Of a stretch of 64,000 bases of DNA, positions 1 through 64,000 are shown piece after piece. The notes beneath the pieces were generated by a model. That model made no database searches. It worked only from the letters and a program-made list of their open reading frames with translations, and had not been told where the DNA came from. Each line of letters starts with the position of its first letter. The first letter of the stretch is position 1. The position numbers and the translations under genes were made by a program. Source of the DNA: Curvivirga aplysinae (lineage in GTDB: Bacteria; Pseudomonadota; Alphaproteobacteria; UBA8366; Aestuariispiraceae); the NCBI RefSeq assembly GCF_009711445.1, contig NZ_SMMC01000216.1:1-64000 (forward strand), read 5' to 3'.

Positions 1-220
1 TGGCATATATGTAACCAATTTGGGAATGAAATATTCTACGTCTTAAAATGACTAAAATAAGGCAATATGACAGAAATTATCAAAAAGCCTTGAAGCCTTT
101 GTCCGAAACAGGTTATAGAATTATGTATAGACGCATTTTTCCGATTCGCATATAGTTCAAGAAGATTCGGCAAGTGTTAAGAAAATTTTATAAATATTCC
201 TGAATAGGCAATGGGTTGTC

Positions 221-1564
221 ATGTATCGATTACTTGGTTTTACTTTAGTTTTATTTGCGACTTTGATTTTTGGCGCAACAAAGAACACCGCCCAAGCCAA
301 ATATGCCTCTATTATTTTGGATGCTGAAACAGGTGAAGTATTTCATTCTGTGAATGCGGATACGCGCAATCATCCTGCATCACTCACTAAAATCATGACT
401 CTTTACATGTTGTTTGATGCGGTGGAAAAAGGCGACTTAAAACTTACCAGTAAACTAAAAGTTTCTCGTAAAGCCTCCCAACAGCGTCCATCCAAACTTG
501 GTTTGCGCAAAGGGACTACGATTTCAGTGGAAGACGCCATTCTTGCGCTTGTAACAAAATCAGCAAATGATGTTGCTGTTGTTGTTGCTGAAGGGCTTGG
601 TGGTACAGAAGCAAAATTTGCAAAATCCATGACACAAAAAGCCCATTCTATGGGGATGAAGAATACATTCTTTAAGAACGCATCTGGCTTACATAAGCGT
701 GGTCAATTATCTTCCGCACGCGATATGGCAACACTGGGTTTACGCATTCGTTCCGATTTTCCACAATTCTACCATTACTTTAGCACTTGGAAATATAAAT
801 ATATGAACCGTACCTATTACAACCATAATAAGTTGCTTCGTTATTATGAAGGCACAGATGGTATTAAGACAGGTTTTACCAATGCAAGTGGGTTTAACCT
901 TGTCGCTTCTGTTGAACGCCATGGGCGTCGTTTGCTTGGTGTTGTATTTGGAGGTCGCACCTCAAAATCCCGTAATGCCCATATGCAAAAGCTTTTAAAT
1001 AAGAGCTATCATAAAATTTTAATCGCCTCTTTACGTCCACCTATGAAGCCAGAGATAAAAATGGCTGACAATGGAAAAGTGATTATTCTAGAACGTGAAA
1101 CACAGATCGCTTTGGCAGACGACGTTAACGGTGAATATTTAAAATCCAAGCCCCAAAAAGAAGCGGAAACAGCCCAACTTGTTACCTCAGAAACTTTGGC
1201 TAAAGAACTAGATCAATCGGTGAAAGTCGCTGCAACAATCCCGCAAACTCCTGCATCTTCAAAGAAAACAGAACCCGTTCTTGAATCAGAAACAATATGG
1301 GCAGTCCAAGTAGGCGCATTCAGAGAGAAACGACGCGCACATCAAGCGGCAGGTTTAGCAGCAGTGCATGTCCGCTATGTCAGCAAGGACGCTAATATTC
1401 AGGTTTCAGAAATTAAAGATCTAAAAAATCGACTATACAGAGCCCGTTTAACAGGCTTAAGTGAAGTTGAGGCAAGAGAAAGCTGTCATGTTTTAACAGA
1501 AACATCACTGAGTTGTGTAATAATCCCGCCAGTTCAACCTGATCAAATTGCTATCGTAAATTAA
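221..1564 (+). CDS. dacA: D-alanyl-D-alanine carboxypeptidase (peptidase S11, PBP5-like) with C-terminal SPOR domain
   Basis: Trims the terminal D-Ala from peptidoglycan stem peptides in the periplasm. All three penicillin-binding motifs are visible: SLTK at residues 54-57, SAN at 114-116 and KTG at 216-218. A signal peptide covers about residues 1-26 and ends in AQA. The last ~80 residues, from IWAVQVGAF, look like a SPOR domain, which binds denuded glycan strands and directs proteins to the septum. A low-complexity linker joins the two parts. S11-SPOR fusions are common in alphaproteobacteria. The gene stands alone and is followed by a clear terminator. Family assignment is firm; the choice of dacA over dacC or dacF is not. 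Confidence 0.93.
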   Translation: MYRLLGFTLVLFATLIFGATKNTAQAKYASIILDAETGEVFHSVNADTRNHPASLTKIMTLYMLFDAVEKGDLKLTSKLKVSRKASQQRPSKLGLRKGTTISVEDAILALVTKSANDVAVVVAEGLGGTEAKFAKSMTQKAHSMGMKNTFFKNASGLHKRGQLSSARDMATLGLRIRSDFPQFYHYFSTWKYKYMNRTYYNHNKLLRYYEGTDGIKTGFTNASGFNLVASVERHGRRLLGVVFGGRTSKSRNAHMQKLLNKSYHKILIASLRPPMKPEIKMADNGKVIILERETQIALADDVNGEYLKSKPQKEAETAQLVTSETLAKELDQSVKVAATIPQTPASSKKTEPVLESETIWAVQVGAFREKRRAHQAAGLAAVHVRYVSKDANIQVSEIKDLKNRLYRARLTGLSEVEARESCHVLTETSLSCVIIPPVQPDQIAIVN

Positions 1565-1598
1565 GATAGAACCCAAAAAATTATTTAAAAATGGTAAT

Positions 1599-1630
1599 CC
1601 CTGCCTTCTTATAAGAGCAGGGTTTTCTTT
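1599..1630 (+). terminator. Rho-independent terminator after dacA
   Basis: The arms CCCTGC (1599-1604) and GCAGGG (1617-1622) are followed by TTTTCTTT. Between them lies a second small palindrome, TCTTATAAGA. It sits 35 bases past the dacA stop. Confidence 0.8.
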
Positions 1631-1658
1631 ATACATAACGAATTTAAACTTACCCGCC

Positions 1659-3842
1659 TTAAGATTTAGGTAAATTAACAATAAAACTATTGCCTCGTTT
1701 TCCATCGACTTCTAAGGCGCTTGCCCCAGACTGACAGATAATATCTCCACCCATGACTTGGGCGTATTCACGACTAAGCGTTAATCCAATTCCTAAACCA
1801 TCCACAAGGCCACGGTGGCGATCTAATCGCGCCAACGGTTCAAATATCTCCTGACCGTCCACCGGCGTCAATGGGTCCCCCTGATCAGCAACCACAATTT
1901 TTATGCCACCTGTCGTTGTCGAGGAAAGTTGAAGCAAAATTGTCTGATTGGCCCCACCATAATGAATAGCATTTGTAAGTAAGCTTGTTATAATTTGCTC
2001 AAGAACAGCCGTATCACAATTCAATGTATAATCATCAGGAATATCGAGCTTCTCTAACAAGCTAATATTTTTCTTTTCAATCAAAGATCCGAGTTTTTGC
2101 AAAGTCTCTTTGATCACTGATTTCACTTCGATATGTTGTGTATCCAGTTTTAGCTCGCCGGCTTCAATGCGGGCTAAGTCTGTCATCTGATCAACTAGTC
2201 GAGCTAAATGACGGCCGGCCCGTGTGATCGTTTCCAACTGCTGATAACGTTGCTCAGATGATACTACATCCACCTGAGCCTGCATAAGTTGACTAAAACC
2301 AACAATAGCGTTAATCGGCGTACGTAACTCATGACCTAGTTTAGAAATAAATTCAGTCTTTGCATAATTGGCAACATCAGATTCCATCTTGGCTTCTTGG
2401 ATCAATTGTTCGGCGCGTCGTCGTTCCATAACACGTCCTAACTGAATACCAATATCCCTCGCGACCTCGAACAATTCGGAATCTTGTTCAATCTCGACCG
2501 CCGAGAAAAACTCCATCACTGCCACAACTTCACGCCCAACTAAAATTGGAATTGCGAAAGACCACCCCAATCCTGAACGCTTAGCAATATTCATACGACT
2601 ATTGTTACTTACCTCTTCCTCCATCCGCAGAAGTTGAGGTCGACCACTTCGTAATACGTTACCTACAAGTCCCTCTCCCATATGTATATCAAATCCAGCC
2701 GAATATTCTGCTAAATCGCCATATGCCTCTAAGTCTTCTAAATAAACATTTTCTGACAAACGCATTATATCACGATGCTCACCTTTCAGCGTGAAGACCA
2801 TTCCAACAGGCCAACGGAAGTGTTTTTGAATGGCATTCAGGCCAACTTTCCACGCCTCATCAATGGAGTTGGTTTCATTGGATGCCACAATAATGCGCTG
2901 TAAGAGTTGCATGAAAGCACCTTGCTTCTTCAAGGCGTCAGTCGTTTTTCTGTGACTATCAGCTTCTAACATTAAATCATGCGCAGTTCTGGATAGCTCC
3001 GTCGTACGTTCCGCAACACGATTTTCCAAATTCTCATTCACATCTTTAAGTTCTTGTTCAGCTAAATCATTTTTATAGCTTCGCTCTTTCAACTCAAACA
3101 CCATTTGATTCAAACCACGTTCAAGCACCCCTAGTTCATCATGGGCGGACGCCTTTAATTTTGTTGAGTAATCACCAACCGCCACATTTTCTGCAAAGTC
3201 GGCCGCAAAACGTATACGTCTAAAAATAAAACGATGAAGGAAAATATAAATAATAAAACTCGTCAATAAGATACTAGCTAGCGCAGCAAAAACAGTTTCA
3301 ATAATGATCAATTGTTTTTCTTGAGTTAAACTTGTGCTGTCGAGTTTAATATAAGCAAAAAGGAAAGGGCGTGTTGAATTCAAGGTAAATATGGGAGTGA
3401 TACTTACAATTGATGTTTCATCACCTTCTTCAAGACGTATAAATTGTGGTTCCACATGGGTTGGATTAAACCAATTCAATTTAAGATGTTTAAGCTTGGA
3501 GATAGACTGCCCTAATAAAGATTTATTAAGTGAATGATAAATAGTACCATTCACACCAACAACCATACCATCGAGCAACTCATCGCCCACCAATTCTGTT
3601 AATACATCGCGATCAGAAAGTGCCGTATATTTTAACTGAGAATCTTGCAACAAAGCACCAACAGAGCGCAAACGGTTTTCAACCGTCGCATCAATTGATT
3701 TAGTTAACTGGCCGACATAAAAATACCCACCAACTGATAAAATCAACAACTGGGCTAGAACGACAATAGACAAAACCTTGAAAGTCAAACTTCCAATGAG
3801 TGAGCGTCGTTTGCCGGTTTTTAAATGAGTTTGTTCAGACAT
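1659..3842 (-). CDS. Membrane sensor histidine kinase (periplasmic sensor, HAMP, GAF, HisKA, HATPase)
   Basis: Two-component sensor kinase of 727 residues. TM1 is at about 21-43, followed by a ~130-residue periplasmic region, and TM2 at about 175-202. A HAMP domain and a coiled coil follow, then a GAF-like domain at about 315-475, and HisKA with H504 in KLGHELRTP. The C-terminal ATPase domain shows an N-box (ITSLLTNAIHYG) and a G2 box (GLGIGLTLSRE). There is no receiver domain and no response regulator in the neighbourhood, so it is an orphan kinase whose partner must be elsewhere. The gene upstream on the same strand is a frameshifted solute-binding protein, 97 bases away. The signal it senses cannot be read from the sequence. 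Confidence 0.9.
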   Translation of the reverse strand: MSEQTHLKTGKRRSLIGSLTFKVLSIVVLAQLLILSVGGYFYVGQLTKSIDATVENRLRSVGALLQDSQLKYTALSDRDVLTELVGDELLDGMVVGVNGTIYHSLNKSLLGQSISKLKHLKLNWFNPTHVEPQFIRLEEGDETSIVSITPIFTLNSTRPFLFAYIKLDSTSLTQEKQLIIIETVFAALASILLTSFIIYIFLHRFIFRRIRFAADFAENVAVGDYSTKLKASAHDELGVLERGLNQMVFELKERSYKNDLAEQELKDVNENLENRVAERTTELSRTAHDLMLEADSHRKTTDALKKQGAFMQLLQRIIVASNETNSIDEAWKVGLNAIQKHFRWPVGMVFTLKGEHRDIMRLSENVYLEDLEAYGDLAEYSAGFDIHMGEGLVGNVLRSGRPQLLRMEEEVSNNSRMNIAKRSGLGWSFAIPILVGREVVAVMEFFSAVEIEQDSELFEVARDIGIQLGRVMERRRAEQLIQEAKMESDVANYAKTEFISKLGHELRTPINAIVGFSQLMQAQVDVVSSEQRYQQLETITRAGRHLARLVDQMTDLARIEAGELKLDTQHIEVKSVIKETLQKLGSLIEKKNISLLEKLDIPDDYTLNCDTAVLEQIITSLLTNAIHYGGANQTILLQLSSTTTGGIKIVVADQGDPLTPVDGQEIFEPLARLDRHRGLVDGLGIGLTLSREYAQVMGGDIICQSGASALEVDGKRGNSFIVNLPKS

Positions 3843-3939
3843 ATCCCCCCCATAGAATATTTCGATGCCCTGACATCAATTATACTCATATATCTTACTG
3901 TTACTACAGCTTCCATTATTGCATAATATATAACTTAAA

Positions 3940-5878
3940 CTACTTAAAGAAATATTGTGGCGGATTTGTCGGTGCAGGTGTTGGATAAGTCCAAGCCGCA
4001 GGCATTAATGCAGGCACATTTTCAAATCCCTGACGATAGATTCCATACCGAATTGGTGGTAAACTCACGCCAAATACATAAAACTCTTCAGCTGCAATAT
4101 TCAGGATTTCTGTCATTAACCTACCTTGTTCATCCTGTGATTGCGTCTTCACAATCTGTCTATAGAGTTCCATCTGTCTTTTGACAGGCTCCGTAGGTTC
4201 TTCTGCCTTAGGGTCAGAAGGATCACGATACCAACGTGCCCAATTCACGGCTTGCACAGATTCATAATAAATAGGAAAATAAAAGATCGGAGATTGGATA
4301 ACAGAAATACCACCATCCCCTCCCCAAGAAGACGCATCATGCTCGTTCAATTCTCGAGTATCATAAAATGTATGTTGTGCTAAATTACGTGCGGTTACAT
4401 CTACACCGATTGCTCGCCAATCCTTTGCAACCCTTAGTAAAATTTCATAGCGATCATCCCCGACCGTATCAATAAAGAAAGACAAGCGCTTTCCATCTGG
4501 TCGACGTCGAATACCATCCTCGCCCCTTACTAACCCAAGGTCATCCAGCATTTGAGCAGCTTTCCCGGGTGTATAATCTAAATATTGTTTTGCTAGTTTT
4601 TCATTATAAAATTCAGATTCTGGTCGTGGTGCGGCCTGGAATGGCACTCCAATATTTTCGCCTGCACTTCTTATAATTGCGGCTCGATCTATGGAGATGG
4701 ATAAAGCTATGCGAAAATCCTTCATATTGAAGATGTCTCTTAAAACAGGGTCCCTATGATTAAGGTTCAAAGCAATCACAGCCTTATTCATATCTGTATC
4801 AATCACACCAAAGGTATTGACTCCAGGCCAGTCTTGTGGAGACGCATTAACTTGCTCAGCAAAACTAGGCATTGCACGCGCTTGCATGTCAATTTTCCCA
4901 GCACGCGCAACGTCACGAATATCAGATTTGGATTTTACGACTTCAAAATGCAATCGATCAATGTAAGGTAATTGCAACCCGGCAGGATCTACTTTCCAGT
5001 AATAGGGATTACGTACTGCACCTAGAGGCTCATCCACTGTATGAGTGCTGTCCAGAACCCATGCATTCAAGGTAGGTAATTCTTTGTTCATCCAGCGTGT
5101 TTTATTATCAATATTTCCCGGCTCACCAAATTTAGCAACAAATTGTGCCTTCCACCCTTCAAAACCAGCTGCTTTTGCTTCCTCATCAGCATTTGGATTA
5201 AACGCCGGATGGAATTGTTTTAGATAATGCGATGGATATGAAGTTGGCTCAACACCTTCAGGGCCTGCTAAAAATTGCGTAAACAAAGCGTGAGGATGAT
5301 CAAAAATAAATGCAACAGCGTGATCCACGCTTTTCTACCTTTGCTTTCTCCCCACCAGAGAAAAACCAAATATCGTCGTCCTGGCTCAAGACTGGATCCG
5401 TCGCAACATGCTCATACCAAAACATAATATCATCCGCGTCAAAGAAATCACCGTCTGACCAGCGCATCCCTGGACGTAGATAAAAGACATATTCAGTCGC
5501 ATCATCATTTACAGTATAGGACTTTGCTATATTGGGGATCACACTGGTCCATTCAGGGTTCCAACGCATTAAATTTTCATATCCAATCGTGCGAATTAGC
5601 AAAGCATGATCACGACCACGTCGCATGCCCATACGCCATGTACCACCATATTTTCCGAGCATATTTGCCGGCTGCACAATCATTGGGGTTTCTGGTAATC
5701 GCTCTTCAATCGATGGTAATACCCCAGCAGCAATTTTTTCTTTTAGCATTGGTGCATCAGAAAACTCAACAGCGCCTGATACTGTCGACATAATCATAGC
5801 ACTGGATATTACAGCCCATTTAATGCAAGATTGAAAAGAAAATTGCTTTGGTTCTAACAGTGGTAAATTGAGACCCAT
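3940..5878 (-). pseudogene. ABC transporter substrate-binding protein (peptide/SBP_bac_5 family), frameshifted
   Basis: Two minus-strand frames together make one periplasmic peptide-type binding protein. The first (5878 down to about 5330) encodes a hydrophobic leader, then YGGTWRMGMRRGRDHALL and RPGMRWSDGDFF. The second (from about 5328 to 3940) continues with VAFIFDHPHALF and IDRAAI and runs to a normal stop. The frame changes at one extra base, the G at 5329 on the plus strand. Without it the text reads VEK-VDHAVAFIF, as expected for the family, and the product is ~645 residues. No permease or ATPase genes are adjacent. It may be a recent inactivating mutation, programmed frameshifting (unlikely, as there is no slippery run) or a sequencing error. 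Confidence 0.88.
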
Positions 5879-6165
5879 TTGACGATTCTACCTTAACCCT
5901 TAAATATTTGTATATTTATTAAATCGCCAATCCACTTATAGGTTAATATTTAACATGAGGCACATATAACTCGCAAGTAGATATAAACTTTTTCCACGAC
6001 TTTACCGGAAATTCTGACATCAGAAACAATAACATTTCAACAAAAAATTGTATATTTACGATCAAAAAAAGTGTTTTTCCATCTAAAGAGGTATTCATTT
6101 ACTGAATTTCGCACTAAACAAGACACAACCATTGAATGTACATAAAAATAGCAAAAGGAAAAAAC

Positions 6166-7566
6166 ATGCCAGAAATGGAAAAGCGAACCGAAAACTTAGA
6201 CATTGTCATTTTGCAATTAAAAGAAAAATTCGGTGAGAGAGCTTCAACTGCCTCCTCCATTCGAGACCACCATGGTCATGGCGAAGGTTACTTTCCTTCT
6301 AACTTACCTGATATTGTTATTTTCGCAGAAACAACAGATGAGGTGTCTGAGGTCGTGAAGCTTGCAGCTGCTCATTCTATTCCAGTCATTCCATTTGGCA
6401 CAGGAACTTCCTTGGAAGGTCATGTAAATGCTTTACATGGTGGAATATCTATTGACTTATCACGTATGACAAAAATTCTGGAGGTTAATCAAGAAGATCT
6501 TGATTGTCGGGTAGAAGCAGGGGTTTGTCGGATAGAACTCAACAACTATATTCGTGATACTGGCCTTTTCTTTCCGATTGACCCAGGTGCCAACGCATCA
6601 GTAGGGGGCATGTCTGCCACAAGAGCCAGCGGCACAAATGCCGTACGATACGGAACAATGAAAGAAAACGTGCTTGGCTTAACCGTTGTGACAGCTGATG
6701 GGTCTGTCATTAAAACAGGTGGACGCGCACGTAAATCAGCTGCGGGGTATGATCTCACTCGCTTATTTGTTGGTTCAGAAGGAACCTTAGGTATCATTAC
6801 AGAAATCCAATTACGCCTATATGGGATACCTGAAGCCATTTCCAGTGCCGTTTGTCAATATCCAGATTTGGAATCAGCTGTAAATACAACAATCCTCACA
6901 ATTCAATCCGGCATACCCGTAGCGCGAATTGAATTACTTGATGAGATACAAATGGGCGCATGTATAGATTACTCGAAGGCTGAAGGATATGAACGAAAAC
7001 CTACATTATTCTTCGAATTTCATGGTTCGTCCGCTTATGTTTCTGAACAAGCAGAAGCGGTAAAGGCTATTTCAGAGGAGTTTGGCGGTAGCGCTTTCAA
7101 ATGGACCAAACAACAAGAAGAAAGAAGCAAACTCTGGGAAATGCGCCATAATGCCTATTACGCTGCATGTGCACTCGCCCCGGGTAAAGTTGGCATGGCT
7201 ACAGATGCGTGTGTCCCGATAAGCAAGTTGGCTGACTGTTTATTAGAAACAAAAAAAGATGTCGATGAAAGCGGTTTAATTGCCCCAATTGTAGGTCATG
7301 TCGGTGATGGGAATTTCCATCTTTCTTTACTTTTTGATCCAGATAATCCATCAGAAAAATCAATAGCCAAAGCTATTGTTGAACGGATGAACCAACGTGC
7401 TATTTCCTTTGGCGGCACCTGCACTGGCGAACATGGAATTGGTATGGGAAAGATGCATTTTATGGAGGCTGAGCACGGAAATGCAATTGATGTGATGAGA
7501 TTAGTTAAACAAAGTTTGGACCCACAAAACATTATGAATCCTGGAAAAATATTGCCCGCAAATTAG
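6166..7566 (+). CDS. FAD-linked oxidase, D-lactate dehydrogenase (cytochrome)-like
   Basis: Flavoenzyme of the GlcD/D-lactate dehydrogenase family (FAD_binding_4 plus FAD-oxidase C-terminal domain). The FAD/PP-loop region reads IPFGTGTSLEGH, followed by NASVGGMSATRASGTNAVRYGTM. The C-terminal signatures are VGHVGDGNFH and GTCTGEHGIGMGK, ending in the typical MNPGKILP. The probable reaction is oxidation of D-lactate or another 2-hydroxy acid with electrons passed to cytochrome c or quinone; the exact substrate is not shown. I chose the ATG at 6166 because AAAGGA lies about seven bases upstream; an in-frame ATG at 6136 has no such site. It is distinct from the true glcD at 53.8 kb. Confidence 0.88.
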   Translation: MPEMEKRTENLDIVILQLKEKFGERASTASSIRDHHGHGEGYFPSNLPDIVIFAETTDEVSEVVKLAAAHSIPVIPFGTGTSLEGHVNALHGGISIDLSRMTKILEVNQEDLDCRVEAGVCRIELNNYIRDTGLFFPIDPGANASVGGMSATRASGTNAVRYGTMKENVLGLTVVTADGSVIKTGGRARKSAAGYDLTRLFVGSEGTLGIITEIQLRLYGIPEAISSAVCQYPDLESAVNTTILTIQSGIPVARIELLDEIQMGACIDYSKAEGYERKPTLFFEFHGSSAYVSEQAEAVKAISEEFGGSAFKWTKQQEERSKLWEMRHNAYYAACALAPGKVGMATDACVPISKLADCLLETKKDVDESGLIAPIVGHVGDGNFHLSLLFDPDNPSEKSIAKAIVERMNQRAISFGGTCTGEHGIGMGKMHFMEAEHGNAIDVMRLVKQSLDPQNIMNPGKILPAN

Positions 7567-7584
7567 CAGAGTAATAGATCATCT

Positions 7585-9621
7585 TCAGTTAGCATAAATG
7601 ACTCTTTCATTTGGAAAAGTCACAATAACAGTAGTCCCCACACCAAGTTTACTTTGAATATCGAATTTAGCTTGGTGTGCTTCTACAAGCAACTGAACAA
7701 GGCTCAATCCTAATCCAGTACCATCATAATTCCGATTATAGGTGGAATCCACTTGCCCAAATTTTCCAAGAATTTTGGGTATATCAATTTCTGCAATCCC
7801 GATACCTGTATCTTCAATTTTGATTTCTAGATCACCATCTTGCATAGATGCTGACAACATGACTTCCCCAGCACGATCTGTAAACTTAACCGCGTTAGAC
7901 GTCAGGTTCGTTACGATTTGCTTCACGCGTGTTGTATCGGCACGCAACAATGGCAAATTATCTTCGACATTTAACTTTATAACTAAGCCAGCATCATGTG
8001 CTTGTTTACTTAAAAGCCGAGTCACAGATTTAAATATCTGCTTTACATCTACTTCTTCGTCATAGAATTGCAACTGGTCAGCTTCAATTTTGGCCACATC
8101 CAAAATATCATTAATAATACTTAATAAATGCGTACCGGCAGCATGGATATCCCCCGCATATTCTTCGACTTTATCCCCACCAATGCCTATTTCACCCGAC
8201 ATATTTAGCAACTCAGAAAATCCAATTATTGCATTTAATGGTGTGCGAAGTTCATGGCTCATATTTGCAAGAAAATCAGATTTTGCTTTATTTGCTGTTT
8301 CTGCTTCAATACGCGCATTTATCAACTGTTTTTCAGTAATTTTCTGTCGACTTACATCCTGAATTGTCACAAGTATCTGAGTAAGTTCACCAGTCTTTTC
8401 ATCAAAAATTGGTTCTGCGAGTTCATGAATATGACGTTCTTCACCTTTCATCGTTAAGATACGAACATCTAACGAATACCCTTTTTGGTTTTTCAGTGCT
8501 TTAATGAAGTTTTCTCGATATCTTTCACGGTCATCAGGATGAATAAATGTCAGTTTACCTCTTATCTGATCTGTTAACCCGAGCGCAGAATCTTGAGAGA
8601 TATCAAAAATCTTAGCTGCTTCTTTCGAAATAAAATCCAACCTATTGGAAATCGTATCCCAAACCCAATACCCAACACCAGATAACTTAACCGCCTGATC
8701 ATAACGCAACATCTGTTGATGAAGCTCTCGCTCAACTTCCAAAGACTTCATCACATTGCGGCCAATGCACTGAATTTCTAATAACTCGCCTTCTTCAGAG
8801 AAGCTTGCTCTATTTTTCCATTGATAAAGAACCAATTGTCCGTCTTTATCAAAGTTATGATCATATCTTACGTTAGAGTTATTTTCAGGACTTAGGTTTT
8901 TCATATCCTCGACAAATGTCCCGCGATCTGCAGGGGCAATAAACTCCAAAACGGGTTTATGAAGCACATCGTCACGTCCAAAACCTATATTTTCTATATA
9001 GCTGTTATTCACATAAATAAAATTCAGATTCCGATCCAATCGGCAAATAGCGTCATTTTGTGCTTCGGCTAATTGATCTAGATGCATACTTGTGTAACGT
9101 AACGCTTCCGCGGTTTGCGCTCGTTCATAAACCAATGAAGCCAGATTGGCCTGCCCTTCCATCAATTCCAATTCAAAGTTCGTTGGATGACGTACTTGGT
9201 CATAATACATGGCAAATGTACCAAATAGTTCTGCATCCTTTGTTAGAATGGGTTGAGACCAACACGCATGAAAACCAGTTTTCTTAACGATATCTATAAA
9301 TGGAGCCCAATTCTCGCTGTTATAGACATCAGCAACAATCACACGTTTCTTATAGTAGGCTGCGACACCACATGAACCCACATTAGGGCCTATCCCAATC
9401 CCATCAACAGCATCAGAATAAAATTGTGGCATAGAGGGTGATGCTTGATCAAATAATTGTTGAGTGGAAGGGGCATAACTCAAAACCGTACATCTGACAC
9501 CCGGAAAGTTTTCTTCGGTATCATGGCAAAGCTGTAAAAGAATCTCTTCTTTTTTAGCCCCTTCAACAATTTGCTGAAGAATAGCGGCACGAGATTTCAA
9601 GACTTTTTCATAGGTATACAA
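7585..9621 (-). CDS. Soluble sensor histidine kinase (GAF-PAS-PAS-HisKA-HATPase)
   Basis: Cytoplasmic kinase of 678 residues with no transmembrane segment. A GAF-like domain is at about 10-180 (ELFGTFAMYYDQVRHP). PAS domains lie at about 195-305 (ICRLDRNLNFIYVNNSY) and 318-430 (GVGYWVWDTISNRLDF, ending in a PAC motif). HisKA carries H456 in NMSHELRTPLNAIIGF, and the ATPase domain shows DTGIGI and GTGLGLSLVQ. The start is a TTG, supported by a GGGAGGG ribosome-binding site about nine bases upstream; no in-frame ATG is near. No response regulator is adjacent. Its catalytic core closely resembles that of the membrane kinase at 48.7 kb. Confidence 0.88.
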   Translation of the reverse strand: MYTYEKVLKSRAAILQQIVEGAKKEEILLQLCHDTEENFPGVRCTVLSYAPSTQQLFDQASPSMPQFYSDAVDGIGIGPNVGSCGVAAYYKKRVIVADVYNSENWAPFIDIVKKTGFHACWSQPILTKDAELFGTFAMYYDQVRHPTNFELELMEGQANLASLVYERAQTAEALRYTSMHLDQLAEAQNDAICRLDRNLNFIYVNNSYIENIGFGRDDVLHKPVLEFIAPADRGTFVEDMKNLSPENNSNVRYDHNFDKDGQLVLYQWKNRASFSEEGELLEIQCIGRNVMKSLEVERELHQQMLRYDQAVKLSGVGYWVWDTISNRLDFISKEAAKIFDISQDSALGLTDQIRGKLTFIHPDDRERYRENFIKALKNQKGYSLDVRILTMKGEERHIHELAEPIFDEKTGELTQILVTIQDVSRQKITEKQLINARIEAETANKAKSDFLANMSHELRTPLNAIIGFSELLNMSGEIGIGGDKVEEYAGDIHAAGTHLLSIINDILDVAKIEADQLQFYDEEVDVKQIFKSVTRLLSKQAHDAGLVIKLNVEDNLPLLRADTTRVKQIVTNLTSNAVKFTDRAGEVMLSASMQDGDLEIKIEDTGIGIAEIDIPKILGKFGQVDSTYNRNYDGTGLGLSLVQLLVEAHQAKFDIQSKLGVGTTVIVTFPNERVIYAN

Positions 9622-9693
9622 GCCTTCATTCCCTCCCTTATTGACGCAGCTATATCCCTTATTATTTTAGAGGTACAGATTATAGGTCAAAAA

Positions 9694-10470
9694 TTAATAA
9701 TCTTGCAAATCTTTCCGAACTATATTTTCACAATATTTGGCCATATCTTTGCGATCATCAAAATCATGCTTTGTCACAGGATCATGAAAACGCAAACGCA
9801 CTTCAATACGGCCTAGACCTAGCCAATGCCAAAAGTGGTCACCCAAAGTCATATCGCCGTACCAAGCATAATAATCACGCATGCTTTCTGGCAGACGCTG
9901 ACCATTAAACTTGCAATAGGTAATACTAAAAGGTTGTACCTTAATTGGCGTCTCAGTTTCAGAAAACACAGCCTCGAACAATGTTGGCTTAAAAGGGGCA
10001 ACATCAGTTCCGTCCGTACTTGTTCCTTCAGGATAAACGATAAGATTTCGCCCCTGACTTAGTAACTCTGCAAATTGATTTTTTTGATCTGCAGCTCGAC
10101 GGCTACGTCTTTCAATGAACACCGTCTTTCCAAGTTCTGCCAAGAAACCAAACCCTGGCCATCCACGCACCTCAGATTTCGCGACAAACCAAGCGTTTAA
10201 CTCAGTTCCCATAACAGGTATATCGATATATGAAACATGGTTAGATACATACATGACATTTTTTTCATCGCACGGTTTACCTTCCCAGACCACGTCTAGC
10301 CCGCCATGCTTACACATCAGCTTATGCCAAGACTGAACATGTTTAATAGGGACATCACGTTTTATAACCGCGGGAAGATGACGTAATAAAATTAGCAACG
10401 TACCAAACAACATTCCCAAAGCACGACGAAGTGCCAAGAAAAAGCTGAACTTTACAGATGTATCCATCAT
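9694..10470 (-). CDS. plsC: 1-acyl-sn-glycerol-3-phosphate acyltransferase (PlsC/LPLAT family)
   Basis: Transfers an acyl chain to lysophosphatidic acid to form phosphatidic acid at the inner membrane. The catalytic HX4D motif is NHVSYID (H78, D83), and the substrate-binding motif YPEGTSTDG is at about 146-154. FIERRSRR also fits the family. A hydrophobic N-terminal segment (about 9-31) probably anchors it. An olsA-like acyl-ornithine role cannot be excluded, because the family is broad. It lies 72 bases upstream of the soluble histidine kinase on the same strand and diverges from glyoxalase I. Confidence 0.85.
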   Translation of the reverse strand: MMDTSVKFSFFLALRRALGMLFGTLLILLRHLPAVIKRDVPIKHVQSWHKLMCKHGGLDVVWEGKPCDEKNVMYVSNHVSYIDIPVMGTELNAWFVAKSEVRGWPGFGFLAELGKTVFIERRSRRAADQKNQFAELLSQGRNLIVYPEGTSTDGTDVAPFKPTLFEAVFSETETPIKVQPFSITYCKFNGQRLPESMRDYYAWYGDMTLGDHFWHWLGLGRIEVRLRFHDPVTKHDFDDRKDMAKYCENIVRKDLQDY

Positions 10471-10633
10471 ATGAATCTTTCATAAATCTTGAATTTGCCG
10501 AAGCATACTGAGTTATCAAGGCATAAACAACTTTCTCTATATTGTAATTTTATGAAAGTGATTTATTGAAACTTCTTAGGAAGCTCCCTACACTTTAAGG
10601 TAATAATAAACTCATCAGGATTTGGAGAGAATT

Positions 10634-11053
10634 ATGCGTTATTTGCATACAATGGTGCGTGTCAAAGATTTGGATGCATCCCTGAATTTCTATTGTAATC
10701 TTTTAGGACTTAAAGAAATTGATCGCCGTGATTATGAAGCAGGACGCTTCAGTTTAATTTTCTTGGCTCCCGAGGGACAAGAGGAAGCCCAAGTTGAACT
10801 TACCTATAACTGGGATACCGAAGATTATGATGGTGGTCGTAATTTTGGTCATCTCGCTTATAGCGTCGAAAACATTTATGATGCCTGTCAAAAATTTGCC
10901 GATGGCGGCGTTACGATCAATCGACCGCCACGCGATGGTCGTATGGCTTTTGTAAGATCACCCGACGGCATTTCAATAGAGCTTCTCCAAGATGGTGACG
11001 CACTAGAGCCACAAGAACCGTGGCTCTCTATGGAAAATACAGGGAACTGGTAA
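10634..11053 (+). CDS. gloA: Lactoylglutathione lyase (glyoxalase I)
   Basis: Converts the methylglyoxal-glutathione hemithioacetal to S-lactoylglutathione in the cytosol. The four expected metal ligands are visible: H5, E55 (QVELTYNW), H73 (FGHLAYSV) and E116 (SIELLQ). The product is 139 residues, the normal length for the short bacterial form. I chose the ATG at 10634 with GGAGAG just upstream, rather than an in-frame TTG at 10622. It is monocistronic and followed by a strong hairpin shared with the convergent rhtB-like gene. Confidence 0.93.
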   Translation: MRYLHTMVRVKDLDASLNFYCNLLGLKEIDRRDYEAGRFSLIFLAPEGQEEAQVELTYNWDTEDYDGGRNFGHLAYSVENIYDACQKFADGGVTINRPPRDGRMAFVRSPDGISIELLQDGDALEPQEPWLSMENTGNW

Positions 11054-11057
11054 AAAT

Positions 11058-11085
11058 AAAGGGAAGCAGTTGCTTCCCTTTTTCT
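11058..11085. terminator. Bidirectional terminator between gloA and the LysE-type exporter
   Basis: The arms AAAGGGAAGCA (11058-11068) and TGCTTCCCTTT (11071-11081) enclose a two-base loop. A T-rich tail follows on the plus strand, and an A-rich flank gives a T-rich tail on the minus strand. Confidence 0.85.
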
Positions 11086-11086
11086 T

Positions 11087-11710
11087 TTAAGACATTGCTA
11101 GCCAAATACCAACAGCAACCATAAGACTGCCAGCTATCCGGTTCATCATCTGCACATTTCCTTTTTTCTCAAGGAAATATCTTAGTGTTTTCCCACCACC
11201 CGCATAAAGAGTCATACAGAAAAATTCGCAAACCACAATCACGGTGATAATCGCAATAATTTGCCATGTAACAGGAAGTTCAGTGTTCAGGAACTTTGGT
11301 AGCAAAACCACCATAAAAGCCCAGCCTTTTGGATTGGCTATGGCGGTCATGAAGCCTTGCCATGCCAGTTCCAAACCAGACATACTTGCCTCTTTCGGGT
11401 TATCCAGATCAATAGCCATCTTACCTTTTGATCGCCACATCTGAATACCAAGCCATGCTAAATAGGCACCACCGACATATTTCACCACGGAAAATATGTC
11501 TGGATATTTCAACATGACAGCAGCCACACCAACAATTGCCGCCAAGGCAATCGCAGCAACACCAATCACCTCCCCCCACATCATCGCAAATGTACGCCGC
11601 AATCCAATAGTCATGCCAAGCGTCATTGCCAAAGTCATACACATTCCCGGTGTGATCGACACCAGAAAAAAGGTAGGTATAAACAAGGTAATTAAAGTCC
11701 AATCGACCAT
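11087..11710 (-). CDS. LysE/RhtB family amino-acid exporter
   Basis: Inner-membrane exporter of the LysE superfamily (about 207 residues, usual length). Five to six hydrophobic helices are visible. The family signature at the first loop is present (SITPGMCMTLAMTLGM), followed by AMMWGEVIGV and later FMTAIANPKGWAFMVVLLP. The substrate (threonine, homoserine, lysine or a toxic analogue) cannot be inferred. I prefer the ATG at 11710 because AGGGA lies nine bases upstream. An in-frame ATG at 11719 would leave only one base between the site and the start. Confidence 0.88.
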   Translation of the reverse strand: MVDWTLITLFIPTFFLVSITPGMCMTLAMTLGMTIGLRRTFAMMWGEVIGVAAIALAAIVGVAAVMLKYPDIFSVVKYVGGAYLAWLGIQMWRSKGKMAIDLDNPKEASMSGLELAWQGFMTAIANPKGWAFMVVLLPKFLNTELPVTWQIIAIITVIVVCEFFCMTLYAGGGKTLRYFLEKKGNVQMMNRIAGSLMVAVGIWLAMS

Positions 11711-11864
11711 TTGTATCATTCCCTAAACTAAAGTCGAATTTGGCTTGTATCTGAGCTTTTCTTTTCTTGCAATCAAACATGATAGAAAACAGTTTTTCCT
11801 ATTGGCAACAAACCATTGTTAGGAGTAGAACTAGTTTCATCCTCTCCTCTATCTAGGATCAAAT

Positions 11865-12275
11865 ATGTTTCAGCTACACCCTCGTCTAGAAGCCGATACG
11901 GTTCATGTGATGGACCTTCCTCTTAGTCGTGTTCTTTTATTGAAAGACGCACGTTATCCATGGGTTGTTTTGGTACCACAACGTCCAAACCTCAAAGAAA
12001 TCCATCAACTTAACGATGAAGATGGCATCCAGTTATGGCGAGAAATACGCGTTTTGTCAGAGTTTATGGAAAAGAATTTTGATTGCCAGAAAGTAAATGT
12101 GGCAGCCCTTGGAAATATGGTGCCACAATTACATGTCCATATTATTGCGCGTGAAGAGGAAGATTTTGCTTGGCCCAAACCCGTATGGGCCATCGGAGAT
12201 GCAGAAGAATATGATGATCAATCTTTGCGTTACCGTATAGAGTTACTGAAACAAGGGCTGAGTAATGCCTTCTGA
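11865..12275 (+). CDS. HIT (histidine triad) family protein
   Basis: Small nucleotide-binding hydrolase/transferase fold of 136 residues. The triad region reads QLHVHIIAR (H90, H92), with isoleucine where canonical members have the third histidine. That form (HxHxxAR) is usual in this proteobacterial subgroup. The N-terminal half carries YPWVVLVPQRP, also typical. The substrate is unknown. Its last 11 bases overlap the start of the next gene, so the two are probably translated together. Confidence 0.87.
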   Translation: MFQLHPRLEADTVHVMDLPLSRVLLLKDARYPWVVLVPQRPNLKEIHQLNDEDGIQLWREIRVLSEFMEKNFDCQKVNVAALGNMVPQLHVHIIAREEEDFAWPKPVWAIGDAEEYDDQSLRYRIELLKQGLSNAF

Positions 12276-12813
12276 TTTCTACCGCCTATACTTATCTGAC
12301 ACTGATCGAAAACATCCAATCTGTGATGATCCAGAAGACCTTCTGGAAGCGGTCGATTGTAAAGCAAACAGCTTAAACGGATTAGTTATTTTAGATTGTT
12401 TTTGGCAACTTGAAGAACCGATCAAATTTTTAGCACAACTTGAAAAAGCATTAGCACCTGACGCGTCTGCTATTTTTATTGAGCCGTTACTTTCTCCGAT
12501 GAGTTACGCAATTGCCAAATTGAAACATCCAAATAACCTGAATATCAAAGCCAAGCCATACAAAAATTCAGGCAAGATTAATTTTGCCACATCCAGTTTG
12601 ATTTTTGACCGAATTGAAAATCGAATTCAGTTTATGAAGGAATTTCCCAACCTCACATTTGATTGTCGAGAACGCATCAATCTTTTTACCGGATGGGTGG
12701 ATAATGACTCACCTTTGCTGGATAATTTATTCAAACTAGACCAACTTCTAATGCCATTTCTAGGAAATTTCGCGGCTTCCCATATGAAAGTTATTCTTCG
12801 GAAAAAGGCATAA
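12265..12813 (+). CDS. Hypothetical protein resembling the C-terminal part of a class I SAM methyltransferase
   Basis: 182 residues, no confident family. The stretch ILDCFWQLEEPIKFLAQLEKAL followed by IFIEPLLSPMS resembles motifs post-I to III of Methyltransf_11 proteins (the usual 'LHHL.DP..FL.E..RVLKPGG...VEP' segment). The N-terminal glycine-rich SAM-binding motif is missing, so it may be non-catalytic. The ATG overlaps the HIT gene by 11 bases, and a terminator follows at 12836, making a two-gene unit. What it acts on is unknown. Confidence 0.6.
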   Translation: MPSDFYRLYLSDTDRKHPICDDPEDLLEAVDCKANSLNGLVILDCFWQLEEPIKFLAQLEKALAPDASAIFIEPLLSPMSYAIAKLKHPNNLNIKAKPYKNSGKINFATSSLIFDRIENRIQFMKEFPNLTFDCRERINLFTGWVDNDSPLLDNLFKLDQLLMPFLGNFAASHMKVILRKKA

Positions 12814-12835
12814 AAGTCTTTGTTTATATGACATT

Positions 12836-12889
12836 GGGCCACTCAGACTCGAAGTTTTTAGTCAAGTGGCCCTGTTTTACTTCTATTTT
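12836..12889 (+). terminator. Rho-independent terminator after the HIT/methyltransferase-like pair
   Basis: Outer arms GGGCCACT (12836-12843) and AGTGGCCC (12865-12872), with an inner GACT/AGTC pairing, are followed by a T-rich tail (TGTTTTACTTCTATTTT). Confidence 0.82.
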
Positions 12890-12942
12890 ATAGGATATTT
12901 TTAGGCCAATCTTAAAAGCTTTCTAAATTAAGGTATAAGAAG

Positions 12943-13758
12943 ATGTCTGAAATCATCGAAACAAAGCTGAGTGTGAATTTAAACAAGGTTGCCTTGTTGC
13001 GAAATCAACGTCATGTAGGTTATCCATCTGTTGTGGATTCTGGTCGTACAATTTTAGCCGCAGGGGCCCATGGTTTAACTATTCACCCCCGCCCTGATGA
13101 AAGACATATTCGTCGCACTGATGTCTATGAGCTTGCAGACATGCTTGAAAAAGAAGGACACCGCACCCGTGGTATTGAGTTCAACATCGAAGGTAATCCT
13201 TTTGATGACTTCATGAAGCTTTGCGAAGACACACGTCCAGATCAAGCTACATTGGTGCCAGATGATCCAACCCAATCCACATCAGATCATGGATGGGATG
13301 TTGAAAAAGACCTTGAGAAACTCAAACCAATTGTCAAAGACTTACAAGCAATGGGATGTCGTGTTTCTTTGTTTATGGATCCTGATACCTCTTTAATGCC
13401 ATTGGTAAAAGAAACTGGTGCTGATCGCATTGAGTTATATACGGGTCCCTATTCTGATGCATTTGACACAGGTGAGTATATAAAAACACTTAAAGACTAT
13501 GCGGAAGCAGCAAAAGCCGCCCATGACTTAGGACTAGGAATCAATGCAGGACATGACCTAACCACCTTTAATCTACCTGTATTTAAATCAGCTTTACCTA
13601 TGTTGGCAGAAGTATCCATTGGTCACGCCTTCATCGCGGATGCCTTATGGTTAGGTTTCGAAGATACGGTAAAAGCTTATTTGAAATCCTTGAGCTATGA
13701 AGAAAAAGCGCCTATAGCTATAGCAGGATATAAGGAACAACCCTCAAAAGTGGCTTAA
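12943..13758 (+). CDS. pdxJ: Pyridoxine 5'-phosphate synthase
   Basis: Condenses 3-amino-2-oxopropyl phosphate with deoxyxylulose 5-phosphate to form pyridoxine 5'-phosphate, the last step of the DXP-dependent vitamin B6 pathway. The TIM-barrel signatures are clear: SVNLNKVALLRNQR at the N-terminus, GLTIHPRPDERHI, the active-site loop GHDLTTFNLP, and SIGHAFIADALWLG. The length of 271 is normal for the 'VNLNKVA' subgroup. It is followed, with a one-base gap, by a FecR-domain gene that probably depends on it for translation. Confidence 0.95.
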   Translation: MSEIIETKLSVNLNKVALLRNQRHVGYPSVVDSGRTILAAGAHGLTIHPRPDERHIRRTDVYELADMLEKEGHRTRGIEFNIEGNPFDDFMKLCEDTRPDQATLVPDDPTQSTSDHGWDVEKDLEKLKPIVKDLQAMGCRVSLFMDPDTSLMPLVKETGADRIELYTGPYSDAFDTGEYIKTLKDYAEAAKAAHDLGLGINAGHDLTTFNLPVFKSALPMLAEVSIGHAFIADALWLGFEDTVKAYLKSLSYEEKAPIAIAGYKEQPSKVA

Positions 13759-13759
13759 T

Positions 13760-14377
13760 TTGCGTCAGGTATTTTTATCTTTTTTAATCCTTGTGAGCTT
13801 GTATTTTACAAGCTCTTCTCTGGTCTTTGCAGAAAGCCGTGACGCTGGTCAAACAATTGTTGTTTATCTAAATGCATTTGCAGACGAGAAGCAGCTTGAA
13901 GTTAACAACCAGATCAAAGTTGGCCAAGTCTTAACAACCAAATCCAATGCCCGCTTACATGCACGTATGGTTGATGATACTGTTTTGATGCTTGGTGAAA
14001 ATGCCACATTTAAAATTGATGAACTGGCATTCAACGACACGCAAGCAACAGCAAGTTTCAATATATTATCTGGTGCTTTTCGGATGGTATCAGGGAAGCT
14101 TACCAAACGACCAAATAATCAGGTTACACTGACCACTCCAATCGCAACAATAGGTATTCGCGGCACAGACTTTTGGGGAATCGTAAAGAAAGACAGCCTT
14201 TCTATCGCTCTTTTAGATGATAGTGAAATCGTTGTATTGCTTCCAACAGGCCCTGTAACCTTGAACAATCCAATGAGCCTTTTAGAATTCAAAAAAGGCG
14301 ATCAACGCCCAACGCTTACTCCATTAAGTGAAGAAGCGTTAACCAGCGCAATTAAAACAATCGCTCTACCAAATTGA
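13760..14377 (+). CDS. Exported FecR-domain protein
   Basis: 205 residues with a signal peptide at about 1-24 (hydrophobic LSFLILVSLYF, cleavage after FA). The FecR domain follows: MLGENATFKIDEL, then LSGAFRMVSGKL and TTPIATIGIRGTDFWG, which is the diagnostic end. Such soluble periplasmic FecR proteins are not iron sensors but are found with autotransporters, adenylate cyclases or secreted polymers. No sigma/anti-sigma partner is here. The start is TTG, one base after the pdxJ stop; no in-frame ATG precedes the signal peptide, so reinitiation after pdxJ is likely. It is convergent with doeB, one base apart. Confidence 0.82.
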   Translation: MRQVFLSFLILVSLYFTSSSLVFAESRDAGQTIVVYLNAFADEKQLEVNNQIKVGQVLTTKSNARLHARMVDDTVLMLGENATFKIDELAFNDTQATASFNILSGAFRMVSGKLTKRPNNQVTLTTPIATIGIRGTDFWGIVKKDSLSIALLDDSEIVVLLPTGPVTLNNPMSLLEFKKGDQRPTLTPLSEEALTSAIKTIALPN

Positions 14378-14378
14378 T

Positions 14379-15368
14379 TTAACATTCCGTCGCAATAACT
14401 GCTAAGCAATCGCCCATTTTTACAAGTCCCGGGAAATGGCGCGACGCCATTATTCCTGCTTTCTTGGCTTTATAAACCTGAGGAGGAATTCCCGTTCGTT
14501 TAATATCATGAATGCGCGCGACAATATCACCTGCACTGACATCCTCTCCCAAATCTACGCAGATTTCTAACAATCCTTCATCTTCAGATATCATAAAGCA
14601 ATTTGGATCGTGCATATCTAATTCTATAGATGGATTAAACGTTATCTCACCCGTTAATATGCCTGCATGAATAAGAAAGTTTCTAATACCTCGTTCTGCA
14701 ATCGCATTAGATTTTGCCGTAGACATGCCACCACCACCAAGTTCGGTTGAAACGAAAACCTTTCCCATTTCCTCGGCGGTAGTATCATACATACCAATGC
14801 TATCCATTTCCTTCATCATCATACTATAGGGTGCATTAAAGGCTTTCATGGCCGCAACACTCGAAGCTTCTTGTTCCTTGTTATCCAAAACATGAACCGC
14901 AGCAAAAGGAACAAAATCCAATGTTTTACCCCCTGCATGAATATCGAGCACATAATCTGCAAGTGGCAAAAGATAACGTGTAATATAGTCGGCTATTTTC
15001 TCTGTCACCGTACCGTCCGGTTTTCCGGGAAAGACACGGTTCATATTGCCTTTGTCAATCGGTGATGTACGTGTACCCGCTAAAAAGGCCGGATAATTCA
15101 TAGCAGGCAAGATAATCACTCGCCCCATGACATCGTCAGTTCTTAATTCTTGAGCTAACTTGAATAACGCAACAGGCCCTTCATATTCATCTCCATGATT
15201 AGCACCGGTTAACAAGACTGTTGGTCCATCACCATTTTTCACAACAGTTATAGGGATCATAATACTTCCCCAAGCGGATTGATCATGGGAATAAGGAAGT
15301 TTTAGAAAACCATGCTGAATACCACACAGATTAAAATCAATATCCGTAGAGATCGGACTATCTTTCAT
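14379..15368 (-). CDS. doeB: N-alpha-acetyl-L-2,4-diaminobutyrate deacetylase (ectoine degradation)
   Basis: Zinc deacetylase of the succinylglutamate desuccinylase/aspartoacylase (AstE/AspA) family, 329 residues. It removes the acetyl group from Nα-acetyl-L-2,4-diaminobutyrate made by ectoine hydrolase. Zinc ligands are H58 and E61 in GANHGDEYEGP and H144 in DIHAGG; the catalytic glutamate is E209 in STELGGGG. The N-terminal pattern GIQHGFLKLPYSHDQSAWG is characteristic of DoeB. It lies four bases downstream of doeA. Because family members cleave several N-acyl amino acids, activity on N-acetyl-L-glutamate from the adjacent dgc genes is possible but unproven. Confidence 0.9.
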   Translation of the reverse strand: MKDSPISTDIDFNLCGIQHGFLKLPYSHDQSAWGSIMIPITVVKNGDGPTVLLTGANHGDEYEGPVALFKLAQELRTDDVMGRVIILPAMNYPAFLAGTRTSPIDKGNMNRVFPGKPDGTVTEKIADYITRYLLPLADYVLDIHAGGKTLDFVPFAAVHVLDNKEQEASSVAAMKAFNAPYSMMMKEMDSIGMYDTTAEEMGKVFVSTELGGGGMSTAKSNAIAERGIRNFLIHAGILTGEITFNPSIELDMHDPNCFMISEDEGLLEICVDLGEDVSAGDIVARIHDIKRTGIPPQVYKAKKAGIMASRHFPGLVKMGDCLAVIATEC

Positions 15369-15372
15369 AAGC

Positions 15373-16554
15373 TTAATCCTTCACAAATAATTTGCGTTCC
15401 ACATTGGCAAGACATTCGCTTCCTGTTTCAGTAATCAAGACGGTTTCTGTGATCTCAATCCCCCAATCATCAAACCATAGGCCCGGCATAAAATGAAACG
15501 TCATACCGGGTTTCAACACCGTCTTATCGCCAGCGCGTAAACTTAAGGTATGCTCTCCCCAATCAGGCGGATAGCTTAAACCAACGGAATAACCACAACG
15601 GCTATCTTTCTGAATACCGTATTTTGCAAAAGTACCAAATAATGCGCCTGCGACATCTTCTGTCATGTTTCCCGGCTTTGCCTTTTCCAACCCTGCAACA
15701 AGCCCCTCTTGCAAGGCCTGTTCAGCGTTAAGCCATGCATCATTAGGTTTACCTAAGAAAATTGTGCGGGACATGGGACAATGATAACGTTTATAGCAAC
15801 CAGACAATTCAAAGAAAGTCCCTTCACCTTCACGCAACCTTCGATCATCCCAAGTTAAATGCGGGGCACTGGCCTCTTTACCTGTCGGCATTAAGGGTAC
15901 AATCGCAGGGTAGTCTCCACCAAATTCTTCGGTTCCATCTAACCCTGTTTTATAGATTTCTGCGGCGAGTTCATTCTTTCGTCGCCCGACCTCAGCCAAC
16001 TCAAACGTTCTTGCATGCATCTTTTCCACCAAACGGGCAGCGCGGCGCATATAAGTGATTTCCTGCTCAGATTTAATAGCCTTTTGCCAATTCACCAGAT
16101 TAGTCACATCTTTGAAATTTGCATTTGGTAAATTCTTGATCAATGACTGATAACAAGCGGCAGAGAAATAGTAATTGTCCATCTCAACGCCAATTGATTT
16201 ATTCCCCCATCCATAATTTTCAATCACAGTCGATAAATGATCCATTGGATGGCGTTCAGTCGACTGCACATAAGGATCGGGATAAGATAAAATATGATCA
16301 TCATTCATGTAGACCGTACATCTGGCTCCATTCGCATCCATCTCGCGACCATACCAGATCGGCAATTGATCTAAACTGACAAGCACAGCCTGATGTACAT
16401 AAAAAGACCAACCGTCATATCCGGTCAACCAAGCCATATTGGATGGATCACTGATGATCAGCAATTCCACACCTGCAGCCTCCATCGCCTGTCTTGTGGA
16501 CGCTAGTCTTTGTGCATATTCCTCATCACTGAAACCAAAATATTTATCTGGCAT
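15373..16554 (-). CDS. doeA: Ectoine hydrolase (M24 peptidase family)
   Basis: Opens the ectoine ring to Nα-acetyl-diaminobutyrate, letting the cell use ectoine as carbon and nitrogen source. The protein has the creatinase/aminopeptidase P fold: an N-terminal domain with ISDPSNMAWLTGYDGWSFYVHQ, and a catalytic domain with GEGTFFELSGCYKRYHCPMSRT and ending FDDWGIEITETVL. These are hallmark DoeA/EutD strings. The length of 393 is standard. The downstream steps (DoeC dehydrogenase, DoeD aminotransferase) and the usual AsnC-type DoeX regulator are not beside it. Confidence 0.93.
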   Translation of the reverse strand: MPDKYFGFSDEEYAQRLASTRQAMEAAGVELLIISDPSNMAWLTGYDGWSFYVHQAVLVSLDQLPIWYGREMDANGARCTVYMNDDHILSYPDPYVQSTERHPMDHLSTVIENYGWGNKSIGVEMDNYYFSAACYQSLIKNLPNANFKDVTNLVNWQKAIKSEQEITYMRRAARLVEKMHARTFELAEVGRRKNELAAEIYKTGLDGTEEFGGDYPAIVPLMPTGKEASAPHLTWDDRRLREGEGTFFELSGCYKRYHCPMSRTIFLGKPNDAWLNAEQALQEGLVAGLEKAKPGNMTEDVAGALFGTFAKYGIQKDSRCGYSVGLSYPPDWGEHTLSLRAGDKTVLKPGMTFHFMPGLWFDDWGIEITETVLITETGSECLANVERKLFVKD

Positions 16555-16663
16555 AAGGCCCCCTGATTGATCTTAAGTTATTGATTGTGAGGAAGAGTAT
16601 TACAAAATATTCACGTTGAATAGAAAAACCAGATCACAAGTGACTTTTCGTTTATGCCTAAAA

Positions 16664-16688
16664 AAAGGGGCCCCTAGAAGGCCCCTTT
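16664..16688 (-). terminator. Rho-independent terminator after dgcA
   Basis: Arms AAAGGGGCC (16664-16672) and GGCCCCTTT (16680-16688). Read on the minus strand the stem is followed by a run of T. It separates dgcA from doeA, so the two pairs may be separate transcripts. Confidence 0.82.
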
Positions 16689-16718
16689 AATAATTAGTCA
16701 ATTTGAATTTGGTATGTA

Positions 16719-17702
16719 TTACCCCCACAAATCGCGCGGGGCAGGCTTCATAATACTACCCTCAAATTCGAAAGCGACATCACGGTCTTTGGCAATCAAC
16801 AATGGGCCGTCAAGATCAACAACTTCTGCATCCTGACCAATTAAATGCGCAGGTGCCATAGCAAGGGACCCCGCCAACATACAACCGATCATCACTTGCA
16901 TGTCAGCTTCACGTGCCATTTTTTGAAGTTTCAAAGCTTCGGTTAAGCCGCCAGTTTTATCCAGCTTAATATTGATCATTTCATATTTACCAACCAACTT
17001 ATGGAAATCGGCACAAGCATGTGCAGATTCATCGGCACATAAAGTAATAGGATGTTCAACAGTTTTTAAAGCTTCGTCATCCGCAGATGGTAAAGGTTGT
17101 TCGATCATCTCTGCGCCATAGGCTTGTAGCTTCTCAGAAAACGGCGCCACATGATCTACAGACCAACCTTCATTCGCATCCACAATCAAACGTGTATTTG
17201 GCGCATTTTCCCGCACAGCAGCCACACGTTCCAAATCACCATCACCAGTAAGTTTTAACTTCATCAAGGGACGTTCAGCATTATCTGCGGCTTGTTTTCC
17301 CATCACTGCAGGTTCGCCCAAGGAAATCGTATAAGCCGTTGTCAGGGCAACAGGTTCTTTTCTCAAACCTGCAAGTTGCCAAACTGGTGTACCGGATTTC
17401 TTTGCCTCGAAGTCCCAAAAAGCACAATCCAAGGCATTTCTGGCTGCACATGGCTTCATACGTTCCTGTAACTCTTCACGTGTTAAACCATTTTCAACTG
17501 CGTCGCGCAGGCTTTCTAATTCAGCAATAACTGTTTCAACAGATTCGCCATAACGCGCATAAGGGACGCATTCCCCCCACCCCTTTACGCCATCCTCTTC
17601 CAATTCCACGACAACAGTCTCACAAGACGTTTTGGAACCACGGGAAATGGTAAAAGTACCAGCAATTGGCCAGCTTTCATGACGAATGGTTAATTTAGGC
17701 AT
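16719..17702 (-). CDS. dgcA: N-acetyl-D-glutamate racemase / dipeptide epimerase-like enolase-superfamily enzyme
   Basis: Member of the mandelate racemase/muconate-lactonizing group, 327 residues. The superfamily residues are in place: KxK (K148, K150 in MKLKLTG), metal ligands D175 (DANEGW), E201 (IEQPL) and D224 (CADES), and K246 in INIKLDKTGG. The general fold is that of L-Ala-D/L-Glu epimerases. The neighbour dgcN favours the DgcA role described in marine bacteria, where N-acetyl-D-glutamate is racemized to N-acetyl-L-glutamate during D-glutamate catabolism. A muropeptide epimerase role is the alternative. Confidence 0.85.
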   Translation of the reverse strand: MPKLTIRHESWPIAGTFTISRGSKTSCETVVVELEEDGVKGWGECVPYARYGESVETVIAELESLRDAVENGLTREELQERMKPCAARNALDCAFWDFEAKKSGTPVWQLAGLRKEPVALTTAYTISLGEPAVMGKQAADNAERPLMKLKLTGDGDLERVAAVRENAPNTRLIVDANEGWSVDHVAPFSEKLQAYGAEMIEQPLPSADDEALKTVEHPITLCADESAHACADFHKLVGKYEMINIKLDKTGGLTEALKLQKMAREADMQVMIGCMLAGSLAMAPAHLIGQDAEVVDLDGPLLIAKDRDVAFEFEGSIMKPAPRDLWG

Positions 17703-17772
17703 GGAACTATCCTGTTCTTTATCTAAAAATCTTTATTAAAATCTATACACTCAAAACACATATAAATAAGAA

Positions 17773-17804
17773 AGGCCGAAGTCATCAAAAGACAACTTCG
17801 GCCT
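17773..17804 (-). terminator. Terminator or attenuator between dgcN and dgcA
   Basis: Arms AGGCCGAAGT (17773-17782) and ACTTCGGCCT (17795-17804), followed on the minus strand by TTCTTATTTAT. It lies inside the dgcN-dgcA pair, so it may only partly stop transcription and lower dgcA expression. Confidence 0.65.
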
Positions 17805-17838
17805 CACCTTAAAATTTAGTCAGCATAGGCCGAAGGGA

Positions 17839-18837
17839 TTATTTTAAACCTTCGATCAAACGTGCTGCACCATGACGGAATGCATCAACGCATGGCAAAC
17901 CAAGTTCAGCTTCCAATTCAGCCAAATATTTATCGGCTTCTTCATCAGAAAGCATAGATGTATTTACAGAAACACCAACGACTTTACAGTCTGGGTTAAC
18001 AACACGACCCATTGTTTCGTTAACTTTAATACATTCTTGGATTGATGGCAGATTGAAATCTGGAAGGCCACGCATATGGTCACGTTCCGCAACATGGCAC
18101 ATTATTAACGCATCTGGTTGGGAACCATGCAACAAGCCTAAAGATACACCTGCATAAGATGCGTGGAACAAGGAGCCTTGACCTTCGATTACATCCCAAT
18201 GATCTTCATCATTTGCAGGTGTTAATGTTTCAATGGAACCCGCTATAAAATCAGCAACGACCGCATCAACAGAGAAGCCATCACCAGCAATGAAGATACC
18301 TGTTTGGCCTGTGGCACGGAAAGAACATTTCATGCCAGCTTCTTTCATGGATTTTTCAACAGCTAATGCTGTGAACATCTTACCCACGGAACAATCTGTA
18401 CCAACAGCCAAGATACGCTTACCAGAACGTTTAGACCCTTTTGCTACAGGATAATCTTCTGTTGGGTGACGTACATCAAACAGGTGACGACCTAATTCAT
18501 CCGCTTTTACTTTAATTTCAGGAATATCTACAAGTTTATTATGTAAACCAGAAGCCACATCCATACCAAGTTCAAGAGCTTTAATAATGCTGGCTTTCCA
18601 GCTATCTGGAATAATACCACCTCGGTTTGCCACACCAATAACCAGTGTTTTCACACCGGCTGCATGTGCTTCTTCGATAGACATATCTGTCAAACCAAGA
18701 TCCGCACCACAACCGTCAAGACGGAATTGCCCTAAACACCAATCAGGACGCCATTTTGCTACACCGTTTGCAACTTTTGCTGCCAATTGATCAGGCGCAT
18801 CACCCAAAAACATGAGATAAGGATGTTGAATATTCAT
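17839..18837 (-). CDS. dgcN: D-glutamate N-acetyltransferase, DUF1611 family
   Basis: DUF1611 protein of about 332 residues with a P-loop-like GTDCSVGKMFTALA in the middle, then ATGQTGIFIAGDGF and an IEGQGSLFHASYAG stretch. The family was long annotated only as DUF1611; members next to dgcA have been described as D-glutamate N-acetyltransferases that start D-amino-acid catabolism in marine bacteria. I chose the ATG at 18837, which has TTGGAG eight bases upstream, over an in-frame upstream start that would add a spurious hydrophobic leader. Which acetyl donor and D-amino acids it uses is not visible. Confidence 0.85.
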   Translation of the reverse strand: MNIQHPYLMFLGDAPDQLAAKVANGVAKWRPDWCLGQFRLDGCGADLGLTDMSIEEAHAAGVKTLVIGVANRGGIIPDSWKASIIKALELGMDVASGLHNKLVDIPEIKVKADELGRHLFDVRHPTEDYPVAKGSKRSGKRILAVGTDCSVGKMFTALAVEKSMKEAGMKCSFRATGQTGIFIAGDGFSVDAVVADFIAGSIETLTPANDEDHWDVIEGQGSLFHASYAGVSLGLLHGSQPDALIMCHVAERDHMRGLPDFNLPSIQECIKVNETMGRVVNPDCKVVGVSVNTSMLSDEEADKYLAELEAELGLPCVDAFRHGAARLIEGLK

Positions 18838-19189
18838 AACAGACACTCCAAAAAAGTATATTGCCCATAAACCAGCGACCAAAGAACAAAAACGTCAAAG
18901 AATTGCAATAGTCCAGATAGAGCAAATTAAATGGGCCAGTGGCAAGACCGTCGCCCCAATTCGCAATCAATTTGTGATCACATCTTAATTTTGACAACTT
19001 TCTAGCAGATGAAACTTAATTCGCCAATGAGAAAAAACGTCATTTTCCCATCATTTTCATTAAATTGGCGAAGTATTTGCATAGCTTATAGATACTATAA
19101 CCAGACAGGTAAAAATCGCCTTGTTATGAGCTATTGCAGCGTATCTTAGAACGGTCTAAACTCATGACATATTTGGAGTATTTGCATTT
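18838..19189. promoter_or_regulatory. Divergent regulatory region between dgcN and the DUF1800 gene
   Basis: 352 bases without a gene. A TTGACA at 18991-18996 with a weak CTTAAT about 18 bases on could be a plus-strand promoter. Just downstream lies an inverted repeat, TTCGCCAAT (19020-19028) and ATTGGCGAA (19064-19072), arms perfect over nine bases. A related ATTCGCAAT occurs at about 18959-18967. The spacing suggests an operator for an unknown regulator of one or both flanking units. Confidence 0.4.
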
Positions 19190-20641
19190 ATGGCGCAGAC
19201 AACAATAACTACCACGACAGGTGAGGAAGCTACGCGTGTTACCGCGGCAGAGCTTTTGATTAATTCTCCTGATCCGTCCAGCCCGGAAAATGCAATCAAC
19301 GAAAGCCAATTTCCTGAGCCACTTTGGAAGGCAGCCATTGCCGCCACCAGATTTGGTTATGGCTTGCGCCCCGGAGAGCTGCAAATCATTGCGCAAGATC
19401 CAAAAGGATGGTTGGTCCGCCAAATCAATGACACCTCCACACCGGATGAAATTCAGGGATTAAGCAAAAGCCGTGATCATCTAAAGAATTTTATGAAAGC
19501 GCAAAATGAGGGCCGTGAAGGTCTATTCAAATTTCGCGAATCAGCACGCCAAAATGCCATGTGGGAAATTGGCCAGCATGAACTTGCAGCATTTAACAGT
19601 CCCAATCCGTTCAGGGAGCGTCTTGTTCGTTTCTTCGTAAACCAGTTTAACTTATCTGGTCAGGATGAAATGATGTATCCGATGACAGTGCAGTTTGAAC
19701 GCGAAATTATTCGCCCCTATTTGAACCGCACCTATTATCATTTGCTATTAGCGGCTTATCAACATCCAGCCATGCTGATCTATCATAATAACAATCGTAG
19801 CATTGCCCCAACATCCCCAACGGGAGATAAAATTAAAGTTGAAATGAACGAATCCATGGCGCGCGAAATTCTTGAACGCCATACGATGGGTCCACAAGGT
19901 GAATATACAGAAATGGATATCAAAGGCTTAACAGCCATGCTAACAGGCTGGACCGTTGGTGGATTAGGTTCAAGAAATCCCGGCGGATTTATGTTCAAAA
20001 ACTCATGGCATGATCGCAACCAAAAAATGTTTATGAAACGTATTTTCCCAAATGCAGGTATGATGGAATTTGAAGCTGCGATGGACATGGTTGCACGCAC
20101 ACCTCGTACAGCGTGGACATTAGCTACAAATATGGCTAAAGAATTTGTTTCTGACAGCCCTACGGATACATTGATCACACATATGGTTCGCGGTTTTTTA
20201 AATGCGAGTGGAAACATTATGGGCATGGCACATGCAATGATCGAATCTGAAGAAGCATGGACACCAGTGCCGGGCAAAGTCAAAACACCTCAACATTTGG
20301 TTATTTCAACGTATAAGGCCCTTGATCGCAATCCACAAAATGGACGAGACCTTGTTCGTCAGCAAACCCAATTAGGGCAACCACCTTATCAACCTCACAT
20401 GCCAACTGGTTGGCCCAAACAATCGGCTCATTGGGTGACACCCGATCTTTATGCGGATCGCATTGAATGGTTAACTCAAATTGCAGCGGAAGATCGTCTC
20501 AACGCAGAACCTGTAGATCAGGGGATAGCCGTGCTAGGCCCTAAGCTACGTCCTGCAACGGCACGCCATATTGCAATTGCGCCGAGTAAGTTAGATTCGA
20601 CCGCGCTATTATTGTGCAGTCCAGAGTTTCAACGTGTTTAG
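19190..20641 (+). CDS. DUF1800 domain-containing protein
   Basis: 483 residues of the DUF1800 family, recognised by AATRFGYGLRPGELQ near the N-terminus, ENESMAREILERHTMG-like text (NESMAREILERHTMG) and LTAMLTGWTVGG in the middle. DUF1800 genes are almost always followed by a DUF1501 gene, as here, 15 bases downstream. The biochemical role is unknown. No signal peptide is visible; the N-terminus is a Thr-rich, acidic segment, which is odd because its partner is Tat-exported. GGAG is 11 bases before the ATG. Confidence 0.88.
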   Translation: MAQTTITTTTGEEATRVTAAELLINSPDPSSPENAINESQFPEPLWKAAIAATRFGYGLRPGELQIIAQDPKGWLVRQINDTSTPDEIQGLSKSRDHLKNFMKAQNEGREGLFKFRESARQNAMWEIGQHELAAFNSPNPFRERLVRFFVNQFNLSGQDEMMYPMTVQFEREIIRPYLNRTYYHLLLAAYQHPAMLIYHNNNRSIAPTSPTGDKIKVEMNESMAREILERHTMGPQGEYTEMDIKGLTAMLTGWTVGGLGSRNPGGFMFKNSWHDRNQKMFMKRIFPNAGMMEFEAAMDMVARTPRTAWTLATNMAKEFVSDSPTDTLITHMVRGFLNASGNIMGMAHAMIESEEAWTPVPGKVKTPQHLVISTYKALDRNPQNGRDLVRQQTQLGQPPYQPHMPTGWPKQSAHWVTPDLYADRIEWLTQIAAEDRLNAEPVDQGIAVLGPKLRPATARHIAIAPSKLDSTALLLCSPEFQRV

Positions 20642-20656
20642 GTAAGGAATATTGAA

Positions 20657-21886
20657 ATGGCTAAAAACAATTCGTCCTTCCACTTAAACCGTCGACAATT
20701 TCTTGCTGGAGCTGTGGCAACAGCTGCTACATCAGTAATACTGCCAACAAATATGTCATTTGCGGCCATTCCATCTGCCAAGAAGATGGTTTTCATTCAT
20801 TTAAGAGGTGGTTTGGATAATCTAGCCCTCTTCCCTCCAATGGGTGATGAAAATTATCAAGCCCAACGTGGCAATCTTGCGCTGCCAACTTATAAAGATT
20901 CTGGTGCCCCGATTCGTTTAAACAAGCTCTTTGGTTTACATCCAATGGCCGAAGCTTTCTTACCTTTCTGGGCAAGAAAAGAGATGCTATTCATCCCTGC
21001 AACAGGTCTACCTATCGCAGATGGAACCCATTTTTCCGCACAAGAGGTTTTTGAGAGTGGTTTTAGCCAACTTGGTGGAGATGGCTCAGGTTGGATGGGC
21101 CGTGCTTTACAAGCCATGGGTGCTATTCAAGAAGACACAATCCACTTTGGCAAACAGGTTCCAATGCTTCTACAAATTGCCGGGGGTGGGAACGATGTTG
21201 TTCAACATGTAATGGAAGCCCCGTTTGAAGGCTATGGTCGACGCTTAACTGTCGTTCATAATCACGACACGCTGCTTTCACCTGCCCTGAGTCAAGCAGC
21301 GGCCCATGTTGAAAAACAACGTCGTAAATTGCCAGAAGATGATCAAACCTATGCGAAATCTGCAGACTCCGTTTTTGGCTTGGAAAAATCCGCACGCGAA
21401 GCAGGTAAGGTTCTGACAAGAACAGATGGACATAATATCGCAGTCTTAGAAGCATCCGGCTGGGATACGCATGAAGACCAAGGGTCACGTACAGGTAAGT
21501 TAGCGCGTCGTTTAGCGGCATTATCTGGGGCGATAGAAGGTTTAGCAGTTGAAATGGCAGAAGATTGGAATAATACCGTTGTTGTGATCGCCAGCGAATT
21601 CGGACGTAGCGTTAAACCAAACGAAGATCGCGGTACAGATAATGGTTATGCAACATCGACCATTGTCATTGGTGGCCCTATTAAAGGTGGTCGCGCACTT
21701 GGGACTTGGCCTGGACTGGCAGAAGAACAATTAACCTCAACCGGTGCTTTAAAATCTACGGTAGATATGCGTGCTATTTTCAAAGCGGTCCTGCGCGATC
21801 ATCTAGGAATGCCATTACAAGCAATCAATAATGCAGTCTTTCCTCGTAGTAATGAAGTTGCCCCAATCGAAGGTTTGTTCAAGTAA
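20657..21886 (+). CDS. DUF1501 domain-containing protein, Tat-exported
   Basis: 409 residues with a twin-arginine signal (LNRRQFLAGAVATAA) and a probable cleavage after FAA. The body has the sulfatase-like DUF1501 pattern: MVFIHLRGGLDNLALFPP, GLHPMAEAFLPFW, and SGWDTHEDQG, then VVIASEFGRSVKPNEDRGTDNG. The family is alkaline-phosphatase-superfamily related, with no settled substrate. It forms a two-gene unit with the DUF1800 protein; the pair is likely to act on an extracellular or periplasmic polymer, but that is inference from family lore and export only. Confidence 0.88.
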   Translation: MAKNNSSFHLNRRQFLAGAVATAATSVILPTNMSFAAIPSAKKMVFIHLRGGLDNLALFPPMGDENYQAQRGNLALPTYKDSGAPIRLNKLFGLHPMAEAFLPFWARKEMLFIPATGLPIADGTHFSAQEVFESGFSQLGGDGSGWMGRALQAMGAIQEDTIHFGKQVPMLLQIAGGGNDVVQHVMEAPFEGYGRRLTVVHNHDTLLSPALSQAAAHVEKQRRKLPEDDQTYAKSADSVFGLEKSAREAGKVLTRTDGHNIAVLEASGWDTHEDQGSRTGKLARRLAALSGAIEGLAVEMAEDWNNTVVVIASEFGRSVKPNEDRGTDNGYATSTIVIGGPIKGGRALGTWPGLAEEQLTSTGALKSTVDMRAIFKAVLRDHLGMPLQAINNAVFPRSNEVAPIEGLFK

Positions 21887-21987
21887 GGAAAAACTCTTTT
21901 CCCTTCTATTTTGCACTGCAACATGATACAACCCGTGAAATCGAAAAATAGAAATCGACTATAAAGATCATCGCGGGAGATTAAGAG

Positions 21988-22836
21988 ATGAGCAAAGTTC
22001 CATCCACAGTACCACGCCGACTTGGCGTTCCGGAAGTTCGTGCAAGAAAAGGCGACACACCGATTGTCGTGCTAACTGCCTATACTGCGCCGATTGCTAA
22101 GATCGTTGATCAACATGCCGATATTATCCTTGTTGGCGATTCCTTAGGCATGGTAATTTATGGCATGGAAAATACCCTTGGCGTGACCATGGATATGATG
22201 ATCAATCATGGCAAAGCAGTCTCCAGCATGACAAAGAACGCCTTGATCGTAGTTGATATGCCATTTGGATCTTTTGAGGAATCAAAAGAAGTTGCTTTTC
22301 GCAATGCAGTAAGACTAATGGCAGAAGGTGGTGCAAATGCCGTGAAAATCGAAGGCGGCCGTGATGTGGCGCCAACCATCGACTTTTTAACCCAACGTGG
22401 CATCCCGGTAATGGCACATGTAGGATTAATGCCTCAACGTGTTCAGGCTATGGGTGGTTTCCGTGCCCAAGGGAAAGATGAAGCTTCTGCTAACGAGATT
22501 CTCAAAGATGCTTTAGCCGTTCAGGAAGCCGGCGCTTTTTCAGTTGTTATTGAAGGGGTCATGGAACCTGTGGGTCGCAAAATCACAGAGGAATTAGATA
22601 TCCCCACCATTGGTATTGGCGCATCCGCAGCGTGTGATGGACAAGTTCTAGTCATTGATGACATCCTTGGTATATTTGATGAATTCAAACCAAAATTTGT
22701 AAAAAGATATGCCAATCTAAATAAAGATATTAACGCAGCTATTGAAGACTTCTGTAGCGAGGTGCGTTCTGGTGCCTTCCCCGCGGATGAACACTTGTTT
22801 GGAACCAAATCAACCGCTAAAAAAGACGCATCTTAA
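21988..22836 (+). CDS. panB: 3-methyl-2-oxobutanoate hydroxymethyltransferase
   Basis: First committed step of pantothenate synthesis: transfers a hydroxymethyl group from methylene-tetrahydrofolate to alpha-ketoisovalerate. The signatures are LTAYTAPIAKIVD, the metal-binding VGDSLGMVIYG, VDMPFGSFE, EGG around KIEGG, and IGIGASAACDGQVLVIDD. The length of 282 is normal. GGGAG lies ten bases upstream. panC follows after 21 bases, so the two are co-transcribed. Confidence 0.96.
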   Translation: MSKVPSTVPRRLGVPEVRARKGDTPIVVLTAYTAPIAKIVDQHADIILVGDSLGMVIYGMENTLGVTMDMMINHGKAVSSMTKNALIVVDMPFGSFEESKEVAFRNAVRLMAEGGANAVKIEGGRDVAPTIDFLTQRGIPVMAHVGLMPQRVQAMGGFRAQGKDEASANEILKDALAVQEAGAFSVVIEGVMEPVGRKITEELDIPTIGIGASAACDGQVLVIDDILGIFDEFKPKFVKRYANLNKDINAAIEDFCSEVRSGAFPADEHLFGTKSTAKKDAS

Positions 22837-22857
22837 CGAATAACAAAAGAAACGATC

Positions 22858-23709
22858 ATGTCTGATATTCTTGTGGTGCGTACAGTCGCGGATTTACGTG
22901 AAGCAATTGCCGAAAAACGAAAAGAGGGTAAAACCATTGCCCTCACACCAACTATGGGAAATCTTCATATTGGGCATATTTCACTAACCAAGACAGCACG
23001 TGATCACGCAGATGTTGTATGCGCCACAATCTTTGTGAACCCAAAACAGTTTGGGGAAAATGAAGATTTCGGAAGCTATCCTCGCACCTTTGAGAATGAC
23101 AAGAAACTACTTGCAGATGCTGGTGTGGAAATTCTTTACGCACCCACAGTTGATGTTATGTATCCAGACGGCTTTGCCACAAACGTGTCTGTAACCACAA
23201 TTTCTCAAGGTTTATGTGGAGATGATCGTCCAGGCCATTTTGACGGTGTATGCACCGTCGTGACCAAATTACTTTTGCAAGCGTTACCTGACGTGGCCGT
23301 CTTTGGGGAAAAAGATTTCCAACAATTAATGGTCATTAAGCAGTTTACAAGGGATTTGGATATACCTGTAAAGATTATTGGCAGCCCTACTCTACGTGAA
23401 GATGATGGTTTAGCTATGTCTTCTCGCAATGGATATCTTTCTTCCGACGAAAGGCAAGTAGCCCCTGCCATGCAACAGATCATGCAAGAAACCGTAAAGC
23501 TTGCGCGAGATGCGGATAGCTTTTTTGAAATACTCGAAACAGCAAAGGCCGAAATTATAGAGGCTGGTTTCAATTCGGTTGATTATCTCGAAATTCGTGA
23601 AGAACGTGACTTAACTCCCGCTAATAAACCTTCGGGTCAAGCACAACGTCTTTTTGCGGCAGCGCATCTGGGTAAAGCGCGCCTCATCGATAATATTCCT
23701 TTGGTGTAA
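22858..23709 (+). CDS. panC: Pantothenate synthetase
   Basis: Joins pantoate and beta-alanine using ATP to make pantothenate. The nucleotidyltransferase motifs are PTMGNLHIGHISL (HIGH) and MSSRNGYLS. FVNPKQFGENEDF, GDDRPGHFDGVCTVVTKL and FGEKDFQQL also match the family. The length of 283 residues is standard. It lies directly after panB and its stop is six bases before recQ. panD and panE are not in the window. Confidence 0.96.
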   Translation: MSDILVVRTVADLREAIAEKRKEGKTIALTPTMGNLHIGHISLTKTARDHADVVCATIFVNPKQFGENEDFGSYPRTFENDKKLLADAGVEILYAPTVDVMYPDGFATNVSVTTISQGLCGDDRPGHFDGVCTVVTKLLLQALPDVAVFGEKDFQQLMVIKQFTRDLDIPVKIIGSPTLREDDGLAMSSRNGYLSSDERQVAPAMQQIMQETVKLARDADSFFEILETAKAEIIEAGFNSVDYLEIREERDLTPANKPSGQAQRLFAAAHLGKARLIDNIPLV

Positions 23710-23715
23710 TTGAAC

Positions 23716-25539
23716 ATGACCTCTAATGAAGCTGCCCGTGCTGCCTTAAAACATCATTTTGGCTATGATCAATTTCGTGCTGGTCAGGAAGAAGCGATTA
23801 CCGCGATCATAGATGACCACCATGTGATGGCGGTCATGCCGACAGGTGCAGGAAAATCTATATGCTTTCAATTACCAGCACTTATACGAGACGGCTTAGC
23901 CATTGTGGTTTCTCCCTTACTAGCGCTCATGGACGATCAGGTAGCTAGCTTAAAAGCGAACGGTATTCCTGCTGAAACAGTTAATTCCAGCCAATCGAAT
24001 GATCAAAAACGCGCAATATGGGGACGCCTACAAAAAGGTGAGATCAAAATCTTATATATTTCACCTGAAAAACTGCTCACGGCATCGATGATCAATTACT
24101 TAAAGTCGCAGAAAATCTCTATGTTTGCCATTGATGAGGCCCATTGTGTTTCTCAATGGGGTGCAGATTTTCGCCCAGAATATATGCAGCTGTCCTGCTT
24201 AAAAGATGAATTTCCTAATGTCCCGATCATTGCAGTCACGGCAACAGCTGATCCTGCCACGCGTAAAGATATTGAAGACACCTTATTTGATCGCCCAAAT
24301 AAGTTGATCACCACAGGATTTGATCGTGAAAATATCTATATTGGTATGGAAGGTCGTACCAAAGATTGGAAGGCTCAATTACTTGAGTTTATTAAGAGTC
24401 AGCCTGCTAATTCATGTGGGATCGTATATTGCCTTTCTAGAAAACGAAATGAAGAAGCCGCGCAATTTCTGGCAGAACAAGGATATAACGCTTATCCTTA
24501 TCATGCCGGGATGAATGATCAGCAACGTAAAAACGTGATTAATATTTTCATGCGCGATCCTGATGCTATTATTTGTGGCACGGTGGCTTTCGGTATGGGG
24601 ATTGATAAGGCAGATGTGCGTTGGGTTTGCCATGTGGACCTGCCCAGCAGTATAGAGGCATATTATCAGGAAATTGGCCGCGCAGGACGTGATGGACTAC
24701 CTGCGCAGGCACATCTTCTATTCAGTTTACAAGATATCGTCACCCGACGAAACTTGATGCAAAGCGATACCAAAGACGAAATCACTTCTGTTAAAGAAAA
24801 TCAGCGATTGAACGCTCTCGTGGCTTTATGTGAAACGCCGGAATGTAGACGCAAAAGCTTGCTTTCTTATTTTGGGGAAAAAATAAGTAAATGCGGTCAT
24901 TGTGATGTCTGTACCAATCCCAACGAAACAATTGATGGGACAGAAATCGCAAAGAAAGTATTCAAGGCGATCCATGAAACAGGGCAATATTTTGGTAGTG
25001 TTTATGTCACCCAACATTTAATGGGGAATGCATCAGCCAAACATGAAAAGAACGGCCATATCAAACTTCCCTCATTTAGTTCCGGTCAAGAATTTAATGA
25101 AAAGGAATGGCAAGCTATTATCCGTCAATTACTTGGTGCTTGTTACCTTGAACTAGACATCCGTGCCTATGGTGCTTTGAAACTGACAGATCGTTGTCGG
25201 GACTTAATGGAAGGAAATGATAATTTTGCCTATCGCCCCGATGTCGTACATGTCACACGCAAAGCGAAATTACCTAAGAAAACCGCAGCTAGTCTTGCTT
25301 TAATCAGTGAAGAAGATAAAGAGATTTTCATGCGCTTGAAGTCTTTGCGTCAGCGTATTGCCCGGGCCAAAGACGTGCCGCCTTATGTGATCTTCAACGA
25401 TAAATCATTGATCCATATGTCGTTGGAAAAACCGGAGAATAGAGCTGAATTTCTGCGTATTAATGGCGTTGGGGATGCCAAAGCCGACCAATATGCTGAT
25501 GTTTTCCTTGCCGCGATCGCAGGAAAAGAAGAAGACTGA
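23716..25539 (+). CDS. recQ: ATP-dependent DNA helicase RecQ
   Basis: 3'-5' helicase for recombination repair and replication restart, 607 residues. Motif I is MPTGAGKSICFQLPA, motif II DEAHCVSQWGADFRPEY, and motif VI QEIGRAGRDGLPA. The RQC zinc cluster is visible (ETPECRRKSLL, then KCGHCDVC). An HRDC domain closes the protein (about 525-605). I chose the ATG at 23716; a TTG two codons earlier is the alternative. Its position six bases after panC suggests it rides on the pan transcript, a chance association. Confidence 0.95.
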   Translation: MTSNEAARAALKHHFGYDQFRAGQEEAITAIIDDHHVMAVMPTGAGKSICFQLPALIRDGLAIVVSPLLALMDDQVASLKANGIPAETVNSSQSNDQKRAIWGRLQKGEIKILYISPEKLLTASMINYLKSQKISMFAIDEAHCVSQWGADFRPEYMQLSCLKDEFPNVPIIAVTATADPATRKDIEDTLFDRPNKLITTGFDRENIYIGMEGRTKDWKAQLLEFIKSQPANSCGIVYCLSRKRNEEAAQFLAEQGYNAYPYHAGMNDQQRKNVINIFMRDPDAIICGTVAFGMGIDKADVRWVCHVDLPSSIEAYYQEIGRAGRDGLPAQAHLLFSLQDIVTRRNLMQSDTKDEITSVKENQRLNALVALCETPECRRKSLLSYFGEKISKCGHCDVCTNPNETIDGTEIAKKVFKAIHETGQYFGSVYVTQHLMGNASAKHEKNGHIKLPSFSSGQEFNEKEWQAIIRQLLGACYLELDIRAYGALKLTDRCRDLMEGNDNFAYRPDVVHVTRKAKLPKKTAASLALISEEDKEIFMRLKSLRQRIARAKDVPPYVIFNDKSLIHMSLEKPENRAEFLRINGVGDAKADQYADVFLAAIAGKEED

Positions 25540-25555
25540 TTGTAAAAAGAAACAG

Positions 25556-25584
25556 AAGCTTTAGCTTAAGAAACACTAAAGCTT
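25556..25584 (-). terminator. Terminator of the suf operon, overlapping the sufA stop
   Basis: Arms AAGCTTTAG (25556-25564) and CTAAAGCTT (25576-25584). On the minus strand the stem is followed by CTGTTTCTTTTT. The sufA stop codon lies inside the loop. Confidence 0.75.
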
Positions 25585-25913
25585 TCACCACAGCCACAAC
25601 GGGCTGTTTCATTTGGATTACTGAACACAAAACGGCTTTCCATTTTGCTTTCTTCGAAATCCATTTCTGATCCGATTAAAAACATAACAGCAGCGGGATC
25701 GATAAAAATTTTAACACCTTTATCTTCTACAACTTCCTCAAACTGCTTTAATTCCTTGGCATAGTTCACCACATAGGAAAGACCAGAACAGCCTTTATTT
25801 GACACACCAACACGTAAACCCAGAACATCATTTTCTGCGTTATCCATGATATCACGTACGCGTGCCGCTGCAGCGTCAGTTAATTTCAATACAGGTTCGC
25901 CAGTTCCAAACAT
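25566..25913 (-). CDS. sufA: A-type iron-sulfur carrier (SufA/IscA/ErpA family)
   Basis: Carries nascent Fe-S clusters from SufBCD to target enzymes. The three conserved cysteines are present: NKGCSGLSY and the C-terminal CGCGESF. The length of 115 residues is usual. As last gene of the suf cluster it lies 88 bases after the DUF59 gene, and a hairpin overlapping its stop ends the operon. The symbol is by context; sequence alone cannot separate SufA from ErpA. Confidence 0.9.
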   Translation of the reverse strand: MFGTGEPVLKLTDAAAARVRDIMDNAENDVLGLRVGVSNKGCSGLSYVVNYAKELKQFEEVVEDKGVKIFIDPAAVMFLIGSEMDFEESKMESRFVFSNPNETARCGCGESFSVS

Positions 25914-26001
25914 AATACGTCTCTTAATCCATCAAGGTTATATCTTTAATATAAGGCAAATTTATATTTTTTTAAGTGCCTTTTTAGAAAAGCTTCTATT
26001 C

Positions 26002-26514
26002 TTAGAATAAATCCATTGCTAACATTGCGTCCTCGGACATCATATCCTGACGCCATGGTGGTTCCCAAGTGAGCGTCACTGTCACCTCACCCACGCCATC
26101 AACATCAGCAACTGCCTGGGCAACTTGTCCTGGCATCTCACCAGCCACAGGGCATGCAGGTGCCGTCAATGTCATCGTAATATCTACATTACCACCATCT
26201 TGCATCGTGCAGTCATAAATCAGTCCCAGATCATAGATATTCACAGGGATTTCAGGGTCATGGACAGTACGTAAAGCCGCAATAAGATCATCAGCCTCAG
26301 CCGTTTCAGAGCCTTCTTCCAACTCATATCCCGCTTTGGCTTGCGTGCCTTCTTCCGCTGCGGGAGAAAATCCAAAATCAGCCATACCACCAGCACCAAA
26401 GGCACCCATACCGTATGGGTTCATCAAAGCCGCGTCATATGGGCTTGCCATATGAACTTCTGGTGATGTTTCTTCCTGAGTGTCGTTTTCAGCTTTTTTA
26501 TCTTGGTCAGTCAT
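26002..26514 (-). CDS. sufT: SUF-associated DUF59/MIP18 protein with N-terminal low-complexity extension
   Basis: 170 residues. The C-terminal ~95 are a DUF59 (PaaD/MIP18-like) domain: VHDPEIPVNIYDLGLIYDC, LTAPACPVAG and TWEPPWRQDMMSEDA. Such proteins assist Fe-S maturation. The first ~70 residues are acidic and then rich in Gly, Met, Ala and Phe (NPYGMGAFGAGGMADFGF), likely disordered, an extension longer than in most SUF DUF59 proteins. Its ATG overlaps the sufS stop by one base (TAATG), so translation is coupled. Confidence 0.88.
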   Translation of the reverse strand: MTDQDKKAENDTQEETSPEVHMASPYDAALMNPYGMGAFGAGGMADFGFSPAAEEGTQAKAGYELEEGSETAEADDLIAALRTVHDPEIPVNIYDLGLIYDCTMQDGGNVDITMTLTAPACPVAGEMPGQVAQAVADVDGVGEVTVTLTWEPPWRQDMMSEDAMLAMDLF

Positions 26515-27764
26515 TAGCCGAAAATCTCCCGTACTTTTTCCAAAGCTGTTGCCAGCGTATCAATTTCTTCCATGGTGTTATACATCGCCAAAGAGGCACG
26601 GCTTGTCCCACTTACCCCCATGCGATCCATCAAAGGTTCTGCACAATGATGACCCGCGCGGATGCAAACACCTTTACGGTCAACAATGGTTGCGATGTCA
26701 TGTGGATGCGTACCATCCATCACAAAAGACAATACAGATGTTTTATTTGTTGCTGTACCAATCAAACGTAATCCATCAACGGCACATAAACGTTGTGTTG
26801 CATAATTCAAAAGGCGTTGTTCATGGGCGGCAATACGTTCCAATCCAACTGATTGAACATAATCAATCGCAGCCCCTAGACCAATTGCTTGCACAATTTG
26901 CGGCGTTCCAGCTTCAAATTTCGCAGGCAGCTCTGCCCATGTCGACTTTTCATAAGATACTGAAGCAATCATATCACCACCGCCCATAAATGGCGGCATC
27001 TTGTCCAACAGATCTTCCTTACCATAAAGAACACCAATACCTGTTGGCCCATAAAGCTTATGGCCGGTAAAGATATAGAAATCGACATCCAAATCTTGCA
27101 CATCCACAGGCATATGCATCACGGCTTGCGATCCATCCACCATCACCTTCGCACCAACGGCATGTGCTGCTTCGACAACCTCTTGCAAAGGTACAACCGA
27201 ACCAAGTACATTGGAAACATGTGTGATCGCAACCAACTTTGTCTTTTCAGACAACATAGATTTAAATTCTTCTAACAAGAAGGTGCCATCATCGGAAATA
27301 GGCGCGACCGTTAACTCAACACCTTTTTCATCACGTAACATTTGCCACGGCACGATATTGGAATGATGTTCCATCGCAGAGATGATCACCTCATCCCCTT
27401 CCTTTAACAATCCACGACCGAAGCTATGCGCCACTAAATTCATGGCACCTGTTGCATTGCCAGTGAAGATAACTTCCTTTTCGCTATTCGCGTTTAGGAA
27501 AGCACGTACGATTTCACGTGCAGCTTCATAATTCGCAGTTGTCTGTTCAGAAAAGGCATAGGCCCCACGATGTACATTTGCATAACAATGTTTATAAGTA
27601 TCAGCAATGGCATCAATGACCGCTTGTGGCTTTTGTGCAGAAGCCCCGTTATCCAAAAAACATAATGGCTTGCCATGAACTAACTCAGATAGGATCGGGA
27701 AATCCGCCCGGATTGCGTTTACATCATAATCATCAATGAAACCTTGGGAGATTGCTTCACTCAT
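26514..27764 (-). CDS. sufS: Cysteine desulfurase, SUF type
   Basis: PLP enzyme that takes sulfur from cysteine for cluster assembly on SufBCD. The PLP lysine is in FTGHKLYGPTG, and the persulfide cysteine in IRAGHHCAEPLM. NATGAMNLVAHS and MEHHSNIVPW also match group II desulfurases. The length of 416 is slightly above E. coli SufS, with a short N-terminal addition. It overlaps sufD by four bases (ATGA). No sufE or sufU partner is in the operon; a SufE must come from elsewhere. Confidence 0.95.
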   Translation of the reverse strand: MSEAISQGFIDDYDVNAIRADFPILSELVHGKPLCFLDNGASAQKPQAVIDAIADTYKHCYANVHRGAYAFSEQTTANYEAAREIVRAFLNANSEKEVIFTGNATGAMNLVAHSFGRGLLKEGDEVIISAMEHHSNIVPWQMLRDEKGVELTVAPISDDGTFLLEEFKSMLSEKTKLVAITHVSNVLGSVVPLQEVVEAAHAVGAKVMVDGSQAVMHMPVDVQDLDVDFYIFTGHKLYGPTGIGVLYGKEDLLDKMPPFMGGGDMIASVSYEKSTWAELPAKFEAGTPQIVQAIGLGAAIDYVQSVGLERIAAHEQRLLNYATQRLCAVDGLRLIGTATNKTSVLSFVMDGTHPHDIATIVDRKGVCIRAGHHCAEPLMDRMGVSGTSRASLAMYNTMEEIDTLATALEKVREIFG

Positions 27765-29074
27765 GCGCTTTCTCCTAATTTATCTTCAAGTTCAGCATGG
27801 AATAGTTCACAAATTTCCGAATGACGAATATGATCTACTGCTTCATGCAAGAAAGCTTGGACCAACAAGGCACGAGCACGTTCTTCATCAATACCACGAG
27901 ATTCCAGATAGAAAAGTTGCATTTGATCCAACGCACCAGATGTGGAGCCATGGGCACATTTCACATCATCTGCGTAAATCTCAAGCTCTGGCTTAGCATT
28001 TATCTCTGCCTTGTCACTCAGTAACAAAGCTTTGTGCAATTGTTGTCCATCCGTACCATCTGCACCACGTTCAACATAGGTTTTAGCTTGAAATACGCCT
28101 CTACCTTGATCACCTAACACGCCTTTAAATACAGCTAAACTCTTTGAATTAGGTACATTATGGTTCACACGGATTGTTGTATCGTGGTGGCGCTTAACAT
28201 CGGCATGATAGGCACCATTAATGCGAATATCCGCATGCTCACCATCAATATCACATAAGGTTTCGTTACGAATAATCTCACCACCAAGATTTAAGGTGAA
28301 ACCATCATAAACTGAACCTTTATCCGCCTTGATAGTTGTTAAGCCATAGGCAGAACTATGATCTGCTTCTTTCTGAAGAATATAATGACCTAAATTCGCA
28401 TCACGGCCTAACTGAATTTCAGAAACCGCATTACCGAAACTTTGCATTTCACCAGAAACACCTACATGGCTTTCCAGTATTGTCGCAGCAGCACCATCAC
28501 CCAAGCGGATGGAATGACGTGGATGGAAACTTACCGCTTCATCGCCTGTATAAGTCAAGGAAACCAAATGAATTGGTTTTTCCATCATCACAGCACGATC
28601 TAGTTCCAAATATAAGCCATCTGCGAGATAGGCCGTATTTAACGCCGCCAACGCAGAAGCATCTATATCGACAGAAGCGTTTAGCACATTTTCGAAACTA
28701 TCAGGATCAGCCTCAATAGCCTCTGCTAAACTTCCAAGCTTGACGCCATTTGGCAGTTCACCGATCGCAGACAATTCCGCATCAAAAATACCATTCACAA
28801 AAACGATTCTATGTGCATCAATATTCGGAACGGCTTTTGGTAACGCAGCCATAGATATGGAAAAATCTTTTGTCGCCAATGAAAAATCCACATTACGAAG
28901 TTTTTTCAAATTTGTGAATTTCCAGTCTTCTAGACGATTAGTTGGCAAACCAAGACGTTCATATGCGTTTTTAGCTTCAATGCGACGGTTGGTCATCCAT
29001 TCCACCTGTGCCAACGGCAAATCAACAGGGGAATATCCAAAACCGCGCAAGAAGGGATCAATTACTTCAGACAT
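27761..29074 (-). CDS. sufD: Fe-S cluster assembly protein SufD
   Basis: Scaffold subunit that pairs with SufB on a SufC dimer. The C-terminal beta-helix is recognisable: FQAKTYVERGADGTDGQQLHKALLLS, then INAKPELEIYADDVKCAHGSTSGALD, and LFYLESRGIDEERARALLVQAFL. The N-terminal half holds the NRLEDWKFTNLKKL motif typical of SufD. The length is 437 residues. It sits between sufC (12-base gap) and sufS (4-base overlap). Confidence 0.95.
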   Translation of the reverse strand: MSEVIDPFLRGFGYSPVDLPLAQVEWMTNRRIEAKNAYERLGLPTNRLEDWKFTNLKKLRNVDFSLATKDFSISMAALPKAVPNIDAHRIVFVNGIFDAELSAIGELPNGVKLGSLAEAIEADPDSFENVLNASVDIDASALAALNTAYLADGLYLELDRAVMMEKPIHLVSLTYTGDEAVSFHPRHSIRLGDGAAATILESHVGVSGEMQSFGNAVSEIQLGRDANLGHYILQKEADHSSAYGLTTIKADKGSVYDGFTLNLGGEIIRNETLCDIDGEHADIRINGAYHADVKRHHDTTIRVNHNVPNSKSLAVFKGVLGDQGRGVFQAKTYVERGADGTDGQQLHKALLLSDKAEINAKPELEIYADDVKCAHGSTSGALDQMQLFYLESRGIDEERARALLVQAFLHEAVDHIRHSEICELFHAELEDKLGESA

Positions 29075-29086
29075 AGGCCTTCTTCC

Positions 29087-29839
29087 TTACGCAGCAGAAC
29101 CGAATTCCGCATAACCTGTTTTTTCCAATTCCAGTGCCAAATTCTTGTCACCGGATTTTACAATTTTGCCCTCTGCCAAGACATGCACAAAATCTGGCAC
29201 TAGATAATCCAACAAACGTTGATAATGCGTGATACAAAGCACACCACGTTCAGGGCTACGCAAACGATTTACACCTTCTGCAACCACACGTAATGCGTCG
29301 ATATCCAAACCGGAATCTGTTTCGTCAAGCAACGCAAGTTTTGGCTCTAACAATGCCATTTGCAAAGTTTCGTTACGTTTTTTCTCACCACCAGAAAAAC
29401 CAACATTCACTGGGCGTTTCAACATATCATCCGGCATGCCAAGCTCTTTAGATTTGGAACGCATCAATTTTACAAATTCCAAGCCATCTAATTCAGCTTC
29501 GCCATGATATTTACGTTTTGCGTTCAAGGCATGCTTCAGGAAGGTAGTATTGGTAATGCCTGGAATTTCTACCGGATATTGGAATGCAAGAAATAAACCT
29601 TCACAAGCGCGTTCATTCGCTTCCAATTCAAATAAATCTTTACCATCAAAAGTAACGGAACCACCTGTTACTTCATAGCCTTCGCGGCCAGATAACACAT
29701 AAGACAATGTGGATTTACCAGCGCCATTTGGGCCCATAATGGCATGAACTTCACCTGGACGGATTGTCAGGTTCACACCTTTTAAAATTTCTTTACCATG
29801 TATTGTGGCGTGTAAGTCTTTAATTTCTAATAGCGACAT
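29087..29839 (-). CDS. sufC: Fe-S cluster assembly ATPase SufC
   Basis: ABC-type ATPase of the SufBCD scaffold, 250 residues. Walker A is GPNGAGKSTLSYVL, the signature is VGFSGGEKKRNE, Walker B LALLDETDSGLD, and the switch histidine lies in CITHYQRLLDYL. All are the normal SufC forms. It lies 70 bases after sufB and 12 bases before sufD. Confidence 0.97.
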   Translation of the reverse strand: MSLLEIKDLHATIHGKEILKGVNLTIRPGEVHAIMGPNGAGKSTLSYVLSGREGYEVTGGSVTFDGKDLFELEANERACEGLFLAFQYPVEIPGITNTTFLKHALNAKRKYHGEAELDGLEFVKLMRSKSKELGMPDDMLKRPVNVGFSGGEKKRNETLQMALLEPKLALLDETDSGLDIDALRVVAEGVNRLRSPERGVLCITHYQRLLDYLVPDFVHVLAEGKIVKSGDKNLALELEKTGYAEFGSAA

Positions 29840-29909
29840 ATTTTTAATCCTGATTTAGCTGTTAGCTATCGCTTAAATAAACTTCTAATTCGTGCTGTCG
29901 TTTTATCGA

Positions 29910-31391
29910 CTAACCCACGCTTCCTTCCAGTGAAATCCCGATCAGCTTTTGCGCTTCAACCGCGAATTCCATTGGCAGGGTTTGCATTACTTCTTTACAG
30001 AAACCGTTCACAATTAATGAAACCGCCTCTTCTTCATCCATACCGCGTTGCAGGCAATAGAAAAGCTGGTCTTCACTGATTTTTGAAGTTGTTGCCTCAT
30101 GTTCCAGTTTCGCGCTTGGGTTTTTACTTTCAATATAAGGAACTGTATGAGCTCCACAATTGGAACCAACCAGCAAACTATCACATTGTGTATAATTCAC
30201 TGCGCCTTGCGCACGTGGGGAAACACGGACCAAACCACGATAGGTTTGATCAGATTTCCCTGCGGAAATACCTTTGGAAATGATCTTGGATTTTGTGTTC
30301 TTACCCAAATGGATCATCTTCGTACCAGTATCGGCTTGCTGCATATTATTTGTAATAGCAACTGAATAAAATTCACCAATAGAACCATCGCCCTGCAGAA
30401 TACAACTTGGATATTTCCACGTGATTGCAGAGCCGGTTTCAACCTGCGTCCAGCTTACTTTGGAATTCGTACCACGACATGCTGCACGTTTTGTTACAAA
30501 GTTATAAATACCACCTTTGCCGTCTTCATCACCGGGATACCAGTTTTGAACGGTGGAATATTTCACTTCTGCATCATTTAAAACAACAATCTCAACAATC
30601 GCTGCATGAAGTTGGTTTTCATCACGTTGTGGCGCTGTACAGCCTTCGAGATAACTTACATAAGAATTATCATCCGCAACAATTAATGTGCGTTCAAACT
30701 GACCCGTCTCTTCTGCATTAATCCGGAAATAGGTGGATAATTCCATCGGGCAATGAACGCCTTTTGGAATATAAACAAAAGACCCATCCGTAAACACCGC
30801 GCTATTCAAGCAGGCATGTTTGTTATCTGTATGGGGAACAACAGATCCTAGATATTTTTTTACCAACTCAGGATGTGTTTTTACAGCTTCTGAAATTGAA
30901 CAGAAAACAATCCCTTTTTCTTCCAAAGTCTTCTTATAGGTAGTCGCGACGGATACAGAATCAAACACCGCATCCACAGCCACCTTTGGTGACCCAACGA
31001 CACCAGCAAGAACTTCTTGCTCTCTTAAAGGAATGCCGAGCTTCTCATATGTCTCAAGTAACTTAGGATCAACTTCATCCAAAGATTTTGGCTTATCTGC
31101 GTCAGATTTCGGTGCCGCGTAATAGTAGATACCATTATAGTCGATTGGCGGTACGTTGAGTTTGGCCCAATCGGGATCATCCATTGTTTTCCAATGGTCA
31201 TATGCCTCTAAACGTTTTTCAAGCAACCATTCAGGTTCCTCTTTCTTCGCGGAAATAAAACGAATGACTTCTTCGCATAATCCCTTAGGCGCGCGTTCCA
31301 TTTCGATTTCTGTGACAAAACCATATTTATATTTGTCACCACCAGCATCGATATCTTTTACTTTTTCAATGGTTTCCGTTGTGGCCGCCAT
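29910..31391 (-). CDS. sufB: Fe-S cluster assembly protein SufB
   Basis: Scaffold subunit where the new cluster is built, 493 residues. Distinctive strings are [28 protein letters not shown] (split here by position), [30 protein letters not shown] and YRGLVRVSP, then QCDSLLVG. Several of the conserved cysteines are visible, including the one in GCTAP. It overlaps the regulator gene by one base (TAATG), showing the regulator is the first gene of the operon. Confidence 0.96.
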
Positions 31392-31897
31392 TATCCTTGA
31401 TCCTTCGCTAATGCAGATTGATCTGCTTTTTGTTTTTGACTATTTTTCAGTCCGGTTGAAAGTGGGTTCATATTTATGAAATCAGGTATGCCTGCATCTT
31501 TATTAATATCTGCTAAAGATACAGATTCTAACGCGGCCTTAACTGCCATGTTGATCGGATCCCAACGTCCACGCATCGGACAAAGATCTTCCACATCGCA
31601 GGCACCTTCAGCGCCATCTACACAAGCTGTCAGGGCCACAGGCCCATCCAGTGCCGCAATAACCTCAGCAACACTCACTTGTTCCGCAGAACGTTCCAGA
31701 GCATAACCGCCGCCAGCGCCCCGTTTAGACACAATCACATTAGCTTTCGCCAACAGCTTCAGAATTTTTGCCACGGTCGGTTGAGGTAGCTTTGTTACCT
31801 CAGCCAAATCAGGCGCAGTCGTGTTTTCCCCCTTAAGATCAGCCATCTGACCAAGGACGATCACACCGTAATCTGTAAGCTTGCTTAAACGAAACAC
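31391..31897 (-). CDS. Rrf2-family SUF operon regulator (IscR-like)
   Basis: 168-residue Rrf2 repressor or activator of the suf operon. The winged helix reads [15 protein letters not shown] and [30 protein letters not shown]. Three cysteines in [19 protein letters not shown] match the IscR-type cluster-binding arrangement, so it should sense Fe-S cluster status. The start is GTG with AGAGG upstream. A palindrome resembling the IscR type-1 site lies 22 bases upstream, which suggests it represses its own operon. The name sufR or iscR is equally defensible. Confidence 0.92.
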
Positions 31898-31918
31898 AAT
31901 AGCCTCTAACTTTAAACC

Positions 31919-31933
31919 GTACTAAATTAGTAC
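31919..31933 (-). promoter_or_regulatory. IscR type-1-like operator in front of the suf operon
   Basis: GTACTAAATTAGTAC is a perfect inverted repeat around one base. Its core ACTAAATTAGT fits the core of the E. coli IscR type-1 consensus (ACTRWWWYAGT). It lies 22 bases before the GTG of the Rrf2 regulator, a usual place for autorepression. A possible promoter (TTGAAA with a weak AT-rich -10) lies just upstream on the minus strand. Confidence 0.7.
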
Positions 31934-32045
31934 TGATTGCTTATTTACGCCTTTTTTCGGCTTTTTCAAGAGAAAAAATTGATTTATATCAATGTTAAGA
32001 GTCGTTCTTAATTGTGTTAATAATTACTCTTAACTGCATAAAAAA

Positions 32046-32074
32046 GGCTTCGAAATTCAGATCATTTCGAAGCC
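32046..32074 (-). terminator. Rho-independent terminator after the MscS gene
   Basis: Arms GGCTTCGAAAT (32046-32056) and ATTTCGAAGCC (32064-32074), followed on the minus strand by TTTTTTATG. Confidence 0.88.
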
Positions 32075-32097
32075 CTAAATTGAGAATAATTTTTAGT

Positions 32098-34116
32098 TTA
32101 AGGTTTTGATGTTGAAGGCGGATTATCATCTGGCGGCAAAACTGCACCTGCAATAGCCTGCTTATCCTCTTCCGACAGATTATCTGCGTCTATATTTTTT
32201 CCATCTTCCCCGGCCAAACGCACAGTAACTTCACGATGGGCAAACTTAATACCTTCCTTCGCAAATAACTCACGGATTTGCGAATAAACCAATTTACGCG
32301 CAACAAACTGCTCTCCCGGTTTAGTCATAAACTTCACACGCAGAATCATCGCCGAATCTTCCATTTTATAGACACCTTGCGATTTTAATGGTTGAAGGAA
32401 GGATTCTCCAACTTCGGGATGTTCCAATAACTGCTGCCCCAGATTTTTGATGAGTTTCCGAACTTTCTCCACATCTGTGTCATAAGTCACACGCAATGTA
32501 AGCTTCATCATCACCCAATCGCGGGAATAGTTAGTTAGATGCAAAATTTCGCCAAAGGGAATAGTATGTAAAGCGCCCAGATGATGACGAAGTTGCAAAG
32601 AACGAATTGAGATACGTTCAACTGTCCCTTTAACGGTCCCTAGATCGATATATTCACCTTTACGAAATGCATCATCAATTAAAAAGAAAGCGCCTGAAAA
32701 AATATCTCGAATCAACGTCTGGGCACCGAATCCCACAGCCAATCCAACGACACCTGCACCTGCAAATAATGGTGCAACATCAACCCCCATTTCAGATAAG
32801 ACAATCATTCCTGAAATGACAAGAACTGTGAATAGTAAGGCGTTTCTAAACATTGGCAATAAGGTAGCAAGACGGGAAGCTGCACTTGCACCGCCCCCCT
32901 CATCCCCGGGTTCAGGTTCAGCTACATCACCAAGTTCATCTGCAATTTTATTATCAATCGTAATTTTGATCGCTTCATAAATCATATAAGCAAAAAATAG
33001 GACGATAAGAATATCAAAGAATTCAACAACCATTCCATCTTCCGCTAATGGATCAAGCCCCCATGCGCGTAATACGATCCCCAAGAAAACAACAGATACG
33101 ATGATCCGGGCACCCTTCACACATAATGCTTTTAAACTTTTACGATCTGCCTGCAAAACGCTTTCAGCAATATCCTCAACTTGCTCATCTTGTTGTTCTA
33201 ACTTAGCAAAAATCCGTTCAATAACGATGAGGAACAACCCATATACTGCCAAGCTTAGATACGCCCAGAAAAACGGAGACAAAGCCAACCCAATACCGGT
33301 AGGCCATCCCATTAAAAGGCTAACAGATACTTTTGCCCAAGCAGCTAAAACATAAATGATAGCAAGCAAATGCCAGATACGGCTGATAATCTCTAAAAAT
33401 GGGCTAGGCTTATCTGCCTTACTTAGAGAACGAATAAAAACTCTGATCTTTCGTGAACGATAAATCACCAATGCCGATGTCGCGACAACAATGATGGTGG
33501 TCCCAATCAGCAGGATAAGTTTATAGGATTGACTATGAACACCAATGTCACCAAGCCAAAAGCATATCAGAACAGTCGCTATTCCAAACGAAATCAGAAG
33601 AGTAAAGTCACGGTAAAAACCACGCGCCTGTTCATCATTCATTGGTAGAACTCTATATTCAGGCACATCCAATCCAGATAAATTATAAAAGATATAATGA
33701 ACTAAGACAAAACTACTACCGATAGATATTACCGCTAACTGAGTAGTCAATTCCGCCCCACCTGAATCATTCGTCAGATAAGCTAGTAGCGTCGCGATTA
33801 CGAATGCAACACCGGTTGCAATTGCCTGCATAAATCCGCGGAACCACAAGAAAGATAGTTTTTCACTAACGTCCTTTGGCTCTTCTTTAAAAAAATGTGC
33901 AAACTGATTACGAGCCCAATTATTTACGAAACGTAATCCCAGTAATCCGACACCAAAATATAACAAGGCCAAAGCAAGAGTTGGGAACAACCAAGACATA
34001 TCCCCCGCCGTTGTTACTTCTCTTAATGCAAACAACACCTGTTCTTGAAAGACTGGAAGCTCATAAAAAAGCTCCCACAATCGATTACGCAATTCGGTTC
34101 CGAAAGTGGTTTCCAT
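32098..34116 (-). CDS. Large MscS-family mechanosensitive ion channel
   Basis: 672 residues. About ten hydrophobic helices fill the first ~430 residues. The pore-lining helix and MscS core follow: VAPLFAGAGVVGLAVGFGAQTLIRDIFSGAFFLIDDAF, then the beta domain GTVKGTVERISIRSLQLR. The C-terminal cytoplasmic cage and an acidic, disordered tail end the protein. It is longer than E. coli MscS and closer to the YbdG/YnaI/MscM classes. It opens under membrane tension after hypo-osmotic shock, which fits an organism that degrades ectoine. It lies downstream of the YHS gene and ends in a strong terminator. Confidence 0.9.
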   Translation of the reverse strand: METTFGTELRNRLWELFYELPVFQEQVLFALREVTTAGDMSWLFPTLALALLYFGVGLLGLRFVNNWARNQFAHFFKEEPKDVSEKLSFLWFRGFMQAIATGVAFVIATLLAYLTNDSGGAELTTQLAVISIGSSFVLVHYIFYNLSGLDVPEYRVLPMNDEQARGFYRDFTLLISFGIATVLICFWLGDIGVHSQSYKLILLIGTTIIVVATSALVIYRSRKIRVFIRSLSKADKPSPFLEIISRIWHLLAIIYVLAAWAKVSVSLLMGWPTGIGLALSPFFWAYLSLAVYGLFLIVIERIFAKLEQQDEQVEDIAESVLQADRKSLKALCVKGARIIVSVVFLGIVLRAWGLDPLAEDGMVVEFFDILIVLFFAYMIYEAIKITIDNKIADELGDVAEPEPGDEGGGASAASRLATLLPMFRNALLFTVLVISGMIVLSEMGVDVAPLFAGAGVVGLAVGFGAQTLIRDIFSGAFFLIDDAFRKGEYIDLGTVKGTVERISIRSLQLRHHLGALHTIPFGEILHLTNYSRDWVMMKLTLRVTYDTDVEKVRKLIKNLGQQLLEHPEVGESFLQPLKSQGVYKMEDSAMILRVKFMTKPGEQFVARKLVYSQIRELFAKEGIKFAHREVTVRLAGEDGKNIDADNLSEEDKQAIAGAVLPPDDNPPSTSKP

Positions 34117-34157
34117 ACCTATCCCCTTAAGATGAAATTTTCACTTTATGAAAAAAT

Positions 34158-34625
34158 TTATTCTGTTGGTTTTACTTTATTCCAATGAGCATCGGCAGCT
34201 TGGACCATTTCGTCAAGATTATTACTCTGCCAGCGCTTCTTTCCAACATTCGCACCAAACAAGTATAGCTTCTTTTTGTGGATCAACCAAACCTGCGGAT
34301 CACCGCCATGAATATTACCTAAACTCATTTGATTAGAGCAGTACCCACCATATTGAGGGGCGTATAGTTTGGGGTCTTTAATAAATGCATCTCGACCTTC
34401 TTTAGACGTAAAATGCCAAACCGCGCCATTCCATTTATAACTAAACTCTTCAGTCCCTGCTTCTTCCTGTCCTCTATCGTGATATGACAAAGGATCATAA
34501 CCTTCAATGGCAGTGTTACTGAAAAATCCTGTATGGACAGGATCAAGCGCAAAAGCAGTAGAGATTTGCATCGACGCAAACATCCCTGCGGTTAATAAGA
34601 ATATCAAAGAGGCCCGTTTCATCAT
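34158..34625 (-). CDS. Exported YHS-domain protein
   Basis: 155 residues with a signal peptide at about 1-26 (hydrophobic SLIFLLTAGMF, cut after AFA). The YHS domain is clear: AIEGYDPLSYHDRG, then EFSYKWNGAVWHFTSKEGRDAF, PKLYAPQYGGYCSNQMS. This domain is linked to metal (copper or heavy metal) handling, but most stand-alone exported members have no known job. It lies between a diacylglycerol-kinase-family gene and the MscS channel, all on the minus strand. Confidence 0.85.
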   Translation of the reverse strand: MMKRASLIFLLTAGMFASMQISTAFALDPVHTGFFSNTAIEGYDPLSYHDRGQEEAGTEEFSYKWNGAVWHFTSKEGRDAFIKDPKLYAPQYGGYCSNQMSLGNIHGGDPQVWLIHKKKLYLFGANVGKKRWQSNNLDEMVQAADAHWNKVKPTE

Positions 34626-34673
34626 AGATAAAACTAAACGGAAAACTGATTAAAAAATCAAATCACAAAACTG

Positions 34674-35567
34674 TCAGGAAGACACCAATATCCCAACACT
34701 GCGCTGATCAACGGTTACATTCATCGGCATAATGTATGGCCCATCCCCATCCATTTGAATGTCACTCTCTTTCGCGGTTTCAAATTGAACCTCATTGGTT
34801 TTTAACACCGTAACATCACGTGACAAATGCAAACGTCCTAATGCCAAATTCACACCGTAACATAATGCTGCACAATATCCGTATAATGGTAGCAAGATGA
34901 CATAAAGTTCATCAGAACTTATATCCGCATCTGGCGCCACAATAAATGGCCCCCCATATCTTGCAGCTCTGGTTACGATAACAGTATTAGCTACTAATCT
35001 TTGCCCGTTTACCCGAACACGAATAAATGGTGGCTTTTGATTCAGAACTTTAAACGCAGCAACTACATATGCCGCCCCCCCAATAAAACGCTTTAGCCCT
35101 GAATTAACAATATTTACAACCCGCGAGTCTATTCCACTGCTTGCCATTAACAAAAATCGACGCTTATCAGCTAACCCCGGATAAACTTTTTTGAAGCGTC
35201 CAGATTCTATGATAGGAATGATCTTGTTTAAATCACTTGGTAAAGCGAGCTCCCAAGCCAACACATTAGCTGTCCCCATAGGCAAAACAGCAATACTCGG
35301 TGCAGGTTTTGCTTCATCACGCTGACATAGACCATTTACGATTTCATTAATCGTACCATCCCCGCCTGCAGCAACAATGACATCAATATCCTCTGCTTCA
35401 TAGGCAAGCTTTTCAGCATGTCCCGCACGTTCTGTCAGGATCATGGAAACCTCGTGTCCACGTTCAGTAAGAAGATGCAATAATTTTAGCATCTTGTTTT
35501 CACGCCAACGTGTAATGAGAGGTCGCCCTGCAATGGGGTTATGAATAATAAGAATACGTCTTTTCAT
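34674..35567 (-). CDS. Diacylglycerol kinase-family lipid kinase (YegS/DgkB-like)
   Basis: Phosphorylates diacylglycerol or a related lipid at the membrane. The fold signature is at the N-terminus (IIHNPIAG) and the nucleotide loop is VIVAAGGDGTINEIVNGL; AVLPMGTANVLAWELALP is also typical. The length is 297 residues. I chose the ATG at 35567; an in-frame TTG two codons earlier is possible. It is divergent from plcP-agt, which release and glycosylate diacylglycerol, so a role in recycling that diacylglycerol to phosphatidate is attractive. Confidence 0.86.
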   Translation of the reverse strand: MKRRILIIHNPIAGRPLITRWRENKMLKLLHLLTERGHEVSMILTERAGHAEKLAYEAEDIDVIVAAGGDGTINEIVNGLCQRDEAKPAPSIAVLPMGTANVLAWELALPSDLNKIIPIIESGRFKKVYPGLADKRRFLLMASSGIDSRVVNIVNSGLKRFIGGAAYVVAAFKVLNQKPPFIRVRVNGQRLVANTVIVTRAARYGGPFIVAPDADISSDELYVILLPLYGYCAALCYGVNLALGRLHLSRDVTVLKTNEVQFETAKESDIQMDGDGPYIMPMNVTVDQRSVGILVSS

Positions 35568-35600
35568 AAACAAGCTATGCCAAGATTTGTTTTAAGATTT

Positions 35601-35618
35601 CGTTACAATTCCGTTTCA
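35601..35618 (+). promoter_or_regulatory. Direct repeat with 11-base period upstream of plcP (tentative Pho-box-like site)
   Basis: CGTTACA (35601-35607) and CGTTTCA (35612-35618) are spaced like the 7-4-7 repeats of PhoB boxes. The match to the box consensus is poor, so the call rests mostly on the spacing and on the expected phosphate control of plcP-agt. Confidence 0.25.
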
Positions 35619-35733
35619 ACCCTATGAAATTTGCGGTTTGACGCAAAATCTTAACAAAGCCCCCCTAGGTTTCGACCACAAAGATTCGAGGAACTGATTC
35701 GGTTTGATCCAAGTTCGTTTGAAAGGAAGCGTT

Positions 35734-36537
35734 ATGAAGATGAACACACCGAGAGTCACAAAATATCGCAGTATTTGGATTTCTGACATTCATCTTGGGA
35801 CGAAAGGATGTCAGGCAGATAAACTTTTGAGCTTTTTAAAGCATAATGAAAGTGACTATCTGTATCTTGTCGGGGATATCATTGACGGTTGGCGTTTGAA
35901 GCGAAGCTGGTATTGGCCTCAAAGCCACAATGATGTTGTTCAAAAAATCCTCCGTAAAGTCCGTAAAGGCACAAAAGTAATTTATGTGCCCGGCAACCAT
36001 GATGAATTTGCCCGTGAATATGTGAACCATCATTTTGGGGGGGTGGACGTTCAGGAACGCGCTTTTCACAAAACAGCAGATGGCAAAGAGCTTCTTGTAA
36101 TACACGGGGACGAGTTTGATGTTGTTGTAAGATATGCAAAATGGTTAGCGCTTCTAGGTGATGGTATCTACACCATGCTTTTAGTGATCAATAATTGGTA
36201 TAATAAGATACGCGAAAAAATGGGGCGCCCTTATTGGTCTCTATCCCAATATCTGAAACTTAAAGTTAAAAACGCCGTTCAGTTTATTGCTGAATATGAA
36301 GAGGCCATCGCTAAAGCCGCGAAGAATGCGAAGGTAGACGGCGTGGTTTGTGGTCATATCCATCACCCAGAAATGAGAGATATCGACGGCATACTTTATT
36401 GCAATGACGGGGATTGGGTCGAAAGTTGTTCCGCCCTTGTTGAACATATGGATGGGCGACTTGAATTGGTCGAATGGACATCAACAGAACCCGTATTCAT
36501 AAAATCAGAAGAGACGGAAGCTTCATGCGCATACTAA
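35734..36537 (+). CDS. plcP: Metallophosphoesterase, PlcP-type phospholipase C (annotated elsewhere as LpxH-like)
   Basis: Calcineurin-fold phosphoesterase of 267 residues. Metal-binding motifs are SDIHLGTKG, VGDIIDGWRLKRSW, PGNHDEF, IHGDEFD and GHIHHPEMRD. The nearest named family is UDP-2,3-diacylglucosamine diphosphatase, but this variant followed by a GT4 gene matches PlcP of rhizobia and marine bacteria. PlcP strips phospholipid head groups under phosphate starvation, leaving diacylglycerol. I chose the ATG at 35734, with AAGGA just upstream. Its end overlaps the start of agt by 13 bases. Confidence 0.82.
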   Translation: MKMNTPRVTKYRSIWISDIHLGTKGCQADKLLSFLKHNESDYLYLVGDIIDGWRLKRSWYWPQSHNDVVQKILRKVRKGTKVIYVPGNHDEFAREYVNHHFGGVDVQERAFHKTADGKELLVIHGDEFDVVVRYAKWLALLGDGIYTMLLVINNWYNKIREKMGRPYWSLSQYLKLKVKNAVQFIAEYEEAIAKAAKNAKVDGVVCGHIHHPEMRDIDGILYCNDGDWVESCSALVEHMDGRLELVEWTSTEPVFIKSEETEASCAY

Positions 36538-37643
36538 TAATTACCGACGCTTGGTATCCACAAATCAATGGCGTCGTAAGAACTCTATCCTCTATGCAGG
36601 AAGAATTAATCAAAATGGGAAATGACGTGCGTATGGTTACACCAGAAGCATATAAAACAGTTCCATGCCCTACTTATCCAGAAATTCGTCTTTCTTTGGT
36701 AACTCCGAAAGCAATCGAGAAAGTCGTCAAAAAGTTCATGCCTTGCGCTATTCATATAGCAACAGAGGGTCCTTTAGGTCTCGCCGCAAGAAGTTATTGC
36801 CGTAAGAAGAAACTTCCCTTTACCACGGCCTTTCACACCCGTTTCCCTGAATATGTTGAAGCACGTTTTCGTATTCCTGAAAACTGGATTTATCCAGTCA
36901 TGCGTTGGTTTCATAAACATTCGACCAATGTTATGGCGCCAACTCCAACAGTTGTTGAAAACTTGCGCGCACATAAGTTCCACAATGCATGTCTTTGGGG
37001 GCGTGGCGTCGATGTTGATCTTTTCAAACCAGGCCCGAAAGCGGCACTCCCCAAAGACAAAATTCAAAAAGACAAACCCATATTGCTATCGGTTGGGCGT
37101 ATTGCCGTCGAAAAAAATATCGCAGCCTTCCTTGATCTTGATATCGATGCCAACAAAGTCGTTGTCGGTGACGGGCCTATGATGAATGAATTGGTACGTA
37201 AATATCCCGACGTTATCTTTGTGGGGGCCAAACATGGCGAAGAATTAGTTTCCTATTATAATTGTGCCGATGCTTTCATCTTCCCAAGCCTCACAGATAC
37301 TTTTGGATTAGTTATGTTGGAGGCCCTTGCATGCGGCACACCTGTTGCGGCCTATCCGGTTATGGGGCCTAAAGATGTCATCACTGATCCCACTGCGGGT
37401 TGCTTAGACCATGACTTGAAAACCGCCGTCTTGAAAGCATTGGGGCTTAAGCGAGAAGATTGCCGTAAATTTGCAGAAAAACAATCATGGAAAGCCAGTG
37501 CAGAAACATTCCGTTCTTACTTACATGAATTTGACCCTAAGCTGATCGATCGTAGTTATGTAGAACCCACAACAGCTGAAGAAGAGAATATCCCTGTTTC
37601 AGCTGTTGCCGGCATAGCGTCTTCTACAAAGACATCAGACTAG
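36525..37643 (+). CDS. agt: Glycosyltransferase family 4, diacylglycerol glycosyltransferase Agt-like
   Basis: 372 residues with a GT-B fold. N-terminal MRILIITDAWYPQINGVVRTL, IHIATEGPLGLAARSYCRK and FTTAFHTRFPEYVEARF, then the C-terminal nucleotide-sugar motif FVGAKHGEELVSYYNCADAFIFPSLTDTFGLVMLEALACG (quoted in pieces by position 240-290). This pattern fits Agt, which makes monoglycosyl and glucuronosyl diacylglycerols as phospholipid substitutes. The ATG at 36525 lies within the end of plcP, with GGAAG in front, so translation is coupled. The last 20 bases overlap putA on the other strand. Confidence 0.83.
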   Translation: MRILIITDAWYPQINGVVRTLSSMQEELIKMGNDVRMVTPEAYKTVPCPTYPEIRLSLVTPKAIEKVVKKFMPCAIHIATEGPLGLAARSYCRKKKLPFTTAFHTRFPEYVEARFRIPENWIYPVMRWFHKHSTNVMAPTPTVVENLRAHKFHNACLWGRGVDVDLFKPGPKAALPKDKIQKDKPILLSVGRIAVEKNIAAFLDLDIDANKVVVGDGPMMNELVRKYPDVIFVGAKHGEELVSYYNCADAFIFPSLTDTFGLVMLEALACGTPVAAYPVMGPKDVITDPTAGCLDHDLKTAVLKALGLKREDCRKFAEKQSWKASAETFRSYLHEFDPKLIDRSYVEPTTAEEENIPVSAVAGIASSTKTSD

Positions 37644-40600
37644 CATTACCGCCTGCTGCTGTCGTATCTGTACTTACGGTACGTTCTGCAGCAAAACGGT
37701 ATAGATAGCGTGGTCCGCCCGCTTTTGGTCCCGTACCTGATAGCCCCTCACCACCAAAGGGTTGAACGCCAACAATAGCGCCAATCTGATTGCGGTTCAC
37801 ATAGGTATTCCCCACATGTAATCGTGATTTAATATACTCAATGCGGGCTTCGATACGGCTATGAATTGCTAGGGTCAAACCAAAACCTGTGGCATTCACT
37901 GCATCAATCACGTCATCAAGTTGGTCAGCCTTATAACGCAAGACATGCAATATCGGGCCAAAGACTTCTTTTTCCAATTGAACAATAGAATCGATTTCAA
38001 ACATATGCGGTGCAACAAAGGTCCCGTCCTGACATTCTTTTGGCAAGTCTAGCGCCCCAAGCATCTTTGCCTCTTTCTTCATGCGGGCCACATGGTCCAT
38101 CAAACCTTTACGTGCCTCATCATCAATCACTGGGCCGATATCAGTTTCAAGAATGGATGGATCCCCAAGGCTTAATTCTTCCATCGCCCCTTTAATCATT
38201 TCAATTTGCTTATCAGCAATATCTTCTTGCACACAAAGAATACGCAAAGCAGAGCAACGTTGCCCCGCGGATTGGAAAGCCGACATTAACACATCCCGTG
38301 TCACTTGTTCCGGCAAGGCAGAACTATCGACGATCATCGCATTTTGCCCACCTGTTTCCGCGATCAACGAAATGATCGGGCCATTGCGATCCGCTAACAT
38401 ACGATTGATAAGACGTGATGTTTCTGTCGATCCCGTAAAGGCAACCCCGCCCAAACGTGGGTCCGTCAATAAGGGCGTGCCAATAGTTGGTCCCTCACCC
38501 GGTAGAAGATGCAAAACATCCCCCGGCACACCAGCTTTTAACAACAATTTCACAGCTTCATACGCAATGATAGATGTTTGTTCCGCAGGCTTTGCAATAA
38601 CCGCGTTACCTGCTGCCAGCGCGGCTGTAACCTGCCCCGCAAAAATCGCCAGAGGGAAGTTCCACGGGGAGATACATAAAAACACCCCACGCCCGTGCAA
38701 ACTGATCTGATTATCTTCGCCTGTTGGTCCCGGTAGCTGAAGAGGTTCTGCAAATTCAGCGGCAGCTCGTTCTGCATAATAGCGCAAGAAATCAACAGCT
38801 TCGCGTAATTCTGCAATGGCATCTTGAAGGGTTTTGCCCGCTTCCTTCATGATAATTGCCATTAACTTACTACCATTTTCTTCGAATAGATCCGCAGCTT
38901 TATTCAAGATACGCCCCCGTTCAACCGCATTGATTATATCCCAAGCCGGTTGGGCGCGTAACGCACGTTCCAAGGCACGAGTTGCCATAGATGCCGATGC
39001 AAACTGGACAGTGCCGACGATTTCTTTTCTATTGGCGGGGTTTAATACAGGTTGGGGCATTCCTTCCTGATCCTTGCCGCCGATCAATGGGCCCGCAAAC
39101 CAGTCCTCTTTCTGAGCTAGAACCATTTCTTCTGATGTTTTTGAAATCACATCCGGATGGCGAATATCTAAGCCTTCAGAATTTTTGCGCTCATCCCCAA
39201 ACATATCTTTAGGAAGTGCAATTTTTGGATGTGCCTTAATCGGCATATCCGCAACCTTACGGATTGGATCAGCAATAATATCAGAAATAGGCGCTGTTTC
39301 ATCGACAATACGATTTACAAAAGAACTATTCGCGCCATTTTCCAAAAGACGACGAACCAAATAAGCAAGTAAATCTTCATGGCTGCCCACAGGGGCATAA
39401 ACACGCACGGGACGACCATTTGCTTCACCCTCTTGATCAGCAAAACCCACCACTTGATCATAAAGCGCATCGCCCATTCCATGCAGGCATTGATATTCAA
39501 ATTCTGTGCTGCATGCGATCTCCATAATCGCAGATAAACTATGCGCATTATGGGTTGCAAAACATGGATAAAAGGCATCTGGCGCAGCCAATAACTTTTT
39601 CGCACATGCCAGATAAGATACATCCGTATTGGCTTTTTGGGTAAAGACCGGATAGCCATCCAAGCCTTGTTCTTGTGCCAATTTGATTTCCGTATCCCAA
39701 TAGGCGCCTTTCACCAAACGCACCATAAAACGGCGGTTATAACGACGGCCCAGATCAGTCAGGAAATCCACCAGTGGCACACAACGTTTTTGATAAGCCT
39801 GGATCGCAAGACCAAGACCTTGCCATTTTTCGATAGAAGTTTCCTGACAAATTGCTTCCAGAATATCGAGGGAGATATCCAGACGATCCGCTTCTTCCGC
39901 ATCAATGCAAAGGCCGATATCATAATCCGCCGCCAGTTTACATAGATGTATAATCTTGGGCACCATTTCAGCCATCACGCGATCTGTTTTGGCAAATTCA
40001 TAACGTGGATGCAGGGCCGATAGTTTCACAGACACACCGGGGGAATTAATCACCCCGCGCCCATTGGCTTCCTTACCAATGGCATGAATTGCATTTTGAT
40101 ATTCTTCATAATACCGTTCCGCATCTTTCATGGTGCGGGCCGCTTCGCCTAGCATATCGTAACTATAACGATACCCTTTCTTTTCCATTTCCTTAGCACG
40201 TTTCAGGGCCTCCCCAATATTGCGGCCCATCACAAATTGTTTGCCAAGGATTTTCATGGCCTGCACCACGGCCTGACGGATAACAGGTTCGCCGGAACGA
40301 TGAACCATCTTTTTCAAGACAGAGGCCCAGCCGCCCTTACCACTTTCTTCCATCTGCACCACACGTCCGGTCAACATCAAGGCCCATGTGGACGCATTCA
40401 CAAAAGAGGATTCCGATTTTCCAAGATGGGCTTCCCAATTCGCCCCACCGATCTTGTCACTGATCAAGGCATCTGCGGTTTCCTTATCAGGAATACGCAA
40501 TAAGGCTTCTGCCAGACACATCAAGATCACGCCTTCTTCGGACGATAATTCATATTCATGCATAAAGGCATCAATACCCGAAGATTTCACCCGCTCTTTG

Positions 40601-40773
40601 CGCACCTTACTCACCAATTTCAAGGCACGATCATAAATACGATCTTTCATATCGGATGAAAGTTCCGCCTGTTGTAATCTTTCTGCGACACATTTTTCTT
40701 CATCCATGGAATAGGCATCACGGATGGCTTGGCGCAGGTTTGTTGCTTCTTTTAATGGCGCACGCAATAGCAT
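37624..40773 (-). CDS. putA: Bifunctional proline dehydrogenase / L-glutamate gamma-semialdehyde dehydrogenase
   Basis: Oxidises proline to glutamate in two linked steps. The N-terminal half (to about 480) holds the FAD proline dehydrogenase: YSYDMLGEAARTM, RLVKGAYWDTEIK and HNAHSLSAI. The C-terminal half is the NAD aldehyde dehydrogenase: ISPWNFPLAIF, the nucleophile C840 in AGQRCSALR, and AETGGQNAM. The length of 1049 lacks the ribbon-helix-helix repressor domain of E. coli PutA, so regulation must come from the divergent Lrp-type gene. Its 3' end overlaps agt by 20 bases. Confidence 0.96.
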   Translation of the reverse strand: MLLRAPLKEATNLRQAIRDAYSMDEEKCVAERLQQAELSSDMKDRIYDRALKLVSKVRKERVKSSGIDAFMHEYELSSEEGVILMCLAEALLRIPDKETADALISDKIGGANWEAHLGKSESSFVNASTWALMLTGRVVQMEESGKGGWASVLKKMVHRSGEPVIRQAVVQAMKILGKQFVMGRNIGEALKRAKEMEKKGYRYSYDMLGEAARTMKDAERYYEEYQNAIHAIGKEANGRGVINSPGVSVKLSALHPRYEFAKTDRVMAEMVPKIIHLCKLAADYDIGLCIDAEEADRLDISLDILEAICQETSIEKWQGLGLAIQAYQKRCVPLVDFLTDLGRRYNRRFMVRLVKGAYWDTEIKLAQEQGLDGYPVFTQKANTDVSYLACAKKLLAAPDAFYPCFATHNAHSLSAIMEIACSTEFEYQCLHGMGDALYDQVVGFADQEGEANGRPVRVYAPVGSHEDLLAYLVRRLLENGANSSFVNRIVDETAPISDIIADPIRKVADMPIKAHPKIALPKDMFGDERKNSEGLDIRHPDVISKTSEEMVLAQKEDWFAGPLIGGKDQEGMPQPVLNPANRKEIVGTVQFASASMATRALERALRAQPAWDIINAVERGRILNKAADLFEENGSKLMAIIMKEAGKTLQDAIAELREAVDFLRYYAERAAAEFAEPLQLPGPTGEDNQISLHGRGVFLCISPWNFPLAIFAGQVTAALAAGNAVIAKPAEQTSIIAYEAVKLLLKAGVPGDVLHLLPGEGPTIGTPLLTDPRLGGVAFTGSTETSRLINRMLADRNGPIISLIAETGGQNAMIVDSSALPEQVTRDVLMSAFQSAGQRCSALRILCVQEDIADKQIEMIKGAMEELSLGDPSILETDIGPVIDDEARKGLMDHVARMKKEAKMLGALDLPKECQDGTFVAPHMFEIDSIVQLEKEVFGPILHVLRYKADQLDDVIDAVNATGFGLTLAIHSRIEARIEYIKSRLHVGNTYVNRNQIGAIVGVQPFGGEGLSGTGPKAGGPRYLYRFAAERTVSTDTTAAGGNASLMSL

Positions 40774-40860
40774 GTAGGGATACTCCTTAAATCAAATCCT
40801 CCCCTTAAGAATATCAAACCAACAAAAGAATGTGCTTCTATATTTTAAAATTACACGATA

Positions 40861-40895
40861 TATTCACTATTATTTTGATATTTTTATAGTGAATA
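40861..40895. promoter_or_regulatory. Inverted-repeat operator between putA and putR
   Basis: TATTCACTAT (40861-40870) and ATAGTGAATA (40886-40895) are perfect ten-base arms with a 15-base AT-rich spacer. The right arm ends nine bases before the putR ATG, in the divergent promoter region, the expected place for an Lrp-family autoregulatory and putA-controlling site. Confidence 0.6.
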
Positions 40896-40903
40896 ATTCT
40901 GTT

Positions 40904-41386
40904 ATGAATGAAATTGATAAACCATTGGACCAGATTGACCGCAATATCCTGCGTGAATTGCAAAAAAATGGACGAATCTCCAACGTAGACCTTGCCAAGG
41001 CAATCAACCTAAGCCCTACCCCTTGCTTGGAGCGTGTCCGCCGTCTGGAACGCCAAGGTTATATCAAAGGGTACCAAGCCATCCTTGATCCCGACAAACT
41101 GGATCAATCTTTACTGGTATTTGTAGAAGTCAAATTAGACCACACCACATCTGATGTTTTTGATGAATTAAAAGGCTGGGTAAACCGCACCCCGGAAGTG
41201 GTGGAATGCCATATGACCGCGGGCGGCTTTGATTACCTTCTCAAAGTCCGCGTCAAAGATATGAATGCCTACCGCCACCTGCTTGGCGAAGAACTCACCG
41301 CACTCCGCGGCGTTACCACCACCTCCACCTTTGTGGTGATGGAAGCGGTCAAGGATGGAAATGAAGTTTGGGTGCCCGCTACTTGA
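40904..41386 (+). CDS. putR: Lrp/AsnC-family regulator, probably of putA
   Basis: 160 residues. The helix-turn-helix reads DQIDRNILRELQKNGRISNVDLAKAINLSPTPCLERVRRLE (positions 8-48, given in part), and the AsnC ligand-binding (RAM) domain follows, with VVECHMTAGGFDYLLKVRV. It resembles PutR, which in alphaproteobacteria activates putA in response to proline; the divergent putA and the inverted repeat at 40861-40895 support this. I chose the ATG at 40904 because upstream in-frame codons add an AT-rich, non-conserved leader. Its 3' end overlaps the protease gene on the opposite strand by eight bases. Confidence 0.9.
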   Translation: MNEIDKPLDQIDRNILRELQKNGRISNVDLAKAINLSPTPCLERVRRLERQGYIKGYQAILDPDKLDQSLLVFVEVKLDHTTSDVFDELKGWVNRTPEVVECHMTAGGFDYLLKVRVKDMNAYRHLLGEELTALRGVTTTSTFVVMEAVKDGNEVWVPAT

Positions 41387-42179
41387 TGCTATCAAGCATC
41401 TTTTTCAAAACATATGATTTAAAAAAGTAAGACATTCCCGAATGCGCCCCACTTTTACTTTCAATTAAATGGCCTGCATTTATACCGACCAAATACATTT
41501 CTCTATATGACGAATCCACAATCCCTTCACCTCGTACACCGCGTTGAATTGCAAAAACAGGACTCCCTGAAGAGCCACTAAAGGAAAAAGCTTCGTATGC
41601 CACACAAGTACCATTCACCCCTTTTTCAGGCAATTTATAGTCAAACCTTGGGTCACTAGATATTACTCCTTCTCGCATTAATGGGCGATAATCTTCACCA
41701 TACCATTCAGGAAAACCAGAAAACACTAATCGGTCAGAACAAATGAATGCACCATCAGAATAAATAGTTTCTGTAGCTATCCAGTCATAAGGAACTATAA
41801 AATCTAATTTAATAGGGCCTCCAACATCGCAAGCTAATTGTCCTCCAGTCCTAATAACTGCAACATCTTCATCCTCATTGACATTGTGAAAAACTAAATA
41901 TTGCGGCATTAACGCGCTAACAAGCTTAACTGGTTTGCCATGTGCGTCATTTTGCCAAAACTTCACCTGAATTCTACCAAGCTCATAACCTTGATGTTTA
42001 TATTTTGAATGACCGTACTCCAAATCTACAATATGACGATTGGTAATAAAAAAAACTTCATCAGATGAACCATAGACGAAAAACCCTGTTCCCACGCCTG
42101 TCTTTGATTGTCCACTCACACCGTTATAAAAGGTTGTTTTAACCCAAACGGCTGTATAATTTAAATTGGGATGAATCAT
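41379..42179 (-). CDS. Trypsin-like serine protease domain protein, no signal peptide
   Basis: 266 residues with a chymotrypsin-fold triad: H49 (TNRHIVD), D105 ([10 protein letters not shown]) and S204 in [10 protein letters not shown]. No signal peptide, membrane segment or PDZ domain is visible, so it probably works in the cytoplasm. Its ATG overlaps the stop of the UDP-glucuronate decarboxylase gene (ATGA), so the two are made together, an unusual partnership. The coding sequence looks richer in A/T and less polished than neighbours, suggesting recent acquisition. Substrate unknown; a role in defence or regulated proteolysis is only a guess. Confidence 0.78.
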
Positions 42180-43132
42180 AAGTTTGTCGATATTAAACCG
42201 TTGAAGTAATTAATCGTCTCTTTTAAACCATCTTCCAGCGCGACTTTTGGTTCCCAGTTTAGCTCACTCTTCGCCAAAGAGATATCTGGTTGGCGTTGGG
42301 TTGGGTCATCTTGTGGTAAGGGCTTATAGATGATTTTGGATGTACTGTTGGGGATCAGTTTCAGGGTGAGTTCGGCTAACTCCCCAATTTCAAATTCCCC
42401 CGGGTTCCCCAAATTAACAGGACCAATAAAATCATCACGGCTGTTATTCATCATGGCCTGCATACCGTCTAGCAAGTCATCTACATAACAGAAGGATCGG
42501 GTTTGCGTGCCATCGCCATAAATAGTGATGTCTTCGTTATGCAAAGCTTGCCAGATAAAGTTACTGACCACACGACCATCTTGGGGATGCATATTCGGGC
42601 CATAAGTATTGAAAATACGGATCACTTTGATATCGGTTTGATATTGGCGGTGATAGTCGAAAAATAATGTTTCTGCACAACGTTTGCCTTCATCATAACA
42701 AGACCTTGGGCCAATCGGGTTTACACGTCCCCAATAATCTTCCTTTTGCGGATGGATTTCCGGATCACCATAAACTTCAGACGTTGACGCTTGAAGAATG
42801 CGTGCATTGATACGTTTGGCGAGACCCAACATATTGATGGACCCATGCACCGCCGTTTTAACGGTCTGCACCGGATTATATTGATAATGCACAGGGGATG
42901 CAGGACATGCCAGATGATAAACCTGATCCACCTCCACATAGAGGGGGAAGGTTACATCATGACGTTGGAATTCAAAATTATGTTCATCCATCAAATGCTG
43001 GATATTACGTTTGCGTCCGGTGAAAAGATTATCCGCACAAATCACATCATGCCCTGCCTTTACCAGACGATCACAAAGATGGGAGCCTATAAAACCAGCA
43101 CCGCCCGTCACAAGAATGCGTTTTTCCAACAT
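42176..43132 (-). CDS. UDP-glucuronic acid decarboxylase (UDP-xylose synthase), SDR family
   Basis: 318 residues of the extended short-chain dehydrogenase family. NAD-binding [14 protein letters not shown], catalytic YDEGKR and TSEVYGDP, with [16 protein letters not shown] and [21 protein letters not shown], the set that marks UXS/ArnA_C-like decarboxylases. It converts UDP-glucuronate to UDP-xylose for surface polysaccharide. No other sugar genes adjoin, apart from the coupled protease downstream. Confidence 0.9.
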
Positions 43133-43164
43133 AGATCGGCTCCCTACCCCATTGCAATCAAGGT

Positions 43165-44208
43165 TTAAACAGTTGGGTCATCCCGTGTCTGTACCATCAA
43201 TTTGCCAAAGTTTTTTGACGTCAGCATATCAATGAATGATTCGGGCATTTTCTCAAAGCCTTGTTTTATATCCTCTTTATGCTGAAGCTTGCCTTCCTTG
43301 GCCCAGCTCGCCAATTGTTGACGGGCTTCGATGATATCTTCTTCGCCATAATCGAAAATCAGGAAACCTTGCATTTTAGCACGTGCCACTAGGACCTGAC
43401 GCATAAAGCGTTGCCCCATATCCGGTTCTTCAAATTTACCTGCTAAGGAAATGGTGCCACAGATAATAATGCGCGAAAATGGTGCAAGATTTTTCATCGC
43501 CGCATCATGGATAGGCCCCGCCGTGTTATCAAAGAAAACATCCACACCATCGGGACATGCTTCTTTCATCGCCGCCTCCAGATCATCCACGCCGCGATAA
43601 TTGATCCCGGCTTCATAACCAAGGCTTGCGCAATAATCCAATTTATCTTGGGATGAAGCCACCGCCACAGGGCGTGCGCCTTTAATCTTGGCAATTTGTC
43701 CTGCGATCTGTCCCACCGCCCCGCTTGCCGCAGAAATAACAACGGTATCGCCTGCTTTTGGCTGTCCAATATCACGTAAAGCAAGATAGGCCGTTAAGCC
43801 CGGCATACCAAGATAACCGATCGCAGAATGAATAGGACCAAGGGATTGGTCCACTTTATGCAACTTCTTGCCATTGCCTAAATCCACATTCAAAGCCGCA
43901 TAATCCTGCCAGCCAAAATTGATATTCTCAACAATATCCCCTACCTGATAATCAGGATGGTTTGAGGTTACAATTTCCGCAACGGCCCCGCCATGCATAC
44001 AATCCCCGATACTAACACCTGCCGCATAATTGGCAGCCGCACTGATCCGTCCGCGCATATAAGGGTCAAGAGAAAGATAGATGGCATGGGCCAACACTTG
44101 CCCCTCACCGATGGTTGGTATTTCGCCTTCAACCATTTTAAAATTTTCAACAGATGGCATGCCTGTTGGATGATTTGTCAGAACCCATTGGCGGTTTATT
44201 TCAGACAT
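43165..44208 (-). CDS. Zinc-free NADP-dependent medium-chain reductase (CurA/leukotriene B4 dehydrogenase-like)
   Basis: 347 residues. [18 protein letters not shown] near the N-terminus, [41 protein letters not shown] (given by position 135-175) and [19 protein letters not shown] identify the family that reduces double bonds of alpha,beta-unsaturated ketones. Catalytic zinc ligands are absent, as usual here. The substrate is not shown. A DUF1192 gene lies upstream on the same strand, 11 bases away. Confidence 0.88.
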
Positions 44209-44219
44209 ATGATTAACCT

Positions 44220-44405
44220 TTAGCTTTTGAATAAAGCTTCGGCTGCCCCTTGGGCGCCTTGCTTTTTCAAGATGGCTTCTTCTACACGTTTAATCTCTGC
44301 ATTTAGGGCATCAATATAGTCACCTAATGCTTCAATCGACATTTCTTCTAAATCAAGTGGTGTCGCTAAATTCGGACGTAGTGGTTCCAGATCATCCGTA
44401 TCCAT
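44220..44405 (-). CDS. DUF1192 family small protein
   Basis: 61 residues, recognised by the conserved LDLEEMSIEALGDYIDALNAEIKRVEE segment (about 17-43), which should form a short helix or coiled coil. The family is restricted to alphaproteobacteria and its role is unknown. Downstream, after 11 bases, is the CurA-like reductase. The divergent neighbour at 44539 is a quinone oxidoreductase. Confidence 0.85.
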   Translation of the reverse strand: MDTDDLEPLRPNLATPLDLEEMSIEALGDYIDALNAEIKRVEEAILKKQGAQGAAEALFKS

Positions 44406-44538
44406 TTTCTAAACTCCCTTTGCAGCAAAAAACGCATCGTTTTTATTTTACATTTTTGTCGACTATGCGCAGTATCAAATGATCCGCAAATGGGCGCAAG
44501 CAAATAGAATTCACAAGATATCTGAATAGAGGTTATCC

Positions 44539-45534
44539 ATGACAGTTCCATCCATGATGCAAGCCGTAGAAATCAGTGAAGCTGGTGGGCCTGAAGTTTT
44601 GAAATCTTGTACGCGCCCTACCCCGGAAATCAAAGCAGGTGAAATCTTGATCAAGGTCGCCGCAGCAGGGGTTAATCGCCCCGATTGTTTACAACGTGCT
44701 GGCCTTTACCCTGCACCCAAAGATGCAAGTGACCTGCCGGGCCTAGAAGTCGCAGGTGAAGTGGTTGGCGTTGGTGCAAATGTGCATCAATGGGAAATTG
44801 GCGATAAGGTATGTGCCCTTACCCCTGGTGGTGGCTATGCCGAATATTGTATGGCACCTGCCGGACATGCATTGCCTTGGCCCAAAGATTATGACGCCGT
44901 AAAAGCCGCGGCCCTCCCAGAAACTTTCTTTACCGTATGGACCAATGTCTTTGATCGTGTTGGATTACAAGCTGGAGAAACATTATTAGTCCATGGCGGT
45001 AGTAGCGGTATTGGCACCACAGCTATTCAACTGGCAAAAGCTTTTGGCGCTAAAATCATCATCACAGCAGGTTCAGATAAAAAATGTGACTTTTGCAAAG
45101 AACTTGGGGCTGATCTAACCCTCAATTACAAAACCCAAGATTGGGAGGCGGAGGTTCAATCCGCCACGGATGGCAAAGGTGTGAATGTTATTTTTGATAT
45201 GGTCGGTGCCCCCTATATGCAGAAAAATTTAAACTGCCTTGCCGTAGAAGGACGTTATGCTCTACTCGCTTTCTTAAAAGGTCCTAAAGCGGAACTAAAC
45301 ATGACTCGCGTTTTAACAGACCGCTTAACCATCACAGGGTCAACTCTAAGACCTCAATCTATCGATGCAAAAAATAAAATTGCAAATCGTCTTTATGAGC
45401 GAGTTTGGCCTTTGTTGAATAGTGGCAAAGTGAAACCGATCATTCACTCAACCTTTTCTCTTGAAGAGGCAGATAAAGCCCATGCCCTAATGGAAAGCTC
45501 AGATCATATGGGGAAAATTATTCTCAAAATTTAG
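44539..45534 (+). CDS. NAD(P)H quinone oxidoreductase (zeta-crystallin/PIG3 type)
   Basis: 331 residues, medium-chain reductase fold without zinc. AAGVNRPDCLQRAGLYPAP, LPGLEVAGEVVGVG, LLVHGGSSGIGTTAIQLAKAFGA and DMVGAPYMQKNL are the PIG3/QOR hallmarks. It reduces quinones or enones with NADPH. GAGG lies upstream of the ATG. It appears monocistronic and ends 147 bases before clpS. Confidence 0.9.
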   Translation: MTVPSMMQAVEISEAGGPEVLKSCTRPTPEIKAGEILIKVAAAGVNRPDCLQRAGLYPAPKDASDLPGLEVAGEVVGVGANVHQWEIGDKVCALTPGGGYAEYCMAPAGHALPWPKDYDAVKAAALPETFFTVWTNVFDRVGLQAGETLLVHGGSSGIGTTAIQLAKAFGAKIIITAGSDKKCDFCKELGADLTLNYKTQDWEAEVQSATDGKGVNVIFDMVGAPYMQKNLNCLAVEGRYALLAFLKGPKAELNMTRVLTDRLTITGSTLRPQSIDAKNKIANRLYERVWPLLNSGKVKPIIHSTFSLEEADKAHALMESSDHMGKIILKI

Positions 45535-45681
45535 CAATTGAGCATTTTAGTATAAAGGGCGCTTTTTACAGATTGTCATAAATGGTATAAATAAAGAAAT
45601 CAGCGGGGTGATACTTTAATTTCTTTCAGAATCATCCCATATTTGTGTAAGATGGAAATTATTACGCATTTGAGGAAATTA

Positions 45682-46107
45682 ATGCCTTTGAACGCAGAAG
45701 AAAAACATGGTCTGAAAGCTGAACGAGATCAGGCTAAAAATGATGATAAACTTGCTTTAGAGCCACTCAAAATGGCGGGCCCCGATCGCGACAATAATGA
45801 TGATCGCGATGGCGATACAGGTTTACTTACCAAGACAAAACCAAAAACCAAAAAACCTTCAATGTATAAGGTTTTATTGCTGAATGATGATTATACACCA
45901 ATGGAATTTGTGGTGCATGTTTTGCAATCTATCTTTAACAAAGGACAAGAAGACGCTGTAACCATCATGTTGCATGTACATCAAAAAGGTGTCGGTGTCT
46001 GTGGTGTTTACCCTTATGAAATTGCAGAAACCAAAGTCACACAAGTGATGGATTTAGCCCGAATGGAGCAACATCCGTTGCAATGTACTTTGGAAAAAGA
46101 CTCCTAA
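45682..46107 (+). CDS. clpS: ATP-dependent Clp protease adaptor ClpS
   Basis: Adaptor that delivers N-degron substrates to ClpA. The core starts at [22 protein letters not shown] and includes [24 protein letters not shown]; the hydrophobic pocket residues follow the normal pattern. The N-terminal ~50 residues are charged and disordered. I chose the ATG at 45682 because GAGGA sits seven bases upstream; in-frame starts further upstream lack such a site. clpA follows after 111 bases, the usual arrangement. Confidence 0.94.
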
Positions 46108-46218
46108 ATCATAACTATTAAGATTTGGGATCAAAACTGTCCCTCTTGAAAAGACGTATACAGAAGACAAAGTAAGTAGATAGAAGAAAAATAAAAGAAT
46201 ACGGAAGGAAAAGAATAT

Positions 46219-48552
46219 ATGTTGTCGAAAACCTTAGAGGAAACACTCCACCGCGCGCTTGCCTATGCAGCGTCACGTCGTCATGAATATGCAACGCTTG
46301 AGCATCTTTTGCTTTCCCTGACGGAAGATCAAGATAGTGTGGCAGTCATGCGGGCATGTGGTGTTGATATTGATCGCCTCCGGAACGACATTATCGATTT
46401 CCTGAACAATGACTTAAATGATCTTGTGTCTTTGGCAGATGGCGAACCGTCACCAACAGCGGGCTTCCAGCGTGTATTGCAACGCGCAGCTGTTCATGTG
46501 CAATCTTCTGGTCGTGAAGAAGTTACAGGTGCCAATGTATTAGTCGCCATTTTCTCTGAACGGGACAGTCATGCAGTATACTTCCTGCAAACTCAGGATA
46601 TGAGCCGCTATGACGCGGTGACATATATGAGCCACGGCATTGCTAAATCGGACAGTATGGAAGATGCAGAAGCCATTGGACAAGTTGGTGGCACAGAAGA
46701 AGGCATGGATGCAGAAAGCGTTAATGGCAAAGCCAACGAAGCTTTGGAAAACTATTGCGTGAATCTGAATGAAAAAGCGGAAAATGGTAAGATCGACCCG
46801 TTGATTGGTCGTTCTGAAGAAGTTGATCGTACAGTTCAAATCCTATGCCGCCGGACCAAAAACAATCCTTTATTGGTTGGTGATCCGGGGGTTGGTAAAA
46901 CCGCAATTGCCGAAGGTCTGGCAAAGCGTATTGTTGATAAGCAAGTACCCGATGTCTTACAAGAAGATACAATCTTCTCCCTTGATATGGGTGCATTACT
47001 TGCAGGGACACGCTATCGCGGTGATTTTGAAGAACGCTTAAAAGCAGTAATGAAAGAGTTAGAAGAATATGAGGGGGGTATCCTCTTCATTGACGAAATT
47101 CATACGATCATTGGCGCAGGGGCAACGTCTGGTGGTGCTATGGATGCGTCCAACCTCCTGAAACCAGCATTGGCGAATGGTGGTTTACGTTGCATAGGTT
47201 CTACAACCTACAAAGAATATCGTGGACATTTTGAAAAAGACCGTGCCTTAAGCCGTCGTTTCCAAAAGATTGATGTTTATGAACCAAGTGTTGAAGACAG
47301 CATCAAAATTTTAACAGGCCTCAAACCTTATTACGAAGAACATCATGGTATTCGCTATACAAATGATGCGATTAAAACTGCTGTTGAACTTTCATCCCGC
47401 TATATGACAGATCGAAAATTGCCAGATAAAGCGATTGATGTAATTGACGAAGTGGGGGCCTCTCAAAAACTGGTAGCGCCTTCTAAACGCAAGAAAGTTA
47501 TTAACACACGTGATGTGGAAGCTGTGATTGCGAAAATTGCACGTATCCCAGCAAAACAAGTGAACCGTGACGACAAGAAAGTTCTGGAATCTCTAGAACG
47601 TGATCTTAAGACTATGGTTTACGGCCAAGACAATGCTGTTGAAGCCCTTTCTGCAGCTATTAAAATGGCACGTGCGGGATTGCGTGAGCCAGAAAAGCCA
47701 ATCGGTAGTTACTTGTTCACTGGCCCGACAGGTGTTGGTAAAACAGAAGTTGCCAAACAGTTGGCGGCAACCCTTGGTGTCGAACTTAAACGTTTTGATA
47801 TGTCCGAATATATGGAACGTCATACGGTATCTCGTTTGATTGGTGCACCTCCTGGTTATGTCGGATATGATCAAGGCGGCCTATTAACAGATGCCGTCGA
47901 TCAAAACCCACATTGTATCGTATTACTGGATGAGATTGAAAAAGCGCATCCTGATCTATTTAACATCCTGTTGCAGGTGATGGATTATGGTAAGCTTACT
48001 GATAATAACGGTAAAACCATTGATTTCCGTAATGTCATCCTGATCATGACATCTAATGCAGGTGCATCGGATATGGCAAAAGCTGCTATCGGATTTGGTC
48101 GTGAAACACGTGAAGGTGAAGATGAAGAAGCAGTAAACCGCCTCTTCACACCTGAATTCCGTAATCGCCTTGATGCGATTATTCCATTCTCTCATCTTGA
48201 TCAAACTGTTATCCATAAAGTTGTTGATAAATTTATCTTCCAATTGGAAACACAGTTAGCAGATCGTTCTGTAACATTTGAACTAACCGATGAAGCACGC
48301 GATTGGTTGGGTAAGAAAGGGTATGACAAGCTTTATGGTGCTCGCCCACTTTCCCGTATCATTCAGGAACATATCAAAAAGCCGCTTTCTGAAGAACTTC
48401 TCTTTGGGCATTTACAAAATGGTGGCATTGTTCGTATTGAAACAAAAAAGAATGATGAAACTGGCAAGAACGAATTGCATTTCACTTACCCTGATACAAG
48501 GTTACCTGCAAAACGCAAGAAACCTAAAGTTCCGGCTGTGGTAGAAAGATAA
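46219..48552 (+). CDS. clpA: ATP-dependent Clp protease ATP-binding subunit ClpA
   Basis: Unfoldase of the ClpAP protease, 777 residues. An N-domain starts LSKTLEETLHRALAYAASRRHEYATLEHLLL (given by position 2-32). D1 has GDPGVGKTAIAEGL and the DEIHT Walker B; D2 has GPTGVGKTEVAKQL, LLDEIEKAHPD, and the ClpP-binding loop near GFG in AAIGFGRE. The length and order are standard. Downstream is a strong terminator. clpP is not in the window. Confidence 0.96.
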   Translation: MLSKTLEETLHRALAYAASRRHEYATLEHLLLSLTEDQDSVAVMRACGVDIDRLRNDIIDFLNNDLNDLVSLADGEPSPTAGFQRVLQRAAVHVQSSGREEVTGANVLVAIFSERDSHAVYFLQTQDMSRYDAVTYMSHGIAKSDSMEDAEAIGQVGGTEEGMDAESVNGKANEALENYCVNLNEKAENGKIDPLIGRSEEVDRTVQILCRRTKNNPLLVGDPGVGKTAIAEGLAKRIVDKQVPDVLQEDTIFSLDMGALLAGTRYRGDFEERLKAVMKELEEYEGGILFIDEIHTIIGAGATSGGAMDASNLLKPALANGGLRCIGSTTYKEYRGHFEKDRALSRRFQKIDVYEPSVEDSIKILTGLKPYYEEHHGIRYTNDAIKTAVELSSRYMTDRKLPDKAIDVIDEVGASQKLVAPSKRKKVINTRDVEAVIAKIARIPAKQVNRDDKKVLESLERDLKTMVYGQDNAVEALSAAIKMARAGLREPEKPIGSYLFTGPTGVGKTEVAKQLAATLGVELKRFDMSEYMERHTVSRLIGAPPGYVGYDQGGLLTDAVDQNPHCIVLLDEIEKAHPDLFNILLQVMDYGKLTDNNGKTIDFRNVILIMTSNAGASDMAKAAIGFGRETREGEDEEAVNRLFTPEFRNRLDAIIPFSHLDQTVIHKVVDKFIFQLETQLADRSVTFELTDEARDWLGKKGYDKLYGARPLSRIIQEHIKKPLSEELLFGHLQNGGIVRIETKKNDETGKNELHFTYPDTRLPAKRKKPKVPAVVER

Positions 48553-48575
48553 TATTCAACTTTATTTAAGTATGT

Positions 48576-48615
48576 ATGGCGGCGATTCCCAAAAAATCGT
48601 CGCCATTTTCATTTT
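48576..48615 (+). terminator. Rho-independent terminator after clpA
   Basis: Arms ATGGCGGCGATT (48576-48587) and AATCGTCGCCAT (48595-48606), 12 pairs with one G-U, followed by TTTCATTTT. Confidence 0.88.
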
Positions 48616-48724
48616 GCAATTGATAAATTCGAGATTATAAGCCTTATTAAGATACATTAACTTTTTATTTATTACGTTTTTATCACTTGCAACCTTAACA
48701 CTGACAGTCTGAACCTTTTGCCTT

Positions 48725-50110
48725 ATGACGATTTATAAACGCATAAACATTTTGAATGCGCTTACGGCATCACTTGCAGCCGTGCTCATGATGATTGCGT
48801 TAATTTGGTTATATAGCACCGCCTATGAAGAGAAACTTCACGACCTTTCTCAAATGGCAAAAAACCAAGCTCGCCTGATCAATGCTGTTGCACGTTTTGA
48901 TAAAAGATATAGCCAACACGATCATGTTGGCGGACCAATAGAAGCCACGATCTCCCAGGTAATTGATGCGAATATGACGAGTATTCGTCAAGATGGGACA
49001 TTAGATGTCCTGATTGCAAAAATTGAAGGAGATAAAATCCAGTTCCTAATGAGATTAGCAGGACCATTACCGACTCCCAAACCATTAGCTGACCATCTGA
49101 ATGGTCCAATTAGCAAAGCTATTAAAGGTATGTCTGGTGCTGAATCGACACATGACTTCAAGGGCACTGCAATACTCGCAGCTTACGAGCCTATAGATGA
49201 ACTGAATTTGGGGATTGTGACTAAAATTGACTTATCAGAAGTACAAGCCCCATTTCTTAAGGCCGCAGCAGGTATTTCCGTCATCGCGATTTTCCTTGTC
49301 ATACTTGCAAGTTTAAGCAACAGGAAAATTTTTCGTCCTGTCATTGACCAACTTATCGATGCAAAGAATGAAGCTGAAAAAGCAGATCGTGCAAAATCCG
49401 ACTTTCTTGCGAATATGAGTCATGAATTACGCACACCACTCAACGCAATTATCGGCTTTGCAGAAGTAATAAAATCTAATCCTGCTCCATCATCAGAAGA
49501 AAAGCAGAAGCATAATGAATATGCTCATGATATTCACACCGCTGGACATCATTTGTTACAAGTCATTAATGATATTCTGGATATGGCCAAAATCGAAGCA
49601 GACAGCCTTCAAATTCATGAAGAACTGGTTGATTTGGAATATCTAATCAGAGATTGTCGAACAATGCTTTCTTTAGCGGCAGAAAATCAAAATATAAGCA
49701 TTACAACTAATCCAACAAACTTATCTTCTATTCCAAATGTTTATGGCGACCCAACCCGACTAAAACAAATCATTACGAATTTGCTATCTAACGCGATTAA
49801 ATTCTCTAATGAAAATGGTCAGGTGATTATTCATGTTACTGTACAACATAGTGGTAGCCTAGATATCTCCATCGAAGATCATGGCATTGGCATGGCAGAA
49901 CATGAAATTCCTATCGCTCTCTCAAAATTTGGTCAGGTGCAATCCAGTTACGCTCGTGATCATGAAGGGACTGGCTTAGGATTGCCTCTTGTTCAAATGT
50001 TAACCCACATTCATGAAGGTGAATTTAAAGTAGAGAGCTGGATAAACAATGGTACAAAAGCTACGGTCACATTACCAGCTTCACGTGTTAAACAAAAAAA
50101 TAAGCTCTAA
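48725..50110 (+). CDS. Membrane sensor histidine kinase
   Basis: 461 residues. TM1 at about 13-33, a ~140-residue extracytoplasmic domain of no clear family, TM2 at about 178-200, then HisKA with H233 in NMSHELRTPLNAIIGF and an ATPase domain with NLLSNAIKFSNENG, EDHGIGM and GTGLGLPLVQ. No HAMP domain is evident between TM2 and HisKA. No response regulator is adjacent. Its kinase core is close to that of the soluble kinase at 7.6-9.6 kb, pointing to duplication with sensor swapping. Confidence 0.89.
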   Translation: MTIYKRINILNALTASLAAVLMMIALIWLYSTAYEEKLHDLSQMAKNQARLINAVARFDKRYSQHDHVGGPIEATISQVIDANMTSIRQDGTLDVLIAKIEGDKIQFLMRLAGPLPTPKPLADHLNGPISKAIKGMSGAESTHDFKGTAILAAYEPIDELNLGIVTKIDLSEVQAPFLKAAAGISVIAIFLVILASLSNRKIFRPVIDQLIDAKNEAEKADRAKSDFLANMSHELRTPLNAIIGFAEVIKSNPAPSSEEKQKHNEYAHDIHTAGHHLLQVINDILDMAKIEADSLQIHEELVDLEYLIRDCRTMLSLAAENQNISITTNPTNLSSIPNVYGDPTRLKQIITNLLSNAIKFSNENGQVIIHVTVQHSGSLDISIEDHGIGMAEHEIPIALSKFGQVQSSYARDHEGTGLGLPLVQMLTHIHEGEFKVESWINNGTKATVTLPASRVKQKNKL

Positions 50111-50123
50111 AAAATAGAGCTTA
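50101..50123 (-). terminator. Hairpin ending the minus-strand small-gene pair
   Basis: Perfect nine-base arms TAAGCTCTA (50101-50109) and TAGAGCTTA (50115-50123). On the minus strand the stem is followed by TTTTTTTGTTT, so it terminates the transcript of the 110-aa and 45-aa genes. It overlaps the stop of the histidine kinase and has no T-run on the plus strand. Confidence 0.72.
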
Positions 50124-50165
50124 AGTTATTAGAGAAAGAAATTTTACTTTTTCAATTGTTTAATT

Positions 50166-50303
50166 TCACGTATTTATGGCAAGAATTAGCATAAGTCCTA
50201 ACAATGAAACTGAAATGCTAAGCCCTATGAGAGATGCAACTTTGCTTCGCCGTTGATAGCGACGCACCTCTGGATGGATATACGTTAAACTATCTATTGC
50301 CAT
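50166..50303 (-). CDS. 45-residue single-pass membrane protein
   Basis: Starts MAIDSLTYIHPEVRRYQRRS and ends in a hydrophobic helix (about 23-43, LIGLSISVSLLGLMLILAI). The basic stretch before the helix suggests an N-in topology. A textbook AGGAGG ribosome-binding site lies seven bases before the ATG, and a terminator follows 43 bases past the stop; both argue it is a real gene. It follows the 110-aa gene by 36 bases. No family recognised. Confidence 0.72.
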   Translation of the reverse strand: MAIDSLTYIHPEVRRYQRRSKVASLIGLSISVSLLGLMLILAINT

Positions 50304-50339
50304 ACTAAGCCTCCTGAATCATGAGTTATACTATATTTT

Positions 50340-50672
50340 CTAAGCTATGAGATCGACTTGGTTTCCCGGTTTATTATTCGCTAAAGAGATCACTGTTATT
50401 GCGTTATCCCGATAAGCTGCCTGGCTATAAATTTCAGCCAGCTCCTCGGCAGTACTATTTTCGTCTTCTTTGGTATAATCTGACGTATCCGACAAATGTG
50501 AAACAGCTGTATATGCGTTATAAGAAAGATGTTTTTCTTTCTTTTCATGTTCAGACATATGAGAACTAAAACCAGTATCAACTAAAATATTTTCTGCAGA
50601 TACCAAAGGTGATCTCAAGGCTTTATAATTGCTAACCTTCGAATAAATTTCAAATCCGCTAATTGGTGGCAT
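50340..50672 (-). CDS. Hypothetical 110-residue protein
   Basis: No recognised family. The protein lacks cysteine, a signal peptide and membrane segments; the middle (SEHEKKEKHLSYN to TKEDENSTAEEL) is charged and probably helical or disordered, and the end reads NNKPGNQVDLIA. I chose the ATG at 50672 with AAGGA eight bases upstream; an upstream in-frame start would read through the long hairpin at 50692-50764. It is divergent from the LytTR regulator and shares a transcript with the 45-aa membrane protein. Confidence 0.65.
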   Translation of the reverse strand: MPPISGFEIYSKVSNYKALRSPLVSAENILVDTGFSSHMSEHEKKEKHLSYNAYTAVSHLSDTSDYTKEDENSTAEELAEIYSQAAYRDNAITVISLANNKPGNQVDLIA

Positions 50673-51041
50673 GTCTTTAATCCTTATCCAGAAGACACCT
50701 GAAGCTGAGACTGAGGGATGGAGGAAATGTAGAATTACATTCACTTTTCAGCTTCAGGCGTCTTATCTTCTCTTTCGATAAGACATATCTAGTTCCCAAT
50801 CGCTTTGGTGACGATGAAAGTTACTCCAATTGGACAGAGTATTTCTTGATGGTGACTTCATATAAAAACGTTCCATCCATTATATATACTTTTCAAATAC
50901 TTACCCATTCGTGCTGCATGAGATGACATCTTGATTTTACGGATATACCTTCCTAAATGAACACGAGAAAAACTTGCAGTATCAAAAATGTAACTGTTAA
51001 ACTTCACCTGCCATTCAGATTGATCATATGGAATACCTTCT
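50673..51041. promoter_or_regulatory. Divergent region between the 110-aa gene and the LytTR gene, with a long hairpin
   Basis: 369 bases without a supported gene. AAGACACCTGAAGCTGA (50692-50708) and its near-perfect reverse complement (50748-50764) flank 39 bases that hold a second small palindrome. The one mismatch becomes a G-U pair on the minus strand, so the 17-pair stem would form in the 5' leader of the 110-aa gene. The loop carries CCTCC on that strand. A short hairpin, TCTTATC/GATAAGA, also lies at 50761-50783. No LytTR-type repeat pair could be confirmed. Confidence 0.55.
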
Positions 51042-51920
51042 GTGCAAAAAGCTTTACACCATCATTTATTCAGTGCTCTTGGAATTGGTCTCATCTTTTC
51101 TGTTACAGAGTTCATTCAACCCAGTAACGGAACATCAGCAGAATTCAGAGACTTACTCCGTCCTTTTGTCTTTGCGATCATCATCTGGACATTTACTCTA
51201 CCAGTGACCGTAATCATTCTGGATGCTCATGAAAAATATTGTCTCCAGTATTTCAAATTACCCTTAAGTATATTGCTCGCACTTTCTGCTTTCATTGCGA
51301 GTTTTCCACTCTCTTTTTTAATCCCATGGCTGATAGCCACATTGGAATTAGGCGGCCTTGAACGTAATTTATCTGTGATGAATATTGATCTATATGAACA
51401 ATTCATCTTTACGAGATACTTAAAAGTCACCGCAATTGTGACCGTTATCTGGGTACTTGCAAATTATCACTGGTATAAAACACGTCAGGAAAGAAAAGAT
51501 ACTTCGCGATCCCCTAAGGATCATGTAAATGAGGCAAATCAAACAGAGACGAACGATCCCGGAATAAAAACACAATTTGAAAATACAACAAAGAAGCCGA
51601 CTTTTCTGAGCTTAAGTAAGAAAACACTTGGATCTGACATTTATCTCATCGCAGCAGAGCAGCATTATATTCGTGTCGTTACAAAACTTGGTGAAGATAT
51701 GATTTTGTATCGCTTTAGTGATGCTGTGCGTGAGATGGAGCAACTTAACTCAGCAGGAAAACAAATTCACAGATCCTTCTGGGTTCATCCTAATGGTATT
51801 GTAAAAATAGAACCTCAAAACCGATCCTATCAAATTAGATTAACAAATGATGATGTGATACCCGTTTCACGATCCAGCAAAGCATTGGTAGATCAATCTG
51901 GATGGATAAAAACTGATTAA
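51042..51920 (+). CDS. Membrane-bound LytTR-domain transcription regulator (4 TM)
   Basis: 292 residues. Four hydrophobic helices fill the first ~145 residues (about 11-28, 39-62, 71-98, 128-146). A charged linker rich in Asn, Lys and Thr follows. The C-terminal ~95 residues are a LytTR DNA-binding domain: IYLIAAEQHYIRVVTKLGEDMILYRF, IHRSFWVHPNGIVKI (both in part) and DVIPVSRSSKALV. No receiver domain is present, so the signal probably comes through the membrane part. The start is GTG with GGA nine bases upstream; a stop codon lies seven codons before it. Target genes are unknown, with the divergent small-gene pair the first candidate. Confidence 0.82.
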   Translation: MQKALHHHLFSALGIGLIFSVTEFIQPSNGTSAEFRDLLRPFVFAIIIWTFTLPVTVIILDAHEKYCLQYFKLPLSILLALSAFIASFPLSFLIPWLIATLELGGLERNLSVMNIDLYEQFIFTRYLKVTAIVTVIWVLANYHWYKTRQERKDTSRSPKDHVNEANQTETNDPGIKTQFENTTKKPTFLSLSKKTLGSDIYLIAAEQHYIRVVTKLGEDMILYRFSDAVREMEQLNSAGKQIHRSFWVHPNGIVKIEPQNRSYQIRLTNDDVIPVSRSSKALVDQSGWIKTD

Positions 51921-52200
51921 TTGATTCGCAAATATTTTTGCCTTATCAATATTACAAAGAGACGAAAAACAATATTTCATTATATTTTCTATCAATTTCA
52001 CATTTAATTTTCATCTTTACGCTAAGAAACCTTGGCAACAGAGATGATTTTTTATAACGTATAGATGGGTTTATGCTCTATTTGCAAAGAATCATTCAGT
52101 TGCATTTTAGGGCGTTTTGATACAAATAGGATGTCCTTTAACGAATAAGGGCCAAAATTTTTGAGTGTTCATGGGGCAAAGACTTTATTGAGAAAGAGCA
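51921..52200. other. Intergenic stretch with no recognised element
   Basis: 280 bases between the LytTR gene and the methyltransferase. AT-rich, no open frame with a ribosome-binding site and no strong hairpin were seen; it should hold the methyltransferase promoter. Confidence 0.4.
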
Positions 52201-53169
52201 ATGGCGAATTCTGAAGAAGTAGATGAAAAGCCGAAAATTCCTTTCCGCACGCGTTTTCACGCGTGGTGGATTGGCGTGGACCCGGAAGATCTTATCGAAG
52301 ACAACGATGATGACGTTGTCATCGAAGAGAAACCGGAAGCAATTCATATTGACCCCGAACCAGAAGAGCCTAAAGAATATTGGAATCCTGATCGTATTGA
52401 TTTTCTAACACGATTATGGGGTGGAGAAGATCAAGATGAGATCATTACACCCGGTGGTTTAGATTATACCTTAATGCTTGCCAAGCCAATGGCATTGGAT
52501 TCCACAAAAACAGTTTTAGATTTGGCAGCTAGTCTCGGTGGTGGCACACGCGCCCTTGCCAAAGAATTTGGTGTTTGGATCGAAGGTCTGGAATATGATG
52601 CCGATCTTGCAGAAAAAGCTAATGAGCTTTCTGTAAAATATGGCATGGACCGACGTGCACCTATCAGCAGCTTTAATCCAGAAAAAATGGGGCTAAAAGA
52701 CGCTCGTTATGATGCTATTATCATGCGGGAATCCAATTATCTTTATAAACGTAAAGACTTGGTCTTAAAGCAAATTTATGACGCATTAAAACCAAGCGGA
52801 CATTTCATGATGACAGATTTTGCATTAAAATCGCAGTCGTCACCGGATAATCCTGATGTTGCCAAATGGTTAGATGGTTTTAAAGAAAAACCAATGCTTT
52901 GGAGCATGGATGAATACAAACGAAATGTCGTAAAGTTGCGTATGAATCTTCACGTTCACGAAGATCGTACAGATGAATATCGTATTCAAGCCTTAACAGC
53001 ATGGGCTGACTATGTCGGCACATTAACAAAAGAAGACCTAACGCGAGACATTGTGAATCAGTTAATGGAAGAAGCACAATCTTGGCTCCGGTTGATCCGT
53101 GCAATGGAAAGTGGCGAAGTCCGATTCTTACGTGTTCATGCGACAAAAGGTGGCGAAAGTATTCTTTAA
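52201..53169 (+). CDS. Class I SAM-dependent methyltransferase
   Basis: 322 residues. Motif I is VLDLAASLGGGTRALA, followed by an acidic residue in LEYDADLAEKA, then SNYLYKRKDLVLKQIYDALKPSGHFMMTDF as the post-I to III region. The first ~60 residues are strongly acidic (EDNDDDVVIEEK). GGLDYTLMLAKPM precedes motif I, as in some phosphoethanolamine-type methyltransferases. The substrate cannot be told. The C-terminal ~80 residues are helical and specific to this group. Confidence 0.82.
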   Translation: MANSEEVDEKPKIPFRTRFHAWWIGVDPEDLIEDNDDDVVIEEKPEAIHIDPEPEEPKEYWNPDRIDFLTRLWGGEDQDEIITPGGLDYTLMLAKPMALDSTKTVLDLAASLGGGTRALAKEFGVWIEGLEYDADLAEKANELSVKYGMDRRAPISSFNPEKMGLKDARYDAIIMRESNYLYKRKDLVLKQIYDALKPSGHFMMTDFALKSQSSPDNPDVAKWLDGFKEKPMLWSMDEYKRNVVKLRMNLHVHEDRTDEYRIQALTAWADYVGTLTKEDLTRDIVNQLMEEAQSWLRLIRAMESGEVRFLRVHATKGGESIL

Positions 53170-53337
53170 ATTCCATATTTTGGATTTAAAACTACCCAGA
53201 TCAAATATCTTTCTGTTTATATTCGGTTTTAACTCAGTTAGCCCTTGCAATCACGGTCCATATCCTATACCTAACGCGCAGTTTTGAATTTTATCGTCAA
53301 ATTTGCTGACAAAGATTGGGAAGACAGTTGACAAACT

Positions 53338-53366
53338 GATCTCATCTCCCTATTTTCCGCCAGCAA
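53338..53366 (+). promoter_or_regulatory. Sigma-70-type promoter of rpmJ
   Basis: TTGACA (53338-53343), 17 bases, TATTTT (53361-53366); the gene starts 59 bases later. A perfect palindrome CTGCATGCAG (53405-53414) overlaps the ribosome-binding site. Confidence 0.7.
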
Positions 53367-53424
53367 TTTTAGTAGAACCCGCGCGGCCGCTTGAAAATGG
53401 CCGGCTGCATGCAGGAGAAAAGCA

Positions 53425-53550
53425 ATGAAAGTAGCAAGCTCTCTTAAAACGCTTAAAAAGCGTGACAAGAACTGCCGCGTAATCCGCCGCAAAGGTCGTG
53501 TTTACGTGATCAACAAAACAAACCCACGTTTTAAAGCTCGTCAAGGTTAA
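53425..53550 (+). CDS. rpmJ: 50S ribosomal protein L36 (bL36)
   Basis: 41 residues: [20 protein letters not shown] and then [21 protein letters not shown]. This is the long, zinc-free (C-minus) form usual in alphaproteobacteria, with only one cysteine left. AGGAG lies just upstream of the ATG. It has its own promoter and a strong terminator, so it is transcribed alone. Confidence 0.97.
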
Positions 53551-53593
53551 TTGATACTTTAATCTGTGTGGTCAGTTTTGATTGCAAGTTTTT

Positions 53594-53631
53594 AAAAACC
53601 GCGCTCTGGCATTTGTCACAGCGCGGTTTTT
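53594..53631 (+). terminator. Rho-independent terminator after rpmJ
   Basis: Arms AAAAACCGCGCT (53594-53605) and AGCGCGGTTTTT (53620-53631), 14-base loop, then TATTTG. Confidence 0.92.
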
Positions 53632-53730
53632 ATTTGCTTATAATTCATATATTCTATTTCAAAATATTTTAAGTCTATTGATCTAGATTATTTTAAATAT
53701 TTTTAAACAGTCTTTTTACCAATCTGATAA

Positions 53731-53759
53731 TTGACCTTCTCTGCTGCATTCGCCATAAC
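53731..53759 (+). promoter_or_regulatory. Probable promoter of the glcDEF operon
   Basis: TTGACC (53731-53736), 17 bases, CATAAC (53754-53759), 39 bases before the glcD ATG. Confidence 0.55.
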
Positions 53760-53798
53760 AAAAGTAATGAATTAAATTGTTACGGGAAGGCAGATCGC

Positions 53799-55286
53799 AT
53801 GAAAATGCCAGAACCCGAAATCGGGATCATAAATCGAAGACAAGAAATTGCTGATGCATTGCGTGCAATCGTACCAGGCGAAGGCGTTATTGTGGATGAA
53901 GCAGAACTTCGTCCATATGAATCAGATGGCCTAACAGCCTATCAAACATTACCTTTAATCGTTGTTTTACCAGAAACAGTGGAACAAGTTGCTGCGGTCA
54001 TGCAATATTGCGGCAAAGAAGGTATCAAAGTTGTACCACGTGGCGCAGGGACCTCATTATCAGGCGGTGCATTGCCCTTAGCTGATGGCATCATATTGGG
54101 GTTAGGTAAATTCAAGAAAATCTTGGAAATAGATTATGATAATCGCTGCGCCCGTGTACAGCCAGGGGTCACCAATCTGGGAATCACGCATGCCGTAATG
54201 GCCGATGGATTTTATTATGCCCCTGACCCATCTAGTCAGATCGCATGCACGATCGGTGGGAATGTAGCTGAAAATTCCGGTGGTGTGCACAGTTTGAAAT
54301 ACGGCCTAACAACAAACAATCTTCTAGGCATTGAATTTGTCACGATCGAAGGTGAGATCATTCGCGTTGGCGGTAAACATCTTGAATCTGAAGGATATGA
54401 TCTTCTTGGTCTTATGACAGGCTCAGAAGGCTTGTTAGGCGTTGTGACAGAAGTAACAGTGCGCCTCCTTAAAGCACCCGATACGGCCCGTGCATTATTA
54501 TTAGGCTTTGAGACACCAGAAGCCGCAGGGGAATGTGTTGCAGCCATTATTGGTGCAGGTATCATCCCCGGCGGCATGGAGATGATGGATAGCCCTGCCA
54601 TCAACGCGGCTGAGGATTTTGTAAATGCGGGGTATCCGCGCGATGCAGGCGCCTTACTGATTGTCGAACTGGATGGGCCAGAAGTTGAAGTCGACCACCT
54701 TATAGAAAAGGTAAACGAGATTGCACAGGCAAACGGATCGACTTATCTGCGAATTTCACAAAATGAAGAAGAACGTATGAACTTCTGGGCAGGGCGCAAG
54801 GCCGCCTTCCCTGCTGTCGGGCGGATTTCACCTGATTACTATTGTATGGATGGCACAATCCCACGCAGCCAGATTTCAACCGTCTTGAGTGGTATGCGTG
54901 AATTATCTGAACAGTATGGTCTTGGTGTCGCCAATGTTTTCCATGCAGGTGATGGAAACCTTCATCCCTTGATCATGTATGATGCAAATAAACCCGGTGA
55001 ATTGGAAAAAGCCGAAGATTTTGGAGCTGATATTTTGAAGCTTTGCGTCAAAGTTGGCGGAGTATTAACAGGTGAACATGGTGTTGGTGTTGAGAAACGT
55101 GATCTGATGGGTGAAATGTTTACTGAAGATGACCTGAAACAGCAGCAACGCGTTAAATGCGCATTCGATCCAGATCATCTACTGAATCCCGGTAAGGTAT
55201 TCCCGACATTGCATCGTTGTGCGGAAATGGGACGAATGCATATTCATAAAGGGAAAATCCCTTTCCCGGATATTCCACGTTTCTGA
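53799..55286 (+). CDS. glcD: Glycolate oxidase FAD subunit GlcD
   Basis: Oxidises glycolate to glyoxylate with GlcE and GlcF, feeding electrons into the respiratory chain. The FAD site is PRGAGTSLSGGALPL, then GGNVAENSGGVHSLKYGLT; the C-terminal part has FHAGDGNLHPL and GVLTGEHGVGVEKRDLM. The length of 495 residues is normal. It is the first gene of glcDEF, 39 bases before glcE. A GNTR-type glcC regulator is not adjacent. Confidence 0.95.
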   Translation: MKMPEPEIGIINRRQEIADALRAIVPGEGVIVDEAELRPYESDGLTAYQTLPLIVVLPETVEQVAAVMQYCGKEGIKVVPRGAGTSLSGGALPLADGIILGLGKFKKILEIDYDNRCARVQPGVTNLGITHAVMADGFYYAPDPSSQIACTIGGNVAENSGGVHSLKYGLTTNNLLGIEFVTIEGEIIRVGGKHLESEGYDLLGLMTGSEGLLGVVTEVTVRLLKAPDTARALLLGFETPEAAGECVAAIIGAGIIPGGMEMMDSPAINAAEDFVNAGYPRDAGALLIVELDGPEVEVDHLIEKVNEIAQANGSTYLRISQNEEERMNFWAGRKAAFPAVGRISPDYYCMDGTIPRSQISTVLSGMRELSEQYGLGVANVFHAGDGNLHPLIMYDANKPGELEKAEDFGADILKLCVKVGGVLTGEHGVGVEKRDLMGEMFTEDDLKQQQRVKCAFDPDHLLNPGKVFPTLHRCAEMGRMHIHKGKIPFPDIPRF

Positions 55287-55325
55287 TCTTTAACTGATAA
55301 TCTTAATGAAGATAAGGTAATTTCC

Positions 55326-56594
55326 GTGTCTCAAAATGAAATCACAACCTTTCAACCTTCCGATGAAGCTCAGTTAAAAGAAGCAATAACTTGGGCAATT
55401 TCCGAACGGAAATCGCTTTACCTTCAAGGTGGGAATAGTAAAGCAAATCTTGGTCGCCCGACGGAAGGTATATGTGAAGCAAAACTTTCCATGACCTCTT
55501 TTGCTGGTATTCGTGAATATGAATCTGCCGAACTCATCATGCGTACCGGCGCTGCAACAACTATAAAAGAAGTTCAAGCTGCCCTCTCAAAAACAAATCA
55601 GATGCTCGCTTTTGAACCGATGGATTATTCTGCTTTGCTTGGATTATCTCCTGACGACGCGATGAAATCGACGATCGGTGGTATCTTTGCCTGTAATCTG
55701 GCAGGTCCACGTCGCATTTCTGCCGGATCGGCACGGGACCATTTGCTGGGTTTCCAAGCAATTTCTGGTCGTGGGGAGGCTTATAAATCCGGTGGGCAAG
55801 TCATGAAGAATGTAACGGGATATGACCTCAGCAAGCTAATGGCCGGGTCATGGGGAACGCTTGGTGCAATGCATGAAACCACATTTAAGGTACTCCCAAA
55901 ACCCGAAACCAGTCGTACAATTTTGATTACAGATGTAGACCATCATCTTGCCAGTCAAATCATGTCTCAGGCCATGCAGACATCCTATGATGTTTCTGGT
56001 GCGGCATGGTTACCTGATAATCTTGCAAAACATTCTACTATAGACGTTTTGCGTTTGGCGGACAAAAACATTGCAGCCTGCCGACTGGAAGGGCCTGAAC
56101 CATCAGTTAAAACACGTTTAAAATCTTTACGCGATATGTTCGCCGAACATGGCAAAATAGAAGAACTTCACGAGGAAAATAGTGAAGTTTTCTGGCGAGA
56201 AATTCGGGATGTTATTCCTTTTGCCAAGTCTATTGATGAACGGGTCATCTGGAAAGCTTCAGTTGCGCCGACAGATGGTGCTAAGTTGATTGATGCTTTA
56301 TCCGGTTTAAATAATCCCGATTTCTTTATGGATTGGGCTGGCGGTTTGGTCTGGATTGCTGTAGATGCACCTAAAATCGGAAGTGCCGATATTATCCGTA
56401 ATGAAGTTAATAAATTGGGAGGTCATGCAACACTTATCCGTGGCTCACATGAACTTCGTATAGAACATGAAGTATTTCATCCTCAAGCAGCATCTCTAGC
56501 TGCATTGTCCAAACGTATCAAAGATCAGTTTGATCCACTCGGCATATTAAATACTGCTCGAATGTATTCTACCCATCAAAAGCGGGAGGGATAA
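55326..56594 (+). CDS. glcE: Glycolate oxidase FAD-binding subunit GlcE
   Basis: 422 residues, a shorter relative of GlcD. LYLQGGNSKANLGRP, LAFEPMDYSALLG, and VMKNVTGYDLSKLMAGSWGTLGA are GlcE signatures. The start is GTG, with AAGG about ten bases upstream. It is three bases from glcF, so the operon is tight. Confidence 0.93.
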   Translation: MSQNEITTFQPSDEAQLKEAITWAISERKSLYLQGGNSKANLGRPTEGICEAKLSMTSFAGIREYESAELIMRTGAATTIKEVQAALSKTNQMLAFEPMDYSALLGLSPDDAMKSTIGGIFACNLAGPRRISAGSARDHLLGFQAISGRGEAYKSGGQVMKNVTGYDLSKLMAGSWGTLGAMHETTFKVLPKPETSRTILITDVDHHLASQIMSQAMQTSYDVSGAAWLPDNLAKHSTIDVLRLADKNIAACRLEGPEPSVKTRLKSLRDMFAEHGKIEELHEENSEVFWREIRDVIPFAKSIDERVIWKASVAPTDGAKLIDALSGLNNPDFFMDWAGGLVWIAVDAPKIGSADIIRNEVNKLGGHATLIRGSHELRIEHEVFHPQAASLAALSKRIKDQFDPLGILNTARMYSTHQKREG

Positions 56595-56597
56595 GAC

Positions 56598-57893
56598 ATG
56601 CAAACAAATTTCTCTATCCAGCAGCTCGCAAATCCTGGAATCAAAGAAGCGGAAAGCATCCTGCGCAAATGTGTTCATTGTGGTTTTTGCACCGCAACCT
56701 GTCCAACTTATACCCTGTTAGGGGATGAACTAGATTCACCGCGCGGTCGTATCTATCAAATCAAGGATATGTTGGAAAATGAACGTCCGGCATCCCCGCA
56801 AGTTACAAAACATATTGATCGCTGTTTATCCTGTTTGTCATGTATGACGACCTGCCCATCTGGTGTTCATTACATGCATTTGGTGGATCATGCACGTGCC
56901 TATATTGAGCAAACCCATACGCGCCCTTTACCTGAACGTATGTTGCGTCAGATATTAAAAATCGTTTTGCCAAATCCCGGCTTATTTCGCATCGCATTGG
57001 TGGGGGCTTTCTTCGCTAAACCTTTTGCCGGCTTTATGCCGGGGCGCTTAAAGGGTTTGGTAAAAATGGCCCCAAGTCGTATTTTGCCACCGTCGCAATA
57101 TGACAAACCGCAAAGTTTTAAGGCTGAGAAAAAGAAACGTGGCCGTGTTGTTTTGATGAATGGCTGCGCGCAAAAAGTCCTCAATACAGATATCAATGAA
57201 GCGACCATTCGTCTTCTAACCCGTTTAGGTGTGGAAGTCGTGGTTGCTAAAGGAGCCGGATGCTGCGGAGCCTTAGTACATCATATGGGCGATGAAGATA
57301 AATCGCATCACCAAGCAGCAGCAAATATTAACGCTTGGATGAATGAGGTTGATGGTGAAGGCTTAGATGCAATCGTTATTAACGCATCAGGTTGTGGCAC
57401 AACTGTTAAAGATTACGGCTTCATGTTCCGAAATGACGAGAAATATGCTGAAAAGGCAACTAAAGTTTCTGAACTCGCGAAAGATATAACCGAATATCTG
57501 GCTGAACTTGATATAGCAGATGACGTAAAGGCACCCGAAGAATTACGGGTAACTTATCATTCTGCTTGTTCCCTTCAACATGGGCAAAAGATCACATCCA
57601 CACCAAAGGTTTTACTTGAACAAGCTGGTTTTAAAGTGACAACACCAAACGAGTCACATCTATGCTGTGGGTCCGCAGGTACTTATAATCTAATGCAGCC
57701 GGAAATTGCGAATCAGTTAAAAGATCGAAAGCTTAAAAATATTCAAGCGACGGAACCTGAAGTGATCGCCGCTGGTAATATCGGTTGTATGACGCAAATC
57801 GGGTCTGCTGCCAATGTCCCCGTCGTTCACACGGTTGAATTACTAGATTGGGCAAATGGCGGTCCCAAACCGTCGGCTTTATCTCAACAATAA
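56598..57893 (+). CDS. glcF: Glycolate oxidase iron-sulfur subunit GlcF
   Basis: 431 residues. Two 4Fe-4S motifs open the protein: CVHCGFCTATCPTY and CLSCLSCMTTCPSGV. Two CCG-type domains follow, with GAGCCGALVHHMG and NESHLCCGSAGTYNLMQP. It passes electrons from the GlcDE flavins to the membrane quinone pool. It is the last gene of the operon before a bidirectional terminator. Confidence 0.95.
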   Translation: MQTNFSIQQLANPGIKEAESILRKCVHCGFCTATCPTYTLLGDELDSPRGRIYQIKDMLENERPASPQVTKHIDRCLSCLSCMTTCPSGVHYMHLVDHARAYIEQTHTRPLPERMLRQILKIVLPNPGLFRIALVGAFFAKPFAGFMPGRLKGLVKMAPSRILPPSQYDKPQSFKAEKKKRGRVVLMNGCAQKVLNTDINEATIRLLTRLGVEVVVAKGAGCCGALVHHMGDEDKSHHQAAANINAWMNEVDGEGLDAIVINASGCGTTVKDYGFMFRNDEKYAEKATKVSELAKDITEYLAELDIADDVKAPEELRVTYHSACSLQHGQKITSTPKVLLEQAGFKVTTPNESHLCCGSAGTYNLMQPEIANQLKDRKLKNIQATEPEVIAAGNIGCMTQIGSAANVPVVHTVELLDWANGGPKPSALSQQ

Positions 57894-57918
57894 GAGAAGA
57901 CAGTTTTTTAAATAAAAA

Positions 57919-57943
57919 GCCTGAAAGAATCTCACTTTCAGGC
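57919..57943. terminator. Bidirectional terminator between glcF and folD
   Basis: Arms GCCTGAAAG (57919-57927) and CTTTCAGGC (57935-57943). CTTTTCG follows on the plus strand; on the minus strand the flank gives TTTTTATTT. Confidence 0.88.
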
Positions 57944-57970
57944 CTTTTCGTTATCTTTATTTAGTAAGCT

Positions 57971-58888
57971 CTATTCACTAGGCGTCGCAACAACTTTATC
58001 TTGTTGTTCTGCGAATTGCTTATCATAAGCTTCTTTTTGACGACGAAGCGCTGCCATCGTGTTGCGCATCAGAATAGAGACAGTCACAGGACCGACACCA
58101 CCTGGCACAGGTGTAATCCAACCTGCCACTTCACTTGCAGTTTCATAGTCAACATCACCAACGAGTTTCTCGACACCATCTTCTTCAATAGCGTTGATAC
58201 CAATATCAATAACCGCTGCACCCGGTTTGATCATATCCCCTGTAATTAAACGCGGCTTACCAACTGCAACCAAGATCGCATCTGCACGTCGCGAATGAAT
58301 TTGGACAGACCTCGTCATATGATGACATACTGTTACAGTTGCCCCTTCCGCCATCAACAAGAAGGCAATCGGTTTACCAACAATTTCAGAATGTCCAATA
58401 ACAACAACTTCCATGCCTTCCAAAGACATTCCTGTGGCTTTTAACATCTCAACCGATGCGGCCGCCGTACAAGGGGCAATCTCAGTATCACTATAAACGA
58501 TGTTACCAATCGACGTTGGATGCATTCCCTCCACGTCTTTAAATGGATGGATAGCTGTTTGTAATGCTTTTACGGAAATTTGTTCCGGCACCGGACGCTG
58601 AATGATAATCCCCGTGATACGTGGATCCACATTCATCGCAGAAATCGCTGTACGAAGCTCATCTTGTGTCACATCACCCGGGAAATGACGCTCCTGAAAT
58701 TCGATACCAGCACGTTCTGCTGTACGGCGTTGGTTACGCACATATACGTCCACGGCTTCCACGTCACCCACCGTGATAGAAACAAGTTTAGGGGACCAGC
58801 CCTGCTCACTCATTTCTTCTGCTTCTTTGCGGACTTGTTCCAAGATACCGTCTGCAATCGGCTTTCCGCGAAGATCTCTTTCACCCAT
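57971..58888 (-). CDS. folD: FolD-family methylenetetrahydrofolate dehydrogenase, catalytic-lysine variant
   Basis: 305 residues of the methylene-THF dehydrogenase/cyclohydrolase family, with VVVIGHSEIVGKPIAFLL, DAILVAVGKPRLI and TPVPGGVGPVTVSIL. The family's catalytic lysine, in the YVxxKxK motif, is replaced: the sequence is YVRNQRR with Gln at residue 53. DVDGFHP is DVEGMHP, and QLPLP is QRPVP. Lysine is needed for the cyclohydrolase step, so this enzyme may act only as a dehydrogenase or have another folate role. A second FolD or an FtfL/FchA may exist elsewhere. It lies downstream of pyk on the same strand. Confidence 0.85.
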   Translation of the reverse strand: MGERDLRGKPIADGILEQVRKEAEEMSEQGWSPKLVSITVGDVEAVDVYVRNQRRTAERAGIEFQERHFPGDVTQDELRTAISAMNVDPRITGIIIQRPVPEQISVKALQTAIHPFKDVEGMHPTSIGNIVYSDTEIAPCTAAASVEMLKATGMSLEGMEVVVIGHSEIVGKPIAFLLMAEGATVTVCHHMTRSVQIHSRRADAILVAVGKPRLITGDMIKPGAAVIDIGINAIEEDGVEKLVGDVDYETASEVAGWITPVPGGVGPVTVSILMRNTMAALRRQKEAYDKQFAEQQDKVVATPSE

Positions 58889-59025
58889 GTCTTTTGACCC
58901 CTTAATTGAGTTACTTTGGATTTACTTTTATATTTTCCCGAGCCGAAGAAGAGCATAATTCCCCCCCTCGTCCAATCCTATTTGCGACGTCTCATAAATT
59001 AACTTTGCCGTTAACAGAAAATTGC

Positions 59026-60477
59026 TTACAAGCTTGTCTCATGTAATTGATTTTTTGGTTGAATACGTGCAATCCGCAAGATGTTGGTTTTACCCGGCGT
59101 ACCGAATGGAAGGCCTGCAGTAATCACAATACGATCATTCGTTTCGACAAAACCGTCGATACGTGCCTGATGTACGGCTGTTTCGATCATATCTTCCATG
59201 CTACGTGCGTCCGGTGCACGGGTAGAATGCACGCCCCAGACAAGCGCCATTCGACGCGCTGTATCATCACGTGGTGTGAGACAGATAATTGGTGCCTTTG
59301 GCCGCTGACGAGACACCCGTAGGGTCGTTGACCCGGAATTAGTATATGTTGCAATTGCTTTTGCACCGATTGTTCCAGCGACTTGATAAACAGCCGCAGA
59401 AATCGCATCCGGTGTTGTTGATTCAAGTTCTGGCTGATCTTCAGAAAGAAAGCGCCAATAACTATCTTCTTGCTGGCAACGTAAGATAATGCGATTCATC
59501 ATTTTAACAGCTTCTACAGGATAAGCACCTGCAGCGGTTTCAGCTGATAACATTACAGCATCCGCCCCTTCTTTTACCGCATTCGCCACATCTGTTGCTT
59601 CTGCACGGGTTGGGACCGGACGCTCCACCATAGAATCCAACATCTGTGTTGCTACGATTACGGGCTTGCCCGCTTTTCGACAAGATTTCACAATACGTGT
59701 TTGCAAAATCGGAACGTCTTCCGGCGGCATTTCTACACCTAAATCACCACGAGCAACCATAACGCCGTCTGTTGCTTCGACGATTTCTTCCAGATAATCA
59801 ATAGCAGATGGTTTTTCCAATTTAGCCACAACGGTTGCACGATCCTGAATCAGTTTTTTGGCCTCAATAATATCTTCTGGGCGCTGTACAAAACTTAACG
59901 CAACCCAATCAACGCCCATTTCCAAACCAAATTCTAAATCTTTGCGATCTTTCTCTGTCAGGGGAGAAAGTGGTAGGATAACTCCTGGTACATTTACCCC
60001 CTTGCGATTGGAAAGCGGACCACCGACAGCCACGATGGTTTCAGCGTAATCTTCGCCACATTCCTGAACACGTAAACGTAAACGTCCATCATCCAATAAT
60101 AGATCTGTATCTGGCTTCAAGGCTGCAAAAATTTCAGGATGCGGAAGGCATACACGTTTCTGGTCCCCCGGCGTTTTATCCAGATCAAGCCGGAAGGCAT
60201 CTCCCATTTCCAATTGGATACTATCATCTGCAAAAGTCCCAACACGTAGTTTTGGCCCCTGTAAATCCATCATAATCGCAATTGGGCGTGCCGTTTTATT
60301 TTCAACAGCACGGATCGCATCATAACGTGCTTGATGCTCTTCATACTCGCCATGACTGAAATTCAGGCGAAACACATCAACGCCATTCATGAAGAGTTCT
60401 TCTATTTGTGCTTCTGTTGAACTGGAGGGGCCTAATGTGGCAACAATTTTCGTGCGATGTTCGCGGGTAACAGACAT
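59026..60477 (-). CDS. pyk: Pyruvate kinase
   Basis: Converts phosphoenolpyruvate and ADP to pyruvate and ATP. The signatures are TKIVATLGPSS, FRLNFSHGEYE, MDLQGPKLRVG, VAKLEKPSAIDYLEEIV, and the metal and substrate loop ARGDLGVEMPPEDVP, then MLDSMVERPVPTRAEATDVANAV (both in part). 483 residues, normal for type-II bacterial Pyk. folD follows 137 bases on and may be separate. Confidence 0.96.
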   Translation of the reverse strand: MSVTREHRTKIVATLGPSSSTEAQIEELFMNGVDVFRLNFSHGEYEEHQARYDAIRAVENKTARPIAIMMDLQGPKLRVGTFADDSIQLEMGDAFRLDLDKTPGDQKRVCLPHPEIFAALKPDTDLLLDDGRLRLRVQECGEDYAETIVAVGGPLSNRKGVNVPGVILPLSPLTEKDRKDLEFGLEMGVDWVALSFVQRPEDIIEAKKLIQDRATVVAKLEKPSAIDYLEEIVEATDGVMVARGDLGVEMPPEDVPILQTRIVKSCRKAGKPVIVATQMLDSMVERPVPTRAEATDVANAVKEGADAVMLSAETAAGAYPVEAVKMMNRIILRCQQEDSYWRFLSEDQPELESTTPDAISAAVYQVAGTIGAKAIATYTNSGSTTLRVSRQRPKAPIICLTPRDDTARRMALVWGVHSTRAPDARSMEDMIETAVHQARIDGFVETNDRIVITAGLPFGTPGKTNILRIARIQPKNQLHETSL

Positions 60478-60636
60478 ATCTGATCCTTCTGCTAGGTGAT
60501 CTATCCGTTAGAATATACCACCAAATTTTTCGCCTCACCGCCCTTTATAGACGGATTTATCTCGAAGGAAAAGACTATAAGCCAAAAATGACTTTAATAT
60601 GAAAGACTTCTGTATAAAAAATGACGACGTTAAAGT

Positions 60637-61209
60637 TTAATCATCTGTTCGCCAGCGCTTTACCTTACCTGTATCTATATCAAATAGATCAAGAATACGA
60701 CCTATAGAATGATCCACCATGTCGTCCAAACTTTCGGGCTTGGTATAAAATGCTGGAACAGGCGGTGCAATAACACCACCCATCTGAGACACCGTCAGCA
60801 TGTTTTGCAGATGAACATTTGTTAGTGGTGTTTCACGCGCCATTAACACCAAACGGCGGCGTTCCTTCAAAACTACATCTGCTGCCCTTGTTAACAAAGA
60901 AGAGGTAACTCCGGTCGCGATCTCTGCCAAAGACTTCATAGAACATGGTGCTACAATCATCCCTGAAGTAGGAAAACTACCGCTTGAACATGCAGCTCCT
61001 AAATCTGCGATCGGATAAGATTTATCAGCCAGCCCACGAAGTTCCTTGGGTGTTATATCCGTTTCATATGCCAAAGTCATTTCCGCAGCTTTTGAGAGAA
61101 TAAGATGCGTCTCCACCCCTAATTCGCGTAAAGTTTCCAAAAGGCGAATACCATAAATCACACCGGAAGCACCTGATATACCAACGATAATTTTTTTGTT
61201 CTCATTCAT
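60637..61209 (-). CDS. ubiX: Flavin prenyltransferase UbiX
   Basis: 190 residues. Makes the prenylated FMN cofactor used by UbiD-type decarboxylases in ubiquinone synthesis. GISGASGVIYGIRLLE is the FMN-binding start; SGSFPTSGMIVAPCSMKSLAEIA and LVLMARETPLTNVHLQNM are characteristic. No ubiD is nearby. Divergent, with a 363-base gap, from the DUF465 gene. Confidence 0.94.
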   Translation of the reverse strand: MNENKKIIVGISGASGVIYGIRLLETLRELGVETHLILSKAAEMTLAYETDITPKELRGLADKSYPIADLGAACSSGSFPTSGMIVAPCSMKSLAEIATGVTSSLLTRAADVVLKERRRLVLMARETPLTNVHLQNMLTVSQMGGVIAPPVPAFYTKPESLDDMVDHSIGRILDLFDIDTGKVKRWRTDD

Positions 61210-61572
61210 TACAGACTTTGACCTCGACTTTTTTCAAGAAAGGTGTAGCATATAGGCCTGATGTTTCAAAATTAAACAAGCCCCATCCCTTGAAAAAGAT
61301 GGGAAGAATAACGAAATATCATATATACACAGATGGGCTGGACCCTTACTGGCCTAGGGCGCACCAGAAGATTTATTTCTTCTACGTATAAATGGAGGGA
61401 AGCGATTAGCGAATTAATGGATTAATTTCATTGCAGCATGCTTCAATCCAATTGGCGTGCCTGTGTTTTATTCGATCCATAGACTAATCTACCTATTATA
61501 TGTGCCGTCTAGGTCCTGCATCATGGGTCCTGTTCATTGGTGACTTTTGTTAACCATTGAAGGGAGAACCTC
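61210..61572. other. Intergenic region between ubiX and the DUF465 gene, several small palindromes
   Basis: 363 bases with no supported gene. Small stems occur (CCCATC/GATGGG near 61283-61304, AGAAGA/TCTTCT near 61366-61383, AATTAAT-GG-ATTAATT near 61411). A structured RNA is possible but no known family could be recognised, and no promoter-terminator pair brackets it. Confidence 0.35.
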
Positions 61573-61740
61573 ATGAGCGTTCAAGATCGTATCCAGACAC
61601 TAAAATCACGCCACGAAGAATTAGATAAGAAACTGGACATGGAAAACGCGCGACCGATGCCGGATGATGAGGTCATTCGAACTATCAAACATGAAAAATT
61701 GACCCTCAAAGATGAAATGACGCGTATGGCGCATGCCTAG
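61573..61740 (+). CDS. DUF465 (YdcH-family) small protein
   Basis: 55 residues: MSVQDRIQTLKSRHEELDKK, then an acidic bridge and TIKHEKLTLKDEMTRMAHA. It matches the short two-helix DUF465 family, common in alphaproteobacteria, of unknown function. AAGGGAG lies seven bases upstream of the ATG, and a near-perfect hairpin terminator follows within 40 bases. Confidence 0.88.
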   Translation: MSVQDRIQTLKSRHEELDKKLDMENARPMPDDEVIRTIKHEKLTLKDEMTRMAHA

Positions 61741-61769
61741 TGACCTAAAATCATAAAAACATTAATTAA

Positions 61770-61799
61770 AAAGCCGCATCAAACTATTGATGCGGCTTT
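61770..61799. terminator. Bidirectional terminator between DUF465 and the CheW-globin gene
   Basis: Thirteen-base perfect arms AAAGCCGCATCAA (61770-61782) and TTGATGCGGCTTT (61787-61799) with a four-base loop. T-rich flanks occur on both strands. Confidence 0.92.
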
Positions 61800-61825
61800 C
61801 CTTATATCAAACATCGAAAGTAAAC

Positions 61826-62926
61826 TTAAGAAACATCAAGTACCTTAATACGTGTCTCATCAATCACAGACATAATACGATCAACAATCTCAGGTTCTGT
61901 TTGTAAATCCATTAATGTCGCATGCATATTTGTACCTGCCGACATAAAATGATCATCACCAAGGCCTGGTTGTTTAATGAATGCCAAATAAGCAGATTCT
62001 AACAATGGCGCCCCCGGATTACCATAGGCGGCGTTAAACAGGTTGACCAATAAATCAAGAAGCTTGGCATCATTAAGATCTTTAAACAAATCACTCAAAA
62101 TCGGATCACTATCAACACGTGCAGCAAATTTCTCAACCGCTAACATTGCTTTTTGTTCATGATCCGCATTCACCCCAGAGGCGGCAGGACCAGATGATAC
62201 TGGCGCAGAAGGCGCAGGTTTAGATTTTGCAACTGTCGATTTCGGTGCAGGTTTTGGTTTTGCATCCGATTTAGGTTTTAATGTGGATTTCTTGGCACTC
62301 TTTGGCGCTTCTTTTTTTACTGAAGAAGCCTTGGGAGTGCCTTTAGGCTTTTTTACAGAAGCGTCCTCCGCTTCGTCATCGCCATCATTTTGGTTCGCAA
62401 CCTTCTCTTCCACCACCACTTTTCTGCGTTTACGGGTTCTCCGTGGTGTTTTCATAATGGTTTCTTCTTCCAACATGCGTTCCACATCAAGTACAACAAG
62501 CAAGTCATCTTCCAAACGGAAAACACCGGAACATAAACGACGTAAATTTTCATCCAATGTAGCAGGTGGTTTATCGAAACTTTTACGCGGTAAAGAACGA
62601 ACATCACCGATACTGTCCACCAAAAAGGTGTATAAATCACCTTTATATTCAACAGTAACGCTCATTTGTTTTTCGTTATCATCAACGGAGCGAGAACCAA
62701 GTAGTTCACGCATATCAATCACCGTAACAATACGACCACGAAGGTTTAACACACCAGCAATCGCGCCTGGAGCTAAAGGAACAGGTGTGATTTGGTCAGG
62801 TTCGACAATATCTTGAACCATTAAAATAGGAATACCAAATGCTTGGCCATCCACAGTCATGGTGACAAGCTGTTCCTCATCAATCATTGCTAACTCTCTT
62901 GAATCTGCAAGTGCAATATCAGACAC
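61826..62926 (-). CDS. CheW-domain protein fused to a C-terminal truncated-globin-like domain
   Basis: 366 residues. A CheW domain covers about 15-155: TVDGQAFGIPILMVQDIVEP, GVLNLRGRIVTVIDMRELLG, and VDSIGDVRSLP are typical of the receptor-kinase coupling protein. A Lys/Pro/Ala/Ser-rich linker fills about 160-255. Residues 258-360 align by eye with truncated hemoglobins: AVEKFAARVDSDPILSDLF, NDAKLLDLL, GLGDDHFMSAGTNMHATL. By that alignment the proximal histidine is Tyr313, the distal position Leu292 and B10 tyrosine Ala268, so heme binding looks lost. No other chemotaxis gene is near. It may couple receptors to a kinase through a scaffold or sensor role. Confidence 0.8.
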   Translation of the reverse strand: MSDIALADSRELAMIDEEQLVTMTVDGQAFGIPILMVQDIVEPDQITPVPLAPGAIAGVLNLRGRIVTVIDMRELLGSRSVDDNEKQMSVTVEYKGDLYTFLVDSIGDVRSLPRKSFDKPPATLDENLRRLCSGVFRLEDDLLVVLDVERMLEEETIMKTPRRTRKRRKVVVEEKVANQNDGDDEAEDASVKKPKGTPKASSVKKEAPKSAKKSTLKPKSDAKPKPAPKSTVAKSKPAPSAPVSSGPAASGVNADHEQKAMLAVEKFAARVDSDPILSDLFKDLNDAKLLDLLVNLFNAAYGNPGAPLLESAYLAFIKQPGLGDDHFMSAGTNMHATLMDLQTEPEIVDRIMSVIDETRIKVLDVS

Positions 62927-63126
62927 GGCGATATCCCCTTATTCCTAAAATAAATTCGGTACGATATTTTATTCTGTCTCTTCCAGGTGAAAAGACATAA
63001 ATCTAGAAATCAAGTGTAGCATCTATCTAATCGAATATACAAACCAAATAGCAAACACATCCTTGACTTACTTTAATTATTAAGCCTTCTTCCTGAATTA
63101 AAATCAAGTTTTAAGTGGATATTTTT

Positions 63127-63843
63127 ATGACTAAGTCGTTAATTTCTATAAATGATCAAGATTACCTCGTGAATCTTCCCTCACCGATGTCCAGCGATGA
63201 TCCTCAGCAAGCCGAATTAGATACTTTTCTTTTTGCACATGGGGCGGGTGCGCCCATGGATTCTGAATATATGGAAAACATCGCTCATTTACTTAGCCAC
63301 GAAGGTCTGCGGGTTGTCCGTTTTGAGTTTCCTTACATGCGTCAAAGACGAGAAGATGGAAAAAAGCGTCCACCCAACAGAGAAAACATTTGTCTTGAGA
63401 CATGGCAACAAGCAGTTGAAGATTGGCAGGCTACGGGCAATATCTTTATTGCTGGAAAGTCAATGGGTGGACGTATGGCTTCCATTCTCGCAGCAAAGAA
63501 CAGCGAATTCAATCTCCCTATAAAAGCGGTCTTCTGTCTAGGATATCCGTTTCATGCACCTGGTAAGACTGATAAGTGGAAAACTGACCATTTTACTAAT
63601 ATTAAATTGCCAACATTTATCCTGCAGGGAGATCGAGATCCCTTTGGAAAATCGGAAGAAATCAGCCAATTACAAATAGATAACCCACACTGGCCGAATC
63701 GAGATGAAGATGGCCCTATTTCCATTACTTGGATACCAGATGGAGACCATGATTTTAAGCCAAGAGTTAAAAGTGGGTACACTCATGACGAAAATTTATC
63801 GTCCGTAACAAAGAAAATTTCAACTTATATTAGAAAAATATGA
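63127..63843 (+). CDS. Alpha/beta hydrolase of the KANL3/Tex30-like family
   Basis: 238 residues. LFAHGAGAPMDSEYMENIA opens the fold; the nucleophile is in AGKSMGGRMAS, the acid in LQGDRDPFG and the histidine in PDGDHDFKP. This set matches the bacterial group with hydrolase domains related to Tex30 and dienelactone hydrolase. The substrate is unknown. I chose the ATG at 63127 with AGTGGA upstream; a GTG four codons earlier is possible. Confidence 0.82.
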   Translation: MTKSLISINDQDYLVNLPSPMSSDDPQQAELDTFLFAHGAGAPMDSEYMENIAHLLSHEGLRVVRFEFPYMRQRREDGKKRPPNRENICLETWQQAVEDWQATGNIFIAGKSMGGRMASILAAKNSEFNLPIKAVFCLGYPFHAPGKTDKWKTDHFTNIKLPTFILQGDRDPFGKSEEISQLQIDNPHWPNRDEDGPISITWIPDGDHDFKPRVKSGYTHDENLSSVTKKISTYIRKI

Positions 63844-64000
63844 TTTGATAAAAAATAAACAGATTAAAACGATTTTTGGTAAGTTTTTGTTAAGAAGATT
63901 CGTGTAGTTTCCCCCGAAGGTTGAACCATTCATACCCACTAAACACCAGAATACCGCAGGATTTCCGATATCCTGTTGTAAGGTTAACTCACACTTCTTT

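Follow-up and report, generated by a model that had tools for sequence, protein, structure and literature searches.

A chemotaxis coupling protein CheW carries a truncated-haemoglobin-like domain without the usual haem ligands in Curvivirga aplysinae

The window, by which we mean the whole stretch of DNA that was analysed, covers 64,000 nucleotides of a contig from Curvivirga aplysinae (NZ_SMMC01000216.1). Near its end, a single ORF of 366 aa runs on the minus strand from a GTG start at 62926 to a stop codon ending at 61826, and it is open and orthologous in 22 other genomes. The CheW domain takes up residues 19-154 (62465-62872, minus strand; Pfam PF01584, E-value 1.6e-34), with the same coordinates returned by a genome search. 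It is followed by a linker of about residues 159-250 (62177-62452, minus strand), which is charged, of low complexity and rich in Lys, Pro and Ala; it was read from the translation and has no domain match. The remainder, about residues 251-365 (61832-62176, minus strand), is a group 1 truncated-haemoglobin (trHb1)-like domain that is inferred to be haem-less. A terminator-like hairpin followed by a T run lies directly 3' of the gene (61771-61798, minus strand; read by eye without a scan), which possibly indicates a single-gene transcript. On the other side, a divergent gene (63115-63843, plus strand) encodes an alpha/beta-hydrolase-like protein according to tblastn. Besides, a small ORF at 61573-61740 (plus strand; MSVQDRIQTLKSRHEELDKKL...) looks DUF465/YdcH-like by eye, and three successive genes at 53799-57893 (plus strand) resemble the glycolate oxidase subunits GlcD, GlcE and GlcF, also by eye. 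The original prediction, made without database searches, had placed a gene with the order CheW, Lys/Pro-rich linker and truncated-haemoglobin-like domain at 61826-62926, and both the order and the coordinates held.

When the globin domain was searched alone against Pfam and NCBIfam, no match was found. A single-sequence phmmer search against PDB, however, returned cyanoglobin 2ksc (E-value 2.1e-5), 1uvx (1.5e-4) and 1dly (4.1e-4), with nearly the whole domain covered. The AlphaFold2 model, built from an alignment of 16 related domains, is all helical with a pLDDT of 88.1 and a pTM of 0.80, and in a Foldseek search of it against PDB ranks 1-46 are all truncated haemoglobins (probability 0.97-1.00, query TM 0.55-0.72, best E-value 1.3e-3). 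Structure prediction, fold search and profile search with truncated globins as matches all support the claim of a globin-like end in the original prediction. As a control, the model of a haem-competent orthologous domain gave a TM of 0.78-0.91 to trHb1 structures (best E-value 4.6e-8) against 0.58-0.72 for the window's domain, both models being built without haem. The models thus predict for the window's domain a truncated haemoglobin fold that is less similar to structures with haem, which is what a collapse of the pocket would give. Membership in HemAT or the globin-coupled sensors was rejected, as the best 46 fold matches are 2/2 globins and Pfam found no MCP domain. Conservation compared by helix across the globin domain revealed no clear partner surface, with helix G somewhat more conserved.

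Membership in the group 1 truncated haemoglobins is met by the 2/2 fold (phmmer, AlphaFold2 and Foldseek) but not by the haem ligands. In an alignment of 34 rows, the pocket of the window's domain consists of Ala268 at B10 (62123-62125, minus strand), Phe281 at CD1, Leu289 at E7, Leu292 at E10 (62051-62053, minus strand), Leu293 at E11, Leu296 at E14 and Tyr313 at F8 (61988-61990, minus strand). In HbN and GlbN, B10 is 21 positions from E7 and 48 from F8, and this spacing was used to place the E-helix positions. Tyr313 stands where haem-competent orthologues have the proximal His, Ala268 where they have Tyr, and Leu292 where cyanoglobins have the distal His (phmmer and alignment for F8 and E10, alignment for B10); the distal pair of B10 Tyr and E11 Gln is replaced by Ala268 and Leu293. 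The original prediction had named Tyr313, Leu292 and Ala268 as the proximal, distal and B10 positions and had aligned ESAY...DDHF with REAH...EHF at exact spacing. All three assignments held, and the spacing is 18 residues, as in REAH...EAHF of the haem-competent orthologue.

The window's family has 11 CheW fusions, in which F8 is Tyr five times, Leu three times, and Val, Ser and His once each. B10 Tyr is found in only one of the 11, and B10 Tyr together with F8 His in none; the fusion with His at F8 is that of genome G011. Within the single genus g6, F8 can be Tyr, Ser or His. The window and its two nearest relatives have the same altered pocket (B10 Ala, CD1 Phe, E11 Leu, F8 Tyr), with an overall identity of 57-69%. 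The nine haem-competent CheW fusions (eight from family f3, one from f2) have F8 His without exception and B10 Tyr in eight cases, while the remaining f2 members are intermediate, such as g14 with both His and Tyr retained, or eroded, such as g18. At least three switches between His and non-His at F8 are required on the CheW tree. The loss of haem ligands nevertheless has a direction, because the sister-family orthologues keep B10 Tyr, CD1 Phe and F8 His. The ligand loss of the original prediction is therefore confirmed in the sequence; the absence of haem itself stays an inference without a spectrum, and a Tyr ligand might in principle hold ferric haem. Where His has been lost, F8 is repeatedly aromatic, with Tyr in five CheW fusions and Phe in many CheA, and this pattern fits a filling of the emptied pocket.

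Searches with the window's protein and with the alignment located the 22 other fusions in three families of the order, the alignment profile giving matches in genome contigs where the single-protein query gave none. This spread over genera and families rules out the idea of an artefact limited to one genome, which the original prediction had named as its refutation. In the window's family, 11 of 14 members from seven genera carry the fusion, all with a full-length open domain; among the remaining three, no CheW was detectable in two, and the third has an unfused one of 163 aa. Named carriers include Aestuariispira insulae, Hwanghaeella grinnelliae and Marivibrio halodurans, all of which are Aestuariispiraceae (Rhodospirillales in NCBI taxonomy). 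The CheWs of the order form one clade, which only the long-branched row L137 joins from outside; among the tree rows, L130 and L136 are fusions and L127 is a truncated contig. In 12 relatives belonging to f1, f2 and f3 the fusion has the alpha/beta-hydrolase-like divergent gene next to it, though this gene does not stand beside every f3 locus. On the basis of the one CheW clade and the shared neighbour, the haem-less and haem-competent CheW fusions share common descent.

Family f4 has a CheW with another long tail and no globin; these CheWs (L019, L020 and L131-L135) fall in the same clade, and their non-globin tails have 106-399 residues. In a tree of the globin domains (about 120 columns), the fused domains of the order do not form one group. 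With so few columns the resolution is too low to tell whether the globin on CheW derives from a free-standing trHb1 or from one carried by CheA.

In eight pairs from the window's family the globin dN is about 3-8 times the CheW dN, compared with 0.8-2.6 times in five f3 pairs. Where sister families keep a full haem site, the globin and CheW evolve at about the same slow rate. In all the pairs compared, pN is lower than pS; synonymous sites are saturated in several pairs, so that dN/dS itself is rough.

To place the fusion in a chemotaxis system, we summarized the che genes of the window's genome, which has two che clusters on different contigs (C132 and C148). The first has the order cheA, cheY, cheB, cheR, a ctrA-like gene, fliI and fliJ (all except cheA identified by eye), and no cheW was found in it. 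Two Azospirillum records hold the same cluster as cheA, cheW, cheY, cheB, cheR, ctrA and fliI, with fliJ where the record reaches far enough. The CheA of the C132 cluster has 931 aa with Hpt, H-kinase_dim, HATPase, two CheW domains and REC in the Pfam scan, and the two CheW domains plus REC agree with the F5 layout as given in Berry et al. 2023 (PMC10782961). The second cluster (L140) has its own unfused CheW. The fusion gene itself sits outside the che cluster. In seven family genomes (G001, G002, G006, G008, G009, G010 and G011) the fusion is the sole CheW outside CheA, the only other CheW domains being the two in one CheA. Membership in CheW is met both by the profile match and by a partner CheA system that otherwise has no adaptor, as judged from the C132 cluster and from the seven relatives. 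Since the main che cluster lacks the cheW of Azospirillum and seven relatives have no free CheW other than the fusion, the fusion very probably serves as the working adaptor of an F5-type flagellar chemotaxis system. This role is inferred, with no binding data for CheA P5 or receptor tips and no CheA tree.

The same globin module also occurs inside CheA. When the globin alignment was run against 385 genomes of the class, trHb1 domains turned up within frames of 870-1200 aa, and several of these lie next to cheW. Eight genomes (G346, G102, G124, G165, G268, G134, G138 and G238) have a CheA with a trHb1 with F8 His between Hpt and H-kinase_dim, and G102 and G124 have a second globin copy at the tandem CheW region. 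The corresponding haem-competent loci are L183 and L185-L191, with the second copy in L185 and L186. Eroded globins stand in the same place in other CheA proteins: F8 is Phe in Emcibacter and relatives, Gly in Kordiimonas and relatives, and Met in Iodidimonas muriae. A second class search added eleven more genomes, mostly with eroded domains, though G250 retains His and Tyr, which brings the CheA-borne globin to 19 of 385 genomes in total. Probably haem-less domains of this kind were recorded at L047-L089 (Emcibacter, Kordiimonas, Iodidimonas and relatives) and L198-L209, where F8 is Phe, Gly, Met, Ala, Leu or missing and L201 keeps His; gaps make the exact F8 assignment in eroded CheA domains uncertain. 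The free CheW of genomes with a globin in CheA, where listed, is unfused and has 165-191 aa. No globin, even a degenerate one, was found in the CheA of the window's genome, whose Hpt-dimerisation stretch is of low complexity. In the lineages checked, which are not an exhaustive survey, the module is on CheA or on CheW and never on both. Plasmid searches with the CheA-type globins gave matches which, where annotated, are free-standing trHb1. Because the same module sits in the partner kinase CheA of other Alphaproteobacteria, the globin is likely to be built into the core of the chemotaxis array itself.

For the gene as a whole we favour, with moderate confidence, an explanation that combines an adaptor, an ancestral haem globin, haem loss and a retained haem-less interaction module. 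The gene product would act as the CheW coupling protein in the bacterium's F5-type flagellar chemotaxis system; the adaptor role is inferred, and the lack of another free CheW in most relatives is shown. In an ancestor within the order, a haem-binding trHb1 would have been joined behind CheW via a long flexible linker, and here the fusion and its common descent with haem-competent fusions are shown. This ancestral globin, putatively able to bind O2 or NO, would have hung from the CheA/CheW ring near the kinase. Such a gas input is inferred; the presence of the module in CheA elsewhere is shown. In Aestuariispiraceae the haem pocket would then have been lost while CheW was still strongly constrained; the loss of haem residues is shown, the absence of haem inferred. 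The present domain may be a folded, haem-less appendage that evolves fast; most likely it has ceased to sense gas and acts at the array in packing or protein interactions. The fold is shown, and the interaction role, like the other inferred steps, has no biochemical data behind it; of the sensing or partner-binding role suggested in the original prediction, neither part is confirmed and the role remains unproven. Three observations weigh against this explanation. G011 has His at F8; the altered pocket shared by the window and its two nearest relatives (Ala, Leu, Leu, Tyr) may mean a new ligand or a Tyr-ligated ferric haem rather than erosion; and fast evolution is equally expected of a domain that is being lost.

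The last point leads to the reading in which the globin is a decaying leftover, functionless after haem loss and kept only since a C-terminal truncation has not yet occurred. It is supported by the raised globin dN in the window's family (3-8 times that of CheW), by the variation of F8 inside genus g6 and by the f4 CheW with a different tail and no globin. We nevertheless regard it as unlikely: all 11 fusion-carrying family members in seven genera have a full-length open domain, pN is the lower of pN and pS throughout, folding of the window's domain is predicted with high confidence, and eroded globins also persist in the CheA of several other families. An artefact of assembly or annotation is all but excluded. 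No support for it was found, apart from the fact that the window's genome is in 216 contigs, and the same uninterrupted ORF stands in the 22 other genomes, including the single-contig assemblies G001, G009 and G011, with the conserved neighbour.

Two further readings keep a ligand in the pocket, and both appear very unlikely. The domain might still bind haem, with Tyr313 as a ferric axial or other ligand, and sense redox state, NO or haem. A change of His to Tyr at F8 is the classical haemoglobin M change, and Tyr stands at F8 in five of 11 family members, with an identical pocket in the window and its two nearest relatives. However, B10 and E11 are replaced as well, F8 is Leu, Val or Ser elsewhere in the family and Phe or Gly in CheA-borne relatives, and the model departs from haem-bound structures. 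Alternatively, the emptied pocket might now bind a different small molecule, making the adaptor a haem-independent sensor. For this speak the residues common to the window and its two nearest relatives despite their divergence, and the precedent of HemAT, which binds ethanol without haem involvement (PMC7542364); against it, the pocket varies from one subgroup of the family to another, bulky side chains at F8 and in helix E tend to occupy the cavity, and no ligand is known.

In the open-access literature searched (subscription journals were outside its scope), we found no description of CheW or CheA fused to a truncated haemoglobin or globin. The words 'globin' and 'heme' are both absent from the main text of the CheA survey by Berry et al. 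2023, and the survey gives the Hpt-dimerisation stretch as P2 or unstructured (PMC10782961; supplement not covered), while a 2026 aerotaxis review mentions HemAT-type globin receptors without the word 'truncated' (PMC13401364). CheW and trHb1 are both known as families. What appears to be new is the way they are combined, the occurrence of the fusion in haem-competent and haem-less forms, and the CheA parallel. A bolder reading, against which we lean slightly at present, is that trHb1 serves as a recurrent, receptor-independent O2/NO input in the baseplate of alphaproteobacterial F5-type arrays, placed on CheA in the Hpt-dimerisation stretch or behind CheW, and that haem was repeatedly lost in both, with the haem-less globin still tuning phosphotransfer or array assembly. 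The accepted view is that CheA and CheW themselves contain no sensor (Berry et al., PMC10782961), and a baseplate gas input, if true, would violate the rule that only dedicated receptors pass input to CheA systems. Haem-competent and haem-less adaptors within one order are matched natural pairs and make two things directly testable: whether gas acts on the chemotaxis kinase directly, and what remains after haem loss.

The fusion can also be set beside several known systems. Like the CheW (PF01584) of F5-type systems, it has a full CheW domain and a partner CheA with the F5 layout (PMC10782961), but the ordinary CheWs compared, the outgroup of the tree included, stop 7-8 residues past the aligned CheW region, whereas the fusion runs about 210 further and its gene lies apart from the che genes. 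With group 1 truncated haemoglobins such as cyanoglobin GlbN, M. tuberculosis HbN and Chlamydomonas THB1, which are its best matches, the domain shares the 2/2 fold, the trHb1 spacing of B10, E7 and F8 and the GL..DHF signature; it differs from them in having no proximal His, B10 Tyr or E11 Gln and in being fused to CheW. In the trHb1-carrying CheA, a globin of the same family sits on the second core protein of the ring that CheA and CheW form, likewise in haem-competent and eroded versions, but between Hpt and H-kinase_dim of the kinase instead of appended to the adaptor. CheV (CheW-REC) is also an adaptor with an extra C-terminal domain, which is a phosphoacceptor in CheV and a globin here. 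RsbR of stressosomes, to which the original prediction had pointed, offers a haem-free globin fold within a large signalling complex. The non-haem globin of RsbR belongs to the sensor-globin lineage, and the comparison holds only as an analogy: RsbR is a 3/3 sensor globin, while the window's domain is a 2/2 trHb1 in which haem loss would be secondary, within a family that still has haem-competent members (CheW siblings and CheA cousins). HemAT and the globin-coupled sensors resemble the fusion in that a globin feeds a chemotaxis system, but theirs is a 3/3 globin on a receptor (PMC13401364) and not a 2/2 globin on an adaptor or kinase. Apart from these, L184 (4464-7328) and L192 both encode a trHb1 with PAS repeats behind it; in L184 an MCP signalling domain is present as well, making it a receptor in which a 2/2 globin takes the place of the 3/3 globin of HemAT.
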